64,000 bases of DNA, taken from Thraustochytrium sp. TN22 (Eukaryota > Sar > Bigyra > Thraustochytrida > Thraustochytriidae). The position numbers were made by a program, and so were the translations under genes. The stretch lies in assembly GCA_013306675.1 (NCBI GenBank), contig JABLUY010000001.1:248001-312000 (forward strand). The letters are read 5' to 3'. Within the stretch, counting starts at the first letter, position 1. Each line of letters opens with the position of its first letter. Positions 1 to 64,000 of this stretch are shown here, piece by piece. The notes under the pieces are model-generated. The model worked only from the letters and a program-made list of their open reading frames with translations, ran no database searches and had not been told where the DNA came from.

Positions 1-877
1 GCACGGCCTGCAGGATAGCCGGGCCGCCGAGCTCGTGGCCGCCCTCGTGCGCCTCGTAGCGAACCTTGACGCCCGAATTGGTGAGCAGCTCCTTGGCCCA
101 GGAGGAGGCCTGGAAAGGCAGCACCGGGTCGGCACGGCCGTGTGTGATGAGCACGCGCAGGTCGTGGCCCTTGCTCGCCTTTGTGATCTTCTCGTGCCAC
201 TCGTCCACGACGATGGGAGCGCCAGAGAACATCATGACGCCGTGCACGCGGCGGTCGCCAAGCAGGTGCCAGCTGAGGTCGGCCGCCGTCATGGCTCCCT
301 GACTAAAGCCACCCAGCAGGAGCGGCACGTCCTGGGCGTTGAAGCGCGCCTCGATGGCGAGGATCACTTCGCGCAGCTTGGCTCTGCACTCCTCGAGCCC
401 GCTCGGCTTGTCACGAATCAGGCGCGCAATGCCCTCCTGGCCAGCCTGCAGCGCGCCGAGCCAGCTCATGACGTCCAGCTCCCACCAGGCCGCCGCGCCC
501 ATGGACGTTACGCTCACTGGCGCCTGTGGCAGCACGAACATGAGCTTGCGCCCGTGAAGGCGCCGCTGCATCTCCTCTGCGAGCGGCACGAAGTTCGTGT
601 TGGTGGCGTTGAAGCCGTGCAGCACCACCACCACGGCGTCCAGCTTCTCTGCGCCGTGGTGGCCCACCAGCAGGCACTCGAAGTCGCCCACCTTTTCCGC
701 CTTGGTCGCCCACTCCCCCGGCTTGGGCGCGGCCGCCGCGCGCTGGGCCAGCAGGTCCTTGGCCTCCGCGGCGCGCGCCAGGAGGTCCGACTTCTCCACA
801 CACCCGTGCGTCGTCAGCCCGGCGCTCGCGATCACCTCCTTCAGCTGTTTCATCGACATGGCCTTGAGCTCCTCCAT
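1..877 (-). CDS. Acyl-protein thioesterase/carboxylesterase-like hydrolase (3' end beyond window)
   Basis: The minus-strand frame opens at an ATG (874-877 region, context GAGGATGGAGG) and stays open to the left edge, so about 292 codons are visible and the C-terminus is missing. Residues about 1-38 (SMKQLKEVIASAGL, then GCVEKSDLLARA) look like the small SAP/ARMET-type helical domain. From about residue 60 the sequence is an alpha/beta hydrolase of the phospholipase/carboxylesterase (LYPLA, dienelactone hydrolase-like) family. It has VVVLHGFNATN near the oxyanion region, the nucleophile elbow GGFSQGAM with Ser near 192, and a late acid/His region (HGRADPVLPF, then YEAHEGGHELGG). Family members cleave thioester-linked palmitate from proteins or act on small esters. 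The exact substrate cannot be read from sequence. It is transcribed away from the myosin gene. Confidence 0.82.
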   Translation of the reverse strand, partial: MEELKAMSMKQLKEVIASAGLTTHGCVEKSDLLARAAEAKDLLAQRAAAAPKPGEWATKAEKVGDFECLLVGHHGAEKLDAVVVVLHGFNATNTNFVPLAEEMQRRLHGRKLMFVLPQAPVSVTSMGAAAWWELDVMSWLGALQAGQEGIARLIRDKPSGLEECRAKLREVILAIEARFNAQDVPLLLGGFSQGAMTAADLSWHLLGDRRVHGVMMFSGAPIVVDEWHEKITKASKGHDLRVLITHGRADPVLPFQASSWAKELLTNSGVKVRYEAHEGGHELGGPAILQAV

Positions 878-2929
878 CCTCCTCGTGGCGCGCCAGGCGC
901 TGCGCGGCCAAGCTTCTGCTCTGCCGCTGCCAGCAACCCAGGGCCGATCGATCGATCGATCGATCGATCGATCGAGAAAGACAGACAGAGGACGCTATGT
1001 AATTGAGCTCTTCACCTCCCTTGGTGGGTGGACAAAATTGTCAAATTTAAAGGATGGGACCGCCTGCATGTGTCGCGGGCAGAAAAAGGCGAAGGCCGCG
1101 GCGCGACAGCCTAACTTTTAAAAAAAGAGCGCAGTGAGGCTCAAGGAGTCAGAGCTAGTCTGCCTAACTTAGAGCATTGTACTAGGAAGTTGCTGGCAGC
1201 CGCATCTGGCAAGTTCCCATTTCATCATTCTCGCGCGAGCTTCCGTTGCGGCAGGTTCGCGATGATCTGGCTGGCTGGCAGGAGCAGTCAGACAGACAAG
1301 CTCTGCTCTTTAGGTTCGAGCGCATAGTCACCTCGTTGCCTCCCCAGGGCTGATCAACTAGCTGCCAGGCAGGCCAGTCACTGCAGCTCACCTTCCGAGG
1401 GGTGTTGTCCAGTCTGGGCGGAACGACTCCGAGCGACCACGAGCGTCAGCCGCCAGCCCTGGCAGCTGAGCCGAGCTTCTTGCGCTCTTCAGGCTTTCTC
1501 TCACTGTGCAGACAACAATTCGATCGCGCTGACGGCTTCGGTGGCACGCGCAGCGCACGCAACCTGGAGCCGTTCGAGTATTGCATCACCTCACCTAGCT
1601 CACTTGCCGGTTGGCAGTGAACAACCACCCACTTGGTCGCAGTGTCCGTGGCCGCGTGGCGGCGGTTGGATCCTGCTGCCCTGGCTGGCCTAACTACTCG
1701 TACCCCCCACCAGTGTCTGGCGTGTACGCCGTGTCGACGACGTGACCAGCGCTTGTACGGTACGACTCGAAGCCTCCACCCGAGTCCACCGGCCAGCCCA
1801 AGGCGGCGGCACTAGGCCTAGGCCTAAACCAACTCTTTCCAAGCTTTTGAAGCTACGGCGTCATCCCCTCCAGCTTCGCGAGCAACTTCCAGGATGCTTT
1901 CGATAACGGGATCGTCGCAACCTAAGCCTGCGGAATCGAGCCGTGGCGCCAGCGCGCTGCTCAGGCCCGCGCAGGCCCGCGGCAGGGCCGCGACAAGGCC
2001 GACGCGCGGCCGGCCCGCCGGCTGGCGCACACGCAGCGCAGCGCAGCGCAGCGCGCGCCGCGCGAGGCCTTGCGCAGCGCGATGACGGGCCCCGCGCAGC
2101 CGCGCCGCCACGCTTGACTGCTTTCAAACCTCGGCCTCCTCGTCCCGCGCGGGACGTGCCTCGTCCGTCCGCACTGGCGGCTGATCTCCTCTGCCTCCAC
2201 TGGGGCTTCTGGCGGCACGCGCCGCGGGCGGGGGCGCGGCGCCTCTCCCCTCGCCCCTCTGGGGGGCCAGCTCCCACCTACACGGAAAGAAAACGACCGA
2301 GACACGCCAGAGGGAGCCAGACCTGAACGCCACTGGGTGCAAGCGGGAGGCGGAGTGGGAGAAGAGGATTAAAGACAGCGGCGCGTGTCCGCGCGCGTCC
2401 GAAAAGGGCAAGCTGGTTGCGCCGTTCAAAACTCAATCCACTGCCGGAGCGCGCGCGCCGGGAGCGGCGGCGGCGGCGGCGGCGGCGGCGCGGGCGCGGC
2501 GTAGGGAAGCGCGGCGCGGCGTGGCGCGGCGCGGCGCGAGGGCGGCCGCCGCAAGCCGGCGCGGCGATAGAGCGACCGCGTGGCGGCTTGCGCTGCGCGT
2601 TCTCGCCCATTTCATCGATCGACTCGCGGCGACGCAAGCCGGCGCTTAGCAGAAGCGGCCGCCGATACCTTCCTCCCTCGCGCGCGGCGGCGCGGGCGCG
2701 CGGGCGCGGCGCGGGCGGCCGAGCGCGCGCGGGCGCGGCGGCGCGGCCGAGCCCCCCGCCCCCCCCTCCCCCCGCGCGGGGCGACCCGTCCGTGCCGGCG
2801 CGGCGACGGAGGCCGGCATCGGAGGCCGTGCACCGACGGCGCGTGCAAGCGCAAGCAGCAGCGTAGCAGCAACAGCGGTGGCAGCGAGAGGCAGGGCCAA
2901 GACGGCGGCGCGTCGGCCGAGCAGACAGC
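878..2929. other. Intergenic region between divergent hydrolase and myosin genes
   Basis: About 2 kb separates the two start codons. It holds a GATC tetranucleotide tract (945-975), ordinary mixed sequence to about 1900, then very GC-rich sequence with GGC and GCGCG runs to the myosin ATG, probably 5' untranslated DNA. The short open frames here resemble no protein I know and show no good start context. I found no RNA gene. Confidence 0.6.
945..975. repeat. (CGAT)n microsatellite
   Basis: A nearly perfect tetranucleotide run of about 7.5 copies lies 70 bp upstream of the hydrolase ATG. Each unit is self-complementary, so the tract is palindromic. Confidence 0.95.
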
Positions 2930-5900
2930 ATGGGGCGGTCGGCGACGGACCACCTGGACGTGGGCGCCGCGGTCTGGGTGCGCGATGACGAGGAGGCGTG
3001 GGTGCGCGGCGTGATCGTGGAGAAGAACGGGTCCCAGCTCAGCGTCAAGACGGACAACCGGCGCACGGTGCAGGCGAGCAAGGACGATGTGGAGTTCTGC
3101 TCGACGACGCCGCGGCAGGAGGAGAAGGTGGACGACCTGACGCAGCTGCCGGACCTGCACCAGGCGGCGCTGCTGAACACGCTGCACGTGCGGTTTGAAG
3201 CGGACAAGATTTACACGTTTAGCGGGGAGATCCTCATTGCGGTGAACCCGTTCAAGCGCATCGGCGGCCTGTATGAGCCGCGGAGCCTGGCCAAGTACGC
3301 GAACGCGGGCGTGGGCGAGGTGGAGCTCATGGCGCCGCACGCGTACCGCGTGGCCGGGGCGGCGTTCCGCGCCATGGGCATGTACAATGGGCGCAACCAG
3401 AGCATCATGGTGAGTGGCGAGAGTGGCGCTGGCAAGACGTACAACACCAAGGTGCTGCTCTCGTACCTGACTGTGGTGTCGTCGGGCGACGTGTCGCGCG
3501 GTATGGACGACTTCCGGGAGTCGCTGCGGCGCGCGTCGCGGCGGAAGACTACGCTGGCGGGCGCAAGCATAGCACAGCGCGTGCTGGAGGCCAACCCTCT
3601 CATGGAGGCCTTTGGCAACGCCAAGACGCTGCGCAACGACAACTCGTCGCGCTTTGGCAAGCTCATTGAGCTGGACTTTGACCAGCAGTCGTCGCGGCTC
3701 ATGGGCGCAGCCATCGACGTCTACTTGCTGGAGAAGGCACGGGTGGTGCACCAGCAGGAGGGCGAGCGCAACTACCACATCTTTTATGAGATGGCGGCCG
3801 GCATGTCGCGCAGCGAGAGGGAGGACCTGGACTTTCCCGACCTGCGCGACTGCCGCTACATTGAGTCGTCCACGATGGAGCGCGCCGATATCGACGACAA
3901 CACGCAGTGGAAGATGACGCGCGCGGCCTTTGACATCTTGGGCTTCTCGGACCAGGAGCGCACGCAGGTGCTGCGCGTCATGTCGGCCGTCCTTCACCTG
4001 GGCAACATCACCTTTGAGCCGCACAATCACGATGGCGCCGAGGGCAGCAAGGTGGCGCGCGATGCGCGCGACGCCCTGGCCAGCTGCGCTGCGGCCCTGG
4101 GCGTCGAGGAGGCGGAGCTTGTCAGTACGCTCACCACGCGCGGCATCAGCGTGGGCGGCGGCGGCTTTTTGGCGGCCCTCTCGGGCGGCCGCGGTTCCGA
4201 GGCGCTTGTCAAGCAGCACAACGTGACCCAGGCCGAGGAGGCGCGCGAGGCGCTGGCCATGGCGCTTTACGAGCGCACCTTTGGCTGGATCGTCTGGCGC
4301 ATCAACGAGGCCATCGGCGTGAGCGCCAAGACCACGCCGCAGAAGCGCGCGGCGCGCAAGAGCCGGCACGCCATGTCTCTGGCGCCGCCTCGCGGCGGCG
4401 GCGGCCGCGGCCGCACGACGGCCGAGCCGACGTACTATGACGACCACAGCATCGGCGTGCTGGACATCTTCGGCTTTGAGGTCTTCGAGTCCAACGGCTT
4501 CGAGCAGCTCATGATCAACTACACGAACGAGCGCCTTCAGGCGCAGTTCAACGAGCACATCTTCAAGCAGGAGGCGGCGCTCTTCGAGTCGGAGGGCCTG
4601 GACTGGGCCAGCATCGACTGGCCCGACAACCAGCTCACGCTGGACATGATCGAGACCAAGCCCATCGGCCTGCTCTCGTTGCTGGATGAAACCTGCCTCA
4701 TGGGTTCCGGCACCGACAAGAGCTTTGTGGCCAAGTTGTACCAGAACCTGGCCAAGGGCCGCTTCGCCGAGGTCTTCCGCGCTGATCGCAACCACCAGGT
4801 GCGCTTTCAGTTCGAGATCGCGCACTTTGCCGGCCCAGTGGTGTACGGCTCGCATGGCTTCATCGCCAAGAATAAGAACGAGCTGCGGCCCGAGGCCGTC
4901 GACCTGCTGCGCGGGTCCGAGGACCCGTGGCTGGCCATCTTGCTGCCGCCCGACGCCTCGGCGGCCGGTGGCGGCGCGGACGCGCAGGAGTACTTTACGC
5001 AGGTGGCCAACCGGCCCAAGAAGCAGCGGTCCAGCCTGCAGCGCCACGCGCGCGCCTCCCAGCGCGCCACGCGTCTGCAGCAAAAGACGGTCAGCAGCCA
5101 CTTCCGCACGCAGCTCTCCGTGGCGCTCAACCACATCAACGCCTCGCAGCCGCACTACATCCGCTGCATCAAGCCCAACGACCTCAACGTGGAGGCCATC
5201 TTTTCCCGGCCGCGCGTCGAGGAGCAGCTGGCCTACTCGGGTGTGCTCGAAGTCGTGCGCGTGGCGCGCGCTGGCTACCCGACGCGCTTCGCGCTGCGCG
5301 ACTTCGCCGACCGCTTCCACGTGCTCAGCGTGTCGCGGTCCTCGCGGCGCCGGTCCAAGAGCCGGGGCAAGTCGCGCCACCGCGACGCGGCTGACTACCG
5401 CGAGACCTGCGAGCGCATCGTCAAGACAGCCAAGCTCGAGAACGTGGTCGACTATCAGATCGGCCACACCAAGGTTTTCCTCAAGCCCTTTGCCTACACG
5501 GCGCTCGAGGTGGCCAAGGGCGAACGCATCCTGCGCTACGTGCTTGTTCTGCAGCGCAACGTGCGTATTTTTCTGCGCACCTACCGCGCCACCAAGAAGC
5601 TGCGCGCCGCCAAGAAGATCCAGCGCAACGTGCGCGGCTTCTTGGTGCGCCGCGACTACGGTCGCTTCCGCAAGGAGCGCCGCGCCGCCATCAACATCCA
5701 GCGCATCGCACGCGGCGTGCTGGCGCGCAAGCGCGTCATCCCGCTCATCGAGAAGCGCATCGCCGACGACAAGCGCCGCCGCGAGTCGGCCGCCGCGCGC
5801 ATCAAGAAGGCCTACCGCCGCAAGGTGCTCAAGGACCGCCTGCGCGAGATCCGCGAGGAGTCCGTGCGCCAGCGCAGCGCCATCATGCTGCAGAGCCTTG

Positions 5901-6730
5901 CGCGCGTGCTCAAGGCGCAAAAGATCGCCAACAACATGTACGCGGACCGCGTCGCCAACGACGCCGCGCGCACGCTCCAGGGCCTCGCGCGCGTCTTGGC
6001 CGCCAAGAAGACGCGAGAGATGCTCGAGGCCGAGCGCGAAGAGGAAGAGGAGGAGGAGCCCAACCTCTTCATCCTCTACGCCGGCCCGCTGCTCGTGCTC
6101 TTCTTCTTCACGCAGCCGCTGCTCATTCTTGGCCTGGTCGGCGTTGCCGGGGCCATGCTCGCCGGCGCCGGCATGGCCCTCGAGGCCGAGCAGCGCCAGC
6201 GCCTCGTGCAGGAGGACGGCGACGTGTACGTGCGCCGCGCGCGCCGCACGCGTCGCAACATGCGCCGCGCCGGCCGTGGCGACTACGTCGACGAGGACGA
6301 GGACGACTTTCTTGACGACGAGGAGGACTCCGAGCTCGGCGAGGAGGACCTCGACTTTTTCGCGCGCAATAAGGACAACAGCCGCAAGCTCACCCGCCAG
6401 CTCGCGCGCAACCGCCCGCGCGACCGCTCCGTGGGCGCGGCCTCCCAAAAGTCCAGCCGCTCGGCGCGGTCTGCCAAGTCGACCGCCTCGCGCCGGACCC
6501 AATCTTCCAAGTACTCTTCCGCCGCGGCGCCCTCGCCGGCGGCGCCATCGGCCTCGCGTCGCGCGACCCTGCGCGCCGCCTCGCCCTCGGCCAGCTCGCG
6601 CAAGCTCCCGCCCGCGCGCAAGGGCATTTCCTCGCGCAAGCTTGACATGTCCGCCTACGATGACTTCGACACCTACTTTACCGCTTCCAAGAAGAAGACC
6701 ACGCGTCGCGTCCGCGGCGGCCGCCCCTGA
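2930..6730 (+). CDS. Myosin heavy chain with IQ motifs and C-terminal transmembrane hairpin
   Basis: A 1266-residue single-exon unconventional myosin. Residues about 10-60 form an SH3-like N-terminal domain (VWVRDDEEAWVRGVI). The motor follows, with P-loop GESGAGKT (163-170), switch I NDNSSRFGK (236-244), switch II DIFGFE (about 511-516) and the actin-binding/SH helix region (HYIRCIKPND). The neck (about 870-1025) has roughly six IQ-like motifs, for example IQRNVRGFLVRR and IQRIARGVLARK, for calmodulin-type light chains. There is no long coiled coil, so it is probably monomeric. After an EEEEEEE stretch, residues about 1045-1085 are strongly hydrophobic in two blocks split by TQP, reading as a membrane hairpin. 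The tail has an acidic patch (DEDEDDFLDDEEDSE) and then a basic Ser/Arg-rich end. The ATG context (CAGCATGG) is good and no in-frame upstream ATG was seen. The motor assignment is certain; membrane insertion is inferred. Confidence 0.95.
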   Translation: MGRSATDHLDVGAAVWVRDDEEAWVRGVIVEKNGSQLSVKTDNRRTVQASKDDVEFCSTTPRQEEKVDDLTQLPDLHQAALLNTLHVRFEADKIYTFSGEILIAVNPFKRIGGLYEPRSLAKYANAGVGEVELMAPHAYRVAGAAFRAMGMYNGRNQSIMVSGESGAGKTYNTKVLLSYLTVVSSGDVSRGMDDFRESLRRASRRKTTLAGASIAQRVLEANPLMEAFGNAKTLRNDNSSRFGKLIELDFDQQSSRLMGAAIDVYLLEKARVVHQQEGERNYHIFYEMAAGMSRSEREDLDFPDLRDCRYIESSTMERADIDDNTQWKMTRAAFDILGFSDQERTQVLRVMSAVLHLGNITFEPHNHDGAEGSKVARDARDALASCAAALGVEEAELVSTLTTRGISVGGGGFLAALSGGRGSEALVKQHNVTQAEEAREALAMALYERTFGWIVWRINEAIGVSAKTTPQKRAARKSRHAMSLAPPRGGGGRGRTTAEPTYYDDHSIGVLDIFGFEVFESNGFEQLMINYTNERLQAQFNEHIFKQEAALFESEGLDWASIDWPDNQLTLDMIETKPIGLLSLLDETCLMGSGTDKSFVAKLYQNLAKGRFAEVFRADRNHQVRFQFEIAHFAGPVVYGSHGFIAKNKNELRPEAVDLLRGSEDPWLAILLPPDASAAGGGADAQEYFTQVANRPKKQRSSLQRHARASQRATRLQQKTVSSHFRTQLSVALNHINASQPHYIRCIKPNDLNVEAIFSRPRVEEQLAYSGVLEVVRVARAGYPTRFALRDFADRFHVLSVSRSSRRRSKSRGKSRHRDAADYRETCERIVKTAKLENVVDYQIGHTKVFLKPFAYTALEVAKGERILRYVLVLQRNVRIFLRTYRATKKLRAAKKIQRNVRGFLVRRDYGRFRKERRAAINIQRIARGVLARKRVIPLIEKRIADDKRRRESAAARIKKAYRRKVLKDRLREIREESVRQRSAIMLQSLARVLKAQKIANNMYADRVANDAARTLQGLARVLAAKKTREMLEAEREEEEEEEPNLFILYAGPLLVLFFFTQPLLILGLVGVAGAMLAGAGMALEAEQRQRLVQEDGDVYVRRARRTRRNMRRAGRGDYVDEDEDDFLDDEEDSELGEEDLDFFARNKDNSRKLTRQLARNRPRDRSVGAASQKSSRSARSAKSTASRRTQSSKYSSAAAPSPAAPSASRRATLRAASPSASSRKLPPARKGISSRKLDMSAYDDFDTYFTASKKKTTRRVRGGRP

Positions 6731-7709
6731 CTGACGAACTGATGAACATCTCGTGACCAGTAGCCTCCAGTAAAGAGTTAACCTCGTTTTGTTCTGTTGT
6801 GATTGCATGCATGCTCTCGCGCCGCCTTCGCTGACATGGACTGAGAGACGGGCTCAGACAGCCTCCGGCCCGGCCGTAAGTACGGACGCCGTCACGGTGC
6901 GAAACGCCGGCCCGCCGCCCGGGCCGCCGACCACGAGCGGGCGGGCCGCCGCGGCCATGCACTCCGGATAAACGTTAAGTTCACTCACTACGAGACGAGA
7001 GTCTACGGCGGATAGTCACTGTAGTAGCCAAAGTAGTGTAGTAGTTGGTCCCCCAAGCGCAGCGGGGCCTCCGAGTCCTCGCTGGCGAACCGGAGCCCCG
7101 AACAGAACACCGGAACCACTGGCAAGCAGCGCGCTGGAACTCCAATGCACTGTACAGCCTGCTACAGCCTGCCGCAGCCAGCGGGCGCCAGCGGCGGGCG
7201 GGCGACTCGGAGCGAGCGCGGCCACTGCAGGGCGAGCGCGGGCGAGCCTGTGTGCGAGTCGTGCGAGTGAGCCTGAGCGCGCCGTGCCCGAACAAGCGCC
7301 GGCAACCTTGCTGCGCCCGGCCCGGCCGTGCGTGAGTGAGCGAGCGCTCACGGCATCCTCGCCTCGCCACCCGCGCCCTGAGGCAGGCTGAAAGCAAGCC
7401 CAAACAAGGCCCGATCCCGCGCCCGGAAAAAGCGGCCTCGGCGACGCTCGGCTGTGCGAGCCTCGGCTGGCCGTGCGAGCGAGGCCGCCGCGCCGCAGGC
7501 CGCCGCCGCGCCGCGAGACCGGGGGCTGGCCGCCGGTGGCGCGCGCCCATCGAGGCCTCGGGCTGCCTGCCTGCACGTGCGTCACAGAGATTAATTAGTT
7601 AGCTACCAGAGCGAGCGAGCGAGGCCGCGCGCGGCGCGCGGCAGCGCGGCAGAGGCGGAGGCGCGCGCAGGGCGGCGGCGCGGCGGCGGTGGCGGCGGCG
7701 GCGCGGTCG
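6731..7709. other. Intergenic region between myosin and ankyrin genes
   Basis: About 980 bp between tandem genes. The first part would hold the myosin 3' UTR; from about 7180 it becomes GC-rich with repeated GCGAGC-type words up to the next ATG. No recognisable gene or structural RNA was seen. Confidence 0.55.
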
Positions 7710-10310
7710 ATGCGGGAGCGCGCGCGGTCGGCGGCGGGCGCGGCGCGGTCGGCGGCGCGCGCGCGCGGGCATCGCGGGTGGGCGGCGGCGCTGGGGGCGG
7801 CGGCGGCCGTGCAAGCGCGGCTGCGCGGCGCCGGCTGGTGCGCGGGCTGCAGCGCCGCGCGCGGAAGGCAGGCGGCGCTGCACAGAGACCTGCTGGAGGC
7901 AGCCGCGGCAGGCGACGTGGACCTGGTGAACAGGCTCGTCCTCCTGCTGGGCGCGGACGTGCGGCGCCTCGGGAGGCGCAGGCCGTACAAGGGGCTCTCG
8001 GCGCTGCACGTGGCGGCCGAGGCAGGCCACGAGGAGGTCTGCAGGAGCCTGCTGGAGTCGCATGCCGAGGTGAACGACGTCGCGACCCATGGCAGTGAAA
8101 AGGGCGCCACGCCGGCCATGCTCGCGGCTCGGGCCGGCCACGTTGACGTGTGCGTGCTGCTCGCGGCGCACGGCGCCGTCTGGGCCAAGGGCGATGCGGA
8201 GCGGTGTTTGCACGACGCGGCGCGCAAGCGCCGCGCGGCCATTTGCGCCTTCTTGCTTGACCATAGCGATGCCCAAGTGGACGCGCAGGACGAGGAGGGC
8301 AGGACAGCGCTGCTGCTGGCGGCCGCCTTTACACAGCGCGAGCAACCAATGCTGTCGCTCGCGTCCAGGGCTCTGCGCGCGAGAGAGGAGCGCAGCGCGC
8401 GCGCCAAGGAGGCAGCCGAACGCCTTGAGGTCTGCGATCTCCTGCTTGAGCGCGGCGCCGACCCCAACCACGCCGACCACCTCGGCCGGACCCCTTTGCT
8501 CAACGCCGCCGGCCACTCGAACGTTGCTCAAGCGCTCCTTCTCGCCGGCGCGCACGTCAACGAGCACGGCGGCCTCGAGGATGAGTCGGCGCTGCAAGTG
8601 GGTGCCTCCAAGCCAGGCTTCGTGCGTCTCATGATCGCCAACGGCGCCGATGTCAACGCGCGCTCGCGCCGCGGCACGACGCCCTTGCACACGGCCGCGG
8701 CCGCCGGCACGCGCAAGGCACACGAGGCCATCGCCTTGCTTCTGCAGGCCGGCGCGCGACCCGACGTCAAGGACCAGGACGGCCGCACGCCGCTGCACTA
8801 CGCGGCCGAGGCGCTGAACAGGGCCGCCTGCGCGGCGCTCCTTCAGCACGATAGCACTCCTCTGGACGCTCAAGACAACGCAGGCAATTCCGCGCTCATG
8901 GTGGCCATGCTGCAATACCGCGCGTCGAACCGATCGCGCGATATCATTGCCATTTATCGTCTCCTCAAGGACCGTGGCGCCGACCTCACCTTGGAAAATT
9001 ACCAGGGCCAGGACATGGTCTCGATCGCGCGCGTCAGTGGCATTCCAGCCTTCACCAAGCTCGTGCGCGGCGACCTCGGCCTCCCTTCGCTCCCGCCGAT
9101 TCCCGCAATGCCGCCGCCGCCGTCCTCCGAGATCGGAGACGACGACGATGACGAAAGCGAGCCAGAGCCCGTCCCGTCACACCTGGCTGAGTCCGCTCGA
9201 GGTGGCGCCGGCGACGGCGCGGCTCGCGGCCGCGGCCGACGCCGGCGGCCTCGTCCCCGCCCTCCAGCCGACGCCAAAGCGGCGGCCGTCGGGCCCCTCA
9301 TGGTGGAGGTCATGAGCGACAGCGACGACGAGGAGGATACTGACGATCTGCAAGAAGAGACCGAGTATCACCAGGAAGATGCCGGTTACGCCGACCCACG
9401 GCACGTCGAGGCCGAAATGGAGCACTTGGATGATGCGACCGAGCTCTCTCATGACGAAGGCGAGCTCGCTTACGATGAAGGCGAGTTGGCTCACGACGCG
9501 GAGCTCGCGCACGACGAAGCGGAGCTCGCTCGCGAAGAAGGGGCGCTTTCTGACGTAGAGGAAGGCAAAGAGAGTCAGGATGGGGTTGCCGAAGGAGAGG
9601 AAGAGCAGGCTGCTATTTTGGAGGAGGAGGAGGAGGAGGAGGAGGAGGAGGTGGTGGTGGTGGTGGTGGTGGATGGGGAGGAGAGGTATGACGTCAACGA
9701 CGACGATGACGACGACGAAGGCGAGGAGGAAGACCATCATCAGGGGGAGGAGGGCGACGAGGACGAGGACGAGGACGAGGGCGATGAAGATGAAGATGAG
9801 CAGGTGGACATCAAGCAAGCCGAGAGCGAGGCGGCCGAGCACCCTGATGCAACACCGGCCACCCGACCCCGATCGGACGCTTCCATATCTCTTGCAGATA
9901 GCGAGATGGAGCACGAAGATGATGCAGACGCCCTGGCCGATCAAGGGGATGAACACGACAGTGCGGGTTCCGAACCTGAGCTGCCCGTGCAGCCTGCGTT
10001 TATGTACTTTCTCGCTGTCCTGCGGCTGAGACACCTGGCTCAGCCCCTGGCACGCCTTGGGATTTCACGAGTTGGCCATCTGAGTGCGCTGGACGACGAC
10101 GACATGGACGGTCTGCTCCTGTCCAGCGCTGAGCGTGCACGCCTTCGCAACGCGGTTGTGGGTGCGCGACAGAGCGCGTCGGGGCGCACGCTGGGCACCG
10201 GCGCTTCTTCACGGCGTGCAGACATTGACGATTATGAATACAATGATGACCACGACGACGACGAGGAGGAGGACCCAACTCTGGTGCAGCCGGAACGCCT
10301 CGGGCGATGA
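7710..10310 (+). CDS. Ankyrin-repeat protein with acidic low-complexity region and C-terminal SAM-like domain
   Basis: The frame is open from 7689, but that codon is GTG. The first in-frame ATG is 7710, giving 866 residues. After a basic N-terminus, residues about 55-450 hold some ten ankyrin repeats with the usual G-TPLH-AA and LL--GAD patterns (LSALHVAAEAGHEEV, TTPLHTAAAAGTRK, RTPLHYAAEALNRA). Residues about 475-750 are strongly acidic, with short tandem units of the type ELAHDEG (about 578-615), an E10-V7 run and D/E clusters. Residues about 763-820 (LGISRVGHLSALDDDDMDGL, then SSAERARLRNAV) match the C-terminal half of a SAM domain, a helical interaction module. The last residues are acidic again. 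It is probably a scaffold; partners are unknown. Its stop lies 56 bp from the convergent receptor's stop. Confidence 0.85.
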   Translation: MRERARSAAGAARSAARARGHRGWAAALGAAAAVQARLRGAGWCAGCSAARGRQAALHRDLLEAAAAGDVDLVNRLVLLLGADVRRLGRRRPYKGLSALHVAAEAGHEEVCRSLLESHAEVNDVATHGSEKGATPAMLAARAGHVDVCVLLAAHGAVWAKGDAERCLHDAARKRRAAICAFLLDHSDAQVDAQDEEGRTALLLAAAFTQREQPMLSLASRALRAREERSARAKEAAERLEVCDLLLERGADPNHADHLGRTPLLNAAGHSNVAQALLLAGAHVNEHGGLEDESALQVGASKPGFVRLMIANGADVNARSRRGTTPLHTAAAAGTRKAHEAIALLLQAGARPDVKDQDGRTPLHYAAEALNRAACAALLQHDSTPLDAQDNAGNSALMVAMLQYRASNRSRDIIAIYRLLKDRGADLTLENYQGQDMVSIARVSGIPAFTKLVRGDLGLPSLPPIPAMPPPPSSEIGDDDDDESEPEPVPSHLAESARGGAGDGAARGRGRRRRPRPRPPADAKAAAVGPLMVEVMSDSDDEEDTDDLQEETEYHQEDAGYADPRHVEAEMEHLDDATELSHDEGELAYDEGELAHDAELAHDEAELAREEGALSDVEEGKESQDGVAEGEEEQAAILEEEEEEEEEEVVVVVVVDGEERYDVNDDDDDDEGEEEDHHQGEEGDEDEDEDEGDEDEDEQVDIKQAESEAAEHPDATPATRPRSDASISLADSEMEHEDDADALADQGDEHDSAGSEPELPVQPAFMYFLAVLRLRHLAQPLARLGISRVGHLSALDDDDMDGLLLSSAERARLRNAVVGARQSASGRTLGTGASSRRADIDDYEYNDDHDDDEEEDPTLVQPERLGR
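9621..9671 (+). repeat. (GAG)10(GTG)7 compound trinucleotide repeat in coding sequence
   Basis: Ten GAG codons run directly into seven GTG codons inside the ankyrin protein, giving ten Glu followed by seven Val. A single A-to-T change that then spread by slippage would explain the junction. Confidence 0.95.
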
Positions 10311-10366
10311 CCCCTTTCTTCACATGAACATACCATTTTGCTCTTCGTTCCATCTTTAAGTTAGAT

Positions 10367-13300
10367 TTAGCTCGGCACAACGCTAGAAGGAGCCGCGGAG
10401 GAAGATGCGCCAGACTTGGCGGTGATTCTCTCTCTGTTGAGGGCGGTGGCGCCGGTGCCGGAAGATGCCGGGGCGCCAGCAATGGAGAAGTAGACCTTTG
10501 GCAAGAAGATGAGCGCAGTGGTGGAGAAGTCATTGAGGAAGATGGCAATGCTGCGAATGAAGAGCGAGGTCTCGGAGTCGTCGGCGGTGAGGATGATGAC
10601 TGGAAGCGCAAGCAGGAGCACCTGCAGGTTGCCGATCATGGCAAGACTGAGGTATTTGGATTCAGCGAAAACGCCGTTGACCTTGCGGCAGAGGTAGCTC
10701 AGGTAAGCGCCGTAGAAGAGCAGGCCGAGGTGGTAAATGGCGATCACCGTGACAAAACTGGAGGCGGTGGGGCTTTGACAGGAGCCGTTGAGCGGGTCGT
10801 TAACGTCGCGGACGAACTTGAGCGGGTCCGAGACTGTCCAGGCAAGAATGATGACGAGCTCGATGGACACGAGCGTGGCTAGGTACATGAGCGTAACCTT
10901 GAGCGAGACGCCCTTGGCCTTCTTGAGAGAAGCGGCGCTGCGGAAAACACGCGCCACGCGCTGGATCTTGACGATCATGGAGCAGTAGGTGATGGCGAAG
11001 CCAAGCCCATAGAACCACGGCTGTGCCATGCAACCCCAGTTGGCACGCGCGTTAAAGCCATCGCCGGCCGGCGGTCCAACGCTGTCGTCCATCACCATCA
11101 CGAAGTTGGTGATGGAGGAGACCATGGCGCCAGCGCCGACAAGGATGAGGAGCAGCGGCTGCGAGGCGCGTACAATGACGTGGCGGCGCATGATCACTGT
11201 CCACACGATGCAGGCGAAGGCAAAGGTCGCGTTGAGGCCGCCCAGAGCCATGGCGATGGCCTTGACGCTGTCAATGTTCGCCTTGTCCTCGTCCAGGGAG
11301 CACGTCATGACCACCTCTTGCGTGAGTGTCGACTCACAGCCAGCGTACGCGGAGGACTCGTTCACGGCGAAGCTTGCCACGAAGTAAAACCCGCATTCGC
11401 AGCGGCTCGGCCAGCCGTCCTCTTGTGGAATGCAGTACGCGTTCTCCGGGCAACCGGAGTCGTCGCCGGCGCAGACTGCTGGAGCAGGGGCGTCTGTGAA
11501 CATGGAAAGAACGTAGGACGTGATGTCAACGCCGTCAACGCGGCGTTTGGCCGGGAGCACGTAGATGATCTTCGTCTCTGTGGAGCCGCTCGTTGCGCTG
11601 TTCCAGGGAACACTGACAAAGCCACCGCCAACGTTAAAGGCCGCAGTGCGGAGGTCATTGGAGAACTCATTCCCGAGCGATGACACAGCCTGCTGCTGCT
11701 GCACGAACTCCAGGTACGGCTCCGGGATGGAGGTGTTCCAGCTGCCGTGCGCACTTTGGTCCCCGTGCGCAAGCAGGAAGAACCTTTCGTCAAGGATGAT
11801 GGGGAAGAAGTCCGGCGCCATTGCGTAGGCGCCCTCGGCGCCCTCGTTGACCGAATCCAGCACAGCCTGCATCTCGTCATCCGTCTTGGCGAGCTGAAGC
11901 GCAGTGACTAGGTTGCCCACCACAGCACGCGCGTTCCGCTCAGAGCACGGTGCCGAGAACCGTGCGGAGCACGCCTGGTCCCCAGGCGCCTGCGTCACAG
12001 TGTAGCCGTTGAAGAGGTAGTACTCATGGTCGTACTTGCTGATCTTGTTCACAAAGGCCGCAAAGGGCGCGAAGCCGGGGGCCGCCGGAAGCTCCATCCA
12101 GCCGCCGCCCGTATTGGCGTAGGCCTGGAGCTCGGCGTGGAGCGCGGCCGCCTGCGTGTTGTCAATGTTGCGCACCGCGAGCACGTCTGCAAGCTCGAGG
12201 CCCACGACCGTCGGGTCCAGACTGTCCACCATGACGGTCCCGTTATAGTCGACGAGCGCAATGCCAAAGCCGCCGGCCTTTTGGTACTCATCCAGAGTAG
12301 TAAGCTTCTCGAAAGTTGGCAGTGCCGGCACATCGGTGAGCAGCTCCACCTCGGCGTGCGCGCTGAGCGAGAGCACATTGCCGATGGAGCAGGGCTCGCT
12401 GTAGTCCGCAGAGCACAAAGTACAAAGCGCGGCCTCCGCATCAGGGTCGATGATGTGGTTGAAGCCGGTTCCGACCATGTACTCCACGCCAAAGCGTGTG
12501 AAGCCGGTGATGAAACTGACCTTTTGGCGCAGCTCCTGCTGCTCCCCAATCATCCAGTCGTACGTGGCCCAGCCGCCGCCAGCCAACGCGGCATCCGCGA
12601 AGACAAAGTGGAGCTCCGTACCGTTCGAGAAGGACGGGTCCACAACACTCGCCGTCACGCTGAAGTGGTCCAATCCGATGTAGACAAGCTTCTTGTGGCC
12701 CAGCACACGCTGCGGCCAGTCCAGCTCGTACGCGAAGAGGTACCACGTACCATCGCGGAAGGTCGAGTCGCGCGGGTAGCTGATCTCTGTCCACAGCTCG
12801 ACAAGATCTCCCTCGGTGACTGCGTCCATGCCGCGCGTGAGCACGCTGCCAATGAGAGATCGCACATTCTGGATGCTGCAGCGGCGGTTCACAGAGTTCG
12901 GGCAGGTGTCCACATCCATGCGCGGCAGCTGCCGCCGCGCGATCGCCGAGACCACCACGTACTTGAGGCCGTCAGCCGTCGCCGTCACCTCACGTGCGTA
13001 GCCGAAGTGCGCCACAGGTTCCTCGGGGCGTTCCTCCGACGCGAACGCGAACTTAAACCAGCCGTCGTTGGCGTCCAGAGCAGCCGTCTTGATCTCGTCG
13101 GAAAGCTGCTCCTGCAGTGTCAGCACACCCAGCTCCAAAGCGATCTCGGCCATGGTCTTCCCATTCAGGGTGGTGTCGCGTCCATTTGCCACACACGTCA
13201 TATCGCTCTCCAAAAAGACGTACGGCGAGAAACCGAAGCCGTCGTGCACGTTGCGCGACTTGGCGTTCACAAGCGCCATCAGGGTCGTCAAGGCACTTCC

Positions 13301-13504
13301 GTCAGCCGCGTTCTCCACCTCTTCGCTCAGGTCATCCACGAGACGGTGCACATTGTTGAAGGAACACTGCGTCGAGTAGCCGGCAGAGCACGCCGGGAAG
13401 GGAGGCGACCGCCGGTCGTCCAGCAGGCGAGCAGGCCGCGCAGTCGCGGCATGCACGCTAACAAGCGCCGCCACGAGCGCGGCTACAGCGCTCGAGCGCG
13501 CCAT
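10367..13504 (-). CDS. Class C (GABA-B-like) seven-helix receptor with four tandem Cache-like ectodomain units and an EGF-like module
   Basis: 1045 residues in one exon. Residues 1-22 are a signal peptide. The ectodomain holds four units of about 150-165 residues, each opening with a Cys motif: GYSTQCSFNNV (C39/C46), CPNSVNRRCSIQNV (C201/C209), CSADYSEPCSIGNV (C364/C372) and CSARFSAPCSERNA (C512/C520). Unit 1 continues with Cache-type text (VHDGFGFSPYVFLE, then NGKTMAEIA). Residues about 678-723 form a Cys-rich EGF-like segment (CPENAYCIPQ, RCECGFYF). Seven hydrophobic helices follow (about 745-1005). They include RRHVIVRASQPLLL before helix 2, typical of the class C/GABA-B group, and the Cys pair C825/C909 expected to bridge helix 3 and loop 2. 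The cytoplasmic tail is short and Ser-rich. It probably senses small extracellular ligands and couples to G proteins; the ligand is unknown. Confidence 0.88.
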   Translation of the reverse strand: MARSSAVAALVAALVSVHAATARPARLLDDRRSPPFPACSAGYSTQCSFNNVHRLVDDLSEEVENAADGSALTTLMALVNAKSRNVHDGFGFSPYVFLESDMTCVANGRDTTLNGKTMAEIALELGVLTLQEQLSDEIKTAALDANDGWFKFAFASEERPEEPVAHFGYAREVTATADGLKYVVVSAIARRQLPRMDVDTCPNSVNRRCSIQNVRSLIGSVLTRGMDAVTEGDLVELWTEISYPRDSTFRDGTWYLFAYELDWPQRVLGHKKLVYIGLDHFSVTASVVDPSFSNGTELHFVFADAALAGGGWATYDWMIGEQQELRQKVSFITGFTRFGVEYMVGTGFNHIIDPDAEAALCTLCSADYSEPCSIGNVLSLSAHAEVELLTDVPALPTFEKLTTLDEYQKAGGFGIALVDYNGTVMVDSLDPTVVGLELADVLAVRNIDNTQAAALHAELQAYANTGGGWMELPAAPGFAPFAAFVNKISKYDHEYYLFNGYTVTQAPGDQACSARFSAPCSERNARAVVGNLVTALQLAKTDDEMQAVLDSVNEGAEGAYAMAPDFFPIILDERFFLLAHGDQSAHGSWNTSIPEPYLEFVQQQQAVSSLGNEFSNDLRTAAFNVGGGFVSVPWNSATSGSTETKIIYVLPAKRRVDGVDITSYVLSMFTDAPAPAVCAGDDSGCPENAYCIPQEDGWPSRCECGFYFVASFAVNESSAYAGCESTLTQEVVMTCSLDEDKANIDSVKAIAMALGGLNATFAFACIVWTVIMRRHVIVRASQPLLLILVGAGAMVSSITNFVMVMDDSVGPPAGDGFNARANWGCMAQPWFYGLGFAITYCSMIVKIQRVARVFRSAASLKKAKGVSLKVTLMYLATLVSIELVIILAWTVSDPLKFVRDVNDPLNGSCQSPTASSFVTVIAIYHLGLLFYGAYLSYLCRKVNGVFAESKYLSLAMIGNLQVLLLALPVIILTADDSETSLFIRSIAIFLNDFSTTALIFLPKVYFSIAGAPASSGTGATALNRERITAKSGASSSAAPSSVVPS

Positions 13505-15451
13505 GGATTCCTGACGATGCGATGAGGCTGCCGGCTCGAATCGCGCAATGCCAATCTGCGAGCAGGAAGAGCAGAGCTGCGGCGAAGCGGTTGAGATTTC
13601 TCCTTAGCCAGCGGGCCAGATTAGCCGACCAGAGTAACCGATTCGAAGCCAAGCGCCTCGTAATGGCTCCGCTTAGCGTGGCCCAACGACATGAACACCA
13701 GCACGGCGAGGCAAATCTCTCCAGTGTCTGGCCCCGGGCTCGGGCATCCTTCGAATGCAACGGAAACTCGCGTGCATGCAAAGGCGCAAGAGCTTGACAG
13801 GGGCTCAAGCAGAGGTCGAAGCGACCCGGAACGCACCGTTCGCGCCAAGATTAGCTATCTAGCTACCAAGCCTTGGTCCTAGCGGTAGTAGGCTGCGCCT
13901 GTTCGTCTTTCCCCTTCACACCTTACTGAGCACCTCCGCGAAGATGCCGACCGGATGAGCTCCGCACGTATGTCACCGTCAAACTTCCCTAAACGACAGC
14001 GAGTGTCAGAGCCGTTACTCGGACGCGGAGCCAAGAGCCGCCGCTTGAGTGGTAGCTAGCCCTGACAGTGAAAGCGAAGCCTCTCACTGGTAACTTCCTC
14101 CGCCGCCGCAACGCCACCGGCGGCCAGTTGGTCCGGAGGTTGTACGTGCAGGACGAGAGGTTGCTTGGAAACCATTTGGCAGTTTGGCCGCACAGGAGCG
14201 AGCCTGAGGCAGGCAGCCTGAATGTGAGGCAGACGGGCAAAACTCGGAGCATCACTCGCATGCCTCCGCTCAGGATCGTGCCGGTGGCCATGCGAGCGGG
14301 CCATCGGCTGGCCCGCTTACTGTTAGTAGGAGAGGCAGCAGCAGGTACGACGACCCGAAACCGTCCATTTGCATCTGCGCGAGCTGAGGCGCAACTGCGC
14401 CGTCAGCTGAGTGCCACAACACAACATTGGCGACTTGGACGCAGAGGCTGCTCCAAGCTGGTCCGGTCTAACAAGCTCAGACCGCCACAGGTGCGTGGAC
14501 GGCGCAGTTGCGCTGTCGCATGGGCCTCGGATCGAGAGATCCAGGCCTTGAGCAAGACGAGTCTGAAGAGGGAAGAGAAACGAGAGCGGTGAAAGGAATT
14601 TCGCTCGGATGTGCAGAAGCTGCCGAGCGAGCGAGCGGACAAGAAAAAAACATTGCGCGAGAGTCAGGTCTTCCAGCTGATCGACCGTTGCTAACCTGCC
14701 AGAGGACAATTCGTTCCTTGGCTTGGGGCGCCTGGCACAGCCTAGCCCGGTCCGCTCGCGCAGGAGCTGGAGCGAGCGAGTTTGCGAGTTTCGAAGGGAC
14801 GAGAGAGAGAGAGAGAAAGAGAGGTTCTGTACCGGCGGGCCCATCGCCGATGTCCCCACCCACAGACGACACAGAAGTTGTACGCGCGAAATGAAAGACG
14901 ATGCCGAGCAGGAGGGTCATACCTAGGACTGTGGACGACAGATGGTGGTCCACTCATGGGTCACAAGCTCCGCTTCCGTCCCGTCTTGCTGCAGTTGGGC
15001 CAAACGACAGGATCGCTCAACCGCTCGCGAAGATGTTGCACACCAAGTCCAAAACGAAGCGTCTGACGGGTATTCTGGCCCAAGGTTGGAAATGCGAACT
15101 GAGCCTTCGCGCTGCCCGATTAGCCAAGCTATGCCAAGGCTCAAGCAAAAGACCCTGGAACACCGCGCTTGCAAAGCTTTCCGTCGCACCCGCGTCCTCC
15201 TACTTCGTTGTCACATGATGCGACGCACAAGCGAATTACCGTCGAGTCAGGGGCACTCTCAACACGAGCATGAGTTCCACGAGCACGTCGTCGGCGCTTG
15301 TGCTTTTCAACGTGTCTGTACTTGTGCTTGTGCGTGTGCGTCGTGTACTGGTGCTTGCCGTTGTTTGTCCTTGTTGTTGGCTGGTAGCCTGCAGCGGGAG
15401 GTTGTGGTGGGGCGCAAGCTGGCCGCAACAGAGAGTGAAAGGGAGCGGAGA
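13505..15451. other. Intergenic region between divergent receptor and PDK-type kinase genes
   Basis: About 1.9 kb. Several short frames are open, and the kinase frame itself extends upstream to 14942, but none reads like a known protein. A perfect 9-bp hairpin stands at 14295-14317, and GA-rich sequence occurs at 14800-14825. No tRNA or rRNA was recognised. Confidence 0.5.
14295..14317. other. Perfect short inverted repeat (9-bp stem, 5-nt loop)
   Basis: AGCGGGCCA pairs with TGGCCCGCT around the loop TCGGC. It lies in non-coding sequence between two divergent genes. No U-tract follows and no function is assigned. Confidence 0.7.
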
Positions 15452-15538
15452 ATGCTGGCGCGGGCGCGGGGCGTGGGCACGCGCGGCGGGCTGGGCGCGC
15501 GGGCCCGGCGGTGGAGCAGGGAGAGCTCGTCGCCGTTG

Positions 15539-15572
<34 letters not shown>

Positions 15573-16897
15573 TGTCGTCGTCCTCTTCCTCCTCGTTGTC
15601 GCCGTCAGGCGAGCCGCATGAAGGGCCAGCGCCGCACATGTCGTATTTGCGCCGCACGGCGCGCAGGAAGGCGACGCCGGTGAGCCTGAGCAACCTGTTC
15701 AGGTTCGGCAAGGCGTCGTACACGGACCGCGCGCAGCGGCTGCGTAACGCGCAGTTCCTGCACACGGAGCTGCAGATCCGCATCGCGCAGCGCGTGGTGG
15801 AGCTGGAGCAGCTGCCGCTGGGACTGCCGTACACAAACGCCATCCAGAGCGTGATCGGCTGGTACCAAGACTACTTCAACCGCGTTGCGGAGTCGCCCGT
15901 GCCGCGCACGGACGATGACGAGGAAGACTTTGCGGACATGCTTCGCTTCATCCTGCAGGACAACAGCGAGGTGATCGAGACGACCTCGCGCGGCGTGCTG
16001 GAGGTACGCGCGCAGATGCGCGGCTTCTCTCTGGACGACCAGCGCGTGGTGGACTCGGTGTTGAACCGCTTCTACCTGGCGCGCATTGGTCTGCGCTTTC
16101 TCATCGAGCACCACATCGAATCGCGCGAAGCACGTCCAGGCTATGCCGGAATCATCCAGAGCGAGTGCAGGCCGATCGACCTTGTTCTGGAGGCGGCAGC
16201 CGAGGCCACGGCGCTCTGCGAGCGGCAGCACGGGCTTGCGCCGCGTCTGGTGTGCAAGCAGCTGCACCGCCGCAAGATGGAGCGCTCGCGGGATGCCGAC
16301 TCGGCCGGAGATGACATCGTCTTCACCTACGTGCCGGTGCACCTGCGCTACATGCTTCTGGAGGTGATCAAGAACGCCTTTCGCGCGGTGGCCGAGTTTG
16401 AGTGCGCCACGGGTAGCGTCCTGGACCTCTCGCCCGTCGAGGTCACCATTGTGGAGGGTCCGCACGACATGGCGATCCGCGTAAGCGACCGCGGTGGCGG
16501 CATCGCGCGCTCCAAGCTTCCCCTCATCTGGAGCTACCTACACTCCACGGCGCAGGATCCGCGCATCCAGAACGCTTTGCTCGAGAACGGCCGCACCTCC
16601 CCAGTGCTCGCTGGCTATGGCGTCGGCCTCCCGCTTAGCCGCCTTTACGCGCGCTACTTTGGCGGCGACCTTGACATCAAGTCACTCGAGGGCTACGGCA
16701 CCGACGTCTACCTGCACCTGAGCCGTCTCGGCGAGAACTGCGAGAACCTGCCGCCCAGCGTCATGAGCTCGCCTGCGGAAGGTGACTCGAGCCTTCCCCG
16801 AGGCGCCTCCAACCTCTTCTTCTTCGGCGACCGCCGCACCTGGCAGGAGAATGTCCTCGTTGGCAACGCCGCCCCCTTTTACGAGCCCGACGTCTGA
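15452..16897 (+). CDS. Mitochondrial protein kinase of the pyruvate dehydrogenase kinase (PDK/BCKDK) family
   Basis: The frame is open from further upstream, but the ATG at 15452 begins a typical mitochondrial presequence (MLARARGVGTRGGLGARARR), giving 481 residues. A poly-Ser stretch follows (about 27-52), then the PDK helical domain (LSNLFRFGKASYTDRAQRLR). The GHKL ATPase part has an N-box (EVIKNAFRAVAE), G1 box (VSDRGGGI) and G2 region (AGYGVGLPLSRLYARYFGGD), ending with SLEGYGTDVYLHLSRLG as in plant and fungal PDKs. These kinases sit in the mitochondrial matrix and switch off the pyruvate or branched-chain ketoacid dehydrogenase complex by phosphorylating E1. The ending favours PDK over BCKDK, but the target is inferred. 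The Ser run separates presequence from fold and is unusual. Confidence 0.92.
15524..15610 (+). repeat. TCG/TCC/TCA trinucleotide repeat encoding poly-Ser
   Basis: Imperfect repeats of TCN codons, mostly TCG, encode some two dozen Ser broken by Leu and Pro in the N-terminal part of the PDK-family kinase. Confidence 0.9.
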
Positions 16898-17386
16898 CGA
16901 GCTGGCCGTCTTCCGAGCTGCCCATCGTCGCACCGGAGCACTGTAGCCTGCCAGTCCAAGCCGCAGCCATGCGCAGTCGTCTCCATCTCTTCGATCTCTT
17001 CAACCTGACGCGACGCGACGCAACGCGACCTGTGTGCTCTATGATCACCCGCGTGAGGCGGCGCGAGGCGCCTCCGGCGGGTTGCCGCTCGCTCGCTCGC
17101 CCACAAATGACGCCAGCAAGTCTGCCAGTGGGAGCAGACAGCCTGAGACGATCTGTGAGGGAATGCGAGTTTCCTTCGACTCCCATAATTACCAGAGCCC
17201 GCCCACTGCGCCCAGGCCTCGCCACGTGAGCCAGCCCTCGAGCCGCGCGTGCTCGCGTCGCCCTAAACGTGCTCGTGCTCACGATTCCGAGGCGTACTCC
17301 ACAACGCGGCACGTGCAGCAGTGTAGGCCCGGCGGCGGCCTGCAAGCAAACGCAGAACTGCAGGCGCGCGCAGCGCGACAGCGAGC
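16898..17386. other. Intergenic region between kinase and acyltransferase genes
   Basis: About 490 bp between two genes on the same strand. It must hold the 3' end of one and the promoter of the next. No gene or RNA is seen; a short ACGCGACGCGACG repeat occurs near 17010. Confidence 0.55.
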
Positions 17387-19399
17387 ATGGGCAACGCGCA
17401 GGGGCGGCGGGCGCAGCGGCGGCGGGTGCTGAGTGGCCTGCGCCGGCAGCCCGAGCCCGCGCAGGCGCAGGCGCAGGCGCAGGCGCAGCATGGCAAGGCG
17501 CAGAACCTGGGACATCATCCTGAGCACGGCAATACCTACCGGCGCGGCGATGGCGGCGGCGGCGCGGCGGGCGCGGCGGAGGCGGAGCCCGTGGCGGAGG
17601 GCATGTATCGCTTTCAAGACAAGCTGCCGCACCTGCCGGTGCCGGAGCTGGAGGATACGTGCGAGCGGTTCCTGGCGGCCGCCGCGGTGATGCTCGAGGA
17701 TGACGAGGAGGGCATGGCCGCCACGCGAAAGGCGGTGCGCGCCTTTGCAGAAGGTGCTGGGCCGGGGCTGCAGGAGGAGCTCAAGGCATATGCAGCTGAG
17801 CGCGACAACTACGTGGACGAGTTCTGGGATGCCGCCTACCTGGACGGGCCGGCGCCCATCGTGATGAACGTGAATCCCTTCTTCGTGCTGCAGAGCGACC
17901 CGGCGCGGCAGACGCAGGTCGCCCGTGCAGCCGGTCTGACCACGGCCATGCTGCAGTTCGCCGCGGCCATCCGTCGTGAAGCACTCGAGGTCGACATGGT
18001 GCGCGGGCACCCGCTGTGCATGTCGCAGTTCAAGCGCATGTTCGGCAGCGCGCGCATTCCCGGCGCGCACGGCGATCGCATCGACACCGCCTACGATGCC
18101 ACGCACGTCGTAGTCATGTGCCGCGGTCAGATCTATCGTGTGGAGGTGCTCGCGGAGGACACCTCGCTTCTCCTGTCCGAGGAGGACCTCGCGGAGCAGC
18201 TGAGCGCCATTGTGGAGGACGCCGCTTCGCTCGACCCGCAGCAGGCGCAAGCCACCTCTATCGGCGCACTCACGGGGGAATCGCGGCCCGTTTGGGCACG
18301 CGTGCGCGGTGACCTGGAGGAGTACGATGCCGCGAATGCGGCCTCGCTCGCAGTCGTGGATGCTGCGCTTCTGGTGCTCTGTCTAGACGCGTGCTCGCCC
18401 GAGAACTCGCTGGAGGCGGCGCGCAACGGACTACGCGGTCTGGACGTTGTGGACGCGGACGGCGTGCAGGTCGGCACGGTCTTCAACCGCTGGTACGACA
18501 AGCTCTGCCTGATCGTGTGCGAAGACGGCGGCGCGCAGCTCAACTTTGAGCACACGCCCACGGACGGCCACACTGTCCTGCGCATGGTGAGCGACGTGCA
18601 TGACGCGACAGTAGGAGCGAGCAAGTCCAAGGTGCGGCGGTCTGGCAGCCGGCGCGGCATGCCGCCGGCCGAGGAGCCCTGCAAGCTCCAGTTCCACTTG
18701 GACGAGGGGCTGCTGCGAGCGGTGGAGGATGCGCAGACGCGGCTCGTGCAGGACTTCGTGGAGCCCTTTGAGATGTCCTGCCTCGAGTTCTCGTCCTTTG
18801 GTAAGCGCGAGATCGCCGCGCACAAGCTGAGCCCGGACGCCTTTGTGCAGATGTGCATGCAGGCCGCGCTCTACCGCGTGACGGGCGGCTCGCACAACAC
18901 GTACGAGTCGGTCATGACCAAGGGCTTCCTCAAGGGCCGCACGGAGGCGGGGCGCACGCTGACGCCCGAGGCCAAGGCCTTTGCGGCGGCGCTGCACGAC
19001 GAGGCGCTCAGCCGCGACGACAAGCGCGCCGCGCTCGCCGAGGCCGTCCGTGCGCACTCCGACATGACACGGCGCTGCGGTCAGGGCCAGGGCGTGGACC
19101 GTCATCTCTATGCGCTCAAGTGCCTGTGGGCGCTGGAGCACAAGGGGGAGCCGGCGCCGTCGATCTTCGGCTCGCCGGGCTACGCGCGACTAGGCGAGAC
19201 CATCCTGTCCACGAGCAACTGCGGCAACCCGGCGCTGCGCCTCTTCGGCTTTGGCCCGGTGTCCGAGGACGGCGTCGGCATCGGCTACATTATCAACGAC
19301 GGCGGAGTGTCCTACAGCCTATGCAGTAAGTCGCTCCCCATGGACGACCTGCGCGACGCGCTAGAGGCCGTCATGGTCGAGATGCGGGCGCTCCTCTAA
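17387..19399 (+). CDS. Carnitine/choline acyltransferase family protein
   Basis: 670 residues, close to the usual length of carnitine acetyltransferases. The N-terminus MGNAQGRRAQRRR is followed by an Ala-Gln repeat (about 25-35). The family signature LPHLPVPELEDTCERFL lies near residue 80. The catalytic His is in FEHTPTDGHT (His near 389), and the substrate-site STSN motif is near 608, followed by GYIINDGGVSYSL. The family transfers acyl groups between CoA and carnitine (or choline) and usually serves fatty-acid transport and acyl-CoA buffering. Neither a clear PTS1 tail (the end is RALL) nor a classic mitochondrial presequence is present. Gly2 could accept myristate, although position 6 is Gly rather than Ser/Thr. 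Chain-length and acceptor specificity cannot be told. It converges on the LIM gene with 140 bp between stops. Confidence 0.9.
   Translation: MGNAQGRRAQRRRVLSGLRRQPEPAQAQAQAQAQHGKAQNLGHHPEHGNTYRRGDGGGGAAGAAEAEPVAEGMYRFQDKLPHLPVPELEDTCERFLAAAAVMLEDDEEGMAATRKAVRAFAEGAGPGLQEELKAYAAERDNYVDEFWDAAYLDGPAPIVMNVNPFFVLQSDPARQTQVARAAGLTTAMLQFAAAIRREALEVDMVRGHPLCMSQFKRMFGSARIPGAHGDRIDTAYDATHVVVMCRGQIYRVEVLAEDTSLLLSEEDLAEQLSAIVEDAASLDPQQAQATSIGALTGESRPVWARVRGDLEEYDAANAASLAVVDAALLVLCLDACSPENSLEAARNGLRGLDVVDADGVQVGTVFNRWYDKLCLIVCEDGGAQLNFEHTPTDGHTVLRMVSDVHDATVGASKSKVRRSGSRRGMPPAEEPCKLQFHLDEGLLRAVEDAQTRLVQDFVEPFEMSCLEFSSFGKREIAAHKLSPDAFVQMCMQAALYRVTGGSHNTYESVMTKGFLKGRTEAGRTLTPEAKAFAAALHDEALSRDDKRAALAEAVRAHSDMTRRCGQGQGVDRHLYALKCLWALEHKGEPAPSIFGSPGYARLGETILSTSNCGNPALRLFGFGPVSEDGVGIGYIINDGGVSYSLCSKSLPMDDLRDALEAVMVEMRALL
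17459..17488 (+). repeat. (GCGCAG)5 hexanucleotide repeat
   Basis: Five copies encode alternating Ala-Gln near the N-terminus of the acyltransferase. Confidence 0.95.
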
Positions 19400-19499
19400 C
19401 TCATTGGGGATTTGAACACCTTGCTACTACAGCTTGCATAACATTCGTCTTATTTGCAGAGGCTCCCTCGTTGCGCGCGTGCTAACTTGACTTATGCCG

Positions 19500-19515
19500 G
19501 GCTAGCTAGCTAGCT
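19500..19515. repeat. (GCTA)n tract between convergent genes
   Basis: About four copies of a self-complementary tetranucleotide stand between the acyltransferase and LIM stop codons. A similar CTAG run precedes the gene at 28474-31239. Confidence 0.8.
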
Positions 19516-19539
19516 GGGCTGACTTGCTCTGTGGTTGGC

Positions 19540-20646
19540 TCAGCTCGCTGGGACGCCCTTGAGGCTCTTGAGGTCCTGTGAGAGCTTGGCGCACCACTCG
19601 TCCGACTCGAGCGCCTTGGCGGTCTGCGCGGAGAGCTCGCTCCTCAGGTGCGCGACGAGCTCCGTGAGGCGCTCGTTCTCCTCCTGCAGCGACTCGGCGC
19701 GCAGGTGCATCATACGCGCCTGCTCGCGCGCCTCAATGAGCTGGCGGCGCAGCGACGCCTCGCCCTCGGAGCCCTCTTCGTCGCCAGTCTCGTCGGCCGG
19801 GTCTACGAGCGGGCTCCTGTCGGGCGGCGCCGACACCATGAGCGAGGTGCCGAGCAGCACGGGCGGCGCCGCCGTCACGTCAATGCCGTCGTCCTCCCCC
19901 TCCTCGTCGTCGTCCTCGCACACCGTGTCCTCCGCAACGGACTGCATGCTGGAGCGGCTGAGCTTGGTGGCCAGGCTGCGCGCTGCGGGCTGCTCCTTGT
20001 TGCTGCTGTCCGCGAGCGGCTCGGCCGCCGCCTTCTTCTGTTTGGTCGGCTTGGCGTCCTCGTCCTCGGAGTCGACGCTGCTGGACGCGACGCGCTGATA
20101 CATTTGCAGGCGCTCCTTGAGGGACATGTACTTGCCGCCCTTGGCCTCGGGCGAGTCCGGCGCACGACAAGAGTCGTCCGCCTTGAAGACCGGCTGCGTC
20201 GGCTTGGCTTCCTCCTGCGTGCGCGTCGCGGGCGCCGAGGCCGTAGCAGCGGCCGACTGCTTCGCCGGCGCGGGCGCGGGCGCGGCGGGCGCCGGTGCGG
20301 GCGCGGACACAGACGCGGGCACGGCAGGCGCCGCGGGCGCCGGCGCGCTGCCGCCCGCCGTGCGCGTGGACTTCACGGCGAAGGAGCCAGACTCCTTCAT
20401 GCGGAAGTTGTCCGCGCCGAAGACCGAGTACTTGCCGCCGGCCGAGTGAAAGAGCTCGATGAAGTGCGTCTTGCAGTAGAACTTGTTGGACACCGCCGCG
20501 AAGTTCGACAGCGTCAGCTGCCGGTTGCAGTGCGAGCACTTGAAGCATGACTTGTGCAGCACAGCCTTGTCCACCTGCAGCTCCTCCAGCTTGTACACGC
20601 GCTTCTCGCAGCACGCGCACGTCGCGCTCGCGCCCCCGAACCTCAT
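19540..20646 (-). CDS. Single-LIM-domain protein with C-terminal coiled coil (EPLIN-like LIM)
   Basis: The frame stays open further upstream, but the ATG at 20646 (context GAGGATGAGG) lies nine residues before the first zinc Cys and gives 368 residues. The LIM domain (about 10-65) has C-x2-C (CACC), H-x2-C (HKSCFKC), C-x2-C (CSHC) and a final YCKTHF, followed by IELFHSAGGKYSVFG. The layout closely resembles the LIM domain of EPLIN/LIMA1. The middle is Ala/Pro-rich with low complexity, then KYMSLKERLQMYQRV and an acidic stretch. Residues about 305-360 form a coiled coil (LRRQLIEAREQARMMHLRAE). LIM proteins of this type bind actin or act as scaffolds. The actin link is inferred; no second LIM or catalytic domain is present. 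Confidence 0.85.
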   Translation of the reverse strand: MRFGGASATCACCEKRVYKLEELQVDKAVLHKSCFKCSHCNRQLTLSNFAAVSNKFYCKTHFIELFHSAGGKYSVFGADNFRMKESGSFAVKSTRTAGGSAPAPAAPAVPASVSAPAPAPAAPAPAPAKQSAAATASAPATRTQEEAKPTQPVFKADDSCRAPDSPEAKGGKYMSLKERLQMYQRVASSSVDSEDEDAKPTKQKKAAAEPLADSSNKEQPAARSLATKLSRSSMQSVAEDTVCEDDDEEGEDDGIDVTAAPPVLLGTSLMVSAPPDRSPLVDPADETGDEEGSEGEASLRRQLIEAREQARMMHLRAESLQEENERLTELVAHLRSELSAQTAKALESDEWCAKLSQDLKSLKGVPAS

Positions 20647-21455
20647 CCTCCCCTCGCCCGTCGGTCGCTCTCTGCGCCGCGCGACTGCCGACCGCGACCT
20701 CGCCTGCCTGCCTGCGTGCCTGCGTGCCTGCCTGCCTGCCTGCCTGCACGGTGCTGCTCGTCTGCCAGCTCGCCGGCCTGCCGCGCGCCGGTGCCAGCGG
20801 GCGCTCTGCGCGGCCGTTGCGCCGCCTGCAAGGGGTCTGCGCGGTCCCGCTCCAGGTCCTGCTGCGACTTCTGACCGCCTCTGCCCGCGACGTGCCGCCC
20901 GTTCGTCCGCCTCGCGCCGTGACCGGCGGTGCTCGGGGACCTGCGCGACGCCCGCGGCCAGTGCCAGCGGGCGCGGGCCCGGCGGCGGCTGCGTCGGGGT
21001 CCAAGCCGGAGTCGGAGTCGCGCGAGTGATGGCCCTGAGGACCTCCGCCATCGCCTCGACGGTGACGGTCCTGTCGACGGGGTTCCTGAGGAAGACGAGC
21101 GCACCAAGTGCGTGGCTGCGCAAAAGGACAGCGGACACGAGTGCAGCCCGCTGCGCCATCTGCAGCAGGGCTGAATGGATGATTTGATTCCTGTGGCTGC
21201 ATGCTCGGAGGAGTGTAATCATTAGGACGGAGCAGGTTGTGACGGGCACACTGGACGCAAGATTGGTTGGCGCGACGTGTGGAGGAACTCATGGAGGAGA
21301 CGCTCTGCAAGTGCATGGCGCAAGCCATCAAGAACGTGGTGCGCGGGGAGGATGGCTTCTTCTTCATCCACGTGCCCGTAGGCAGCGACGTGCTGTCGTT
21401 TTTCTCATCATCAAGTCTAGAGTTTAGGTGTTTGCGTCAGTCAGGAGAGCATTGC
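20647..21455. other. Intergenic region of unclear content between LIM and GNAT genes
   Basis: About 810 bp between two minus-strand genes. A CCTG-type tract lies at 20702-20750. Beyond it are short open frames on both strands with protein-like composition. On the plus strand near 21270-21400 there is VEELMEETLCKCMAQAIKNV. On the minus strand near 21040-21180 there is LVSAVLLRSHALGALVFLRN. Neither belongs to a family I recognise, and neither has a clean start and stop. A small spliced gene here is possible but not supported. Confidence 0.4.
20702..20750. repeat. (CCTG)n imperfect tetranucleotide repeat
   Basis: A dozen CCTG/CGTG units lie about 60 bp upstream of the LIM-protein ATG, probably in its 5' untranslated region. 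Confidence 0.9.
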
Positions 21456-22304
21456 TTAGGTGCTGCCCACAGCAGCCTGGTAGCGCTGGACGAGGTCGGA
21501 GACGCGGACCGTGAAGATGTAGCGCTCAAAGGTCTGGCCGTCGAACTCGCGGAGGTTGATGCTGAGATCAGAGGTGAAGCCGCACCGCTCGAGGATCTGG
21601 CGTGAAGGCGGGTGGTCTGCGCGCACGGTGGCTTCGATCTCCTCCGGGATCATGGGCGTGCTGGGGTCCAGCGCCAGTACGGGAACAATGACGTTGACGA
21701 GCGCAGTGACGGCCTCGCGGCCGTAGCCCTTGCCGTGGAACTGCGGCATGAAGAGGTACGCGAGCTCGCCGCCGCCCACCACAACGGCGCCAATAGGCTC
21801 GCCCGTCTCACGGAGCTCCACCACCATGCCGCTCCATGGCACGCCGTTCTCCCAGCGCTTGACCCAGGCGTTCTCGTTGCCCACGAGGCGCTTGTACGCG
21901 TACTCTGGGTCGGTCTGCGGCTTGCCAGACGCGTACTTGGCCATCACCTCCGGGTTGGTCCACAGCGCCTGGTAGAACGGCACGTCGTCTTCGCGGCATG
22001 GCCGCAGTCGCAGCCGCTTCGTCTCCGCGCGCACGTCCAGCGGTGGCCCGGCGTCGCAGCTCACGTGCGTCTGCCGGATGAGCTCATCCAGCTCGAAGCT
22101 CTCTGCGCTGGGGACGCCCGCCGAGCTGCCCGTCAGCTCGCGCAGCTTGTCCAGTGCCCACGCTAGCATCCTGGCGTCGTCGTGGTCGTCGCCACCGCCG
22201 TCGCCGTCGTCTTCGCCGTCGCTGCTGCCGCCGTCTCGCGAGCCCGCGCGCCTTTCCTCTCTGGTGTTGCGGCTTGGCACACTGGCCGTGCTGGCCATGC
22301 ACAT
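21456..22304 (-). CDS. GNAT acetyltransferase (RimJ/RimL, Acetyltransf_3 type)
   Basis: 282 residues from an ATG at 22304. Residues 1-90 are Ser/Asp-rich and then helical, with no known domain. From about 95 a full GNAT fold is present: ETKRLRLRPCREDDVPFYQA is the typical beta1-alpha1 opening of the RimJ/RimL branch, VPWSGMVVELRETGEPIG forms the central strands, and FHGKGYGREAVTAL is the acetyl-CoA pyrophosphate-binding motif A (Q/R-x-x-G-x-G). RADHPPSRQILERCGF is the usual C-terminal helix and strand. Enzymes of this group move an acetyl group from acetyl-CoA to a protein N-terminus or small amine. The substrate is not predictable here. The long acidic N-terminal extension is unusual for the family. 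Confidence 0.87.
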   Translation of the reverse strand: MCMASTASVPSRNTREERRAGSRDGGSSDGEDDGDGGGDDHDDARMLAWALDKLRELTGSSAGVPSAESFELDELIRQTHVSCDAGPPLDVRAETKRLRLRPCREDDVPFYQALWTNPEVMAKYASGKPQTDPEYAYKRLVGNENAWVKRWENGVPWSGMVVELRETGEPIGAVVVGGGELAYLFMPQFHGKGYGREAVTALVNVIVPVLALDPSTPMIPEEIEATVRADHPPSRQILERCGFTSDLSINLREFDGQTFERYIFTVRVSDLVQRYQAAVGST

Positions 22305-23221
22305 GCTGGACCTTGACCACGTTGACCTCAGCTGGACCTAACCTCTAGTGGTGGTACTACACTGGCACGCACGCGGCCGACTGCAGGGCGATGCCACGAC
22401 GAGCGTGGCCGCCATGGCTGCGCGGATGGAAAGTCCTCCTGCGCTGCTGAGCGTGGCTGTCAAGACGAGCCTGAGCAGCAGCTAGAGCACAAGGCCGCCA
22501 GCTACGAGGCCACGAGGCCACAACCACTCGGAGTGGCTCGCCCGCTCACACGCTCGCTCGCTGTTGCGTCAGCCCCGCTCTCTAGCTGGCGCTCAAGACG
22601 GCCAACCCGGTCCCGGACTCCCGGTACATGGGGCTCACAGATTGCACACGCTCGGCGGAATCCAGCATGGATCATCATTCGCTGGAGGTACCAAGCTGGA
22701 CCAGGGCGTCGCCGCATTGGCAGCGGCAGACGGCGGCACAGCTGAGCGGGCACACGCGACGCCCGCAGACCCGCAACCACCGCCGCAGAGGCCGCCCGCG
22801 CCGCCGCCGCAGACGGCACAGGCCCTCGCGCGCTTGCCTGCCCCGGCGCTGCCGGTGGCCGTGTGCTGGAAATTGGAGAACAGGGCACGTGCATACGAGG
22901 GCCACGAGGGGCCACGCCGCCGCGAGGGAAGTAGAGCAGGACAGGACGGCACGGGCATCAAGCGCATCAAGCGCATCAAAGCTGCGCGCGGCAGCGGCGA
23001 CGGCGGGCTGACGACGACTTGGAGCGCGGCTGTGCGCGAACCTTGACAGTGAAGCAGCTTGCGTCCATCGTCACGTCGTGCCTTGGTCGTAGGTCGCGGC
23101 GCGGCCAAGCTGGCCAAGCAGACGCGGGAGTTCGACCGCAGCGCGGTCGTCCAGATCGTGCCTTTCGCCCTCGTGAGGAACTCGCAGTGTCGTGTCGCAG
23201 CGCCGTGCGGCGAAGGAGACC
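22305..23221. other. Intergenic region between divergent GNAT and NACHT-WD40 genes
   Basis: About 920 bp shared by two divergent starts. No recognisable gene or RNA was seen; a short AAGCGCATC repeat occurs at 22959-22980. Confidence 0.55.
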
Positions 23222-26200
23222 ATGGGCCAGGGCAAGAGCGCCGCGAATGGCGGAAAGGGGCGGCGGGAAGCGCCGACCAAGGCCGCGGCAAGGCGGCACG
23301 CGCAGCAGCGTGAAGGGGAAGGGACGCGACCGCCCAGGCCGGGGCGCAAATCAAGGGCGCAGAAGCTGCGGACGAGCGTGAGCGCGAAGCTGGTGCTGCG
23401 CACGAGCACGGAAGAGGCGACCTGGGTGCAGGCGTCGGCGCTGCGCAAGCTGGAAAAGGCCGTCTTTGGCAGTGAGGGCGCGGACGCGCTGCGCGCTGTG
23501 CTGGCGGCGCACAGGGCGCAGGATGGAAAAGGCGAGGAGGCGGCGGCGGCAGGGCCGACCACAGAGGCGGAAGAGCGCATGTACGGAGGTCATCCGACGG
23601 AGGAAGACATGCGGCTGCCGCCGGAGATCGTCCGCAGCTTCATGTCGAGCACCTTTACAGACACGCGATACGAGCGCGACTGCTTCGTGGCATTCTGCGT
23701 GCCGCTGCTGCGCGCCTTCTGTCGCGACTTCGGGTACGAGTTCGAGCTCAGCGAGATGCGCTGGGGCATCAACTCGGATCTGAGCGCACGCCACATGACG
23801 GCCGACATTTGCCTGAAGGAGCTGCGGCGCTGCTTGGAGACGAGCGCGACCGTACAGTTCATCGGCATCCTCGGCGACAAGTACGGTTTCCGGCCTTTTC
23901 CGGCGGAGATCGAGGAGGAAAGCTTCCGAGGCCTGCTCGAGCACTGCCGTGAGGATGCAGATCTGGAGTTGCTCGAGGCGTGGTTCCAGCTCGACACGAA
24001 CAAGGTGCCGGCCGTGTTTCGCCTGCGCCCTGTCTTCGACCTCATTCCGGACTACTCTCCCGAGGTGAATGACGAGTCCAGCGCAAAGTGGTGGTCCGAG
24101 TGCTTCGAGCCGATGCAGAAAGCCCTGCGATTTGCCGCAATGGCGCTCTACGCCAGCGAACCGGCACGCAGTCGCCCTTTCACGGCGTCCGTGACGGAGC
24201 TCGAGATGCGCCTGGGATTTGCGGCGCCCGGGTGCTACTCGCACCTGCTCTCACGGCGTCTGGAGGGCGACGTGCGCCACGGCGGCTTCCGTGACACGGC
24301 GGACGGCGCGCAGGAGCACCTGGACAAGCTGCGCGAGTGGGCCGAGGCCAAGGCGACGGGCTCCTCGGAGGCGGTCGTGCCCTGGGAGGAGGGCGGCATC
24401 GACCCAGTCAAGCACAAGTCGCACGCGGCGTACATCCGGGGCACGCTGGAGCAGCTCTGTGCGCTGTATGCGGAGCGCGTCTCGGGGCTCGAGCAGCGCG
24501 AGGCTGAGGGCGGCCTCTTTGACGAGGTGCGCGCGCACGCGCGCTTCGCAGTGCTCAAGCAGCGCGATTTCGTGGGCCGCGAGCGCCTCGTAGGCAGCGT
24601 TGCGGACCTCGTGGCCCGCGGGGGCGCCCAGGGCCGGGCTGCCGTCGTGTCTGGCATCTCCGGGTCCGGCAAGACAGCCTTGGCCGCGCAGGTCACCTCG
24701 CTGCTGCCGGAGCACTTCGCCATCGTGCTGCGCTTCATTGGTACCACCTCGGGCAGCAGCACGGTCGCCGGCCTGGTGAGCTCGCTCTGCGAGCAGATTT
24801 GCAGCGTTTACGGGGGCGACCCGCTGGACCCGGGCGCCACCTTCGACGAAATGGTGGAGGCCTTCCGGTCCGACTTTCTGGCGCGCGGCACGGAAGAGCG
24901 CCCGCTCTGCGTGGTGCTCGACTCGCTCGACCAGCTCCCGGCCGGCGCCTCGCTGGCCTGGCTGCCGCGCGAGTCAGACCTGCCGAACCACTGCCGCCTG
25001 CTCGTGACGGCCATTCCTGACGGTGAGGGCCGCCCGCTGGAGCGCGCCCGCGCCATCTTGGGCTGCGCCGAGGTGGAGGTGCCGCTCATGCGCCTGGACG
25101 CGGTGGATGAGGTGCTGGATGCCTGGCTCGCGCAGGCAAGCCGGCAGGCCACCGAGGAACAGCGCGAGTTCTGCCGTGCCACGCTTGACCGCGCTGAAGC
25201 CCCGACCTACCTCATGCTGCGCACGGTGTACGACCAGATGACGCAGTGGGCGTCCTTCACGCCGCTGCCGGCGCACTGGGAAAACGTATCGGACGTGGTC
25301 ACCCTGCTGGAGACGTTTTTCGAGGACCTCGAGGCCAAGCACGGGCTGCTCTTCACGCAGAGCGCGCTGGGCCTTCTCACCAGCGCCCGCGACGGCCTGT
25401 CGCAGCCCGAGCTAGAGGACCTGCTCTCCCTCGACGATGCGGTGCTCGAGTCCGTCTTCCAGTGGTGGGTCCCTCCCGTTGCGCGTATCCCGCCCCTTGT
25501 CGTGACCCGCCTGCTGTCGGATCTCGATCACTTTCTCGTGCGCAAGACCGGCAACACGCAGGCCTGGTTCCATCGACAGTTTCGCGAGCAGGCCTCGCGC
25601 CGCTACCCGCTGCGCCACGAGGCGCTCGCCGCCTACTTCGGGAACAAGGCTGCTGCGGCCGCCGCCGAGTACAAGATGAGCCACCCGGTGAACGGCGAGG
25701 CCATCGTGCTCTCCAGCGACCGCATGATCTTGGCGCAGCCCGTGCTGCTCGGCGGCGGCAAGCCCAACCTGCGCGTGCTGCGCGAGCTGCTCTTCCAGAT
25801 CCGCAGTGCGGCGCCCGAGGTGCGCCAGGCAGACTTTGCCTCCTTCGCCTTCGACTTTGACTTCCTTCGCGCCGCTGCGCACGCCGCCGCGCTCCCGGAC
25901 ATCATTGACCAGATCGTGCTGGCGGCCGAGGACACGGCGCTGGACGCCGCGACGCGCCAGCAGCTCCACGTGCTCAGCCGCAGCCTGCTCCTGGCACTGC
26001 CCTCGGTCATCCGCCATCCGGACTGCCTGGCCGAGCAGCTGTGGAACCGCTTGGCACGCATCGCGCCCTCGCACGAGCTCCTCGCGGGCCTCTTCGCGCG
26101 CGTCGCCAGCGAGCACGCGAGCGCCGTGGGCCGCATCACCAGCATCGAGCCTCTGCTCACGCCGGGCGACGCGGACCTCAAGCTCTCCTTCACCGCGCAC

Positions 26201-28345
26201 CGCAAGAACCCGTACTTTGTGCGCATCGTGGACGCCGAGCACTTCGTCACAGGCGCCATGGACGGCGAGCTCAAGATCTGGAGTGTGCGCACCGGCCAGC
26301 TCCTCCACACGGTCAACCGCGGCACCGACTCGGGTGGCGCCACGCGCATCGCCGTGCACCGCCCCGTGCAAACCAGCGCCGCCTACATTGTGGCCGGCTT
26401 CTACGGCGGCTCCATCCGCATCTTCAACGCACGCTCCGGCACGCTCCTGGAGACCATCCCACACGCGCATGACCACTGGGTCTACCAGGTCTGCGCCGTG
26501 CGCCTCGGCGTTGACGACGACGAGAACACGCGCCACCCGCTGCCGCTGATCGTGAGCGGCTCCAAGTCCACGCGCGTCAAGCTCTGGCACGTCCCGGCGC
26601 TCGCCGCCGAGGCCGACGGCGACGCCGACCCGGCGCACGCACTGCACACGCTCACGGACAGCAGCACGGGCATCAACAGTGTCGACGCCTGCTACGCGGA
26701 CGAGATCTGTGCGCCTTCGGCCGACTGCGCGCCCGTGGTCGTGGCGGGCGGCTCCAACACAGCTGTCTACGTCTGGACCTCCGCCAACGTGTGGAGCGAG
26801 ACACCCACGCTGCGCTACGTGCTAGGCGCCGGCACCAAGCCGTACAATGGCCTGCACCTCTTCCGCCGCGAGGGAGCCACCACGCGCCACCTGGCCGCCG
26901 CCAGCGAGGATTTTTGTGTGCATATCTGGGACCTGGCGGACGGCGCCTCGGTGCGCGTTCTGAGCGGCCACACCAGCAACCTGCGCGGTCTTACCGTGCA
27001 CACCAGCGAGGCTTTCACAGGGGAGGCGGGCCAGATCATCATCTTCTCGGCCGGCGACGACAACACGACCCGGGCCTGGGACCTGGACTCTGGCAGGCAG
27101 ATGCGCGTCTTCAATGCGCACTCACGCACTTGCCGTGCCATGGCGCTCTCCTGCGAACTCGGTTCCATGGTCACGGTGGCCTTCGACAACACCGTCTGCG
27201 TTTGGGACGTCAGTCCCAACACCTGGGGCCCACAGAGCGAGCTGCTCCCGGATGAGGTCCCCTCCGGAGGAGCCGCCTCGGACACCGCCAAGCCTTTTCG
27301 AGACGGCACGGTCGGCAGGTGGGCCGCGACATTGGCGCACACCGCGGAGGGCCGGGCCGCCTTTCGTGTTACTGCCATGACCCAGGCCAGCCGCTATCTC
27401 ATCATGGGCTACACGGACGGCACCATGAGCTTCATGGACCCGACCGGCGAGATGCAGACCAAGCCCGTGGCAGCGGAAGGCGTCAGCATCACCGGCCTTG
27501 AGCCTCTCGGCCACGATATGGTGGTCTCGACCGCGCAGGACGGCATGCTTCGAATGCAGAAGCTGGGCACCGGCGGCCTCGCGCAGGTAATCGAGCGCGC
27601 GCTGTCGCTCGAGATCAAGGTGCACGACGATTGGATCAATGACCTTGCTGTCACACGGGACTCGTTGGCCCTCACTGCCGGCGAAGACTGGGCGATTTGT
27701 ATCACCTCGCTGCTGGACGGCTCGCGCGTGGCGCGTCTCAAGGGCCACTTGGCCGCCGTGCGCACCCTCTCTCTCTCGCCCGCGCAGGATGTGCTGCTCA
27801 GTACCTCGCAGGACAAGGTCGTCATGCTGTGGGACTTGCCCCAGCAGACCTCGCTGGCCAAGCTCCGTGCGCACACCGACTGGGTCATCGCGTCAGCCTT
27901 TCTGGCCGCGGACAGCGCGGTCACGGGAAGCATGAAGGGCGAGCTCATTTGGTGGAAGCTCGGCGCGCAGGGTGGGGAGGCCACCCCGCAGCAGCTGCGC
28001 CACGCCTCGACGGCGTACGCGTCGATCGTGGCGGACCCAGACCACGCTCTCTTCGTCGCTGCCCTCTTTGGCGGCGCTGTTCAGGTCTGGTCGCACGGCG
28101 GCCTTGGCTCGCAGGATGCCCCGACCCTGCTCAGCACCACTGTCGCGTCCATTGGCCATATTGACGCCTCGCCGTACCTCGGGCAAGCCAACGCGATCCT
28201 CATCTTGAGCGAGCCGCGCAAGAGCGAGTCACGCAAGAGCGGGATGCGCAAGAGCAGGCCCAAGAGCAAGTTCCAGGCCGGTGTCGCGTTTGCAGTGGCT
28301 TTTCACAACTCTGGCGTCGGCTGCTTCCAGTTGGCGCTGAAGTGA
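23222..28345 (+). CDS. STAND P-loop protein: DUF4062 - NACHT - WD40 repeats (NWD1-like)
   Basis: The frame begins at a GTG (23192). The first ATG is 23222 and gives 1707 residues. Residues about 133-240 form a DUF4062-type domain (IVRSFMSSTFTDTRYERDCF, then LRRCLETSATVQFIGILGDK), as in NWD1 and TEP1-like proteins. Residues about 455-760 form a NACHT/STAND ATPase: Walker A GISGSGKT (about 478-485) and Walker B region PLCVVLDSLDQL (about 561-572). A helical region follows, and from about 990 to the end there are a dozen WD40-like blades (for example MLWDLPQQTSLAKLRAHTDW). Such proteins are ATP-driven switches that assemble upon ligand sensing, with the WD40 propeller as sensor. The start MGQGKSAANGGKGRR matches an N-myristoylation signal (Gly2, Ser6, basic residues after), which would put it on membranes; this is inferred. 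Role unknown. Confidence 0.92.
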   Translation: MGQGKSAANGGKGRREAPTKAAARRHAQQREGEGTRPPRPGRKSRAQKLRTSVSAKLVLRTSTEEATWVQASALRKLEKAVFGSEGADALRAVLAAHRAQDGKGEEAAAAGPTTEAEERMYGGHPTEEDMRLPPEIVRSFMSSTFTDTRYERDCFVAFCVPLLRAFCRDFGYEFELSEMRWGINSDLSARHMTADICLKELRRCLETSATVQFIGILGDKYGFRPFPAEIEEESFRGLLEHCREDADLELLEAWFQLDTNKVPAVFRLRPVFDLIPDYSPEVNDESSAKWWSECFEPMQKALRFAAMALYASEPARSRPFTASVTELEMRLGFAAPGCYSHLLSRRLEGDVRHGGFRDTADGAQEHLDKLREWAEAKATGSSEAVVPWEEGGIDPVKHKSHAAYIRGTLEQLCALYAERVSGLEQREAEGGLFDEVRAHARFAVLKQRDFVGRERLVGSVADLVARGGAQGRAAVVSGISGSGKTALAAQVTSLLPEHFAIVLRFIGTTSGSSTVAGLVSSLCEQICSVYGGDPLDPGATFDEMVEAFRSDFLARGTEERPLCVVLDSLDQLPAGASLAWLPRESDLPNHCRLLVTAIPDGEGRPLERARAILGCAEVEVPLMRLDAVDEVLDAWLAQASRQATEEQREFCRATLDRAEAPTYLMLRTVYDQMTQWASFTPLPAHWENVSDVVTLLETFFEDLEAKHGLLFTQSALGLLTSARDGLSQPELEDLLSLDDAVLESVFQWWVPPVARIPPLVVTRLLSDLDHFLVRKTGNTQAWFHRQFREQASRRYPLRHEALAAYFGNKAAAAAAEYKMSHPVNGEAIVLSSDRMILAQPVLLGGGKPNLRVLRELLFQIRSAAPEVRQADFASFAFDFDFLRAAAHAAALPDIIDQIVLAAEDTALDAATRQQLHVLSRSLLLALPSVIRHPDCLAEQLWNRLARIAPSHELLAGLFARVASEHASAVGRITSIEPLLTPGDADLKLSFTAHRKNPYFVRIVDAEHFVTGAMDGELKIWSVRTGQLLHTVNRGTDSGGATRIAVHRPVQTSAAYIVAGFYGGSIRIFNARSGTLLETIPHAHDHWVYQVCAVRLGVDDDENTRHPLPLIVSGSKSTRVKLWHVPALAAEADGDADPAHALHTLTDSSTGINSVDACYADEICAPSADCAPVVVAGGSNTAVYVWTSANVWSETPTLRYVLGAGTKPYNGLHLFRREGATTRHLAAASEDFCVHIWDLADGASVRVLSGHTSNLRGLTVHTSEAFTGEAGQIIIFSAGDDNTTRAWDLDSGRQMRVFNAHSRTCRAMALSCELGSMVTVAFDNTVCVWDVSPNTWGPQSELLPDEVPSGGAASDTAKPFRDGTVGRWAATLAHTAEGRAAFRVTAMTQASRYLIMGYTDGTMSFMDPTGEMQTKPVAAEGVSITGLEPLGHDMVVSTAQDGMLRMQKLGTGGLAQVIERALSLEIKVHDDWINDLAVTRDSLALTAGEDWAICITSLLDGSRVARLKGHLAAVRTLSLSPAQDVLLSTSQDKVVMLWDLPQQTSLAKLRAHTDWVIASAFLAADSAVTGSMKGELIWWKLGAQGGEATPQQLRHASTAYASIVADPDHALFVAALFGGAVQVWSHGGLGSQDAPTLLSTTVASIGHIDASPYLGQANAILILSEPRKSESRKSGMRKSRPKSKFQAGVAFAVAFHNSGVGCFQLALK

Positions 28346-28473
28346 TTGGCGATGGCGGGATCAGAATGGCCAGAGCTTCGACCCTGACTATCATCTGATC
28401 TCACTGACTCACACACAGTTGTAAGGTGATGCTATCTTTCTCTCTCTCTTGTTGTAGCAGCAGGGAGACTAAG

Positions 28474-31239
28474 TTATGACTCTGATGTGACCGCGATACC
28501 GAGGTTGGCATGAATCGGACGCTGCTGTTGAGGCCCATCGCCCCATACCGCGGACTCCTGGAGCTCTTGCACAGCGGCCCACCACTCTGCCTCATGGTCG
28601 AGGTGCTCCCGCACAGAGCTTGGCGAGGCGCGCATGAAGCGCTCCGGGGCCGTGGAGATCCAGCGTCGAAGCAGACGGTCCTGCGAATGCTCCAGACGCG
28701 CGAAGAATGCCACGTGGATGTCCGTGAGCCTTGGCTGTGCTGTCGTTTCCGGTCGTCGTTTCGGCTCGAGGACCGCACGGGCCTGGCCGCAGCGCTGGCA
28801 GCGACCCTGCAGCTTGGTCAGAAAGGCCGAGCATGCACGGCAGAGCTCGGAGGGCAGGTGAACACGAGCGACAGAGTCCGGGACGGGCGCCAAGAGCGTG
28901 CCTGCCCTTAGGGCGCCAAGAACAACGTCCCGCCAGTGGAGCAGATCGGCGCGGCACGCCTCGCGCAGATGGAGCGAAAAGGCCCAGTACGCCGCATTGA
29001 GTGCCATGATGGTCCTCCAAAAGCTGCAGAGCAGGAACTGGCCCCGATCGCTGACATGGACCAGCGCGAAGCGGTAGTACGGCAGCAGCGCGTCGTCGAG
29101 AGCCTCGTTCACCTCCTGCACCGGGACACGCCAGCGCCGGGGCATGTCGCGGTAGCGTCGCCGGTGCTGTAGCTGGCGGGCGTCGCCCTCCATGGTTCGG
29201 GGCGGCGCGCCGTGGCGCGAGCGCGCCGCGAAGTCGTCCGCAAGGTGCGTGAGAAAGACGTCCAGGTGCTTGCGCTGCATGAAGTCGCCGAGGAGCTGGC
29301 CGAGGCGCGGGTGCAGCGCGCCGGAGCGTAGCAGCGTGGAGGCGAGCCGCTCGCGCATGCCAAAGAGCCGTCGCGCGGTGCGACAGAGCGTGCGATTTGC
29401 ACATCGCTGGCGCAGCGCCTCCCAGCGTCGACGCCAGGCCGCGTGCGTGATGCGGAACTCGGCCCAGCGCGCAAAGGCCTTGAGTTTTGTGGTGTTCTGC
29501 ATGCGCGCCAGAAACCACGCCCTGCGTGCGTTCATGTCCTCCTGCAAGCGGAGCAAGCGGTGCAGCTCGCAGCGTGCCAGACAGTAGCGCCCAAAGCGGA
29601 CCAGGACATCGCCCGCGGCGCGTCGCTGTAGGAGGTTGTCGTACCACGCCCGAGCCACGCTCTGCATGATGAAGGCGGCGCGGTGGCCGAGGATACGGCC
29701 CAAGACGTCCCTCTTGCGCTGCTCAATGCGCATACGCGGAATGGAGGCCTCAAGCGAGGCGCGTAGAGCCAGGCGGCGCTCCACTGCCCGTCGTCGCTGC
29801 GCCCGGCCACGACGTAGCGCCTGGAGCCCTAGGTAGGCACGCTGCATCCCGACAGCAGCCATGTCCTGCTCCCGCGCGATGCGCTTGCGCAGGTCGCTGA
29901 AGTCGTACGCCGCACAGCGCAGGCTTCCGTGCATGCTCGCCTCGAAGCTGGCACGGTGCGCCGCAGAGAACGCGGGAAGCTGACTCGGGTCAAAGCCTTG
30001 CGAGGCACCAAATGCGCGCCGCCGCGACATGCTAAGCATCCAGAAGCACTTTTGCGCCTTGGGCAAGGGCGTGACGTCCTCAGCGGCCAGCGCGGAGAGC
30101 TCTCGCCGCGCGCGGGCCCGCTCTTGGCGCACGCCGCTTAGGAGGTCTTCAAGGTGGGCGACGCGATCCCGCAAGCCGCGCAAGCGTCGCGGCGCTGGCG
30201 CATGTTTGCGTAGGTCGGTTCTCCGTAGTGCCCAGGTAATGTGCGCCTGCGCCCTGCTGCGACGAACGCCTGCTTCGCGAAGGCAGGCACGCACGAAGCT
30301 CTCGACGCGCTGGACGGCCGCCACGTGCTCGGGCTTGTCAGAGCACGCATAGACCCAGAGCGCGCCAGTTGCAGGCTTGGCAAGGAGGTCCGCGGTCTCT
30401 TTGCGCCGCTCCTCCGGACTGATCCACTCTTCGAGGCCACCCTGGTCCACTGCGCAGGGTAGTAGGCAGAAGCCGGGGTACTTGGCGTTTTGGCGCTTTC
30501 GCAGCACCGCGGTCTTGGCGTGCAGCTCCCAAGTGTCCACGTCAGGTTCCGTGAAGACCACAATGAAGGGTGCGGCGAGTGCCTCGGCGCGGCACGTGCT
30601 CTCCGCGCTACACATTAGCAACTCACCTTGGCTGATGACCACGAGTAGGCGATGCATGCGCTCCCATGAGGTTTCCTCCGTGCTCGCCTTGGTGCGGACG
30701 CAGGCCTCTCCAAGCACCTCCCATTGCACGAGCCTGGGGCCGCGTGCGATCCGCCGCCTCCATGGCAGCATTCTCGGGAGGGACCGTACCAAAAAGCCCC
30801 TCACGATGGCCTGCGCCCGCGAGGCGCTGGCGAACACGCGCTGGCGCTCGACCCGGTGCAGGTAGACCTGGCGCGCATCGTGGTATGTTCCTGCGACGGC
30901 GAACCGCGGGGCGCTGCGGATGAGGTTCTGGCAGAGCGAGGTTTGCACGACCTTGCGCCAGTCCTGGTCGTCGAGCGAAAGCGCCTTCCGCAGGTCTGCC
31001 GCGCGGCGCCGCAGGCTGCTCATATGCGCGAGGCTATACCCTTTGCGTCGCAACCTGTCGAGGCGTGCTGGAAGCCCGATAAGCTCTAGCAGGATTGCCT
31101 CGCAGCGTGCCACGTGCGCATTGAGCCCCACACCGTGCAGCTGCTGCATGCCCGGCGCGCGCGCGCGGCGCAGCCGGGGCGGCGCCGCGATCGCAGCAAG
31201 CAACATGTGTTGTGTGGAGGCCTCGTCGCCGCTCCCCAT
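28474..31239 (-). CDS. Unrecognised 921-residue basic helical protein with IQ motifs and a CxxC pair
   Basis: I do not recognise the family. From its ATG at 31239 the frame is open for 921 codons. Near residue 140 there is an IQ-like motif (RAQAIVRGFLVRSL), and further IQ-like helices appear around 500-580 (VGMQRAYLGLQALRRGRAQR, FIMQSVARAWYDNL). Most of the protein is Arg- and Leu-rich helix, with a predicted coiled coil near LRDRVAHLEDLLSGV. A central region around 190-300 looks like a folded alpha/beta or PH-like unit (MHRLLVVISQGELLM, then FIVVFTEPDVDTWEL). Near 805-830 two Cys pairs (CRACSAF and CQRCGQA) could bind zinc. The N-terminus resembles no signal peptide. A calmodulin-binding cytoskeletal or ciliary role is possible but speculative. 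Its stop is 128 bp from the convergent NACHT gene. Confidence 0.8.
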   Translation of the reverse strand: MGSGDEASTQHMLLAAIAAPPRLRRARAPGMQQLHGVGLNAHVARCEAILLELIGLPARLDRLRRKGYSLAHMSSLRRRAADLRKALSLDDQDWRKVVQTSLCQNLIRSAPRFAVAGTYHDARQVYLHRVERQRVFASASRAQAIVRGFLVRSLPRMLPWRRRIARGPRLVQWEVLGEACVRTKASTEETSWERMHRLLVVISQGELLMCSAESTCRAEALAAPFIVVFTEPDVDTWELHAKTAVLRKRQNAKYPGFCLLPCAVDQGGLEEWISPEERRKETADLLAKPATGALWVYACSDKPEHVAAVQRVESFVRACLREAGVRRSRAQAHITWALRRTDLRKHAPAPRRLRGLRDRVAHLEDLLSGVRQERARARRELSALAAEDVTPLPKAQKCFWMLSMSRRRAFGASQGFDPSQLPAFSAAHRASFEASMHGSLRCAAYDFSDLRKRIAREQDMAAVGMQRAYLGLQALRRGRAQRRRAVERRLALRASLEASIPRMRIEQRKRDVLGRILGHRAAFIMQSVARAWYDNLLQRRAAGDVLVRFGRYCLARCELHRLLRLQEDMNARRAWFLARMQNTTKLKAFARWAEFRITHAAWRRRWEALRQRCANRTLCRTARRLFGMRERLASTLLRSGALHPRLGQLLGDFMQRKHLDVFLTHLADDFAARSRHGAPPRTMEGDARQLQHRRRYRDMPRRWRVPVQEVNEALDDALLPYYRFALVHVSDRGQFLLCSFWRTIMALNAAYWAFSLHLREACRADLLHWRDVVLGALRAGTLLAPVPDSVARVHLPSELCRACSAFLTKLQGRCQRCGQARAVLEPKRRPETTAQPRLTDIHVAFFARLEHSQDRLLRRWISTAPERFMRASPSSVREHLDHEAEWWAAVQELQESAVWGDGPQQQRPIHANLGIAVTSES

Positions 31240-31246
31240 GGCGTCT

Positions 31247-31262
31247 CTAGCTAGCTAGCTAG
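31247..31262. repeat. (CTAG)4 palindromic tetranucleotide run
   Basis: Four CTAG units lie 7 bp upstream of the IQ-motif gene start codon, so they would fall in its 5' leader. Confidence 0.95.
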
Positions 31263-31535
31263 AGGCCGCCGCGACAGCACACGCAGGTGCGTCCAGGAGG
31301 CTGCTCAGCTCAGCTCAGCCTGCGCTGCGCGCGTACGTGCGCGGCCGCCCGCCGCCGCCACCGCCGCTGCGTGCTGCCGCGACAGGATGTATTCGGGATG
31401 GACCACGGCCTCGGACCGGCCGCGCAAGCAACCAGAAAAGCGAACCTGCAGGGCGCACACCCCGGCAAGTGGACATTGATGGCACAATGGCTATGTGATG
31501 GCTGACGGCGCGGATGATGGAGCGCGGACAGCAAG

Positions 31536-31568
31536 AGGCACGGCATGGCACGGCACGGCACGGCACGG
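31536..31568. repeat. (GGCAC)n pentanucleotide repeat
   Basis: About six units, one of them degenerate (GGCAT), in non-coding sequence downstream of NIFK. Confidence 0.9.
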
Positions 31569-31678
31569 GTAGCCTTGTCGCTGGCGCCTTGTCGGTGGCG
31601 GGAATCGGTATCTCGTTTCATCAGCAACTACCTACAAACACAGAAACGACCATGACCACGACCACGACGCAGGGTCGC

Positions 31679-32668
31679 TTAGGCGTAGCCGGGGAGCTCG
31701 TAGTCGATGCCAGCCTCCTCGAGGCGGGCCTTCTGCTTAGTGTGGCGGGACTTGAGCTTGTCGACGCGCTTCTTGGCCTCCTCCGGAGTGCGTTTCCTGT
31801 TGAGGATACGGCCCTCGACCTTGGCCCAGTTGACGGGGCGCCAGCGGCGGCCGGCGTGGGCGAACATGTTCTCGTGCACGTTCTCGGGCTTGACAAGCTC
31901 GCAGACGAGGAGCTTGTCGCAGAGGATGTAGTTGTGCATCGCCTGCTGCACGACCTTGGCCACCTCGTTGCTGACGAACTGGATGAAGGCGTAGCCCCGC
32001 GAGCGGCCCGTCTTCTTGCTGCGCGACATGCGGAGCTGGCGAACCTCGCCGAACTGAGAGAAGAAGCCCTTCATCTGGTCCTCATAGAAGCCGTCCGGGA
32101 TGTGGCCGAGGTAGATGACGCCCTCCTTGGAGGTGATCGTGGTCTTGCGCTTGTCGCCGGCCTTCTTGTCGCGCGCAAGCTTGGAGGAGGTCTTGCTGCG
32201 GGGCTGCGCCTTGGGCTCGGCGTCCACCTCGTCCTTGCCCTCGTCCGAGGCGGCATCCTTCTCACCGCTCTCCTCCTCGTCGTCGTCATCGTCGTCGTCG
32301 TCATCGTCGTCGTCGGCATCCGCGCCACTCTCCACAGGGGCACGGTCCTCCTCGGTGAGCGGCACGAAGCGGTCGGCGACATTGCTCTCCGCGCCCGCCT
32401 CCTCGTCGTCATCCCCGGCGTCGCCGTCCTCGGCGCCGAGCTTCCCGAGCGCCTGCATGGCCTTGCGCATGCGCGAGCTGCGATCCACCTTGGTCGCCGC
32501 GCGCTTGGCATTGTTCTTGCGCTTGAGCACCTGCTCCTCCTTCTCCTGCTCCTCGCGCGCCTTCTCCTGCTCCTTCTCCACCTGGAGCGTCTCCTCCTCC
32601 TCGTCCTTGGTCGCCGCGCGCTTGGCCTTGGCGGCGCGCGCCGGGGTCTTGCGCTTCTGGCCCACCAT
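31679..32668 (-). CDS. NIFK: Nucleolar RRM protein, NIFK/Nop15 type
   Basis: The ATG at 32668 (MVGQKRKTPARAAKAKRAA) gives 329 residues. Open sequence above it is low-complexity and not conserved. Residues 1-180 are Lys/Glu-rich with an acidic (DE)n block. The RRM is at about 182-260: RNP2 VIYLGHIPDGF and RNP1 RSRGYAFIQF. The C-terminal part (LVCELVKPENVHENMFAHAG, then RPVNWAKVEGRILNRKRTPE) is characteristic of NIFK and yeast Nop15 rather than of RRM proteins in general. Members act in the nucleolus in large-subunit ribosome assembly, around ITS2 processing. The divergent neighbour is RAB3GAP1, 620 bp away, with a striking pentamer repeat between them. Confidence 0.92.
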   Translation of the reverse strand: MVGQKRKTPARAAKAKRAATKDEEEETLQVEKEQEKAREEQEKEEQVLKRKNNAKRAATKVDRSSRMRKAMQALGKLGAEDGDAGDDDEEAGAESNVADRFVPLTEEDRAPVESGADADDDDDDDDDDDDEEESGEKDAASDEGKDEVDAEPKAQPRSKTSSKLARDKKAGDKRKTTITSKEGVIYLGHIPDGFYEDQMKGFFSQFGEVRQLRMSRSKKTGRSRGYAFIQFVSNEVAKVVQQAMHNYILCDKLLVCELVKPENVHENMFAHAGRRWRPVNWAKVEGRILNRKRTPEEAKKRVDKLKSRHTKQKARLEEAGIDYELPGYA

Positions 32669-33288
32669 TTTCGCGCCCTCCAGCCGCCCGCGGCCGCTGC
32701 TCGCTCCGCCCGCCGCGCACCGCGCCGCGCACCGCGCCGCGAGCGCAGTTCCGAGCTCAGTTCTGCCGCGCCGCGCCGCGCCGCGCGGCCTGGGTGGCTG
32801 GGTCTCGTCTCGCCGCCAGTGGCGCCCACGGCTGGTCGCGGCGGGCGACCCCTGCACGGGGCGCCGCCGCCGCGCCGGTATCGTGCACGGCTCGCGGGGC
32901 CGGCCCGTGCACGGGTCGCGCGGGCGGCCGAGGCTGCCTCGGAGAGGAGAGGAGAGGAGAGGAGAGGAGAGGAGAGGAGAGGAGAGGAGAGGAGAGGAGA
33001 ATTCCAGGGATGCTGCTTTTTTCAATAACATCTTACGACGATCTTACCATCTTGAGCGCTCTTGCTTGAAATTGATGAGTTCTGACGACATCCTGGCAGA
33101 CTTCCTCCTCTTGTTACTGAAAGGCTCTTGAGCTTGTTGCCGCGTGTTACCGCGTGTTGTGAGCCTCGCTGTTCCTGCCTTTGAGTCGCTCGACAGAGAT
33201 AGCACGCCCTGGCACTGCAGCCAGCTTGCAAAAAGCCTTGCGCCGCGTCGCTGCCGCTGCCGCGTCGCTGCCGCGTCGCTGCCGCGCC
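32669..33288. other. Divergent intergenic region NIFK/RAB3GAP1 with pentamer repeat
   Basis: GC-rich tandem words (GCGCCGCGCAC) lie near the NIFK start. CACGGG-type inverted repeats are at 32845-32920, and a perfect GGAGA array is at 32941-33000. Sequence becomes AT-richer at 33000-33130 (probably the promoter core), followed by TGCCGCGTCGC repeats just before the RAB3GAP1 ATG. Confidence 0.65.
32941..33000. repeat. (GGAGA)12 perfect pentanucleotide array
   Basis: Twelve uninterrupted GGAGA units form a 60-bp all-purine strand midway between two divergent genes. Such homopurine tracts can take up triplex (H-DNA) form. Confidence 0.98.
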
Positions 33289-35808
33289 ATGGGGGACGCG
33301 GGGGCGGCCGCGGACGGCGACACGGAAGCGCCGGAGTGGGCGGACTACTCGAACGCGAGCGCCACGGAAGGCTTCGTCGCAGCGCTGGAGATGCTGCTGG
33401 CGCAATGGGGACTTTCCGACGCACTGCCGACGTCGCCAGCGCCGCGGCCGGCGCAGCGCGGCCTGCGGCTCGAGGTGCAGGCGACAGGCCGGCGCTCGCC
33501 GGCGCTCGGCAGCGCTCCTGATGACGAGGACGAGGCCAACGGCCAGGTCGCCGAAAGGGAGAGCGACAAAAGAGCCGAAGGCGACGAGGTCGAGGAAAAC
33601 GAGGACGAGGACGAGGATTTGGTGGAGTTCCGCACCGAGGAGCTCCCGCTCGGCAAGGATAGATACTCGGTGCTCTACGTTCCGCATCCGGACGGCGCCT
33701 TCGCACGTGCCACGGAGAGTCCGGTGGAGGCGCGGCTCTCGCTCGCGGAGGTGATGCTGCTGACGACCTGCGCGGACTTCGCGCCGCTCGAGCCAGCCGG
33801 CGCGCTCGAGCAGCTCTTCGGCGTGCCCGAGTACGTCGTGCTGAGTCCCACGCAGCGGCACGCCAACATGAATGACGTCTCACTGCTCCTCTCGAGCGCC
33901 TCGCTGGCGCTGCCGACCTGCGCGCGGGCGGTACCGTGCTTCGTGCCAGTGCCGCGCGGCGCCTCGAATGCACTCCGGCTGCGCCCGGCTGGTGAGCCGG
34001 AGGGCCGGCGCGCTGCGTTGCGCAGGCACCTCCAGGGCGCGCTGGCCAGGTTCGTACCCGCCCTGCAGCGGACCTCGCTCTCCTACTTTGGCACATGGGT
34101 CGCGAGCCCCGACGTCTCGCCAGGCACGGTGATCCACTTCAACTCCGTGGAGCGCGACCTGAGCGAGGTACCACAGGGCTTGCGGTCGCTCGGCGGCGTC
34201 TGCAAGCTATTTCGCGCCAAGCTCGGCTGTGCGCCCGCGCATGACACGGCGTCGCAAGGAGACGCTGCCAAGCATGATGAGGAGCACCTGAATCGCGCAC
34301 TGGCTCGCGGCGAGACGCTCGTGAGCGTGCGCTACGTGTACGAAGGGCGGCGCTCGTGGAACCCCAAATGCCTCACGCGCCCGAGTCCGGACGCGCAGAC
34401 GCGTGCCACCAACTGGACCGAGTGGCACGACAGTGACCTGAGCTGGCGCCTGCACATTGACCACTTCGGCAAACCGGCGCCAATCATTGCGCTGCGCGGC
34501 GGCCTCGGCCGCCCGCCTCTGTGGGGGCCGCTTTCGGATCCCATCGCCGAGGTCAACCTCCAGGTGCTGTGGCCGCCCTTCACGGAGCAGGAGGTCGTCG
34601 ACAACGATACAATCTCGACACTCATCCCAGAGAGCGCGCCGCACTGGGTGGTTGAGGTTGTCCTCGATGCTGGGGGGCGCGAGGGGGGCGGTGGCTTCTC
34701 CGATGACGACGACGACCTCGACCTCAAGGGTGGCAGCGGCAGCGACGCAGAGAGCGACGACCTGGGCGCCTCCGAGTCGGAGGCCGTCTGCCCGCTTGCG
34801 TGGTCTGCACGCTACCTGCAGCGCATGGTCAGGGTCACTGCGGAGGAGCGCTACTGTAACGCGCTGTTGGCACGGCTGCCGCAGGAAGATGAGGGCGCCG
34901 CTGCCGCGGCGCGGCGCGGCGAGGCTTGGTCGCTCGAGGAGCCGCAGCCCGGCGGACCGGCACGTGCGCCGGCGCGTGCTGGGCGCGGCGCGCGCAACAC
35001 TGCGCTCGAGGACTCGCGCGTCCGGGACCTGATCAAGGATCTTTTCGCAGCGTCGCACGAGACCGAGCTCCCGCACACCGTCCTAGTGCAGCTGCAGAAC
35101 CTCAAGCAGCACTACATGGACGGCTCCCTGACACACATGGAGTTCCGTGATGCCAAGGAGCGCATCCTTGTGGAAGCGGGCCGCGCCGGCTCCGACCTGG
35201 ACTACGAGATGTCCTCGGCGTGGCAGGAGGCGGCGCCCGGCGCCAAGACGCCGCACTTCAATGTGCTGCAACGGCCGTGCGCGGAGTGCTGGCTGTGTTC
35301 CAAGGAGCCCGCCCTCAAGATGGCGCGCGCGCCGGGCCCCAAGGGCGCGCCCGAGGGCTCCCTGCTTTCCATCCTTGCGCTGCGCACCATCCCGGAGTTC
35401 GGCGCCAGCATGAACGCGCTCTCCGCGGTCTGGCGCGCCTTCGTGGCCGAGCTGCGCTGGTACTGGGAGAATGCGGTACTCATCCCGCTCAACCCGGGCT
35501 CTCGCGCGCCGGTCGAGCAGGTCGACCACGGCGACTGCTCATTGTACCAGATGCTCGCTCTGCTGAACCTATGCATCGCGGCGCGCGCGCACTCGCTCTT
35601 CGACCATGATGGCCAATCGGCGCGCTCTGCGGCGCAGGTGGACACCGTCGACCAGGACTTCGAGACCGCTTCCGGGACGGAAGCGAGCGTGTTCGAGGGG
35701 CACGTGGACAAAAAGGTTGCGAAAATTGGCAGAGACGGCGGCGTGAGCGACAAGGAGGACCAGGACCTGTCGGAGAGCTCGGACGCCTTTTTCGACGCAG
35801 TCGCTTCA

Positions 35809-35852
<44 letters not shown>

Positions 35853-36870
35853 GTCTGATCATTCTCCCACATCGCGGCAGCCGCAGCAAGTGGCTGGCAT
35901 GCGTGTGCCATGGACCATCGAGAACAGCCTCATGACGGAGGACATGGTGCGGGAGCGCGGCGAGCTTATGGCGTCGCTCGCGCTCAAGCAGAGCACGGCG
36001 GAACGGCACAAGGAGATGCTCTCCAAGACGCTGCGGTCCGAGATTGCTGCCTTCAAAGCGGCCAATGCGGAGGCGTCCTTTGAGGATTTCAAACGCTTCA
36101 AGGGCCGTGCGCGCATGCTGGGCGAGTTCTGGCGCGCGCTCTGGGATGAGACCCCGGCGGCGACCTTGCGAGACCAGGTGCGCTGCGAGCCGGCGCTCTT
36201 CTTCCAGGAAGCCGAAGCGGAGAAGCTGCTGCACGCGCTGGAGACCATGTCGCCCAGAGCGGCTCTGCAGGACCTGCTCACGGTGGCTCTGCAGTCGGCA
36301 TGCTTCGTGTTGCGCAGCGCCACGGACTCCTTCGACGCCTACCCGGAGATTTTCGCAATCCTGGACCGCAGCCTGGGTGCGGCCGCCTCGCAAATCGCGC
36401 GTTTTGATGCTGTGCGCGTGTCTGGCGCCGCTTCGCCCTCGCGTCGCGGCCGTGCACTGGAGCGGGAGGCGGACTTGCACCGCGTCATCGCGCAGGCGGC
36501 GCTCGAGGGTCTGGAGCGCACGGAACGGCTCCTGGGCTTGGCGGCGTCCCTCCTTCACAAGTTCCCGGCGAGCGTCGCGGAGAGCATGCTAGCCGAGGAG
36601 GAGGCCACGGGGCGGCTCGTGGCGGCGCTGGAGCCCTCCGCAGTCACGTCGCGCCAACATGTGCGCTCGTTGCTCTTCCCGGACTCCGCGCTCGACTCTC
36701 TGGCGGTGCCGGAGCCTGACAGGCGCGACTTCGTCCTCCGCGCACTTGCACGGCGCGGCAGCTTCCGTGGTGCGGACTGGGTGCGTCCTGGCGCGAACCG
36801 CATGTATGTCTCCATGACGCGGAAACGTTTCACGCTGGCCACCTCGCTCACAGAGACAAGCTTTCCATGA
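33289..36870 (+). CDS. RAB3GAP1: Rab3 GTPase-activating protein catalytic subunit
   Basis: The open frame begins at a TTG; the first good ATG is 33289 (GCCATGGGGG), giving 1193 residues. The N-terminal part (WADYSNASATEGFVAALEML) and the long acidic-interrupted middle match the family only loosely. The Rab3GAP catalytic region is clear at about 640-780 (FNVLQRPCAECWLCSKEPAL, LSAVWRAFVAELRWYWENAV, then DHGDCSLYQMLALLNLCI) and at 915-1000 (AFKAANAEASFEDFKRFKG, then EAEKLLHALETMSPRAALQD). In animals this subunit, with RAB3GAP2, regulates Rab3 and acts as exchange factor for Rab18 at the ER, and it contributes to autophagy and lipid droplets. A pure Gly run of about 15 residues lies near 840. Its partner subunit is not in this window. 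Confidence 0.9.
35809..35851 (+). repeat. (GGC)n trinucleotide repeat encoding poly-Gly
   Basis: About 14 GGC codons encode a Gly run in a linker of RAB3GAP1 between the two conserved blocks. Confidence 0.95.
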
Positions 36871-36885
36871 CCATGCGCGACTGCC

Positions 36886-36921
36886 CGACCGATCGACCGA
36901 CCGACCAGCCGACCGACCGAC
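36886..36921. repeat. (CGAC)n imperfect repeat downstream of RAB3GAP1
   Basis: CGAC/CGAT/CAGC units lie in the short 202-bp gap between the convergent RAB3GAP1 and GCNA stops. Confidence 0.8.
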
Positions 36922-37072
36922 ACACGCTGTAGTTACCATACACACAAAGACATTGATAATTGATTGTCAGCTTGTACAAGTGAAAATGTGAAGGTCTTCG
37001 GCGAGGTGTCTTCGGCGAAGTGTACGCGAGACCCGGACTCTGGAGCCAAACAACGTGGCGCTGAGCTAAATC

Positions 37073-39784
37073 TCAGGCGTCGCCGGCCTTGGACGCCTTG
37101 TAGAGCTCCGAGATGATGCGCATGGCCTCGGCACGGTCCTGGGTTTTATCGTATACTGCCGTGTACTTTTCTTGTATGAAAGCATGCCAGGCTGTGAGCT
37201 TCTTCTCGACCTTGTTGCCGTCCTCATCAAACTCGCCCACGAAGACCACCTTGCTCGTGGTCTTGCACTTGCTGCAGGTTGCGCCGTTGACGTCGATAGA
37301 CTTGCTGTGCCGCAGCCAGGAAGCCTTGCAGCGCGAGCACTCGTACCGGAAACGCGCATGCACCTGATAGTTATGGCACGTCGTCACCGGGTACTGCTGG
37401 TACACCTTGGAGGCACGCGCGGCCCACCTGCGAAAGTCCTGTCCATGCGCCGGCTTCTGCACGCCGTCCACGATCCAAGTCGCGACGTGGCACAGTTCGT
37501 GCAGGAGCGTCGCATTCAAACGCTTGCCGGAAGTGAGTACCTTGCTGGAGAGCTCGATACGGGCCACGCGCACGCCCTTGTCCCGTTTTGTGTACGTGAA
37601 GCCTGCCGACTTGGTCATGCGCTCGTTCCACTTCACATTCAGGTCCACCGGGATGTGACCGCTGAACACGGTCTCGTTGAACTCTTTCAGAAGCGCCTGC
37701 ACAGCCTTGTCGCGGTTCGCCTTGGTCACCTTTGAGGCATCCTCGACCGGCGTGACGCGCCGCGCCTTGGCCAGGTTTGGGGCGCCGCCATCGTTCTCCT
37801 TATTTTTCCTCCTGCTGACGCCGACGCTGACGCGGCCGGTGCCGGGGAGGGTCGGGCGCTTGCCGACACTCGCCGCGCCCTTGGCGGCAGAGACGTCGAC
37901 GTCCACGTCGATGCACTCCACGACATCACCAACCTCCTCCTGTTGCTCGTCATCGTCATTGTCTGACAAATCGAGATCAATCACCTGGCCGCGCGGCTTG
38001 CGTGTACCCGCAGCTGAGGATGCCGAAGCGACGGACCCGGACGATGAAGAGGAAGAGTGTGCGTCGTTCTCGTAGTCCTCGTCTTCGTCCTCATCATCTC
38101 CCTCCGAGGCGTCGTCGTCGGACGCCATGAAGGAGTCATCCATGTCATACTCGTCAGGGCCCTCGTCCTCGCCCTCCTCGTCCTCGTCGTCCTTGCTGGA
38201 TGCGTACAGGTCCTCGCCCCCGCTCTCCTCCTCATCGTCACTTTGATCGCTGAGAGCGACCGCGGCTTTTGGACTGCTCTCCCTGAGTTGCCGCCTCCGG
38301 CGCTGCAATGGGCCTTTGCCCTGGACAGGCTTTTCCTGCGGCGAAGAAGAGAGCGAGGCGCGCGAGATGGCGGATGTGTCGGCGTGACCCACTGCGCCCT
38401 TGGCCGTATCTAGCAGCTCCTCCTCGTGCTCCTCACCATCATCATCGTCTTCTCCTTCTCCTTCTTCTTCTGAGCTCGAGGAGAGAAAGACAACGCGCCG
38501 TGGCCGCCTTACAGTCGACTTGGGGGGCGGCAACGGGCTGTCCTCGTCGAAGTCAGACGTGATCGCGCTCCGCGCACTCGGTGGGGCGGGCGGCGATGCG
38601 AGCGCCGCGCCAGCGCCAGCGCCAGCGCCAGCGCCAGCGTCGAGCTCGTCTTCCGCCTCATCCGCCGTGGAGGCCACCGCCACCATGTCATCTTCCTCTT
38701 CGTCATCCTCCTCCTTGTCGCTGATTGCGGCTCTTGGAGTCTCGGCGCCGGCCGAGCTGGCGGCGAGACTGGCGATGGAGCGCTGCGCGATGCCCACGGG
38801 CTTGCGCGCCGTGCGCCGCGGGCCCGGCGTTCTGCGCGTGATGATGGGGCTCTCGGCCCAGTCGACGCTGGCTTCAAGGCGGCTCGAGTCCGCCGAGGCT
38901 TCGCCGCCAGGGACAAAGTCGCTGTCACTCTCTTCGCCTTCGTCCTCGTCGCCCTCCTCGTCTTCGGAGTCCGAGAGCAGGGCGATGGGCGCCGCAGTCG
39001 GAGGCGGAGGAGGCGACGAGGCGTCGCACGAAAGGTTCAAACCGCTCGCAAAGCGGTCTGCAAGGTCTTTGCTCGGGGAGGCTCGCGCCGGGGACAGCTG
39101 GATGCTCGCAGCGAAGCGGTCCGCCAGGCCGTCCGTGGCGCTGGCGTTCTCGCCGCCGCCGCCGCCGCCACCGCCGCCACGTGAGGAGGCCGAGGCGTCC
39201 TCACGCGCCGAGTAAAAGGAGTCTGGGGACGCTTGCGCAGATGACTTCGAAGACGAGGAAGACGAGGAGGAGGAGGAGAGGTTGAGCCGGGTGTGGAGCG
39301 CCTCGCACAGCGAGGTGCCAAGGGCGCCGACGTCGGCAACGGGCGGCGAGCCGATGGCGGAGATGTCGCCGAAGCGGGGCGGCGTCTCAGCAGCGCCGGA
39401 GACGGCGGTCGTCGCGCGGCGCACCACCTCGCTGGCCGGCGTGCTGGCGCCGCTCCTGGCGCCGCCGCCGCTGCTGGTGCTCGCCAAGGACCCGACCTCG
39501 ATCCCGCCCGCTCTGGGCGTCTTATCCAGAAACTTGGTGGAAATCTCCGAGAACCCTGACTCCCTGGACGCGTCGGACGCCTCCGACGCGGGCGAGGCCG
39601 GCGCCAGCAGGCTCGCTTCGAGCCCGTCCGCCGCGCTCGTGCGCAGCGGCGCCGCCATGTTGCCCTGGCCTCCCCTGGCGCCGCCGCCGCCGCCGCTGCC
39701 GTGCGCCCTGCGCGCGAGCGAGGCTGTGGCGTCCGCAGCGGCGCGCCCCCGCGACGCCAGCCCGCGCTGCGTCGCGCCAAACAT
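37073..39784 (-). CDS. GCNA: GCNA/ACRC-type acidic protein with SprT-like metalloprotease domain
   Basis: 903 residues from the ATG at 39784; an in-frame ATG at 39658 (MAAPLRTSAADG) is an alternative start. Residues about 1-670 are disordered, Ser- and Asp/Glu-rich. They contain a good SUMO-interacting motif (VIDLDLSDNDDD, about 601) and a second candidate (CIDVDVDVS). The SprT domain (about 690-850) has the zinc-protease motif HELCH (about 761-765), a third ligand candidate in HGQDFRRWA, and a zinc ribbon (CSRCKASW, then CSKCKTT). The end (LTAWHAFIQEKYTAVYDK) looks like the HMG-type tail of GCNA. Known GCNA proteins protect genomes, above all in germ cells, by dealing with DNA-protein crosslinks. 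This is therefore probably a SUMO-guided crosslink repair factor; proteolytic activity is inferred from the motif. Confidence 0.9.
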   Translation of the reverse strand: MFGATQRGLASRGRAAADATASLARRAHGSGGGGGARGGQGNMAAPLRTSAADGLEASLLAPASPASEASDASRESGFSEISTKFLDKTPRAGGIEVGSLASTSSGGGARSGASTPASEVVRRATTAVSGAAETPPRFGDISAIGSPPVADVGALGTSLCEALHTRLNLSSSSSSSSSSKSSAQASPDSFYSAREDASASSRGGGGGGGGGENASATDGLADRFAASIQLSPARASPSKDLADRFASGLNLSCDASSPPPPPTAAPIALLSDSEDEEGDEDEGEESDSDFVPGGEASADSSRLEASVDWAESPIITRRTPGPRRTARKPVGIAQRSIASLAASSAGAETPRAAISDKEEDDEEEDDMVAVASTADEAEDELDAGAGAGAGAGAALASPPAPPSARSAITSDFDEDSPLPPPKSTVRRPRRVVFLSSSSEEEGEGEDDDDGEEHEEELLDTAKGAVGHADTSAISRASLSSSPQEKPVQGKGPLQRRRRQLRESSPKAAVALSDQSDDEEESGGEDLYASSKDDEDEEGEDEGPDEYDMDDSFMASDDDASEGDDEDEDEDYENDAHSSSSSSGSVASASSAAGTRKPRGQVIDLDLSDNDDDEQQEEVGDVVECIDVDVDVSAAKGAASVGKRPTLPGTGRVSVGVSRRKNKENDGGAPNLAKARRVTPVEDASKVTKANRDKAVQALLKEFNETVFSGHIPVDLNVKWNERMTKSAGFTYTKRDKGVRVARIELSSKVLTSGKRLNATLLHELCHVATWIVDGVQKPAHGQDFRRWAARASKVYQQYPVTTCHNYQVHARFRYECSRCKASWLRHSKSIDVNGATCSKCKTTSKVVFVGEFDEDGNKVEKKLTAWHAFIQEKYTAVYDKTQDRAEAMRIISELYKASKAGDA
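38608..38639 (-). repeat. (GCCAGC)n hexanucleotide repeat in GCNA
   Basis: Five copies encode alternating Gly-Ala in the disordered part of GCNA. Confidence 0.92.
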
Positions 39785-40955
39785 GCACCGCGCGCAGCGC
39801 GTTCTGCCGCGCTCCCGCGCTCCCGCGCGCGCGGCGCCTTGATTCGAAAATCATCCTCCTCAGAGAGAGGCCGCTGTCGCACGCCGCGGCGGCGGTTGCG
39901 CGCGGCCCGGGTCCTGTATCAGCAATGCCACCGACCCCGGCGGCCGCGGCGGCGCGCACCGGACCCACCACGCGTGACGAATGCGCGTTGCGATCATGAT
40001 GGACGCATGCATCGCGACGCACCGCAGACGCAGAGGGCCGGGCCCTGCCTCCTGCAGACTCTGGCAGTGCCAGGGCCGCCGCCTGGCCGCCCGTGACCGC
40101 TTCGCTTCAAGTTGGCTGGCAGAACTCGGACCTCTGCTCTCCTCTGTGTCAGGTCCGACTCAGCCTCCCTCGGGGCGAAGCCCGGCGAACTACGAGGCTC
40201 GATGCCTCGCCTCTCGCCTCGCTTGTTTGGACGCACGTCTGGCTGGCAGCCTGCCTGCCTGGCTGGCGTACAGTCGGTAGCCAGTCGCCAGAGGTGATGC
40301 TTCGAGCTCCACGTGAAGTTGAGGGCCTGATGACGGCCTGACGGTGAGCCAGGAAACCAACTGGAGAGCGCGGCGGCGAACCACGACAGCCAGCCTGACG
40401 GACAGCCTGAGCGAGCTGCCGGCTGCCACTCGCAGACTCGGACCGTGACTGAGATGACTGACATCACGATGAGTCACTGCTGTCAGTCTGAGCTGGTTCT
40501 GGGCGGTCCAAGGCATAACGCACTTCATATGAAGGGCCACGGCTCGCGCTTCGGGCCCGCTGCCCGCGCCCGTCGCGCCGGCCGCGCGCTCCGGGGCATG
40601 CAGAACCGGCCGCGCAGGCCTCGCAGGCCGCGCCGCGCAGCGCCGCGCCGCGCCGCGCAGCGCGCCGCCGCGCAGCGAGCCGCCCGGCCCGGCCCGGCCC
40701 GGCCGCCCGCCGCGGGATCGGGTCGAGTCGAGTCGAGTGTCGAGTGTCGAGGCGCGAGGCGAGGCCAGGCGAGCGCCGCGCGAGGAGAGCGAGGGCGAGC
40801 GAGAGGCGCGAGGCGCCGCGAGAGCAGAGAGCGGGCGGGCGGAGAGCGGGCGCGCGCGGAGCCGGCCGCGGAGGCGGTGCTGCTGCCGGGGGAGCTGACG
40901 ACTCTCTGGCGGCGGCGCAGAGGAGGAGGGTCCTTCGCTCGACGCGCGGGAGATC
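39785..40955. other. Intergenic region between divergent GCNA and Ras genes
   Basis: About 1.2 kb. The part before 40560 is of mixed composition with CTGCCTGG-type repeats near 40250. From there to the Ras ATG it is strongly GC-rich with GCGCCGCGC and GAGTC/CGAG repeats, probably 5' UTR. No gene or RNA was recognised. Confidence 0.55.
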
Positions 40956-41816
40956 ATGGCGCTCGGCATGGGCGACGCGGATAACTTCCGCGTGTACGTG
41001 CGGCGCAACAAGGAAGCGGACGCGAACAGCCTGCGGGCGTATGTGGAGGTGAACCCGCGCATGAGCTTCAAGAAGTTCCTCAAGGCGGGCGGCAAGAAGC
41101 TGGGCATCCGCGCGACGAGGTGCTTCTTGCCGACGGCGGGCGGCGGCTTCCAGGAGATCACCTTCATCGACGAGATGCGCAAGGACGGCGAGGTGGTTCT
41201 CTCGGAGGGCGATGCATTCTACGGCGACCGCAGCGCCGGCGCGCAGGGCCAGGAAGTCTTTGTGTCGGTGCTGGGCGCCGGCGGCGTGGGCAAGAGTGCG
41301 CTCACGCTGCGATTCGTGCGGGACTTTTTTGTGCAGGACTGGGATCCAACGATCGAGGACGCGTACAGGAAGACGGCCGAGGTGGACGGCAAGGCCTGCA
41401 CGCTGTCGGTGCTAGACACGGCGGGCCAAGAGGACTTTGAGTCGCTGCGGTCCCAATGGATGATGGACAAGGACGGCTACGTCTTCGTGTACAGCGTCAA
41501 CAAGAAGCAAACCTTGGACGAGCTGGACCCCTTCTTCACCCTCTACAAGCACATCAACGGCGATAGCGAGTTCCGCGTGCCCATCATCCTGGTGGCCAAC
41601 AAGAAGGACATCACGGACCTGGATCCCAAGAAGCGCGAGGTGAGCCTGCAGGAGGGCCGCAGGAAGGCTGCCGAATACGGTGCCGTGCACATTGAGACCT
41701 CGGCGGCCACGGGCGAGCGCGTCGCCGAGGTCTTCGAGCGCCTCATTCAAGAGGTGCGCAAACGCAAAGCGCCGTCCAAGCCTTCTGGGCTCGGCTCCAA
41801 GTGCGCTATTCTGTAA
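40956..41816 (+). CDS. Ras-family GTPase with N-terminal ubiquitin-like (doublecortin/KHA-like) domain and CAAX end
   Basis: 286 residues, about 100 longer than a normal Ras. Residues about 10-90 (FRVYVRRNKEADANSLRAYV, then MSFKKFLKAGGKKLGI, FIDEMRKDGEVVLSEGDAFY) have the pattern of a beta-grasp domain resembling doublecortin or KHA folds. The G domain starts near 98: G1 GAGGVGKSAL, G2 DPTIEDAYRK with the switch Thr, G3 DTAGQED with the catalytic Gln, G4 NKKD, G5 ETSA. The C-terminus KRKAPSKPSGLGSKCAIL is a polybasic-linker CAAX box ending in Leu, which favours geranylgeranylation. It should therefore be a membrane-bound, GTP-switching signalling protein. The ATG has GATCATGG context. The N-terminal module is an unusual fusion; its partner is unknown. 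Confidence 0.92.
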   Translation: MALGMGDADNFRVYVRRNKEADANSLRAYVEVNPRMSFKKFLKAGGKKLGIRATRCFLPTAGGGFQEITFIDEMRKDGEVVLSEGDAFYGDRSAGAQGQEVFVSVLGAGGVGKSALTLRFVRDFFVQDWDPTIEDAYRKTAEVDGKACTLSVLDTAGQEDFESLRSQWMMDKDGYVFVYSVNKKQTLDELDPFFTLYKHINGDSEFRVPIILVANKKDITDLDPKKREVSLQEGRRKAAEYGAVHIETSAATGERVAEVFERLIQEVRKRKAPSKPSGLGSKCAIL

Positions 41817-42104
41817 AACCTTGACGGCCAAGCAAGCCCCCAACTCTTATAAAGAGATGAAAAGAGCGAATGAACCAGCTACATGGGCGAGAGGAAAGGA
41901 CATGATGGACTTTGCGATGCGCGACACAATGCGTCGTGCAAGGCGCGATGCCTTGCGCGATGCCTTGCGCAACGGGGTGCAAAGCAAAGCTTCAGGGCGC
42001 TTGTAACAGCAGTTCGATCTTCTTAGGATACGGCAACGAGCGCGAGTGAATGCGCGCCGTGCTTCAGCCCCAAACCCCGAACCCACACAACTGCGGGCCA
42101 ACGC
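41817..42104. other. Short convergent gap between Ras and SCYL genes
   Basis: 288 bp between two stop codons. It contains two direct copies of GCGATGCCTT (about 41944-41965) and otherwise nothing recognisable. Confidence 0.6.
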
Positions 42105-44802
42105 TCACCAATTATCCCAGTCGTCGTCGCCACCGCCAGAAGCCTTCTTAGCTGGTGCCGCGGCGGCGGCGGGCTTGGCCTTGGCCTTGCGCTGCGCGAT
42201 GCGCTGGCGAGCCTCCTCGCGTTTACGCGCGCGCTCCTCGGCGGATGTCTTGCTGGTGCTGGCGCTACTTCCTGCTGCAGTGCTCGGGCTCGGCGAACGG
42301 GACTTGGGCGCAGCCGAGCCACTGCTGGCGCCCGCAGTGAGACCCAGCTTGCGCGCTGAAGCCGTCGTGGACGGCCGCGGGGCCGGCATGAGGTCGTCAA
42401 AGAAGGGGTCCTGGGCAGCCGACGGCGGCGGAGTCGCATGCTTGGCGGGGCGCGCCGCGCCAGCGCTGCTGCTGCTTCCTGCACCGAAATCCTCTGCGTC
42501 CGTGTCGAGATCATTGTCATCGTCGCCCCAACCGCCGCCGCCGCCGCCGCCGCCGCCCATCGCTGCGGCGGCGCCGTCATCGTCGCCGCCGAAAAGGTCG
42601 TCGTCATCGTCGTCACCGTCTCCGTCGCCGCCCCAGCCGCCGCCACCAGCGCCCGTCGAGCCCAGTGCAGGAGCGGCGAACTTGGAGGAGCGGATCGCGA
42701 GGCCACCGCCGGGCGCCGCGCCCTTTCGCGAGAGCTCCGAAGACGCGTCCGTCGGCGTGGCCGTGCTGCTGGCGCCCACCGAGCCGGCATCGGACGCCGC
42801 ACCAGACGCCGCGCCGGCCTGCGGCGCACTCGCTGCACTGTTCATCGACCCGCTGGTCCACGTGCGCGAGAGCGAGCCGACGGCCCACCCGGCGGCCTGC
42901 GAGAAGTAACCAGCCGCGTCATTGACTCCGCCCGCGCCAGCGCCGGCGCCGTTCGTGCCGCCGACGCCGACGCCGACGCCGCCGGCGCCGCCCGAGACGG
43001 ACGAGCCGCCAGCCTTGGCGGCCGGAGCCGGCACGGCAGGCACAGCGCCACCGGCGCCGCCGCCCTGGCGCGCCAGGGCCTCATTCCTGCGCTGCTCCTC
43101 TGCCTCGCGACGTTGGTCCTCGGCGCGCTTGACGGAGATCTCCTTGAGCTCGCGTACGCACTTCTCCACGATCTCGAAGGCCATCTCGCGCACGTCAGGC
43201 GAGGGATCAATGAGCGCGTAGGCCAGCGATGGGATGACCTTGCCGGCAAGCGACTGCGCGTCGCCCTCAACGTAGACCAGGCCGGCCTTGAGCCCGCGCA
43301 TGCCAGCGAGACGCGCTGGCACGAAGGGGTCGCGCGCGGCCTGCGGAAAGGACGACAAAATGACCTTCTTGCGTGTCTCGTCGTTGAAGTGCGTGAGCAG
43401 CTTGCCCAGGCAGATGAGCGCGTTGGTTCGAATGGCGGGCTCCTTATCCTGCAGGGCCTGCACCATGTGACGGAGCAGTGTCTCGTTGAGCGTCTTGGGC
43501 GAAAGGTGTGGCGCAAGCGAGGCGACACACTTGATGGTGAGCTCGCGCAGCTGCGGCGCTGCGTCGCGGAAGCCGGAGCTCACCTGCGGGAAGATCTGGT
43601 CATTGATGATCTTGTCGTCCATGAACTTGACGAAGCCAGCCAGCTTCTGCAGCAGCGCGGCGCGCAGCGCGCGGTCCTTGGACGCGAAGAGGTCCACCAA
43701 TATGGGCACGACCATGCGCTTGGCGTCCTCCTCGTTGTCCAGCATGGCGGCGATCTGGAGGAAGGGCGTCAGCAGCATAGTTGCGAGCGGGCTCAGGCGC
43801 ACGGCAGCGGCGCCGGCGCCGGCGCTGGCGCCGCCCGGCGCGCCAGGCGGCGGTGCGCCGGGCGCGCCAGGGTCCGCGTAGCGGAAGGCGCGCTCGAGCG
43901 CCGGGAGGATCTTGTAGCAAACGACGCTTCGCGGGAACTTGGGCAACAGCGTCGGTAGCTGCTGCACGAAGGGCGCCCGCTCCGCATCGGTCTTGAGCTG
44001 CAACTCCTCGAGGAAGGAGAGCGTGGAGAAGAGTTCCGTGCGGAAGAAGACCTTGGCCAGTCCCGGATGGCGAAGCATCTTCTTGCAGGCCGGGCGGTCC
44101 CCGGGTGACTCGGCCGTCATGAGTTTGTACGCCTTGTGCAGCGGCGCTGGCAGCTTGGCAAGGTCGTCGAAATCGCGTGGATCCCGTACTGGTCCGCTGA
44201 AGCACTCGAAGAGAACGCGGCCCAGCGCAAAGACGTCGACCGGACTGGGACCGGACGCGGAGGAGTTCATCAGGTCCCAACGGTTTGAGAGGCGCTCGGG
44301 CGGCTTGTACTTGCTGTCGAGAATACCCGGATTCTCGCGAAACAGCCTGTCCGGGCCGCTCGGGTCCATTTCGCCCACCACGAAGAAGCCGGCCAGCTTC
44401 CAGTCGCCGCCACGTGTCACGAGAATACTCTCGGGCGACACGTTGCCGTGGCAGAGCTTGCAGTCCTCATTCAAGAACCCAAGCGCCTGCATCACGGCGT
44501 GCAGGCCCCAGCCCACCGCCATGCGCTTCTTCTCCGAGCCGGCCTCGCCGCCGCCCACTTCGGCATCCAGCCTGCGCAGCCAGGCGTCCAGCGTCTCCAC
44601 GGCGTCCGTCACGATGAACATCTCCGCCTCCGAGTCCAGGCCGTCGCGGTACGCCAGCACGTTCGGGTGCCGCAGCGTCTTGCTGCGCTTGAAGAAGTTC
44701 TCTGCCAGCTCCAGCTCGCGCGGGCTCGCGCCCTTCTTGTCGAACTTGAGCACGCTCACCGGCTCGCCCGACTTCTTCTTGCGCCCATCGTGCAGCGCCC
44801 AC

Positions 44803-44846
<44 letters not shown>

Positions 44847-44903
44847 CAGCGCGCAAACCCGCTCGCCCACGTCGTACGGCAGCGCCGAGCTCTTGTTGCC
44901 CAT
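42105..44903 (-). CDS. SCY1-like pseudokinase with HEAT repeats, N-myristoylation signal and acidic Trp tail
   Basis: The open frame reaches 44996, but that codon is GTG. The ATG at 44903 gives 932 residues starting MGNKSSALPYDVGERV. This fits an N-myristoylation signal and recalls SCYL3/PACE-1 (MGSENSAL). The kinase-like domain is degenerate: VSVLKF at the Lys strand, HGNVSPESI instead of the HRD loop, and LAGFF instead of DFG, so it is a pseudokinase. HEAT repeats follow (about 320-610; for example VQALQDKEPAIRTNALICLG). The C-terminal third is low-complexity, with an acidic/Trp block (GGGWGDDDNDLD), a charged helix (EERARKREEARQRIAQRKA) and the very end GGGDDDWDNW. SCYL proteins act in Golgi-ER COPI traffic and tRNA export. 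The terminal W-x-x-W acidic motif could bind the delta-COP MHD; this is inferred. Confidence 0.9.
44803..44841 (-). repeat. (CCG)n repeat encoding poly-Gly in the SCYL pseudokinase
   Basis: Some dozen Gly codons sit near residue 25, between the N-terminal signal and the kinase-like fold. Confidence 0.95.
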
Positions 44904-45637
44904 GGCCGCCCCGCCGTTGTTGCCTTTTTGCCCGTCGCCAAGCGAGCTCCAGAAAGAGAGAGCGAGAGGGCGAACGAAGCCTGACGAGGCCAGCACTCGG
45001 ACTGCACAGCTAGCTACACGTCATCGTCGCAGTGCGGCGCTTGCTGCCGAATGGAGGACCAGAAGGGGGGCCAAGGCAAAGGTGCAGCCAGCAGATTGAC
45101 ATTCACCCAAAGCGCCCTGGCCGGCATTTGGTCGCAGAGGCAGGATTGACGCGGCGGCGAGTGGCACGAATACGACCCCAAGAGTCAAGGCTGCGTGCGG
45201 TACAATCGTTCCCTGGTGGTAAGGTACCCTACCACCACTGTACTCCTAGTACAGGTGACAACACCAGCCAGGCGGCCAGGCAGTACGCATTTGTAGCTGA
45301 GGGATGGATTGCATGGAGAAGAACGTCCGAACGCAAATGTGGAGAGTGCCATGAGCGTTTTGATGAAATTAACTCGAAGCCGCCTCTCGGCTGCCTTTTC
45401 TCGACGCGTGAACACTCTCACCTTGGCCGGCCATGCGTTTCTTCAAGGTTCACCCACGCCACTATCAAGGCGACGTCCTGCAAGTGGTAGTCGTCCTTGC
45501 TCGCCGTTCCGCAGATGGGCGGCGAGCGCGCTGCGCTTATGCCGCCGGTGACGACGACTCGGACGGGCTGCGCCACACCACTGGCACTTCACGGTCAGTG
45601 GCAAAGCAAAAAGCGCCACGGACTCGGAGCGAGGAGG
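44904..45637. other. Intergenic region between divergent SCYL and TRIP4-like genes
   Basis: About 735 bp. Two further in-frame ATGs (45515 and 45539) precede the chosen TRIP4 start and could extend that protein by up to 41 residues. Nothing else is recognisable. Confidence 0.5.
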
Positions 45638-46567
45638 ATGCAGGACGAGGCGCGCGCGAGGGAAGGCCTCCGGGACTTTCTGGGGCTGGACGAGGAGCAG
45701 CTGGACGGCCTTGTGCAGCACCTGCGCACGCAGTCTGCAGCAGAGGTGCGGGCGAGCTTGGGCGGCTTGCTGCCGGACACGCCGCCCATCCGCAGCTTCA
45801 TCGCGCAGGTGCTGGGCGAGCGCGCGTCCAAGGGCGGCAGCGGCGGCAGCAGCGGTGCTGAGGCCAAGGGCTCCAAGAAGAAGGCGGCCAAGGCCGATGG
45901 CGCCGCAGCCGCAACGGGCGGCAAGAAGGCCAAGGAGCGCAAGAGCGCCAAGGGCAACACCAAGCGCGACGCAAAGGGCGCCGGCAAATCGGTGACGCCT
46001 CCTCCACCTCCGCCTGAGCGGTCAGCGGCCGAGCAGGAGGCTTTTGAGAAGAAGCGGCGCAACCGCCGCATCATCACGGGCAACGAGGAGGCCAAGCGTG
46101 ACGTGCCGGTGCAAAACTGCCTCGAGTGCGGCATGATCTACTACAGCGACCAGTACGCGAAGATGTCGCGCTGCGTGTACTGTGACGACCCGCTGGGCAA
46201 GGGCCAGGTGAAACGGACCAAGGAGCGCCAGGCCGAGCAAGACGAGGCGTTCTCCAGGGCGGTGGCGCACCGCGACAAGCTCCTGGACTTTGACCAGACG
46301 TCGGCCGCGCGCACCAAGGTTCTCGACGACCAGGCCGACTACTTTGAGATGGACCTCGATTTGGTTGACTCACGCTGGGCCACGGACACAGAAAAGGCAG
46401 AGATGAAGGCCAAGCTGCAGGCGCGCCGTGACGCCGAGGAAGAGGCCGCCCGAAAGGTTGTTCTCACGTTCGACCTTGCCGGTCGCCGCATCATCCAGGA
46501 CTCTTCGCTGCGCGGCACCGCTGCGGGCGCGGTCTACGACTCGATCACCGCGCAACTCAAGAAGTGA
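45638..46567 (+). CDS. TRIP4: TRIP4/ASC-1-like zinc-finger protein (no ASCH domain)
   Basis: Chosen start ATG 45638 (MQDEARAREGLRDFLGL) gives 309 residues; ATG 45515 in the same frame would give 350. The N-terminal helices (DEEQLDGLVQHLRTQSAAEV) match the opening of activating signal cointegrator 1. A Lys/Ala-rich linker follows, then the C2HC5 zinc finger (QNCLECGMIYYSDQ, then MSRCVYCDDPLGKGQ). The family block RTKVLDDQADYFEMDLDLVD and LTFDLAGRRIIQD ends the conserved part. Human TRIP4 continues with an ASCH RNA-binding domain; here the protein stops before it. TRIP4 belongs to the ASC-1 complex (with ASCC1-3), which handles collided ribosomes and alkylation repair. A truncated, zinc-finger-only form may serve only the complex-binding role. 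Copies of its 3' end follow downstream. Confidence 0.88.
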   Translation: MQDEARAREGLRDFLGLDEEQLDGLVQHLRTQSAAEVRASLGGLLPDTPPIRSFIAQVLGERASKGGSGGSSGAEAKGSKKKAAKADGAAAATGGKKAKERKSAKGNTKRDAKGAGKSVTPPPPPPERSAAEQEAFEKKRRNRRIITGNEEAKRDVPVQNCLECGMIYYSDQYAKMSRCVYCDDPLGKGQVKRTKERQAEQDEAFSRAVAHRDKLLDFDQTSAARTKVLDDQADYFEMDLDLVDSRWATDTEKAEMKAKLQARRDAEEEAARKVVLTFDLAGRRIIQDSSLRGTAAGAVYDSITAQLKK

Positions 46568-46936
46568 CGTGGCGTCAAGTGAAGCGTCTCAAGCGACGTC
46601 CAGTGAGTCTTCGCAGGTGACGCCAAGCGAGTCCTCGCAAGAGACAAACGCTTCTCTTTACGGCCGCCCAGTCTACGACTCCATGGATCGCCGCCCAACG
46701 CAAGAAGTGACGTGGCGCCAAGTGAAGCGTCTCAAGCGACGTCCAGTGAGTCTTCGCAAGTGATGCCACGAGAGTCCTCGCAAGAGTTGTCAGGTTGAGT
46801 CGTTGCTTCGCTTCTCTTCAAGGGCGCCCAATCTACGACTCCATGGATCGCCGCCCAACGCAAGAAGCGAAGTGACGTCAGGTGAGTCGTTGCTTCGCTT
46901 CTCTCCACGACCGCCCTGTCTACGACTCGATCGTGA
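46533..46936 (+). repeat. Degenerate tandem duplication of the TRIP4 gene 3' end
   Basis: The segment beginning TCTACGACTC at 46533, which includes the last codons, the stop and about 100 bp of 3' flank, recurs at 46672, 46832 and, in part, at 46920. Unit lengths are about 139, 160 and 88 bp. Units 1 and 2 share long near-identical stretches around CAAGAAGTGACGTGGCG and AAGTGAAGCGTCTCAAGCGA. Later units are shorter and more diverged, which suggests successive unequal duplications. Within each unit, a smaller motif (GAGTCCTCGCAAGAG and GAGTCTTCGCA) also repeats. Confidence 0.9.
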
Positions 46937-47885
46937 CGCCACCTGATTCGTTGCCCCGCCACTCTTCACGGCCGCCGATGCCCTGCCTGCAGCCAGGCGC
47001 TCGCTCCTGCGAGACACCTCTGCGCTCATCGTGTCCAGTGACAACACGACCCCGTGCCCGTTCGTTCACCTGCGTGGTCACGTTGACCTCACAGCCGCGC
47101 GCCTCGTAGTCGATTCGATAAGCCCAGGTCTGACCATTGACGACCCTATCTATGCCCGCTCGCTCGCTTGCGCTCCTCGCTCCCCGCTCGCACTTGGTCG
47201 GTCGCCCGCTCGCGCTCCTCCGCTCGCTCTTGGACCGCGACCGACATGATCATCTTGCTCTCTGTCCTCCCGGTCACGGGCGCGCTCCGAGTCGCTCGTC
47301 ATGATGGTGATGATGATCACAACCGGACCCGGAGCATTTGTTTTCCCCGCCAGGGGGCAGCCTGAACGTTTTAAAGCGCCGTCCGCGGCGCGCGCCTGCG
47401 TGGACTCCGGCGGCCGCCCCCGCGGAGAAATGTAAACTCCCAGCGAACCCGAGCCGGCGAATGCCGGTCTCGCCGGCTCCACGTTGTGGCGGCGCGCCTG
47501 AGGAGACAGCAGAGCGCGAACGAGGCCGGCGCCAACGACCCCCCTCCCCTCCGCGGCGATCGACCGGCGGGCGCGCGCGGCGGGCGCGGCAGCTCGCTCG
47601 TGCGCAAGGGCCAGCCGGCCCGACTCCGCGCGCGGGCGCCGCGGCGGCTCGCAGGGCCGGGCGCGCGCGGCTGGGACGAGACCCAGCGGCAGGCCGGCCG
47701 GCCGGGTGGGTCCCTTCGCCACCGAGCTCGCCGCCCTTGCTTGCGCTCGCCCGCGTGCGCGTGCGTGCCGAGCTCGACAGGCGGGCGGAGGCGCAGCGCG
47801 TGCGAACGCACACGCGTGTAGCTCCTGCGTGCCGCGGCGCGGAGAGGAGACTCTCGCTAGCTAGAAACGCGAGTGAGGAGAGAAA
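46568..47885. other. Intergenic region with 3'-end copies, upstream of JmjC gene
   Basis: After the TRIP4 tail copies (to about 46936), the sequence to 47885 has CGCTCG-rich stretches (47155-47230) and GC-rich DNA that is probably the promoter and leader of the JmjC gene. No further gene is seen. Confidence 0.55.
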
Positions 47886-49301
47886 ATGCTCAAGGATCCG
47901 ATGCTCGTGAACCAGTCGAGCAAGGCGGCGGATGACAAGTACCACAAGCCGACGTCGGCCGGGAGCGCCGCGCGGCGCATGATGTCGTCCGCCGAGGTGT
48001 GGGGCCGCAACAACAAGCAGACGCTCATGAAGGTGATGGCGGCGCTCGCGCTTGTGGTGGTGGTGGCCGTGACGGTGAACCGGCCGCGGGACGCCGTGGC
48101 GCCGACCTGGGACCCGTCGCTACGGCAGGACTTGGAGAGCCTGGGCGTGGGCGGTTCGGGTGTGGCAACCAGCAAGGACGCCGTGGCGTCCTCGCGCATG
48201 AGTCTGGCTGCACAGGAGACGGCCGAGGAAGAGGAGGAAGCTGCCGCCTCGGAGGAGGACGAGGGCGACTTTTCCGAGGAGGAGCAGCAGCAGCAAGCGG
48301 AGAGCGGCATGCGCGAGGTGGAGACTAGCCTGAACGGCTTCAACGCGGCCACCCCCACGCCGCGGGACAAGCCCTTCTCCGAGTATACCATGGAGGAGCT
48401 CTACGAGAACTGGGAGGAGCTGCAGTCGTGCCCGGATATCGTGGTGCCCAAGGCCTCCAAGAAGCCCAACCAGTGGTGGGGTCTCAAGGCGTACTCGCGC
48501 ATGTACTCCGAGCACCCCATTAAGAAGTGCATCCCGCGCATGCGCCCGCACATCCGCCTCGATATGGACGACTTCACCGAGTACTACCGGCGATGGGGCC
48601 GCCCGGTGCTCTTCAACTTCGAGAACCTCCGCCACCTGGGCTTCACGATGAAGTCCTATAACCTGGACGAGCTTGAGGCGCTCTTCCCCTACGACCCGGC
48701 CACGGCCAAGTCCATGACGTACGAGGCCAACCGCAAGTACACCAAGGACGAGGAGATCGACCTTGGGCCGGCCATCCAGAACTTTCGCCAGGACGGCGAG
48801 CTCGTGAGGCAAAAGGGGGGCAAGCGCAACTTCCCTCGCAACATGAAGGTCAAGGCCGAGTCCATGGCCAAGCTCGGCGTGCAGATCCCGCCGCTCATTG
48901 ACATGAAGGGTGCCACAAATTCGCAGATCTACCAGACGCCCTCGCTCTGGATGGGCACCAGTACCTCTGGTACGCAGTTTCACCATGACTGCTGCGACAA
49001 CTTCGTCATGATGATCCACGGCACAAAGCGCTTCACGCTCGCGCCCGCCACGGACTGGCACCCGCTCAGCCCGCGCTGTGTCGGCAAGGCCAAGTCACTT
49101 TGCTACGCCAACGTCGCCGAGCCTACCGAAGAGGAATACTCTCACTTCAACAAGATGGTTGTCGACGTCCATCCTGGCCAGATCCTTTACATGCCCGCTG
49201 GCCTCTTCCACCACATCCAGAACCTTGGCCCCACCCTTATGGTCAACGTCTGGACGCGCGGCCGGGAGACCATCGGTATCATGTCCTGCAACAAGAAGTA
49301 G
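47886..49301 (+). CDS. Membrane-anchored JmjC/cupin_8 2-oxoglutarate dioxygenase
   Basis: 471 residues from an ATG in AAAATGC context. The N-terminal 46 residues are polar and basic. Residues about 47-64 (TLMKVMAALALVVVVAVTV) form one hydrophobic span followed by Arg, so the layout is a type II membrane protein with its catalytic part in the ER/Golgi lumen. An acidic stretch follows (EEEEEAAASEEDEGDFSEEE). The catalytic domain is about 215-465: RWGRPVLFNFENLRHLGF, then HHDCCDNF with the Fe-binding H366-x-D368, and a second His near 442 in AGLFHHIQN. JmjC hydroxylases of this branch hydroxylate proteins or, in related forms, tRNA. The substrate is unknown. Lumenal location is inferred from the anchor. 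Confidence 0.88.
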   Translation: MLKDPMLVNQSSKAADDKYHKPTSAGSAARRMMSSAEVWGRNNKQTLMKVMAALALVVVVAVTVNRPRDAVAPTWDPSLRQDLESLGVGGSGVATSKDAVASSRMSLAAQETAEEEEEAAASEEDEGDFSEEEQQQQAESGMREVETSLNGFNAATPTPRDKPFSEYTMEELYENWEELQSCPDIVVPKASKKPNQWWGLKAYSRMYSEHPIKKCIPRMRPHIRLDMDDFTEYYRRWGRPVLFNFENLRHLGFTMKSYNLDELEALFPYDPATAKSMTYEANRKYTKDEEIDLGPAIQNFRQDGELVRQKGGKRNFPRNMKVKAESMAKLGVQIPPLIDMKGATNSQIYQTPSLWMGTSTSGTQFHHDCCDNFVMMIHGTKRFTLAPATDWHPLSPRCVGKAKSLCYANVAEPTEEEYSHFNKMVVDVHPGQILYMPAGLFHHIQNLGPTLMVNVWTRGRETIGIMSCNKK

Positions 49302-50305
49302 ACTAGCCCGGGCCCTTGCCCTATTTTTTTGGTAGACACCATGCCTGCAAACAATGATGAAATGAGCAAGCAACCTTGAGTTGAGCAGCGACCAGAGCGT
49401 CAAGACGAGACAAGACAAGACAAGACGAGACGAGACGAGACGCTCAAGTCGGCACGAGGAGCAGCCCAAAGCCGAGAGGAGCGACCAACGCTGACAGACG
49501 AACGACACCAATGAGCGCATGGTGGCTGGCTTCCCCCTTTGCGGCCGGCATCCGGCTCTCGCAGCCGCGGCACGGCCTGCCACGTTCCGAGTCCTTCGCT
49601 AGTTGCCCGTGACTGGCTCCCGTCGCCGAGCTGAGCTGCCCAGGCGCCCCGTGCCGCACGCAGTCCCGAAACCGCAACAACCTCGGAGTGATTAAGCGCG
49701 AGCAGCAGCGGCAGTGACGCAACTTCCGCAGATCTCCGGCCTCGAGCGGGCTTCGCTTCGACAGGGGGCCAGAGTCTGTTGATCTGTCTGTCTGATTGTC
49801 CTCCAGCTGCGGGGGGTGCCCTGCCAGAGGCCGGAGGCTGGGACGCTACGACTCGGAGGCTCACGTCCGCCTGAGGTCGTGCCACTGCGACGGAGCGCTC
49901 GGCGGCGGCGGCGCGCGCGGATCGACCTCGGCGACGGCCACGAGATCGAGAAACAGCCCAGCCACACGCTGGGCAGGCACTGGAGCAAGTCTGAGCAAAT
50001 CTCGACGCAACGTGCAAGGACTGAGCCAAGCGCAAGGAGTGGGCACGAGATTTGCTCGCTTGCTTGCGCCTTGCTTGCTTGCTTGCGCGGTAGCAATGAA
50101 TTTGCTGCGCGCCGGCGCGCTTGTACCGGGACTCGGCGCGTTAGCTGTGCCAGGCCTTTCGCGAGACGGACAACGCCGGGCGGTGCACGCGGTGCGGGGA
50201 GGGCAGATGGGCGAAGGGAAGAAAGGAAGGCGGCCCTGCCGTGCTGCCGTGCACCTACGCCAGAACTGTATCGAGCGGACAGACAACGACAGAGCGAGAC
50301 GCACC
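49302..50305. other. Intergenic region between JmjC and DD3-3 genes
   Basis: About 1 kb. It contains an AGACR pentamer tract (49403-49442) and GCTTGC repeats (50055-50090). The DD3-3 frame stays open upstream to 49796, but without homology. No RNA gene was seen. Confidence 0.55.
49403..49442. repeat. (AGACA/AGACG)n pentanucleotide repeat
   Basis: Eight units lie 100 bp downstream of the JmjC stop codon, in its probable 3' UTR or flank. Confidence 0.9.
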
Positions 50306-52699
50306 ATGAGCGAGCGCAGCATGCGCGTCGTGCTGGTGGTGGCGCTCTTGGCGGCGTGCGCGGCGCCAGCGCAGGCTGACATTTACATGCACAATCCGCG
50401 CGGGAGCAACAATCGCGCGTGCCACAACAGCAACAGCGAGGACGTGCGCACGAACACGCGGCTGTTCGACTCGCAGAACAACGACAAGGGCGGGTACAGC
50501 TGCCCGCGAGCCTACCCGTTCGACTGCTACAAGTACGATGATGATGCGGAGCGGCAGGAGTGCAACAACCAGAACCAGGACCTGGCGAACCCCAAGAATG
50601 CCGTGAACAGCTCGGGCTTCTTGGTCCACGAGAACGCCATCAATACGCCCAAGATGTTCTACTACGAGGGCAGCGTGCTCCCGATTGAGTGGACGAACCA
50701 GCATGGTGGCGGCGTGAACGGCAAGGTCAACTCGGAGCTCATCATCCAAGTGGCTTGCGAGGACGACGAACCGGGCGTCTTCTCGTTCACGGATGACTGC
50801 GGCCTCGACGATGCCGGCCAGATCTGCCTGCCGCGGGACGGCACGCCAGTCAATAACAACGATACGGTCAACACGAACCGCATCGATGACGACAGCGATG
50901 TGCAGGACGATTACCGCTACGGTCGCCACGAAAGCTACCGGTACTACCAGTACTGCAAGTCCGTGGAGCGCAACAAGGGTCTCTTCGCGGCGGATCAGAA
51001 CATCAACGGCAACGACGCGCGTTTCACGCGGCAGAACAACAACGGCCAGCGGTACGGCTTCGAATGCCCGGAGGAGTCCGAGTACTACCCGTGGTGGAGC
51101 CCTTCGCCTTGGATTGACGTGGCCCTAATTGTGTCGGACACCAGCCGATGCAGCGAACTCAAGGAAGAGTCGCAGAACATCAAGGACAAGGAATACTGCG
51201 AGTGCCCGGACTGCGGCACAAACGGCGCGGTGCCCAACAACGCGCGCGCCTGCGTCGAGAAGGGCGGCGAGTGGGTCACCCATCCGGCGTGGAACAAGGT
51301 GTACGATGGGGTGACCGCGCCGGAGTGCATCCAAGGCGCCTTCTCGCGGGACAACCATCTGGGTAACGTGGCCGGCAATGGGCAGAACTTCTTCTACAAC
51401 TGGACGCTGCCCTCGTACCTTGCGGGCAAGGACACCTGCGTCCTGCGCGTGCGCTACAACATCTCCACCTCGGACTTTGACTCGGTGAGCGTCAAGGGCG
51501 ACTCGACACTCAATGGCGACGACCTCAGTCCCCTTCGCGACCGCAACAACAATGCGGAGGACTCCTACCACGCCGTGTCCAACCTGTGCACTGGAGAGAA
51601 CTGCCGCCTCGGCCTGGCTGTCAACACGAATCAGTACGGCCGCACATTCCAAGAACGCTCGTACTCCTTCCAGGTCAAGGCGCGCCCGGGCGGCATCGAC
51701 TGCGACAACATTTACAATCTCAACGTTCGCGGGAAGCGCGGCAATATCGTCCAGACTTATCCGGCGGTCGAGTACGACTTCGTGCCCAACAAGCTGGTCG
51801 TGACTGAGGACGACTGTGTTCACGTGCAGTGGACTGGGTCCGACTACAACCCGAACCGCCAGGGCAACGATGGCGAGGCCGGCCCTGGCAACCCGAACGA
51901 CCCCAATCAGGAGAAGACCGACCGCACCAACATGGTGCAGTTGCGCGCCGAAAGCGACAATCACATGATCATGGACGCCAACGACTTCACCATGTTCGAG
52001 GCTTCCCGCGAAACCTTCCGGCGGCTCGCCTTCCTTGACCAGGATGTCGACAGCGCCGACGCATGCAACTCCGTCGCCACACTCAACGCGCGCCACGACG
52101 ACAATGCTGCCGAGGTTGATCGCGACCACCGCAACTGCATGAAGCTCAGCGGCCAGAAGACGCCCTACTTCAACGCGGGTTTGCTCAAGTCGAGCAAGGG
52201 AACCTACGAGTACATCAGCACGCGCAACAACAACTTTTCCAACCGCTCGCAGAAGGGCATCCTCATGGTTGAGGCCGGCGGCCTGTCGGCCGCGGCTATC
52301 GCAGGCGTTGTGCTTGGCACCGTCATCGGCGTGGGCGCCCTGGCGGCGGCCGCCGTAGTTTTTGTCGTCCGTCCGCGCCGCCGTAAGCGCGCGCTCGCCA
52401 CTCAGCGGCCCTCGAACCTCAAGTCGGCCACCTTCGGCGGCGGCCCGGTGGGCCCGGCGCCTGCCGTGGCTGCCACCGTGCCGGTCACTGGGCCGGCGCC
52501 CCCCTCCAAAACCGCCATCGCCTCCTACGACCACGATGCCAAGGAGGCCGGTGAGCTCGCCTTCCGTGCTGGCGACCGTATCCGGGTCACCAAGGAGGAC
52601 CCCTCCGGCTGGTGGGAAGGCCGTCTCGACAACGGCCAGACTGGTGTCTTTCCCTCCAACTATGTCACCGTTCACGACAACGCCGTCTCCAGCGTCTAA
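50306..52699 (+). CDS. DD3-3-like secreted-type ectodomain with transmembrane helix and cytoplasmic SH3 domain
   Basis: The ATG at 50306 starts a signal peptide (MRVVLVVALLAACAAPAQA, cleavage before DIYMHNPRG) and gives 797 residues; the open frame above it is not conserved. The ectodomain opens DIYMHNPRGSNNRACHNSNS, then LFDSQNNDKGGYSCPRAYP, and later MFYYEGSVLPIEWTNQHGG. This is the pattern of Dictyostelium DD3-3. It is Cys- and Asn-rich with several N-glycosylation sites (NWT, NIS, NFS). One hydrophobic helix lies at about 658-690 (GVVLGTVIGVGALAAAAVVF), followed by RPRRRKR as stop-transfer. Residues about 735-792 are a complete SH3 domain (AIASYDHDAKEAGELAFRAG, then GWWEGRLDNGQTGVFPSNYV). 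It is probably a surface receptor that couples to Pro-rich cytoskeletal partners. That role is inferred; DD3-3 function is poorly known. Confidence 0.9.
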   Translation: MSERSMRVVLVVALLAACAAPAQADIYMHNPRGSNNRACHNSNSEDVRTNTRLFDSQNNDKGGYSCPRAYPFDCYKYDDDAERQECNNQNQDLANPKNAVNSSGFLVHENAINTPKMFYYEGSVLPIEWTNQHGGGVNGKVNSELIIQVACEDDEPGVFSFTDDCGLDDAGQICLPRDGTPVNNNDTVNTNRIDDDSDVQDDYRYGRHESYRYYQYCKSVERNKGLFAADQNINGNDARFTRQNNNGQRYGFECPEESEYYPWWSPSPWIDVALIVSDTSRCSELKEESQNIKDKEYCECPDCGTNGAVPNNARACVEKGGEWVTHPAWNKVYDGVTAPECIQGAFSRDNHLGNVAGNGQNFFYNWTLPSYLAGKDTCVLRVRYNISTSDFDSVSVKGDSTLNGDDLSPLRDRNNNAEDSYHAVSNLCTGENCRLGLAVNTNQYGRTFQERSYSFQVKARPGGIDCDNIYNLNVRGKRGNIVQTYPAVEYDFVPNKLVVTEDDCVHVQWTGSDYNPNRQGNDGEAGPGNPNDPNQEKTDRTNMVQLRAESDNHMIMDANDFTMFEASRETFRRLAFLDQDVDSADACNSVATLNARHDDNAAEVDRDHRNCMKLSGQKTPYFNAGLLKSSKGTYEYISTRNNNFSNRSQKGILMVEAGGLSAAAIAGVVLGTVIGVGALAAAAVVFVVRPRRRKRALATQRPSNLKSATFGGGPVGPAPAVAATVPVTGPAPPSKTAIASYDHDAKEAGELAFRAGDRIRVTKEDPSGWWEGRLDNGQTGVFPSNYVTVHDNAVSSV

Positions 52700-53109
52700 C
52701 GCGGCCAAGCCAGGCTAGTCAGCGACAGCGAGGCGCCATTGTTCATGTAGTTAGCTTATCCAAATAGTAGAAGACCATAATTCGAAGGCTGCGACTCGTG
52801 AGGCGTCAGTGGGTGGGACGGGACGCGCAGTGCTCGGTTGGTACGTCCGCGAAGCAGCACCCGGCGTTCACCACTGGCCGCGGGAAAAACCGGGTCGTAG
52901 CTCACCTAACGACCGTCATCAGTCCAGTCCAGCAACGCGACGCCGCGGCGAAGCAGCGCGGCAGCGCGGCGCGGCGCGGCGCGGCGCGGCGCGGCGCGGC
53001 CGTGGCGAGGCGCACGCGCCCGAGAGAGACAGCGGCCGCCAGCGGGCGCGCGCGGTGCGAGTCCACCCACGTGCGGCGCCCCGGCCGGGGTGGAGTGCAG
53101 CACACGCCC
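52700..53109. other. Intergenic region between DD3-3 and ECO1 genes
   Basis: About 410 bp, with a GGCGC pentamer array (52964-53000) in the probable ECO1 leader. The ECO1 frame is open upstream to 52798 but has no ATG before 53110. Confidence 0.6.
52964..53000. repeat. (GCGCG)n/(GGCGC)n pentanucleotide array
   Basis: About seven near-perfect units lie 110 bp upstream of the ECO1 start codon. Confidence 0.92.
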
Positions 53110-54015
53110 ATGGGGCCCAAGGCGCAACTGGCGCTGGGGAAGCGCTCGCGCTGGGGCTCTTGGGCGCGGCCATCGGCGGGGAAGGCGGCGCGCAGCGGCA
53201 AGCGGCAGCGCAGCGAGGCTGCTGCTGCGCCGATGCCGTCCAAGAGCAAGCTGCAGAAGAAGGGCGAGCAACAGATGTTCCTGGACTTCGGGCAGCGCAA
53301 TTTCGAGCGCACGACGTGCACCGTGTGTGGCATGCTCTACGCACCAGGCGTGCGGGGCGACGAGGAGGCGCATCGGGCCTTTTGCAAAGAGGCAGGCGCC
53401 GGATCCGTGGCTGTGGCCGCGTCCAGCGCGGTCTCGCTCAAGAGCGTGCGCTCCGACTGGGTGCTGAGGCGGCCGAGCGAGACCGAGGCTGTTGTGCAGC
53501 TGCCCCGCGGGGCGGCGGCGCTCAAATCTTCCTTCGTGCAGAGCGTGCACAGCTTCAAGCGCGGGGTGATTGACGAGGACATGGGCTTCTCAGATGCCGT
53601 CAAGGACTGGGTGGACGCGCCCGACAGGTGGAATCTGGTGTATGTGCGGCAAGACCGCATCGCAGGCCTCCTCACCCTGGAGCGTCTGCAGCACGAGCGG
53701 CACACATGCGAGCCGACTCGTAATGGCGGCCGCCAGCCGGCGCTAGGCGTGCTGCAGATCTGGGTCGCCCCGGACGCGCGCAGCGCCGGCATCGCTACCT
53801 GCATGCTGGACACGGCGCGCTCGCGCTGTATCTACGGGTTTGTGGTGCCGCGGAAGAGCGTCGCCTTTTCGCAGCCTACCTCGCAGGGTCTCGCTTTCGC
53901 GATGCGGTACACGGACTCCTCGCCGGAGGAGGTCTGCGTGTACAAGTTGCTGCCCCCGTCGAGCGAAGAGGACAAGGACAGCAACGAGACCGAGCAAGGC
54001 GGCGAGAACGTGTAA
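53110..54015 (+). CDS. ECO1: Cohesin acetyltransferase ECO1/ESCO
   Basis: The only ATG before the conserved part is 53110, giving 301 residues, close to yeast Eco1. Residues about 1-55 are basic (KRSRWGSW, KAARSGKRQR). QMFLDFGQRNFERTTCTVCG leads into the zinc finger, with C-x2-C (CTVCGMLY) and H-x3-C (HRAFC); the last ligand is Cys where His is usual. The acetyltransferase core has VLQIWVAPDARSAGIATCML, the Eco1-type motif A, and YGFVVPRKSVAFSQPTSQGL with the family's AFSQPT signature, ending MRYTDSSPEEVCVYKL. Eco1 acetylates SMC3 during S phase to lock sister-chromatid cohesion, so a nuclear location is expected. EQQMFLDFGQ could serve as a degenerate PCNA-binding box. The stop is 222 bp from the convergent UBC6 gene. 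Confidence 0.95.
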   Translation: MGPKAQLALGKRSRWGSWARPSAGKAARSGKRQRSEAAAAPMPSKSKLQKKGEQQMFLDFGQRNFERTTCTVCGMLYAPGVRGDEEAHRAFCKEAGAGSVAVAASSAVSLKSVRSDWVLRRPSETEAVVQLPRGAAALKSSFVQSVHSFKRGVIDEDMGFSDAVKDWVDAPDRWNLVYVRQDRIAGLLTLERLQHERHTCEPTRNGGRQPALGVLQIWVAPDARSAGIATCMLDTARSRCIYGFVVPRKSVAFSQPTSQGLAFAMRYTDSSPEEVCVYKLLPPSSEEDKDSNETEQGGENV

Positions 54016-54087
54016 ATGCGTAGGATCAGACCGAAAGGTCAAGAAGGGTCCCATGAGATCAGAGTCAAGAGGTGTAGGCCTAGGAGA

Positions 54088-54122
54088 GAGAGAGAGAGAG
54101 AGAGAGAGAAAGAAAAAAAAAG
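54088..54122. repeat. (GA)n dinucleotide repeat followed by A-rich run
   Basis: About 13 GA units then AAAGAAAAAAAAAG stand between the convergent ECO1 and UBC6 genes. Confidence 0.95.
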
Positions 54123-54237
54123 ACAGCCTTCGTCACCGACCAGATTCATCATCTCATCGTGCGCAGCTTTTGCTCGTGCCTCACCACGGTTCACTCACGG
54201 CGCGGCGCAGCGCGCACGCGGAATACGCCAGTAGCGG

Positions 54238-55146
54238 CTATGCGCGGCTGCCGACGGCATCGCCAACGGCACTCGTCTCGTCCATGATCCAGTATAGTGA
54301 GGCTGCAAGCAGCAGGACCACGACGGCCGTCATGGACCAGGAGAAGGTTGCGGCTGGGGCGACGGCGCCCTTGGCGTTTGCGTTTGCGTTTGCGGGCGCC
54401 TGGCCCTTGGCTGCCGCAGCTGCGGCGGCGGCCGGCGGCCGGGCCACAGCGTCAGCGTCGGTGTTAGCGGCGTCAGATTGCGTGGCGCCCGAGGCCGCAC
54501 GCGCCCCAGAGCGGCCCGCCCTGCCGCCGGCCGCCGGCGCCTTGAGCGCCTCCGCCTTTTTCGTTTTGTACAGGTCGACGTATTGTGGAAAGAGAGCGCA
54601 GAAATCCTTGTTGCGCACGTTTTCCTCGAGGCTCTTGGCCGCCAGCGCGCGCCGCTGTGCGCTGGACGTCTCCATGGACCCGAGTGTGGGTGCCGAGTCC
54701 AGCATGAACGACAAGAGCCCAGAGAGGATGGAGCTCACGGACCACATCGGGTTCCACGTCTCTGGATGGAAGTCCGACATGCTCAGGCACAGCCGCGTGT
54801 TCGTCTTGAAGCGCCCGTTCTTGGTGTACATGAGGATGGACGGCGGCTTGTAGGGGTACTCCTTGGGGAAGCGCAACACGCCGTGATAGTAGCCGCCCTC
54901 ATACCTATGCTCAGGAGATGCCCGCCCCTTCCGCTTTTTTCGTCAGCCTCACCGAGTTTGCAGGCAAGCCAGCGAGCGCCCCGACTGAAAAAAAATAACG
55001 TACACACTGTCCTTGGGCCCCTCAATCACGTAGTGCCACTCCAGGATGTTCTTCTCGTGCGGCACGGCCTGCACGTGCTCCACCGGGTTCTTTTTGAGCG
55101 CCACCAGCTCCTTCTGCAGCCGCTTGCGGCACACATTCTGCGCCAT
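54238..55146 (-). CDS. UBC6: Tail-anchored ubiquitin-conjugating enzyme UBC6/UBE2J type (two exons)
   Basis: Exon 1 runs from the ATG at 55146 to 55004 (MAQNVCRKRLQKELVALKKN, then EGPKDSV). Exon 2 runs from 54904 to 54238. A 99-bp GT-AG intron (54905-55003) joins them in phase 2, restoring the family sequence SVYEGGYYHGVLRFPKEYPY. The mature protein is 269 residues. The active Cys is in TNTRLCLSMSDFHPETWNP (Cys87); as in Ubc6, the common HPN motif is absent. After the UBC fold comes an Ala-rich linker and a hydrophobic tail anchor (about 237-257, MTAVVVLLLAASLYWIM) with only a short lumenal end. Ubc6/UBE2J enzymes sit on the ER membrane and supply ubiquitin for ER-associated degradation. Length and topology match well. 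Confidence 0.95.
54905..55003 (-). other. Spliceosomal intron of the UBC6 gene (99 bp)
   Basis: On the minus strand the donor is GTACGT and the acceptor CATAG. An in-frame join across it gives exactly the conserved UBC6 sequence. A T-rich run follows the donor, and a CTGAC-like branch candidate lies in the 3' half. Confidence 0.92.
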
Positions 55147-56224
55147 CCCGACCGCCTCACCTGCACCCGCCCGCGGCCTATTCGCGGAACCGGTCTATGA
55201 GCGCGCCGCCACGGCGGCCCTGCGCGGCACTCGCCGCCGCCCTGCCGCCGCCTCGCCGCCAGGGGCAGCCGCTCCGCGCGGGCCCGCCCGCCCGCCCGCC
55301 CGCCCGCCCGCCGCGCGCCGCCGCCGAGCGCCGCGCGCCGCCGCCGCGCCCCTCCCGCGCCCGAGCCCGTGCGCGCGTTGCCGGTCTGCCGCCGCCGTGG
55401 CCACGTGCAAAGGCGGCCAAGCAGGCAGGAGCTCGTCAGGCGGGGAGCACGCCCAGCACCGGGACGCGCACGAGACTACGCAGAACGTTTTCGGACTCGG
55501 ACGACGAGCGCGCGAGGTCTGGCGCGACGACGGGCGGGGTGCAGCGGCGCTACGCCGGCTGGGCAGCTCGGGCGAGTGACGAGCTCCGGCACAGCGCAAT
55601 GCATCGCAATGCATCGTGAAGCGAGCGATGCGAAGGAACCCCACCTCTCTCGAACCACCTTAGACGAACTTGAAGGAGCGAGCAGCAGCCTTCGTCGTGG
55701 TGGTGGCGACAAAAATGGGCTTGACGTGGAGGAGGTAGCCTAGCGTACTTCTTCCCGGCCTCCACTGCCACTGCAATGGTGAAGAGAAGCTGCAAGCCAG
55801 CTCGCTCGCTCACAGACCATGACTAACTTATGTCAGATCAGTCGCTTCGTTGCGCTGTGGCCACCGACCGACCGTCCGCCAGCCAGGCCGGCCGGCCCGC
55901 CACCGGCGTCTACGAAGGAGGTGCAGTGGCTCACGCTCTAAGTGTTCCCTTTACTCCAAGGCCAACTGGCTGCACTGGTGCATTGAACAAGTCGGTGGCA
56001 GAAGCAAACCGGAGAAGGACACGCCCGCGCGCGGCGGCGCGGCACGGAGGGCAGCGCGCGGGCCGCCGAGCTCGGCTCGCTCCCTCGCTGGCCGGCTGGT
56101 CGGCTGGCTGCTTGGCTGGCTGGGCCACCCGCCCCTCCCATCCGTCCGTCAGCTCGCCCGCCCGCGCGCTCGCTCGCTCGGGACGGCCGCGGGGCCGCCT
56201 AACGACACGGGCGAGGCCGCCGCC
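55147..56224. other. Intergenic region between divergent UBC6 and MBD-PhyH genes
   Basis: About 1.1 kb. GC-rich CGCC/CCCG repeats lie at 55260-55310, and the near-direct repeat GCAATGCATCGCAATGCATCG is at about 55597-55617. A plus-strand ATG frame of 140 codons (55197-55619) is open, but its composition is that of GC-rich noise and no domain is seen. GGCTGGCT-type repeats are near 56090-56125. Confidence 0.5.
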
Positions 56225-57580
56225 ATGCCGACGCTGCGGCGGAGGAGACGCGGGGCGACGGCGAAGGAGACCAAGGCGGCGGTGAAGAAGGCCGCCGCCG
56301 CCAAAGCGGCGGCGGTGGCCGCCGCTGCGAAGAAGCGCAAGGGCGCGAAGCGCGGCGGCGGCCGCGAGAAGCTGCGCTGCAGCGAAGCGCTCAAGACGCT
56401 CAAACTGTACGTCAAGAGCCTGGGCGGCGACGACGCGCGCCTCCTCAAGCGCTGGACGGTGACGACGGAGACGATTCATGAGGGGACCAAGGACGGCGGC
56501 AAGCGCATTCGCAAGAGGATCGTGTTCTGCTCGGGCAAACGCAAGTTCAGGTCCAAGCCGGAGGTGGCGCGCTTCCTGACGCTGCTGCCGGAGCTGGAGA
56601 AGAAACCCCGCACGGTGAAGCGGGAGGGCCCGGACGCCTCGGACGACGCCGAGGGGCTGTCAACGGACCGCGCGGCAGACTCGCCGGCCGCGCTCTCCTC
56701 GGATGGGACGTCGCCGGAGGCGCCCGAAGAGGGTACCGAGCCCCCGCTGCAGACGGAGCGGAGCGGGCAGGCGCCGGCCGCGGCGCGCCCGCTGTGCCCG
56801 TGGCAACGCAACAAGATCACGCGTGCCAAGGGCAGGACTGACCCGAGCAAGGTGCGCGAGTACCTGGAGGAGGGCTTTACGGTCTTTCGCCAGGTGTTGC
56901 GCGAGAGCGACCTGCAACTGATGCTGGACGGGCCTCCGGAGGAGGGCGTCGAAGCTCGCAAACGGCACATGTTCATGCGGGAGCGTAAAGGCAACCAGCA
57001 GTGGCTGGGCGCCCGCCGCACCATCCATGCCTGCATCAAGCACTACGGCACCCCGGAGGAGACCGTGCACGCGCCGCTGGTGACGCGCGAGACAGGACGC
57101 TACGACATGCCGCTGCCACGGGAGGCCTGCGCCAAGGTGGAGGCCTGCCTTGAGGCAGCTGGCGTGGCTGCCTTTGTGAAGTTTCTCTGCTGGGGCGGCC
57201 GCCTTCGCACACAGGACATCATGCTCTCTGCGCCCGGCTCGACGGAACAGCGCGCGCACACGGACAGCTGCTGGACGGGCCACCTCGACGAAGACCCGAA
57301 AACGCACTATGTGACGGTGCTCATCCCGCTCACACAGCAGGATGCCGAAACTGGCGGCACGCGCGTCTGGCCCCGCTCGCACCGCCTCGTGACCCCGCCA
57401 AACTGGGACCAGTACACCGACATGGTCGAGCCGCTCCTCGCTCCGGGCGACGCGCTCGTCTTCGACGGCCTACTCTCGCATCTCGGCATGCGCAACTGCT
57501 CCGAGGACCGGGAGCGCTACTTTTACTACGCCGCCTTCTCCAACTCGCACGATCCTAACACCGACGTCACCGGCATGTGA
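56225..57580 (+). CDS. PhyH-type Fe(II)/2-oxoglutarate dioxygenase with N-terminal MBD-like domain
   Basis: The open frame starts at a TTG; the ATG at 56225 (GCCATGCCG) gives 451 residues. Residues 1-45 are very basic (LRRRRRGATAKET, AKKRKGAKRGGG), fitting a nuclear signal. Residues about 75-120 (WTVTTETIHEGTKDGGKRI, then IVFCSGKRKFRSKPEVARFL) carry the K-F-R-S-K-P-E-V-x-R-F-L pattern of methyl-CpG-binding (MBD/TAM) domains. After a disordered acidic linker, residues about 215-445 form a phytanoyl-CoA-dioxygenase-type fold. The iron ligands are H345-T-D347 (AHTDSCWTGH) and H419 (LLSHLGMRN), and the 2OG-binding Arg is in ERYFYYAAFS. The enzyme should hydroxylate a substrate using 2OG and O2. 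Nuclear or DNA-directed action is inferred from the N-terminal half. The dioxygenase call is firm; the MBD call is moderate. Confidence 0.85.
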   Translation: MPTLRRRRRGATAKETKAAVKKAAAAKAAAVAAAAKKRKGAKRGGGREKLRCSEALKTLKLYVKSLGGDDARLLKRWTVTTETIHEGTKDGGKRIRKRIVFCSGKRKFRSKPEVARFLTLLPELEKKPRTVKREGPDASDDAEGLSTDRAADSPAALSSDGTSPEAPEEGTEPPLQTERSGQAPAAARPLCPWQRNKITRAKGRTDPSKVREYLEEGFTVFRQVLRESDLQLMLDGPPEEGVEARKRHMFMRERKGNQQWLGARRTIHACIKHYGTPEETVHAPLVTRETGRYDMPLPREACAKVEACLEAAGVAAFVKFLCWGGRLRTQDIMLSAPGSTEQRAHTDSCWTGHLDEDPKTHYVTVLIPLTQQDAETGGTRVWPRSHRLVTPPNWDQYTDMVEPLLAPGDALVFDGLLSHLGMRNCSEDRERYFYYAAFSNSHDPNTDVTGM

Positions 57581-58097
57581 GGTTTGGTACAGGCGAAGCC
57601 CACCCTTTTGTGTGATCTTCCGCGTTCCTCCCTCCTTCCGTGTCTTTTGACCGAGCCATCGGAGCCCATCCCGATTGTTCGTTCTGTCATGCAATCCTGT
57701 GTGTGGCATCAGCTTTGTGATGATGATGTGAAGGTACTAACACCAACCATGCAGCGTGTGATCTTGTACGCATATTTTGCAGTCTGACTGTGAACTACTG
57801 CCAGGTCGGGGACCGGGTCTCTGCCCCGAACTGATTTGCGCAGAGCGGCGCGGACCTGGCTCTCTCTCTTGCGCGAGGGTCGTCAGGCCTCATACCTCCT
57901 GTGAATCCCTCAATCGTAACGGACGCTAACGCCGTGCCGCGCTGCTCTCTCCGAGTCAGACAGTGAGGTTCAAGTCGACTCAAGTTCAGGTCCAAGTTGG
58001 GCTCCGAGTCTGCACTGCGTAGTTATCACTGCAGTCAAAAGCGTCCCACTGCGGCAGTCCACGGCTCCGCCAAAGCCCTTGCGCGCGCGCAGCGAGC
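57581..58097. other. Intergenic region between dioxygenase and coiled-coil genes
   Basis: About 520 bp of mixed composition, AT-richer near 57690-57790 and with CAAGTTCAGGTCCAAGTT-type repeats at 57965-57995. No RNA gene or further coding sequence was recognised. Confidence 0.55.
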
Positions 58098-60044
58098 ATG
58101 CTGCAGGGGCGCGCGCGGCGAGGGCGGCCGCAGGATGGCGCGGCGCTCGCGGCAGCAGCGCCGGCCGCGTCATCTTCGGCGCCCCTGCCCCTGGCGTCGC
58201 CGTCGAGGTCGGGTGCCCTGGGCGCGCGGCGCGCGGCGCCCAAGACGCTGCGCAGCGAGGAGCTGCGCGCGCAGGACCGCATGCAGCTGCAGAGCGAGGA
58301 GCGTGAGAAGGCAGCCGAGGCTGCAGAGCTGGCCTTGCCAGAGAAGACCGAAGCACAGCTCGAGGTGGAGCGTGAGGTAGCCAAGAACCAGGCACGCCTT
58401 GCCGAGGACTTGCGCAAGGGCCTCCTGGACCTGCTCGAGCTGCACAACACGGAGGAGCTCCGCACGCTGTGTGTGGCGCTCTCCATCAAGCGGCTTGGCA
58501 GCAAGAAGGGGAACCAGCAGGCTGTGCTGGACCTTCTTACTGAAGGAGATGAGGAGGCCTGCGCGCGGCGCGTGCTCAGGAGCGTGTGGGACGGCATCCT
58601 CATCGAGTACCTGCGCAGCATGGGCAAGAACCTGATGAAGTGCCGGAACAATATCCGGGGCGCCGTGCTGCAGCACTGGAAGCGCGACACCGTGGCAGTC
58701 ATGGACGCGCGGCGGGCCGGAGCTGCCGCCGTCCCGCCCGTCTTCATGAAGAACACGGTCTGGCAGCGCACCAAGGCCACCAGCGACAAGGACGTAAAGG
58801 TTCACGACTTCCTGCTTCGGCTACGTGAGCTCGAGGCCGGGCTCAAGCACCAGGAGACCGAGGTGCGCGTGCGCCCGCACTACGAGAACGTGACGCGCTT
58901 CATGTCGCAGATTCACCAGGTGCGTGACCTGGAGCAGGACTTCCGCGAGGAGCTCTTGGGCATGCTGCAGGAGCTCCTGGGCGAGCGCGACGTGGTCAAT
59001 GACAGCGCGAAGCGGGCGGTCGACGAGGCGAACCTGGCGTTTGCGCGCTTGCGCGACATGGAGCGAGAGGATGTCTCGCGATCCTATTTTCGAGGTCTTG
59101 CGGACATTATGTACAGCGACCGCCTCCTGGAGAGTATTCGCATTCAGGTGGAGATCACGCAGCGCGAGCGGGACATCGAGCAGCTGAACCAGCGCATGAC
59201 GAAGATGGTGCGCGACCACTTGCTGCGCGAGGGCGAGCTGCTCCTGCGTATTGAGAACCTCGAGGGCGATCTGGCGGACCGCACGGAGTCGCTGCGCCTC
59301 CGCACGGAGCAGCTCAACGCGGTGTCCGCGGACCTCGAGCACCGCAGCGCCGATCTTGCGACCAGCCGCGAGGACTTCGAGGCATACAAACGTGGCGCCA
59401 AGGAGCTCGTCTCGGGCTCTCTCCAGCGCTACATCACGGCCGAGGCCCACGAGAGCCTGCAGGTGCAGCTTGTTGAGGAGGCCAACGCGCGCAGCGCGCA
59501 GCTCGCGGAAGACCTGCGCACAGCCCACGAGCGCATCGTTGAGGCGCGCTCCGCGCGCGATCGAGCTGAGATGGAAAGGGAGGACGTCGAAAGCCACCTC
59601 CGCCGCGAGCAGGAGCTGCTCCAGCTGGCGGCCCTTGAGCAGGCGGAGGACGACGAGGAGCAAAAGGCAACCGAGGGCGCCGGCAACAACATCAAGAAGA
59701 AGAAGGGCAAGGCGACCGAACGCGGCCGATCCCCGGGCAAGAAGAAGAAGAGCCCGTCGCCGACCAAAAAGGGCGGCAAAAAGAAGGGCGGCGGCGAGCC
59801 CACGAGCCCAGAGGGTAAGGGCAAGGGCAAGGGGAAGAAGAAGAAGAAAGAGGCCAGCGACGACGATGGCGCCAAGGGCGACAAGAAGAGCAAGAACAAG
59901 ATGGACGAGAATGTGGAAGCCGGAGACGATACCGAGGCCGGCAAGAAGAAGAAGAAGGGCAAGAGCAAGAAGTCTGCAAGTCCGGCCAAAAGCAAATCAC
60001 CCAAGCGCAAGGATTCGCTGGAAATCCCGCGCGTCGATACGTAG
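58098..60044 (+). CDS. Long coiled-coil protein with Lys-rich tail (unrecognised)
   Basis: 648 residues; I do not recognise the family. The N-terminal 45 residues are Ala/Arg/Ser-rich. Around 110-150 there is a helical unit (LLDLLELHNTEELRTLCVAL, then KKGNQQAVLDLL) with the look of a SAP-like or helix-turn-helix module. A second conserved-looking block follows (RVLRSVWDGILIEYLRSMGK). Residues about 235-520 are almost continuous heptad-type coiled coil (IQVEITQRERDIEQLNQRM, then LRLRTEQLNAVSADLEHRSA). The last 125 residues are very Lys-rich with SPGKKKKSPSPTKKGG and SPAKSKSPKRK repeats, resembling histone-H1-like or microtubule-binding tails. A structural cytoskeletal or chromatin role is plausible, not shown. 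The stop is 154 bp from the convergent GPI-anchor candidate. Confidence 0.82.
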   Translation: MLQGRARRGRPQDGAALAAAAPAASSSAPLPLASPSRSGALGARRAAPKTLRSEELRAQDRMQLQSEEREKAAEAAELALPEKTEAQLEVEREVAKNQARLAEDLRKGLLDLLELHNTEELRTLCVALSIKRLGSKKGNQQAVLDLLTEGDEEACARRVLRSVWDGILIEYLRSMGKNLMKCRNNIRGAVLQHWKRDTVAVMDARRAGAAAVPPVFMKNTVWQRTKATSDKDVKVHDFLLRLRELEAGLKHQETEVRVRPHYENVTRFMSQIHQVRDLEQDFREELLGMLQELLGERDVVNDSAKRAVDEANLAFARLRDMEREDVSRSYFRGLADIMYSDRLLESIRIQVEITQRERDIEQLNQRMTKMVRDHLLREGELLLRIENLEGDLADRTESLRLRTEQLNAVSADLEHRSADLATSREDFEAYKRGAKELVSGSLQRYITAEAHESLQVQLVEEANARSAQLAEDLRTAHERIVEARSARDRAEMEREDVESHLRREQELLQLAALEQAEDDEEQKATEGAGNNIKKKKGKATERGRSPGKKKKSPSPTKKGGKKKGGGEPTSPEGKGKGKGKKKKKEASDDDGAKGDKKSKNKMDENVEAGDDTEAGKKKKKGKSKKSASPAKSKSPKRKDSLEIPRVDT

Positions 60045-60198
60045 CCGCACTTGCTGAGAACGGCAGCACCGGGCGACCGCTCTTGAAGAGCCTTCGCTCG
60101 GGTCGGCGCGCCGCGCCTCCGAGACGCGTACAGCAACGTCTCGGTGAGGCCACAGGTGTGGGCGGTTGGCTACAAGCTTGGTACTGGTACATAAAATG

Positions 60199-60678
60199 TT
60201 AGGTTTGTAGAACGAGCATGAGCATGAGCAAAACTGCCTGAGCGCTCTGCTTCGACCCGGCGCTGGTGCCTGCGCCCGTAAAGCAAGTCCCACCGTACTG
60301 GTCACGGCACACCACCGGTACGTAAATTGTGTTGCCGCGCTCGTCGTGGTTCTGCGACCAGGTTCCGTCCGCGGCCCAGCCCCAATTCTCGATCTTGTAG
60401 GAGGTCTGGAGCGAGTCCGACAAGCACCGCGAGTCCAGCTTCCAGCACGACGTGCGACCGCTCGCATGGGTGCAATGGTCACAGTTTAACGTCGACCCGC
60501 CCGGCAAGCATACGCTCAGTGCCACATCTTCGCCCTCGTCTACCGCCTGCCCACTCTGCAGCGGGTAGCAGCTCGACCCCCGCGCTGCCTCTGGCACGAG
60601 CGCCAGCGCCAGCGCCAGCGCCAGCGCCAGCAGCGCTGCCGGTCGTGCCGCGCCCGCAAGCACCGTCCTACTCCGCAT
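60199..60678 (-). CDS. Small Cys-rich secreted protein, probable GPI anchor
   Basis: 159 residues. Residues about 10-34 are a signal peptide whose hydrophobic core (ALLALALALALALVP) is encoded by a hexanucleotide repeat. The mature part is about 100 residues with eight or so Cys (SSCYPLQSGQ, VCLPGGSTLNCDHCTHASG, RTSCWKLDSRCLSD, VCRDQYGGTCF) and one NWGW stretch. The C-terminus has a small-residue region (GAGTSAGSKQS) followed by a hydrophobic end (AVLLMLMLVLQT), the layout of a GPI-anchor signal. No family is recognised. It is probably a cell-surface protein with several disulfides. Confidence 0.8.
   Translation of the reverse strand: MRSRTVLAGAARPAALLALALALALALVPEAARGSSCYPLQSGQAVDEGEDVALSVCLPGGSTLNCDHCTHASGRTSCWKLDSRCLSDSLQTSYKIENWGWAADGTWSQNHDERGNTIYVPVVCRDQYGGTCFTGAGTSAGSKQSAQAVLLMLMLVLQT
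60599..60632 (-). repeat. (GCCAGC)n hexanucleotide repeat in signal peptide
   Basis: Five to six copies encode alternating Leu-Ala in the signal-peptide core, so slippage here would change the length of the hydrophobic helix. Confidence 0.92.
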
Positions 60679-61245
60679 AATACTGTGCCGGGCTCTGTGA
60701 TTCCGGGCTTACGATTCTGATGATTTGATCTGGCTGATGCGGCGTGTTCAACAGGATGACCGTTGACGTGTGTATCACCGTATCACGGATCACACTGGCA
60801 GTCACTGGCAGTCCCAAGCTCTGGGCACTGACAGTGACTGCTCGCCGAGCCGGCGCCGTGCACAGAGACACTTGTGACTACCAACCCAAGGGGCAAGAAT
60901 GGATGTGGATGCTTATGCTTGCGTGTGGTGCTTTGCCCTGGAGTGCGTTTATTTTGTCTGTCGTGTGAAACCTTTCACACCGCAGAGGATTGGCACTGAC
61001 TGACAACCCACCAAGCGGCCGCCAGCCGCTCTCTTCGCCGCGGCGCAAGCATGCTGCATGAGGTCGGGCCATGGGTCGGGTGCGTTCGTCCCGTAGCCAA
61101 GCTCGCGCCACGGTGTTCTTTTACAAACTTAGCGGCAAGAGGTGCTCAACGTTGGCCATTTACGTGAATGAAATGAAAGAGCTCGCTTACATTCGTTCAA
61201 TGCTATGGCCTAAAAACGCAAGAGTCGTCCGTCTTTAGCGAAAAG
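60679..61245. other. Intergenic region upstream of the GPI-candidate gene
   Basis: About 570 bp between two minus-strand genes. It has short direct repeats (CTGGCAGTCACTGGCAGTC near 60797-60815) and otherwise no recognisable gene. Confidence 0.55.
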
Positions 61246-61800
61246 TTAGGCGTCCGGAAGAGCAGCAATGACCTTGATCTCAACCAGGAGCGCCTCGCGC
61301 GCCATGCGCGCCTCGACGCATGCGCGCACGCCCTTGTTGGGCGTGTGGACCCACTCGTTCCAGACCTGATTCATGGGCTCAAAATGCTGGGTAATGTCCT
61401 TGACCCAGATCTGAGCGCTGAGAATGTTTTGCTTGTTGGTACCAGCCTCCGCCAGAAGCTCATCGATCTTGCGCAGAGTCTGACGCGTCTGCTCGGCTGC
61501 GTCGCTGTACTCGAGCTTGTCAAGGTCGCCGACCTGGCCAGACAGGTAGACGACGCCATTGTGCTCGAGCGCGGCGCAGGCGCGCGGCGAGTCGCGCCAG
61601 CGACGGATCTTCAGATTGGCCGCCTCGGATGCGGCCTTGGTGACGCGCGGCGCGAGCCCCAGCGCAGCGCCGGCGCGCGTGCGCCCGAGCGCCAGTCCTG
61701 CGGCGCCCACCACGAGCGCCGTGGCGAACCCGAGCGAGAACGGGTGCGTTGCCCACTCTACGAACCCCAGCTCCTGCGGTGCCGGCGCCTTGGACCCCAT
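61246..61800 (-). CDS. RidA/YjgF-family protein with N-terminal transmembrane segment
   Basis: 184 residues. Residues about 19-42 (FSLGFATALVVGAAGLALG) form a hydrophobic segment, so unlike the soluble 130-residue RidA this protein is probably membrane-anchored or organelle-targeted. The RidA fold begins near 65: AALEHNGVVYLSGQVGDLDK, EQTRQTLRKIDELLAEAGTN, ILSAQIWVKDITQHFEPMN, then GVRACVEARMAREALLVEIK. The Arg of GVRACVEA and the Glu of LLVEIK fit the RidA active-site positions. RidA enzymes hydrolyse reactive enamine/imine intermediates from PLP enzymes; other subfamilies have different roles. Which subgroup this belongs to cannot be settled by eye. It is divergent from the small coiled-coil gene with 299 bp between starts. 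Confidence 0.88.
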   Translation of the reverse strand: MGSKAPAPQELGFVEWATHPFSLGFATALVVGAAGLALGRTRAGAALGLAPRVTKAASEAANLKIRRWRDSPRACAALEHNGVVYLSGQVGDLDKLEYSDAAEQTRQTLRKIDELLAEAGTNKQNILSAQIWVKDITQHFEPMNQVWNEWVHTPNKGVRACVEARMAREALLVEIKVIAALPDA

Positions 61801-62099
61801 CCTCTCCGCCTGTCTGCTTGCCCGCCTGCCCGCCCGCCCGCTCGCCCGCTCCGCCTGCGCTCAGGCTGCGCCGTGATACGAGTCTGGTCTGCCTTTGAGT
61901 CATCTCACCCATCTTCAACTTGAAGTTGGTGGCAACTTCGGCCTCATCGCGGCAGACCTCGTTCGCAACGCTCTCGCCTCCGGCAGGCCGGCGTGCGGGC
62001 GTGCGTACCAGTGCGGCCGCCGCTCGGTCTTGCGCTCGGTGGGCGACCAGGCTTCGCAGCGTGCGTGGGGAACTCGTGGCTCGTGGGGCCCAGCCCACC

Positions 62100-62675
62100 A
62101 TGGGCCGGCTGGCCGTGGACCAACTGGAGCTGCTCCTGACGTTGCGCGACGAGCGCCAAGAGCAGACGGCCCGCGCGTCGCGCCTGCGGGAACAGGTGCG
62201 TGGGCGAGCTGGCTGACACGCCACGAAAGTGAGCGGCGAGGAGCCTCTGACGATGACGACGATGACGGCGACGTTGACGTTGACGGCCGCGGCGCGCGCA
62301 GGAGCTCGAGGCGCAGGTCGCCACCCTGCGCGACGAGGTGGACGACCTTCGCGCGGAGAAGGCTGCGCTTGCAGAGGCGCTCGCATCGCGCGATGCGATG
62401 CTGGAGAAACTGTTAGTTGCGTTGCTTAGGTCATGGTCGTGGCGACGGAGTTGCTGACGAAGGGCCATGCATGCGCTCTGCCGCTCAGGGAGCGCCGCTT
62501 GCACGCAGAGACCGCCAAGTCTGGGGCCCTGCAAGGCGAATTGGAGCAGGAGAAGCAGACGCACACCGTGCTAGAGAAGAAGCTCGTTGTTGCGCAGCAG
62601 TCCGAGGAGGAGAAACTTGCGGCCTTGCGGCTCCAGATTGCGCAAGACCAGTACATAGCGAAGCGCCTTCGCTAG
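62100..62675 (+). CDS. Small coiled-coil protein in three exons
   Basis: Joining exons 62100-62195, 62302-62411 and 62489-62675 gives an unbroken 130-residue frame from ATG (ACCATGGG context) to TAG. Both introns have GT-AG ends and the joins keep phase (0, then 2). The protein is coiled coil nearly throughout: LAVDQLELLLTLRDERQEQT, then ELEAQVATLRDEVDDLRAEK, then EEKLAALRLQIAQDQYIAKR. No family is recognised from such low-information sequence. Each exon alone encodes heptads in this same frame, which supports the model. Further upstream exons cannot be excluded. Small coiled-coil proteins of this kind often belong to centrosomal, tethering or BLOC-type complexes, but that is only a possibility. 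Confidence 0.75.
62196..62301 (+). other. Intron 1 of the small coiled-coil gene (106 bp)
   Basis: Donor GTGCGT and acceptor GCGCAG, phase 0. A GCTGACAC motif suitable as branch site occurs near the donor and GTTGACG motifs near the acceptor. Confidence 0.72.
62412..62488 (+). other. Intron 2 of the small coiled-coil gene (77 bp)
   Basis: Donor GTTAGT and acceptor GCTCAG, phase 2, with TTGCTGACG as likely branch site. The join restores the Leu codon between the EK and ERR segments. Confidence 0.72.
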
Positions 62676-63003
62676 TCGGGCAGTCCAATGCACGTGGCAA
62701 AGGCATATGTACCTACCCCTTTTCCACCTCCTAAAATCGCCGGCCATGGATGTGGGTTTCAAGAATGTAACAGAAAAGTCGATTGGGGGGATTCTTTATC
62801 TTAGGGTGGTAGGCTACCAAGTTAAGTTACGCTACAAAGAGAGGCTCTCGTGTGGCATCATCGTTGTTGTCACCGTCATCATCATCATCATCATCATCGT
62901 CATCATCAGGAGAGCTGCTTACTTGCAATGGGCAGTATCCCGCGTCCCCCCCGACAAAGGGAGGCCCGGCTCACCCACCGCGAAAGCGGTGAAGAAGGGA
63001 GCC
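62676..63003. other. Convergent gap between coiled-coil and Cys-rich genes
   Basis: 328 bp. A (CAT/ATC)n tract lies at 62874-62907, and the sequence from 62700 to 62830 is AT-richer than its surroundings, consistent with 3' flanks of both genes. Confidence 0.6.
62874..62907. repeat. (ATC)n trinucleotide repeat
   Basis: About ten ATC units with one ATCGTC interruption in non-coding sequence. Confidence 0.93.
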
Positions 63004-64000
63004 TCAGGACTCGTTGTCAGCGCAGACGGAAGAGCTCTGCGAGTACTTGTAGCTGACGGTAATGCCCTGCTGCGCGGCGCAGTAGGAGTCGGTGTGCGTG
63101 TCGACAGCGCAGGTGGAGGTGTCGAGCTCGCACTGCTGGAAGCGGATCTGGTTGGTGAAGAGCTCGGGGAAGTCGGTGGCGTCGATGTCGAGCGAGCCAC
63201 CGCAGGGCGGGAGGCTCATGGGCATGAAGAAGGCCTCGGTCCATTCGTCACCGTCGAGGTACTGGACGGAGACGCCCGGAGCACAGTCGCCGGCATCCTC
63301 CTTGGATCCATACTCGCTCGCCGAGGCGGCGCAGTAGCGGCTCTGGGAGGACGAGGTGATGCGGCCATCGCCGAGGTCAGCGACGACGGCGGCAAAGCCC
63401 TCGTTCTGCAGGCGGGAAATGCAGAAATCAACCCAGGTGTCGACAGACTGGGTCATCTCACGCAGGTTGGAGACGGCCTCGCAGTAGACGGTCTGCCAGT
63501 CGGCGAGCACCTTGTTCTTGTTGGAGCGGCCGGGCTTGATGGCCGCGAAGCACAGGTCGGCGTGGTCGGTCTGGTCCGTGTACACGTTGGCCTCATCGCA
63601 CCAGGACTGAACCTCGTCCTTGATCTCATCCTTCATGCACGAGGGCGAGGCAACGGCGCGGCAGAAGTCGACAATGCTCTCCGTGTTCTCCTGGCAGACG
63701 TCGCCGGCCTCGTTGATCGAGGCCATACCGGTGTCCATGGAGCCAGTCTCGCAGAAGCCGGAGATGCCACTGCTGTCGACGTTGGTGTCGATGAGCGACT
63801 CGATGTTCATGCGGTAGCCGCCGACGTCGCCGGTGGAGGAGGTGCGGCGCAGGCAGATGATACCGAGGAAAATGCCGCCGCTGGGGTCGCGCACGGTCCA
63901 CTTGAGCTCATTGGCGCGTGCCGTGGAGGAGTACCCGACGATGAGCTCGGAATCGAGGATGTCCGTGCCGTCGTCCGAGCTCCAGGCGGCGAACGGATCG
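63004..64000 (-). CDS. Cys-rich secreted-type protein, unrecognised (5' end beyond window)
   Basis: The minus-strand frame is open from the right edge (DPFAAWSSDDGTDILDSELI) to a TGA at 63004, giving about 331 codons; the start lies outside. The visible part has no transmembrane helix but about 17 Cys, spaced as in disulfide-bonded secreted domains (ISGFCETGSMDTG, DFCRAVASPSCMKDE, SRYCAASASEYGS, PCGGSLDID, QFQQCELD-like, DSYCAAQQGI). Acidic and Ser/Thr residues are frequent and there are no Lys clusters. I recognise no catalytic motif or family. An extracellular or vesicle-lumen role is inferred from composition; a signal peptide would have to be sought upstream. Confidence 0.78.
   Translation of the reverse strand, partial: DPFAAWSSDDGTDILDSELIVGYSSTARANELKWTVRDPSGGIFLGIICLRRTSSTGDVGGYRMNIESLIDTNVDSSGISGFCETGSMDTGMASINEAGDVCQENTESIVDFCRAVASPSCMKDEIKDEVQSWCDEANVYTDQTDHADLCFAAIKPGRSNKNKVLADWQTVYCEAVSNLREMTQSVDTWVDFCISRLQNEGFAAVVADLGDGRITSSSQSRYCAASASEYGSKEDAGDCAPGVSVQYLDGDEWTEAFFMPMSLPPCGGSLDIDATDFPELFTNQIRFQQCELDTSTCAVDTHTDSYCAAQQGITVSYKYSQSSSVCADNES

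Follow-up and report, generated by a model that had tools for sequence, protein, structure and literature searches.

Most myosins bind membranes via tail domains, lipids or receptors, and the question raised by the present locus is whether a myosin motor could be embedded in the membrane by its own polypeptide. In the window, that is, the whole stretch of 64,000 nucleotides analysed, one open frame encodes a myosin (P0001) with a long hydrophobic stretch behind its neck, and a reading made from the letters alone (hereafter the sequence-only reading) had taken this protein for a probable integral-membrane myosin without an enzyme domain. Judging from its sequence, P0001 is indeed a myosin in which a hairpin is probably embedded in the membrane, and Pfam at curated cut-offs shows solely Myosin_N, the motor and IQ motifs, with no enzyme domain in the tail.

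The features of the gene are collected in Table 1. The motor is complete, as expected of a member of the myosin superfamily: a script search found the P-loop (GESGAGKT), switch 1 (NDNSSRFGK) and switch 2 (DIFGFE), and PF00063 matches in two stretches, scoring 670 bits in all with E 4.2e-201. Glu 424, located 16 places before EALAM, is presumably the acidic residue at the TEDS position. The motor announced by the sequence-only reading is thus present, while its six IQ motifs are recovered less uniformly: the relaxed pattern gives five, two of these being strict, the sixth (LQRNVRIFLR at 874) was recognised by eye, and Pfam reports two IQ stretches in the neck. The motor is presumably non-dimerising, since Pfam shows no coiled-coil domain. 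Pfam shows no chitin-synthase or other enzyme tail; a scan to E 1 gave no chitin synthase, CBS or PB1 domain, and the NCBIfam search gave 0 families.

Table 1. Features of the P0001 gene; positions are those of the window.
Feature	Residues	Position	Strand	Basis
Single open frame of myosin P0001, 1266 aa plus stop		2930..6730	+	read directly; 77% identity over length to Hondaea fermentalgiana P0002
N-terminal SH3-like domain	10-54	2957..3091	+	Pfam PF02736, E 3.4e-12
Myosin motor domain	67 to about 860	3128..5509	+	Pfam PF00063, two stretches; the motor end is an estimate
Neck, six IQ or IQ-like repeats	874-1030	5549..6019	+	Pfam, patterns, first repeat by eye
Acidic run EEEEEEE, then P	1037-1043	6038..6058	+	sequence
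Hydrophobic helix 1 (predicted), LFILYAGPLLVLFFFT	1046-1061	6065..6112	+	octanol sum -13.3; AlphaFold2 helix
Turn QP	1062-1063	6113..6118	+	one-residue helix break at 1062 in the AlphaFold2 model
Hydrophobic, glycine-rich helix 2 (predicted), LLILGLVGVAGAMLAGAGMAL	1064-1084	6119..6181	+	octanol sum -2.6; AlphaFold2 helix
Post-hairpin helix (predicted) with basic patch RRARRTRRNMRR	1085-1115	6182..6274	+	net charge +6 over 1086-1115
Acidic-aromatic motif DLDFF, behind an acidic tract	1140-1144	6347..6361	+	motif scan
Second acidic-aromatic motif DFDTYF	1245-1250	6662..6679	+	motif scan, alignment

The hydrophobic stretch comprises 41 residues (1045-1085, nucleotides 6062-6184), and the two blocks described by the sequence-only reading, LFILYAGPLLVLFFFT and LLILGLVGVAGAMLAGAGMAL, are seen in it, separated by QP inside the TQP, as is the acidic run in front of them. 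Contrary to that reading, the protein does not end in the hairpin, since 181 residues lie C-terminal to the stretch. What had been called a basic tail begins with a basic patch (about 1102-1114), but continues with an acidic tract and then a long S/R/K-rich tail. The helix predicted behind the hairpin has a hydrophobic moment of 0.42 (18 residues from 1100). Farther downstream, an open frame of 873 aa (7689-10310, plus strand) appears ankyrin-repeat-like and then runs into long acidic and valine runs.

The Kyte-Doolittle peak of the stretch is 2.39 for 19 residues, the next separate stretch of the protein reaching 1.15, and the best window (1054-1072) straddles the TQP. On the Wimley-White octanol scale, 23 residues sum to -16.45. 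With its 16 residues helix 1 is short, with LFILYAGPLLVLFFFT uninterrupted and without a polar face; helix 2 is marginal, being weakly hydrophobic on the octanol scale. Among 5000 shuffles of residues 871-1266 (396 residues), 5 attained the 19-residue peak and none attained the best mean over 41 residues; for the whole protein, the respective numbers were 36 and 0 of 5000. Hence it is the length, rather than any one window, that sets the stretch beyond chance. A tail-peak threshold of 1.5 is unspecific, as 12 plant-type PF01843 tails also pass it (1.55-1.73), and we take these tails to be soluble dilute-domain helices. Since they and even a member of the clade described below (P0017, 1.72) have such values, hydropathy alone does not prove a membrane helix.

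The sequence-only reading had suggested searching for the same tail in other labyrinthulomycete and stramenopile myosins. Two protein searches, with the tail of P0001 and with that of the most distant orthologue, gave the same five relatives (P0002-P0006) among lists of at most 120 proteins, the searches with the P0001 tail and the motor scoring the candidates that share most words. P0005 and P0006 are near-identical, leaving four distinct orthologues (P0002-P0005). All five relatives carry the stretch in a gap-free alignment, and its absence from all orthologues is ruled out. Residues 1045-1085 are 88, 73, 68 and 46% identical to P0002, P0003, P0004 and P0005, respectively, with no gap; for the motor the values are 80, 78, 64 and 52%, and for residues 1097-1240 they fall to 46, 41, 31 and 6%, with 20 to 101 gap positions. 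By these identities, the hairpin evolves like the motor and unlike the tail behind it. The nearest named protein is 'Myosin-6' of Hondaea fermentalgiana (P0002), an orthologue with the same architecture and hairpin; its name is generic and does not reflect the hairpin. The turn proline occupies the same place in P0002-P0006, P0012 and P0013 and is missing in P0007. P0007-P0010 lack most of the IQ repeats, and a long charged stretch separates their motor from the hairpin, while an IQ-like repeat adjoining the hairpin and the hairpin itself are retained. As most of the neck is replaced there and the hairpin kept, the anchor is more stable than the lever.

Farther from P0001, the motor search scored 7986 candidates, and the tails of the best 120 listed and of P0001 were scanned. 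Among these 121 proteins (the best 120 of 7986 scored, and P0001), 46 have a tail peak of at least 1.5, and 12 of the 46 are plant-type with a PF01843 tail. The nearest relatives (P0002-P0010 and P0012-P0020) all pass (18 of 18, peaks 1.72-2.82), and in most of them the peak belongs to an identifiable pair, whose first helix contains a proline and which often has another at the turn.

The motor tree was built with 25 motors of the same genome besides that of the window (C2 was dropped as too weak, C55 lay below the cut-off, and 18 others were unfetched); near-duplicates (P0006, P0008) and odd or partial sequences (P0011, P0022, P0034, P0048) were dropped, and most of P0051-P0121 were unused. 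In the tree of 76 rows, the 19 rows labelled as hairpin-bearing require two changes, and none of 500 shuffles is as low. In a tree of 40 rows, which is our own selection from the 76, there is a clade of 22 rows (support 100/100), defined with P0001 in it, and the hydrophobic pair occurs in 20 of the 22 if one counts P0030, whose weak second helix was aligned by eye with that of the motor C301 described below. P0001 has both attributes by which we assign proteins to the hairpin clade, a motor within these 22 rows and a hydrophobic pair after the neck. The sister group (six rows, join support 91/94) has no adjacent hydrophobic pair in any row; one of its rows, P0023, has two far-apart Gly/Ala-rich peaks (1.52 and 1.84), for which the octanol sums are above +5, that is, unfavourable.

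Two clade members, P0021 (Hondaea) and P0026, show no pair in the predicted proteins, and both loss and faulty gene models are possible. On the tree, one gain and one loss (in P0021 with P0026) would explain the distribution of the pair. The clade is likely restricted to labyrinthulomycetes, judging by its few named rows, which are P0002, P0015 and P0021 from Hondaea and P0014. The latter is listed for the dinoflagellate Durusdinium, on a contig of 10 kb, and the simplest reading is that it may be a labyrinthulomycete contamination. Outside the clade, two myosins resemble tail-anchored proteins in having a single hydrophobic segment at the extreme C-terminus; it starts at 1506 in P0037 (1528 residues) and at 1362 in P0049 (1380 residues).

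The genome itself (37.9 Mb, 453 contigs) has at least 66 motor matches, grouped into at least 46 places, many of which lie in a single long open frame; for a single-celled organism this myosin repertoire is very large. The hairpin of P0001 has no second copy in it, as a 70-residue hairpin query matches itself alone. The paralogous hairpins are too diverged for this query and were found by reading the tails of 44 other motors, each within one open frame (tails beyond an intron would be missed), at a threshold of 1.6 for 24 motors and then of 1.3 for 10 and 10 more; C55 was fetched and left unscored, its motor being below the cut-off. Two of the 44 tails have adjacent hydrophobic pairs, and both motors belong to the hairpin clade: C199 (L041 2-946, plus strand; VLVWVVPIATLYFLPTIIG and LMPLFAAMLASGMLLGGAG, peaks 2.06 and 1.62) and C301 (L045 145-1998, minus strand; ILAAFGLFVVLIPLVFALG and ILTYATALAMVAWIWFHVF, peaks 2.74 and 1.68). 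Other peaks were not counted as hairpins, namely those of C11 (1.62) and C184 (1.90), both Ala-rich, C187 (1.54 and 1.46, each in its own frame), C353 (1.49 and 1.34), C99 (1.49) and C89 (1.37 twice). The hairpin of C199 is longer, with a short turn between the helices, and is preceded by an arginine run and a PHFQRWLDYVMRK-like element common to P0014-P0017. C301 represents a third hairpin subfamily, with the pair near the C-terminus behind a long charged low-complexity tail; its Hondaea relative is P0021, whose predicted protein has no such pair. The clade comprises at least three subfamilies, found in thraustochytrid-type genomes.

A structure model of the tail had also been proposed by the sequence-only reading, and AlphaFold2, run on the P0001 tail with seven homologues, predicts a helix on either side of the turn: 1046-1061 (model residues 61-76) and 1063-1114 (78-129), with one non-helical residue between them. 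The block pLDDT in the hairpin is 80-83, decreasing to 69 at its end, in a model of low overall confidence (mean 60, pTM 0.21). For the C199-type tail (P0015 with four relatives), the predicted helices are 55-83 and 87-119, hence 29 and 33 residues long, joined by a three-residue turn; the block pLDDT stays at 74-83 as far as residue 100 and then drops to 56, the overall confidence being low here too (mean 64, pTM 0.21). The break between the helices and the hydrophobic length suggest that the two helices would pack antiparallel. Foldseek gave 0 matches for the P0001 model, which is weak evidence at such model quality. No known hairpin family was matched by P0001, either in Pfam or in a comparison of the tail profile with solved structures. 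Up to E 10, the latter gave eight weak matches, of which seven are GPCR chains (the best at E 0.005) and the eighth is a ribosomal protein; we read them as compositional.

On this basis we favour, with a probability of roughly 0.7, the reading that P0001 is a motor with intact catalytic signatures, probably non-dimerising, that is anchored directly in a membrane by a two-helix hairpin. For the predicted helices we infer membrane insertion, topology, cargo membrane and function as follows. After the neck, the 41-residue stretch would fold into two helices around a tight QP turn and enter the membrane from the cytosol, leaving the motor, the neck and the C-tail all cytosolic. For the motor and the IQ neck this must be so, since they meet actin. 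The C-tail of P0001 has no Cys and no N-glycosylation sequon, as would suit a cytosolic tail, and the nine other clade tails counted have no Cys and 0-2 sequons each. Of the ten tails counted, seven have 0 or 1 sequon and one has 2, so that those with sequons may be glycosylated in the lumen. Among ten clade sequences scanned for the acidic-aromatic motifs, five have two copies (P0001-P0005), two have one (P0007, P0009), and in three none was found (P0010, P0012, P0013). The Cys-free, sequon-poor tail and these motifs, as well as the two longer helices with a short turn in the C199-type proteins, favour a hairpin whose two ends are cytosolic. With its six IQ repeats, the long lever would then pull the membrane along actin, or hold it there, with no adaptor or cargo receptor; the two acidic-aromatic motifs may recruit partners or regulate, and P0001 motors would work non-dimerised, in groups on a membrane.

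The hairpin could sit in the membrane in two ways. It could span the bilayer as a pair of helices, or it could be a monotopic wedge in one leaflet, similar to oleosins or reticulons of lipid droplets and the ER, and in the latter case the motor would move or shape lipid droplets or ER tubules. Short helices, split at a proline turn and with their two ends in the cytosol, are reminiscent of monotopic hairpin proteins, and thraustochytrids are oleaginous. Still, the lack of a match to a known hairpin family and the C199-type helices, which are long enough to span, speak against the wedge, and we consider it the unlikelier variant, although the present data may fit either.

If, alternatively, a single helix spanned the bilayer, the last about 180 residues would be lumenal. 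This would agree with the position of the best window over the TQP, with the weak hydrophobicity of helix 2 and with the class-XXIX myosins (see below), which carry a C-terminal transmembrane domain. However, 41 hydrophobic residues with a central proline exceed one pass, a short turn divides two separate helices in the C199-type relatives, Cys is absent from all ten tails counted, with 0-2 sequons in each, and the tail, with its basic, acidic and Ser/Arg-rich parts and its conserved acidic-aromatic motifs, has the appearance of a cytosolic one; hence we regard the single-pass topology as improbable. Slightly less probable still is a soluble buried segment, for instance an autoinhibitory tail packing on the motor or on a partner. 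The twelve PF01843 tails, which are of a soluble type, and the low confidence of the P0001 tail model would allow for it, but LFILYAGPLLVLFFFT offers no polar face, and pairs that recur across the clade while their sequence diverges follow the pattern of membrane helices and not of a docking surface; the 0 solved folds found by Foldseek for the tail model point, weakly, in the same direction. As for an unspliced intron or an assembly error yielding a hydrophobic frame, nothing was found in favour, and this origin can be dismissed: GC3 is 0.936 in the hairpin, compared with 0.911, 0.929 and 0.892 for motor, neck and C-tail, respectively, there is no GTRAG word between codons 1001 and 1110 of the genomic sequence, so that the hairpin looks like ordinary coding sequence and shows no sign of being spliced out, and homologous residues recur gap-free in independent sources.

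The hairpin of P0001 has then to be compared with the known membrane-bound myosins. The sequence-only reading named the chitin-synthase myosins as the known exception, which is incomplete. Those of fungal class XVII and of class 36 of molluscs, annelids and rotifers combine a motor with membrane helices (PMC5583752, PMC3942036, PMC2375034); they differ from P0001 in having a chitin synthase, with 12 transmembrane domains in the mollusc protein. The class-XXIX stramenopile myosins are described with IQ motifs, a C-terminal transmembrane domain, and CBS and PB1 domains (Odronitz & Kollmar 2007, PMC2375034). They are like P0001 in being stramenopile myosins with IQ motifs and with a transmembrane domain (in P0001 a probable one) in the tail. 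P0001 differs in its six IQ-like repeats, in a hydrophobic hairpin that is internal, with 181 residues still to follow, and in lacking CBS and PB1. Among the at least 26 CBS matches listed in the genome, none falls at any of the 46 motor places. In MYO19, the MyMOMA tail contains a segment for putative monotopic insertion (PMC9929473); compared by description, it differs in its three IQ motifs and Miro-binding segment from P0001 with its 41-residue hydrophobic hairpin. As described, class XXIX, classes XVII and 36, and MYO19 all differ from P0001 in architecture.

A myosin survey of 2017 covered labyrinthulomycetes and ran TMHMM (PMC5583752). Its main text has the word "transmembrane" three times (for the mollusc class, in the method and in a reference) and none for a labyrinthulomycete class; the region may possibly be drawn already in the supplement with the classification details. 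Among the open-licence papers listed in literature searches, a membrane myosin from labyrinthulomycetes is mentioned in none of the titles and abstract openings. The parts of PMC5795050 and PMC10983653 consulted do not describe such a protein, the latter having a class-I myosin transcript only.

The C-tail could also contact other membranes. The FFAT consensus is given as EFFDAxE with an upstream acidic tract (PMC8306308). P0001 has DFFARNK behind an acidic tract, where position 1 is acidic (D for E) and FF fits, but positions 4, 5 and 7 do not; because of these core mismatches, P0001 is not counted as an FFAT-motif protein, that is, a VAP ligand. The MSP domain family, which binds FFAT, is represented in the genome by three matches, and together with the FFAT-like motif they may serve as a lead only.

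As to the membrane moved, the ectoplasmic net extends the plasma membrane and contains an actin cytoskeleton, and the bothrosome joins it to the cytoplasm and the ER (PMC12221091). A membrane-embedded motor would be a natural candidate to move the membrane of this net, and our guess is that P0001 binds the endomembrane system feeding it. The recent candidate list from the proteomics of the net retained just proteins without a high-scoring homologue outside the group (PMC12221091), and a myosin motor would be excluded from it by this rule. It is a long shot that the labyrinthulomycetes have a class of self-anchoring myosins, with subfamilies sharing one ancestral hairpin, that are motorised tethers (the hairpin in one membrane, the FFAT-like motifs on a second, the motor on actin) and drive ER-derived membrane through the bothrosome into the net.

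If the motor itself is integral in the membrane, the adaptor layer is removed and the force on actin would pass straight into the lipid bilayer. The hairpin clade, with its at least three diverged subfamilies, would then provide concrete and testable candidates for the motors behind the unexplained traffic of membrane in the ectoplasmic net.
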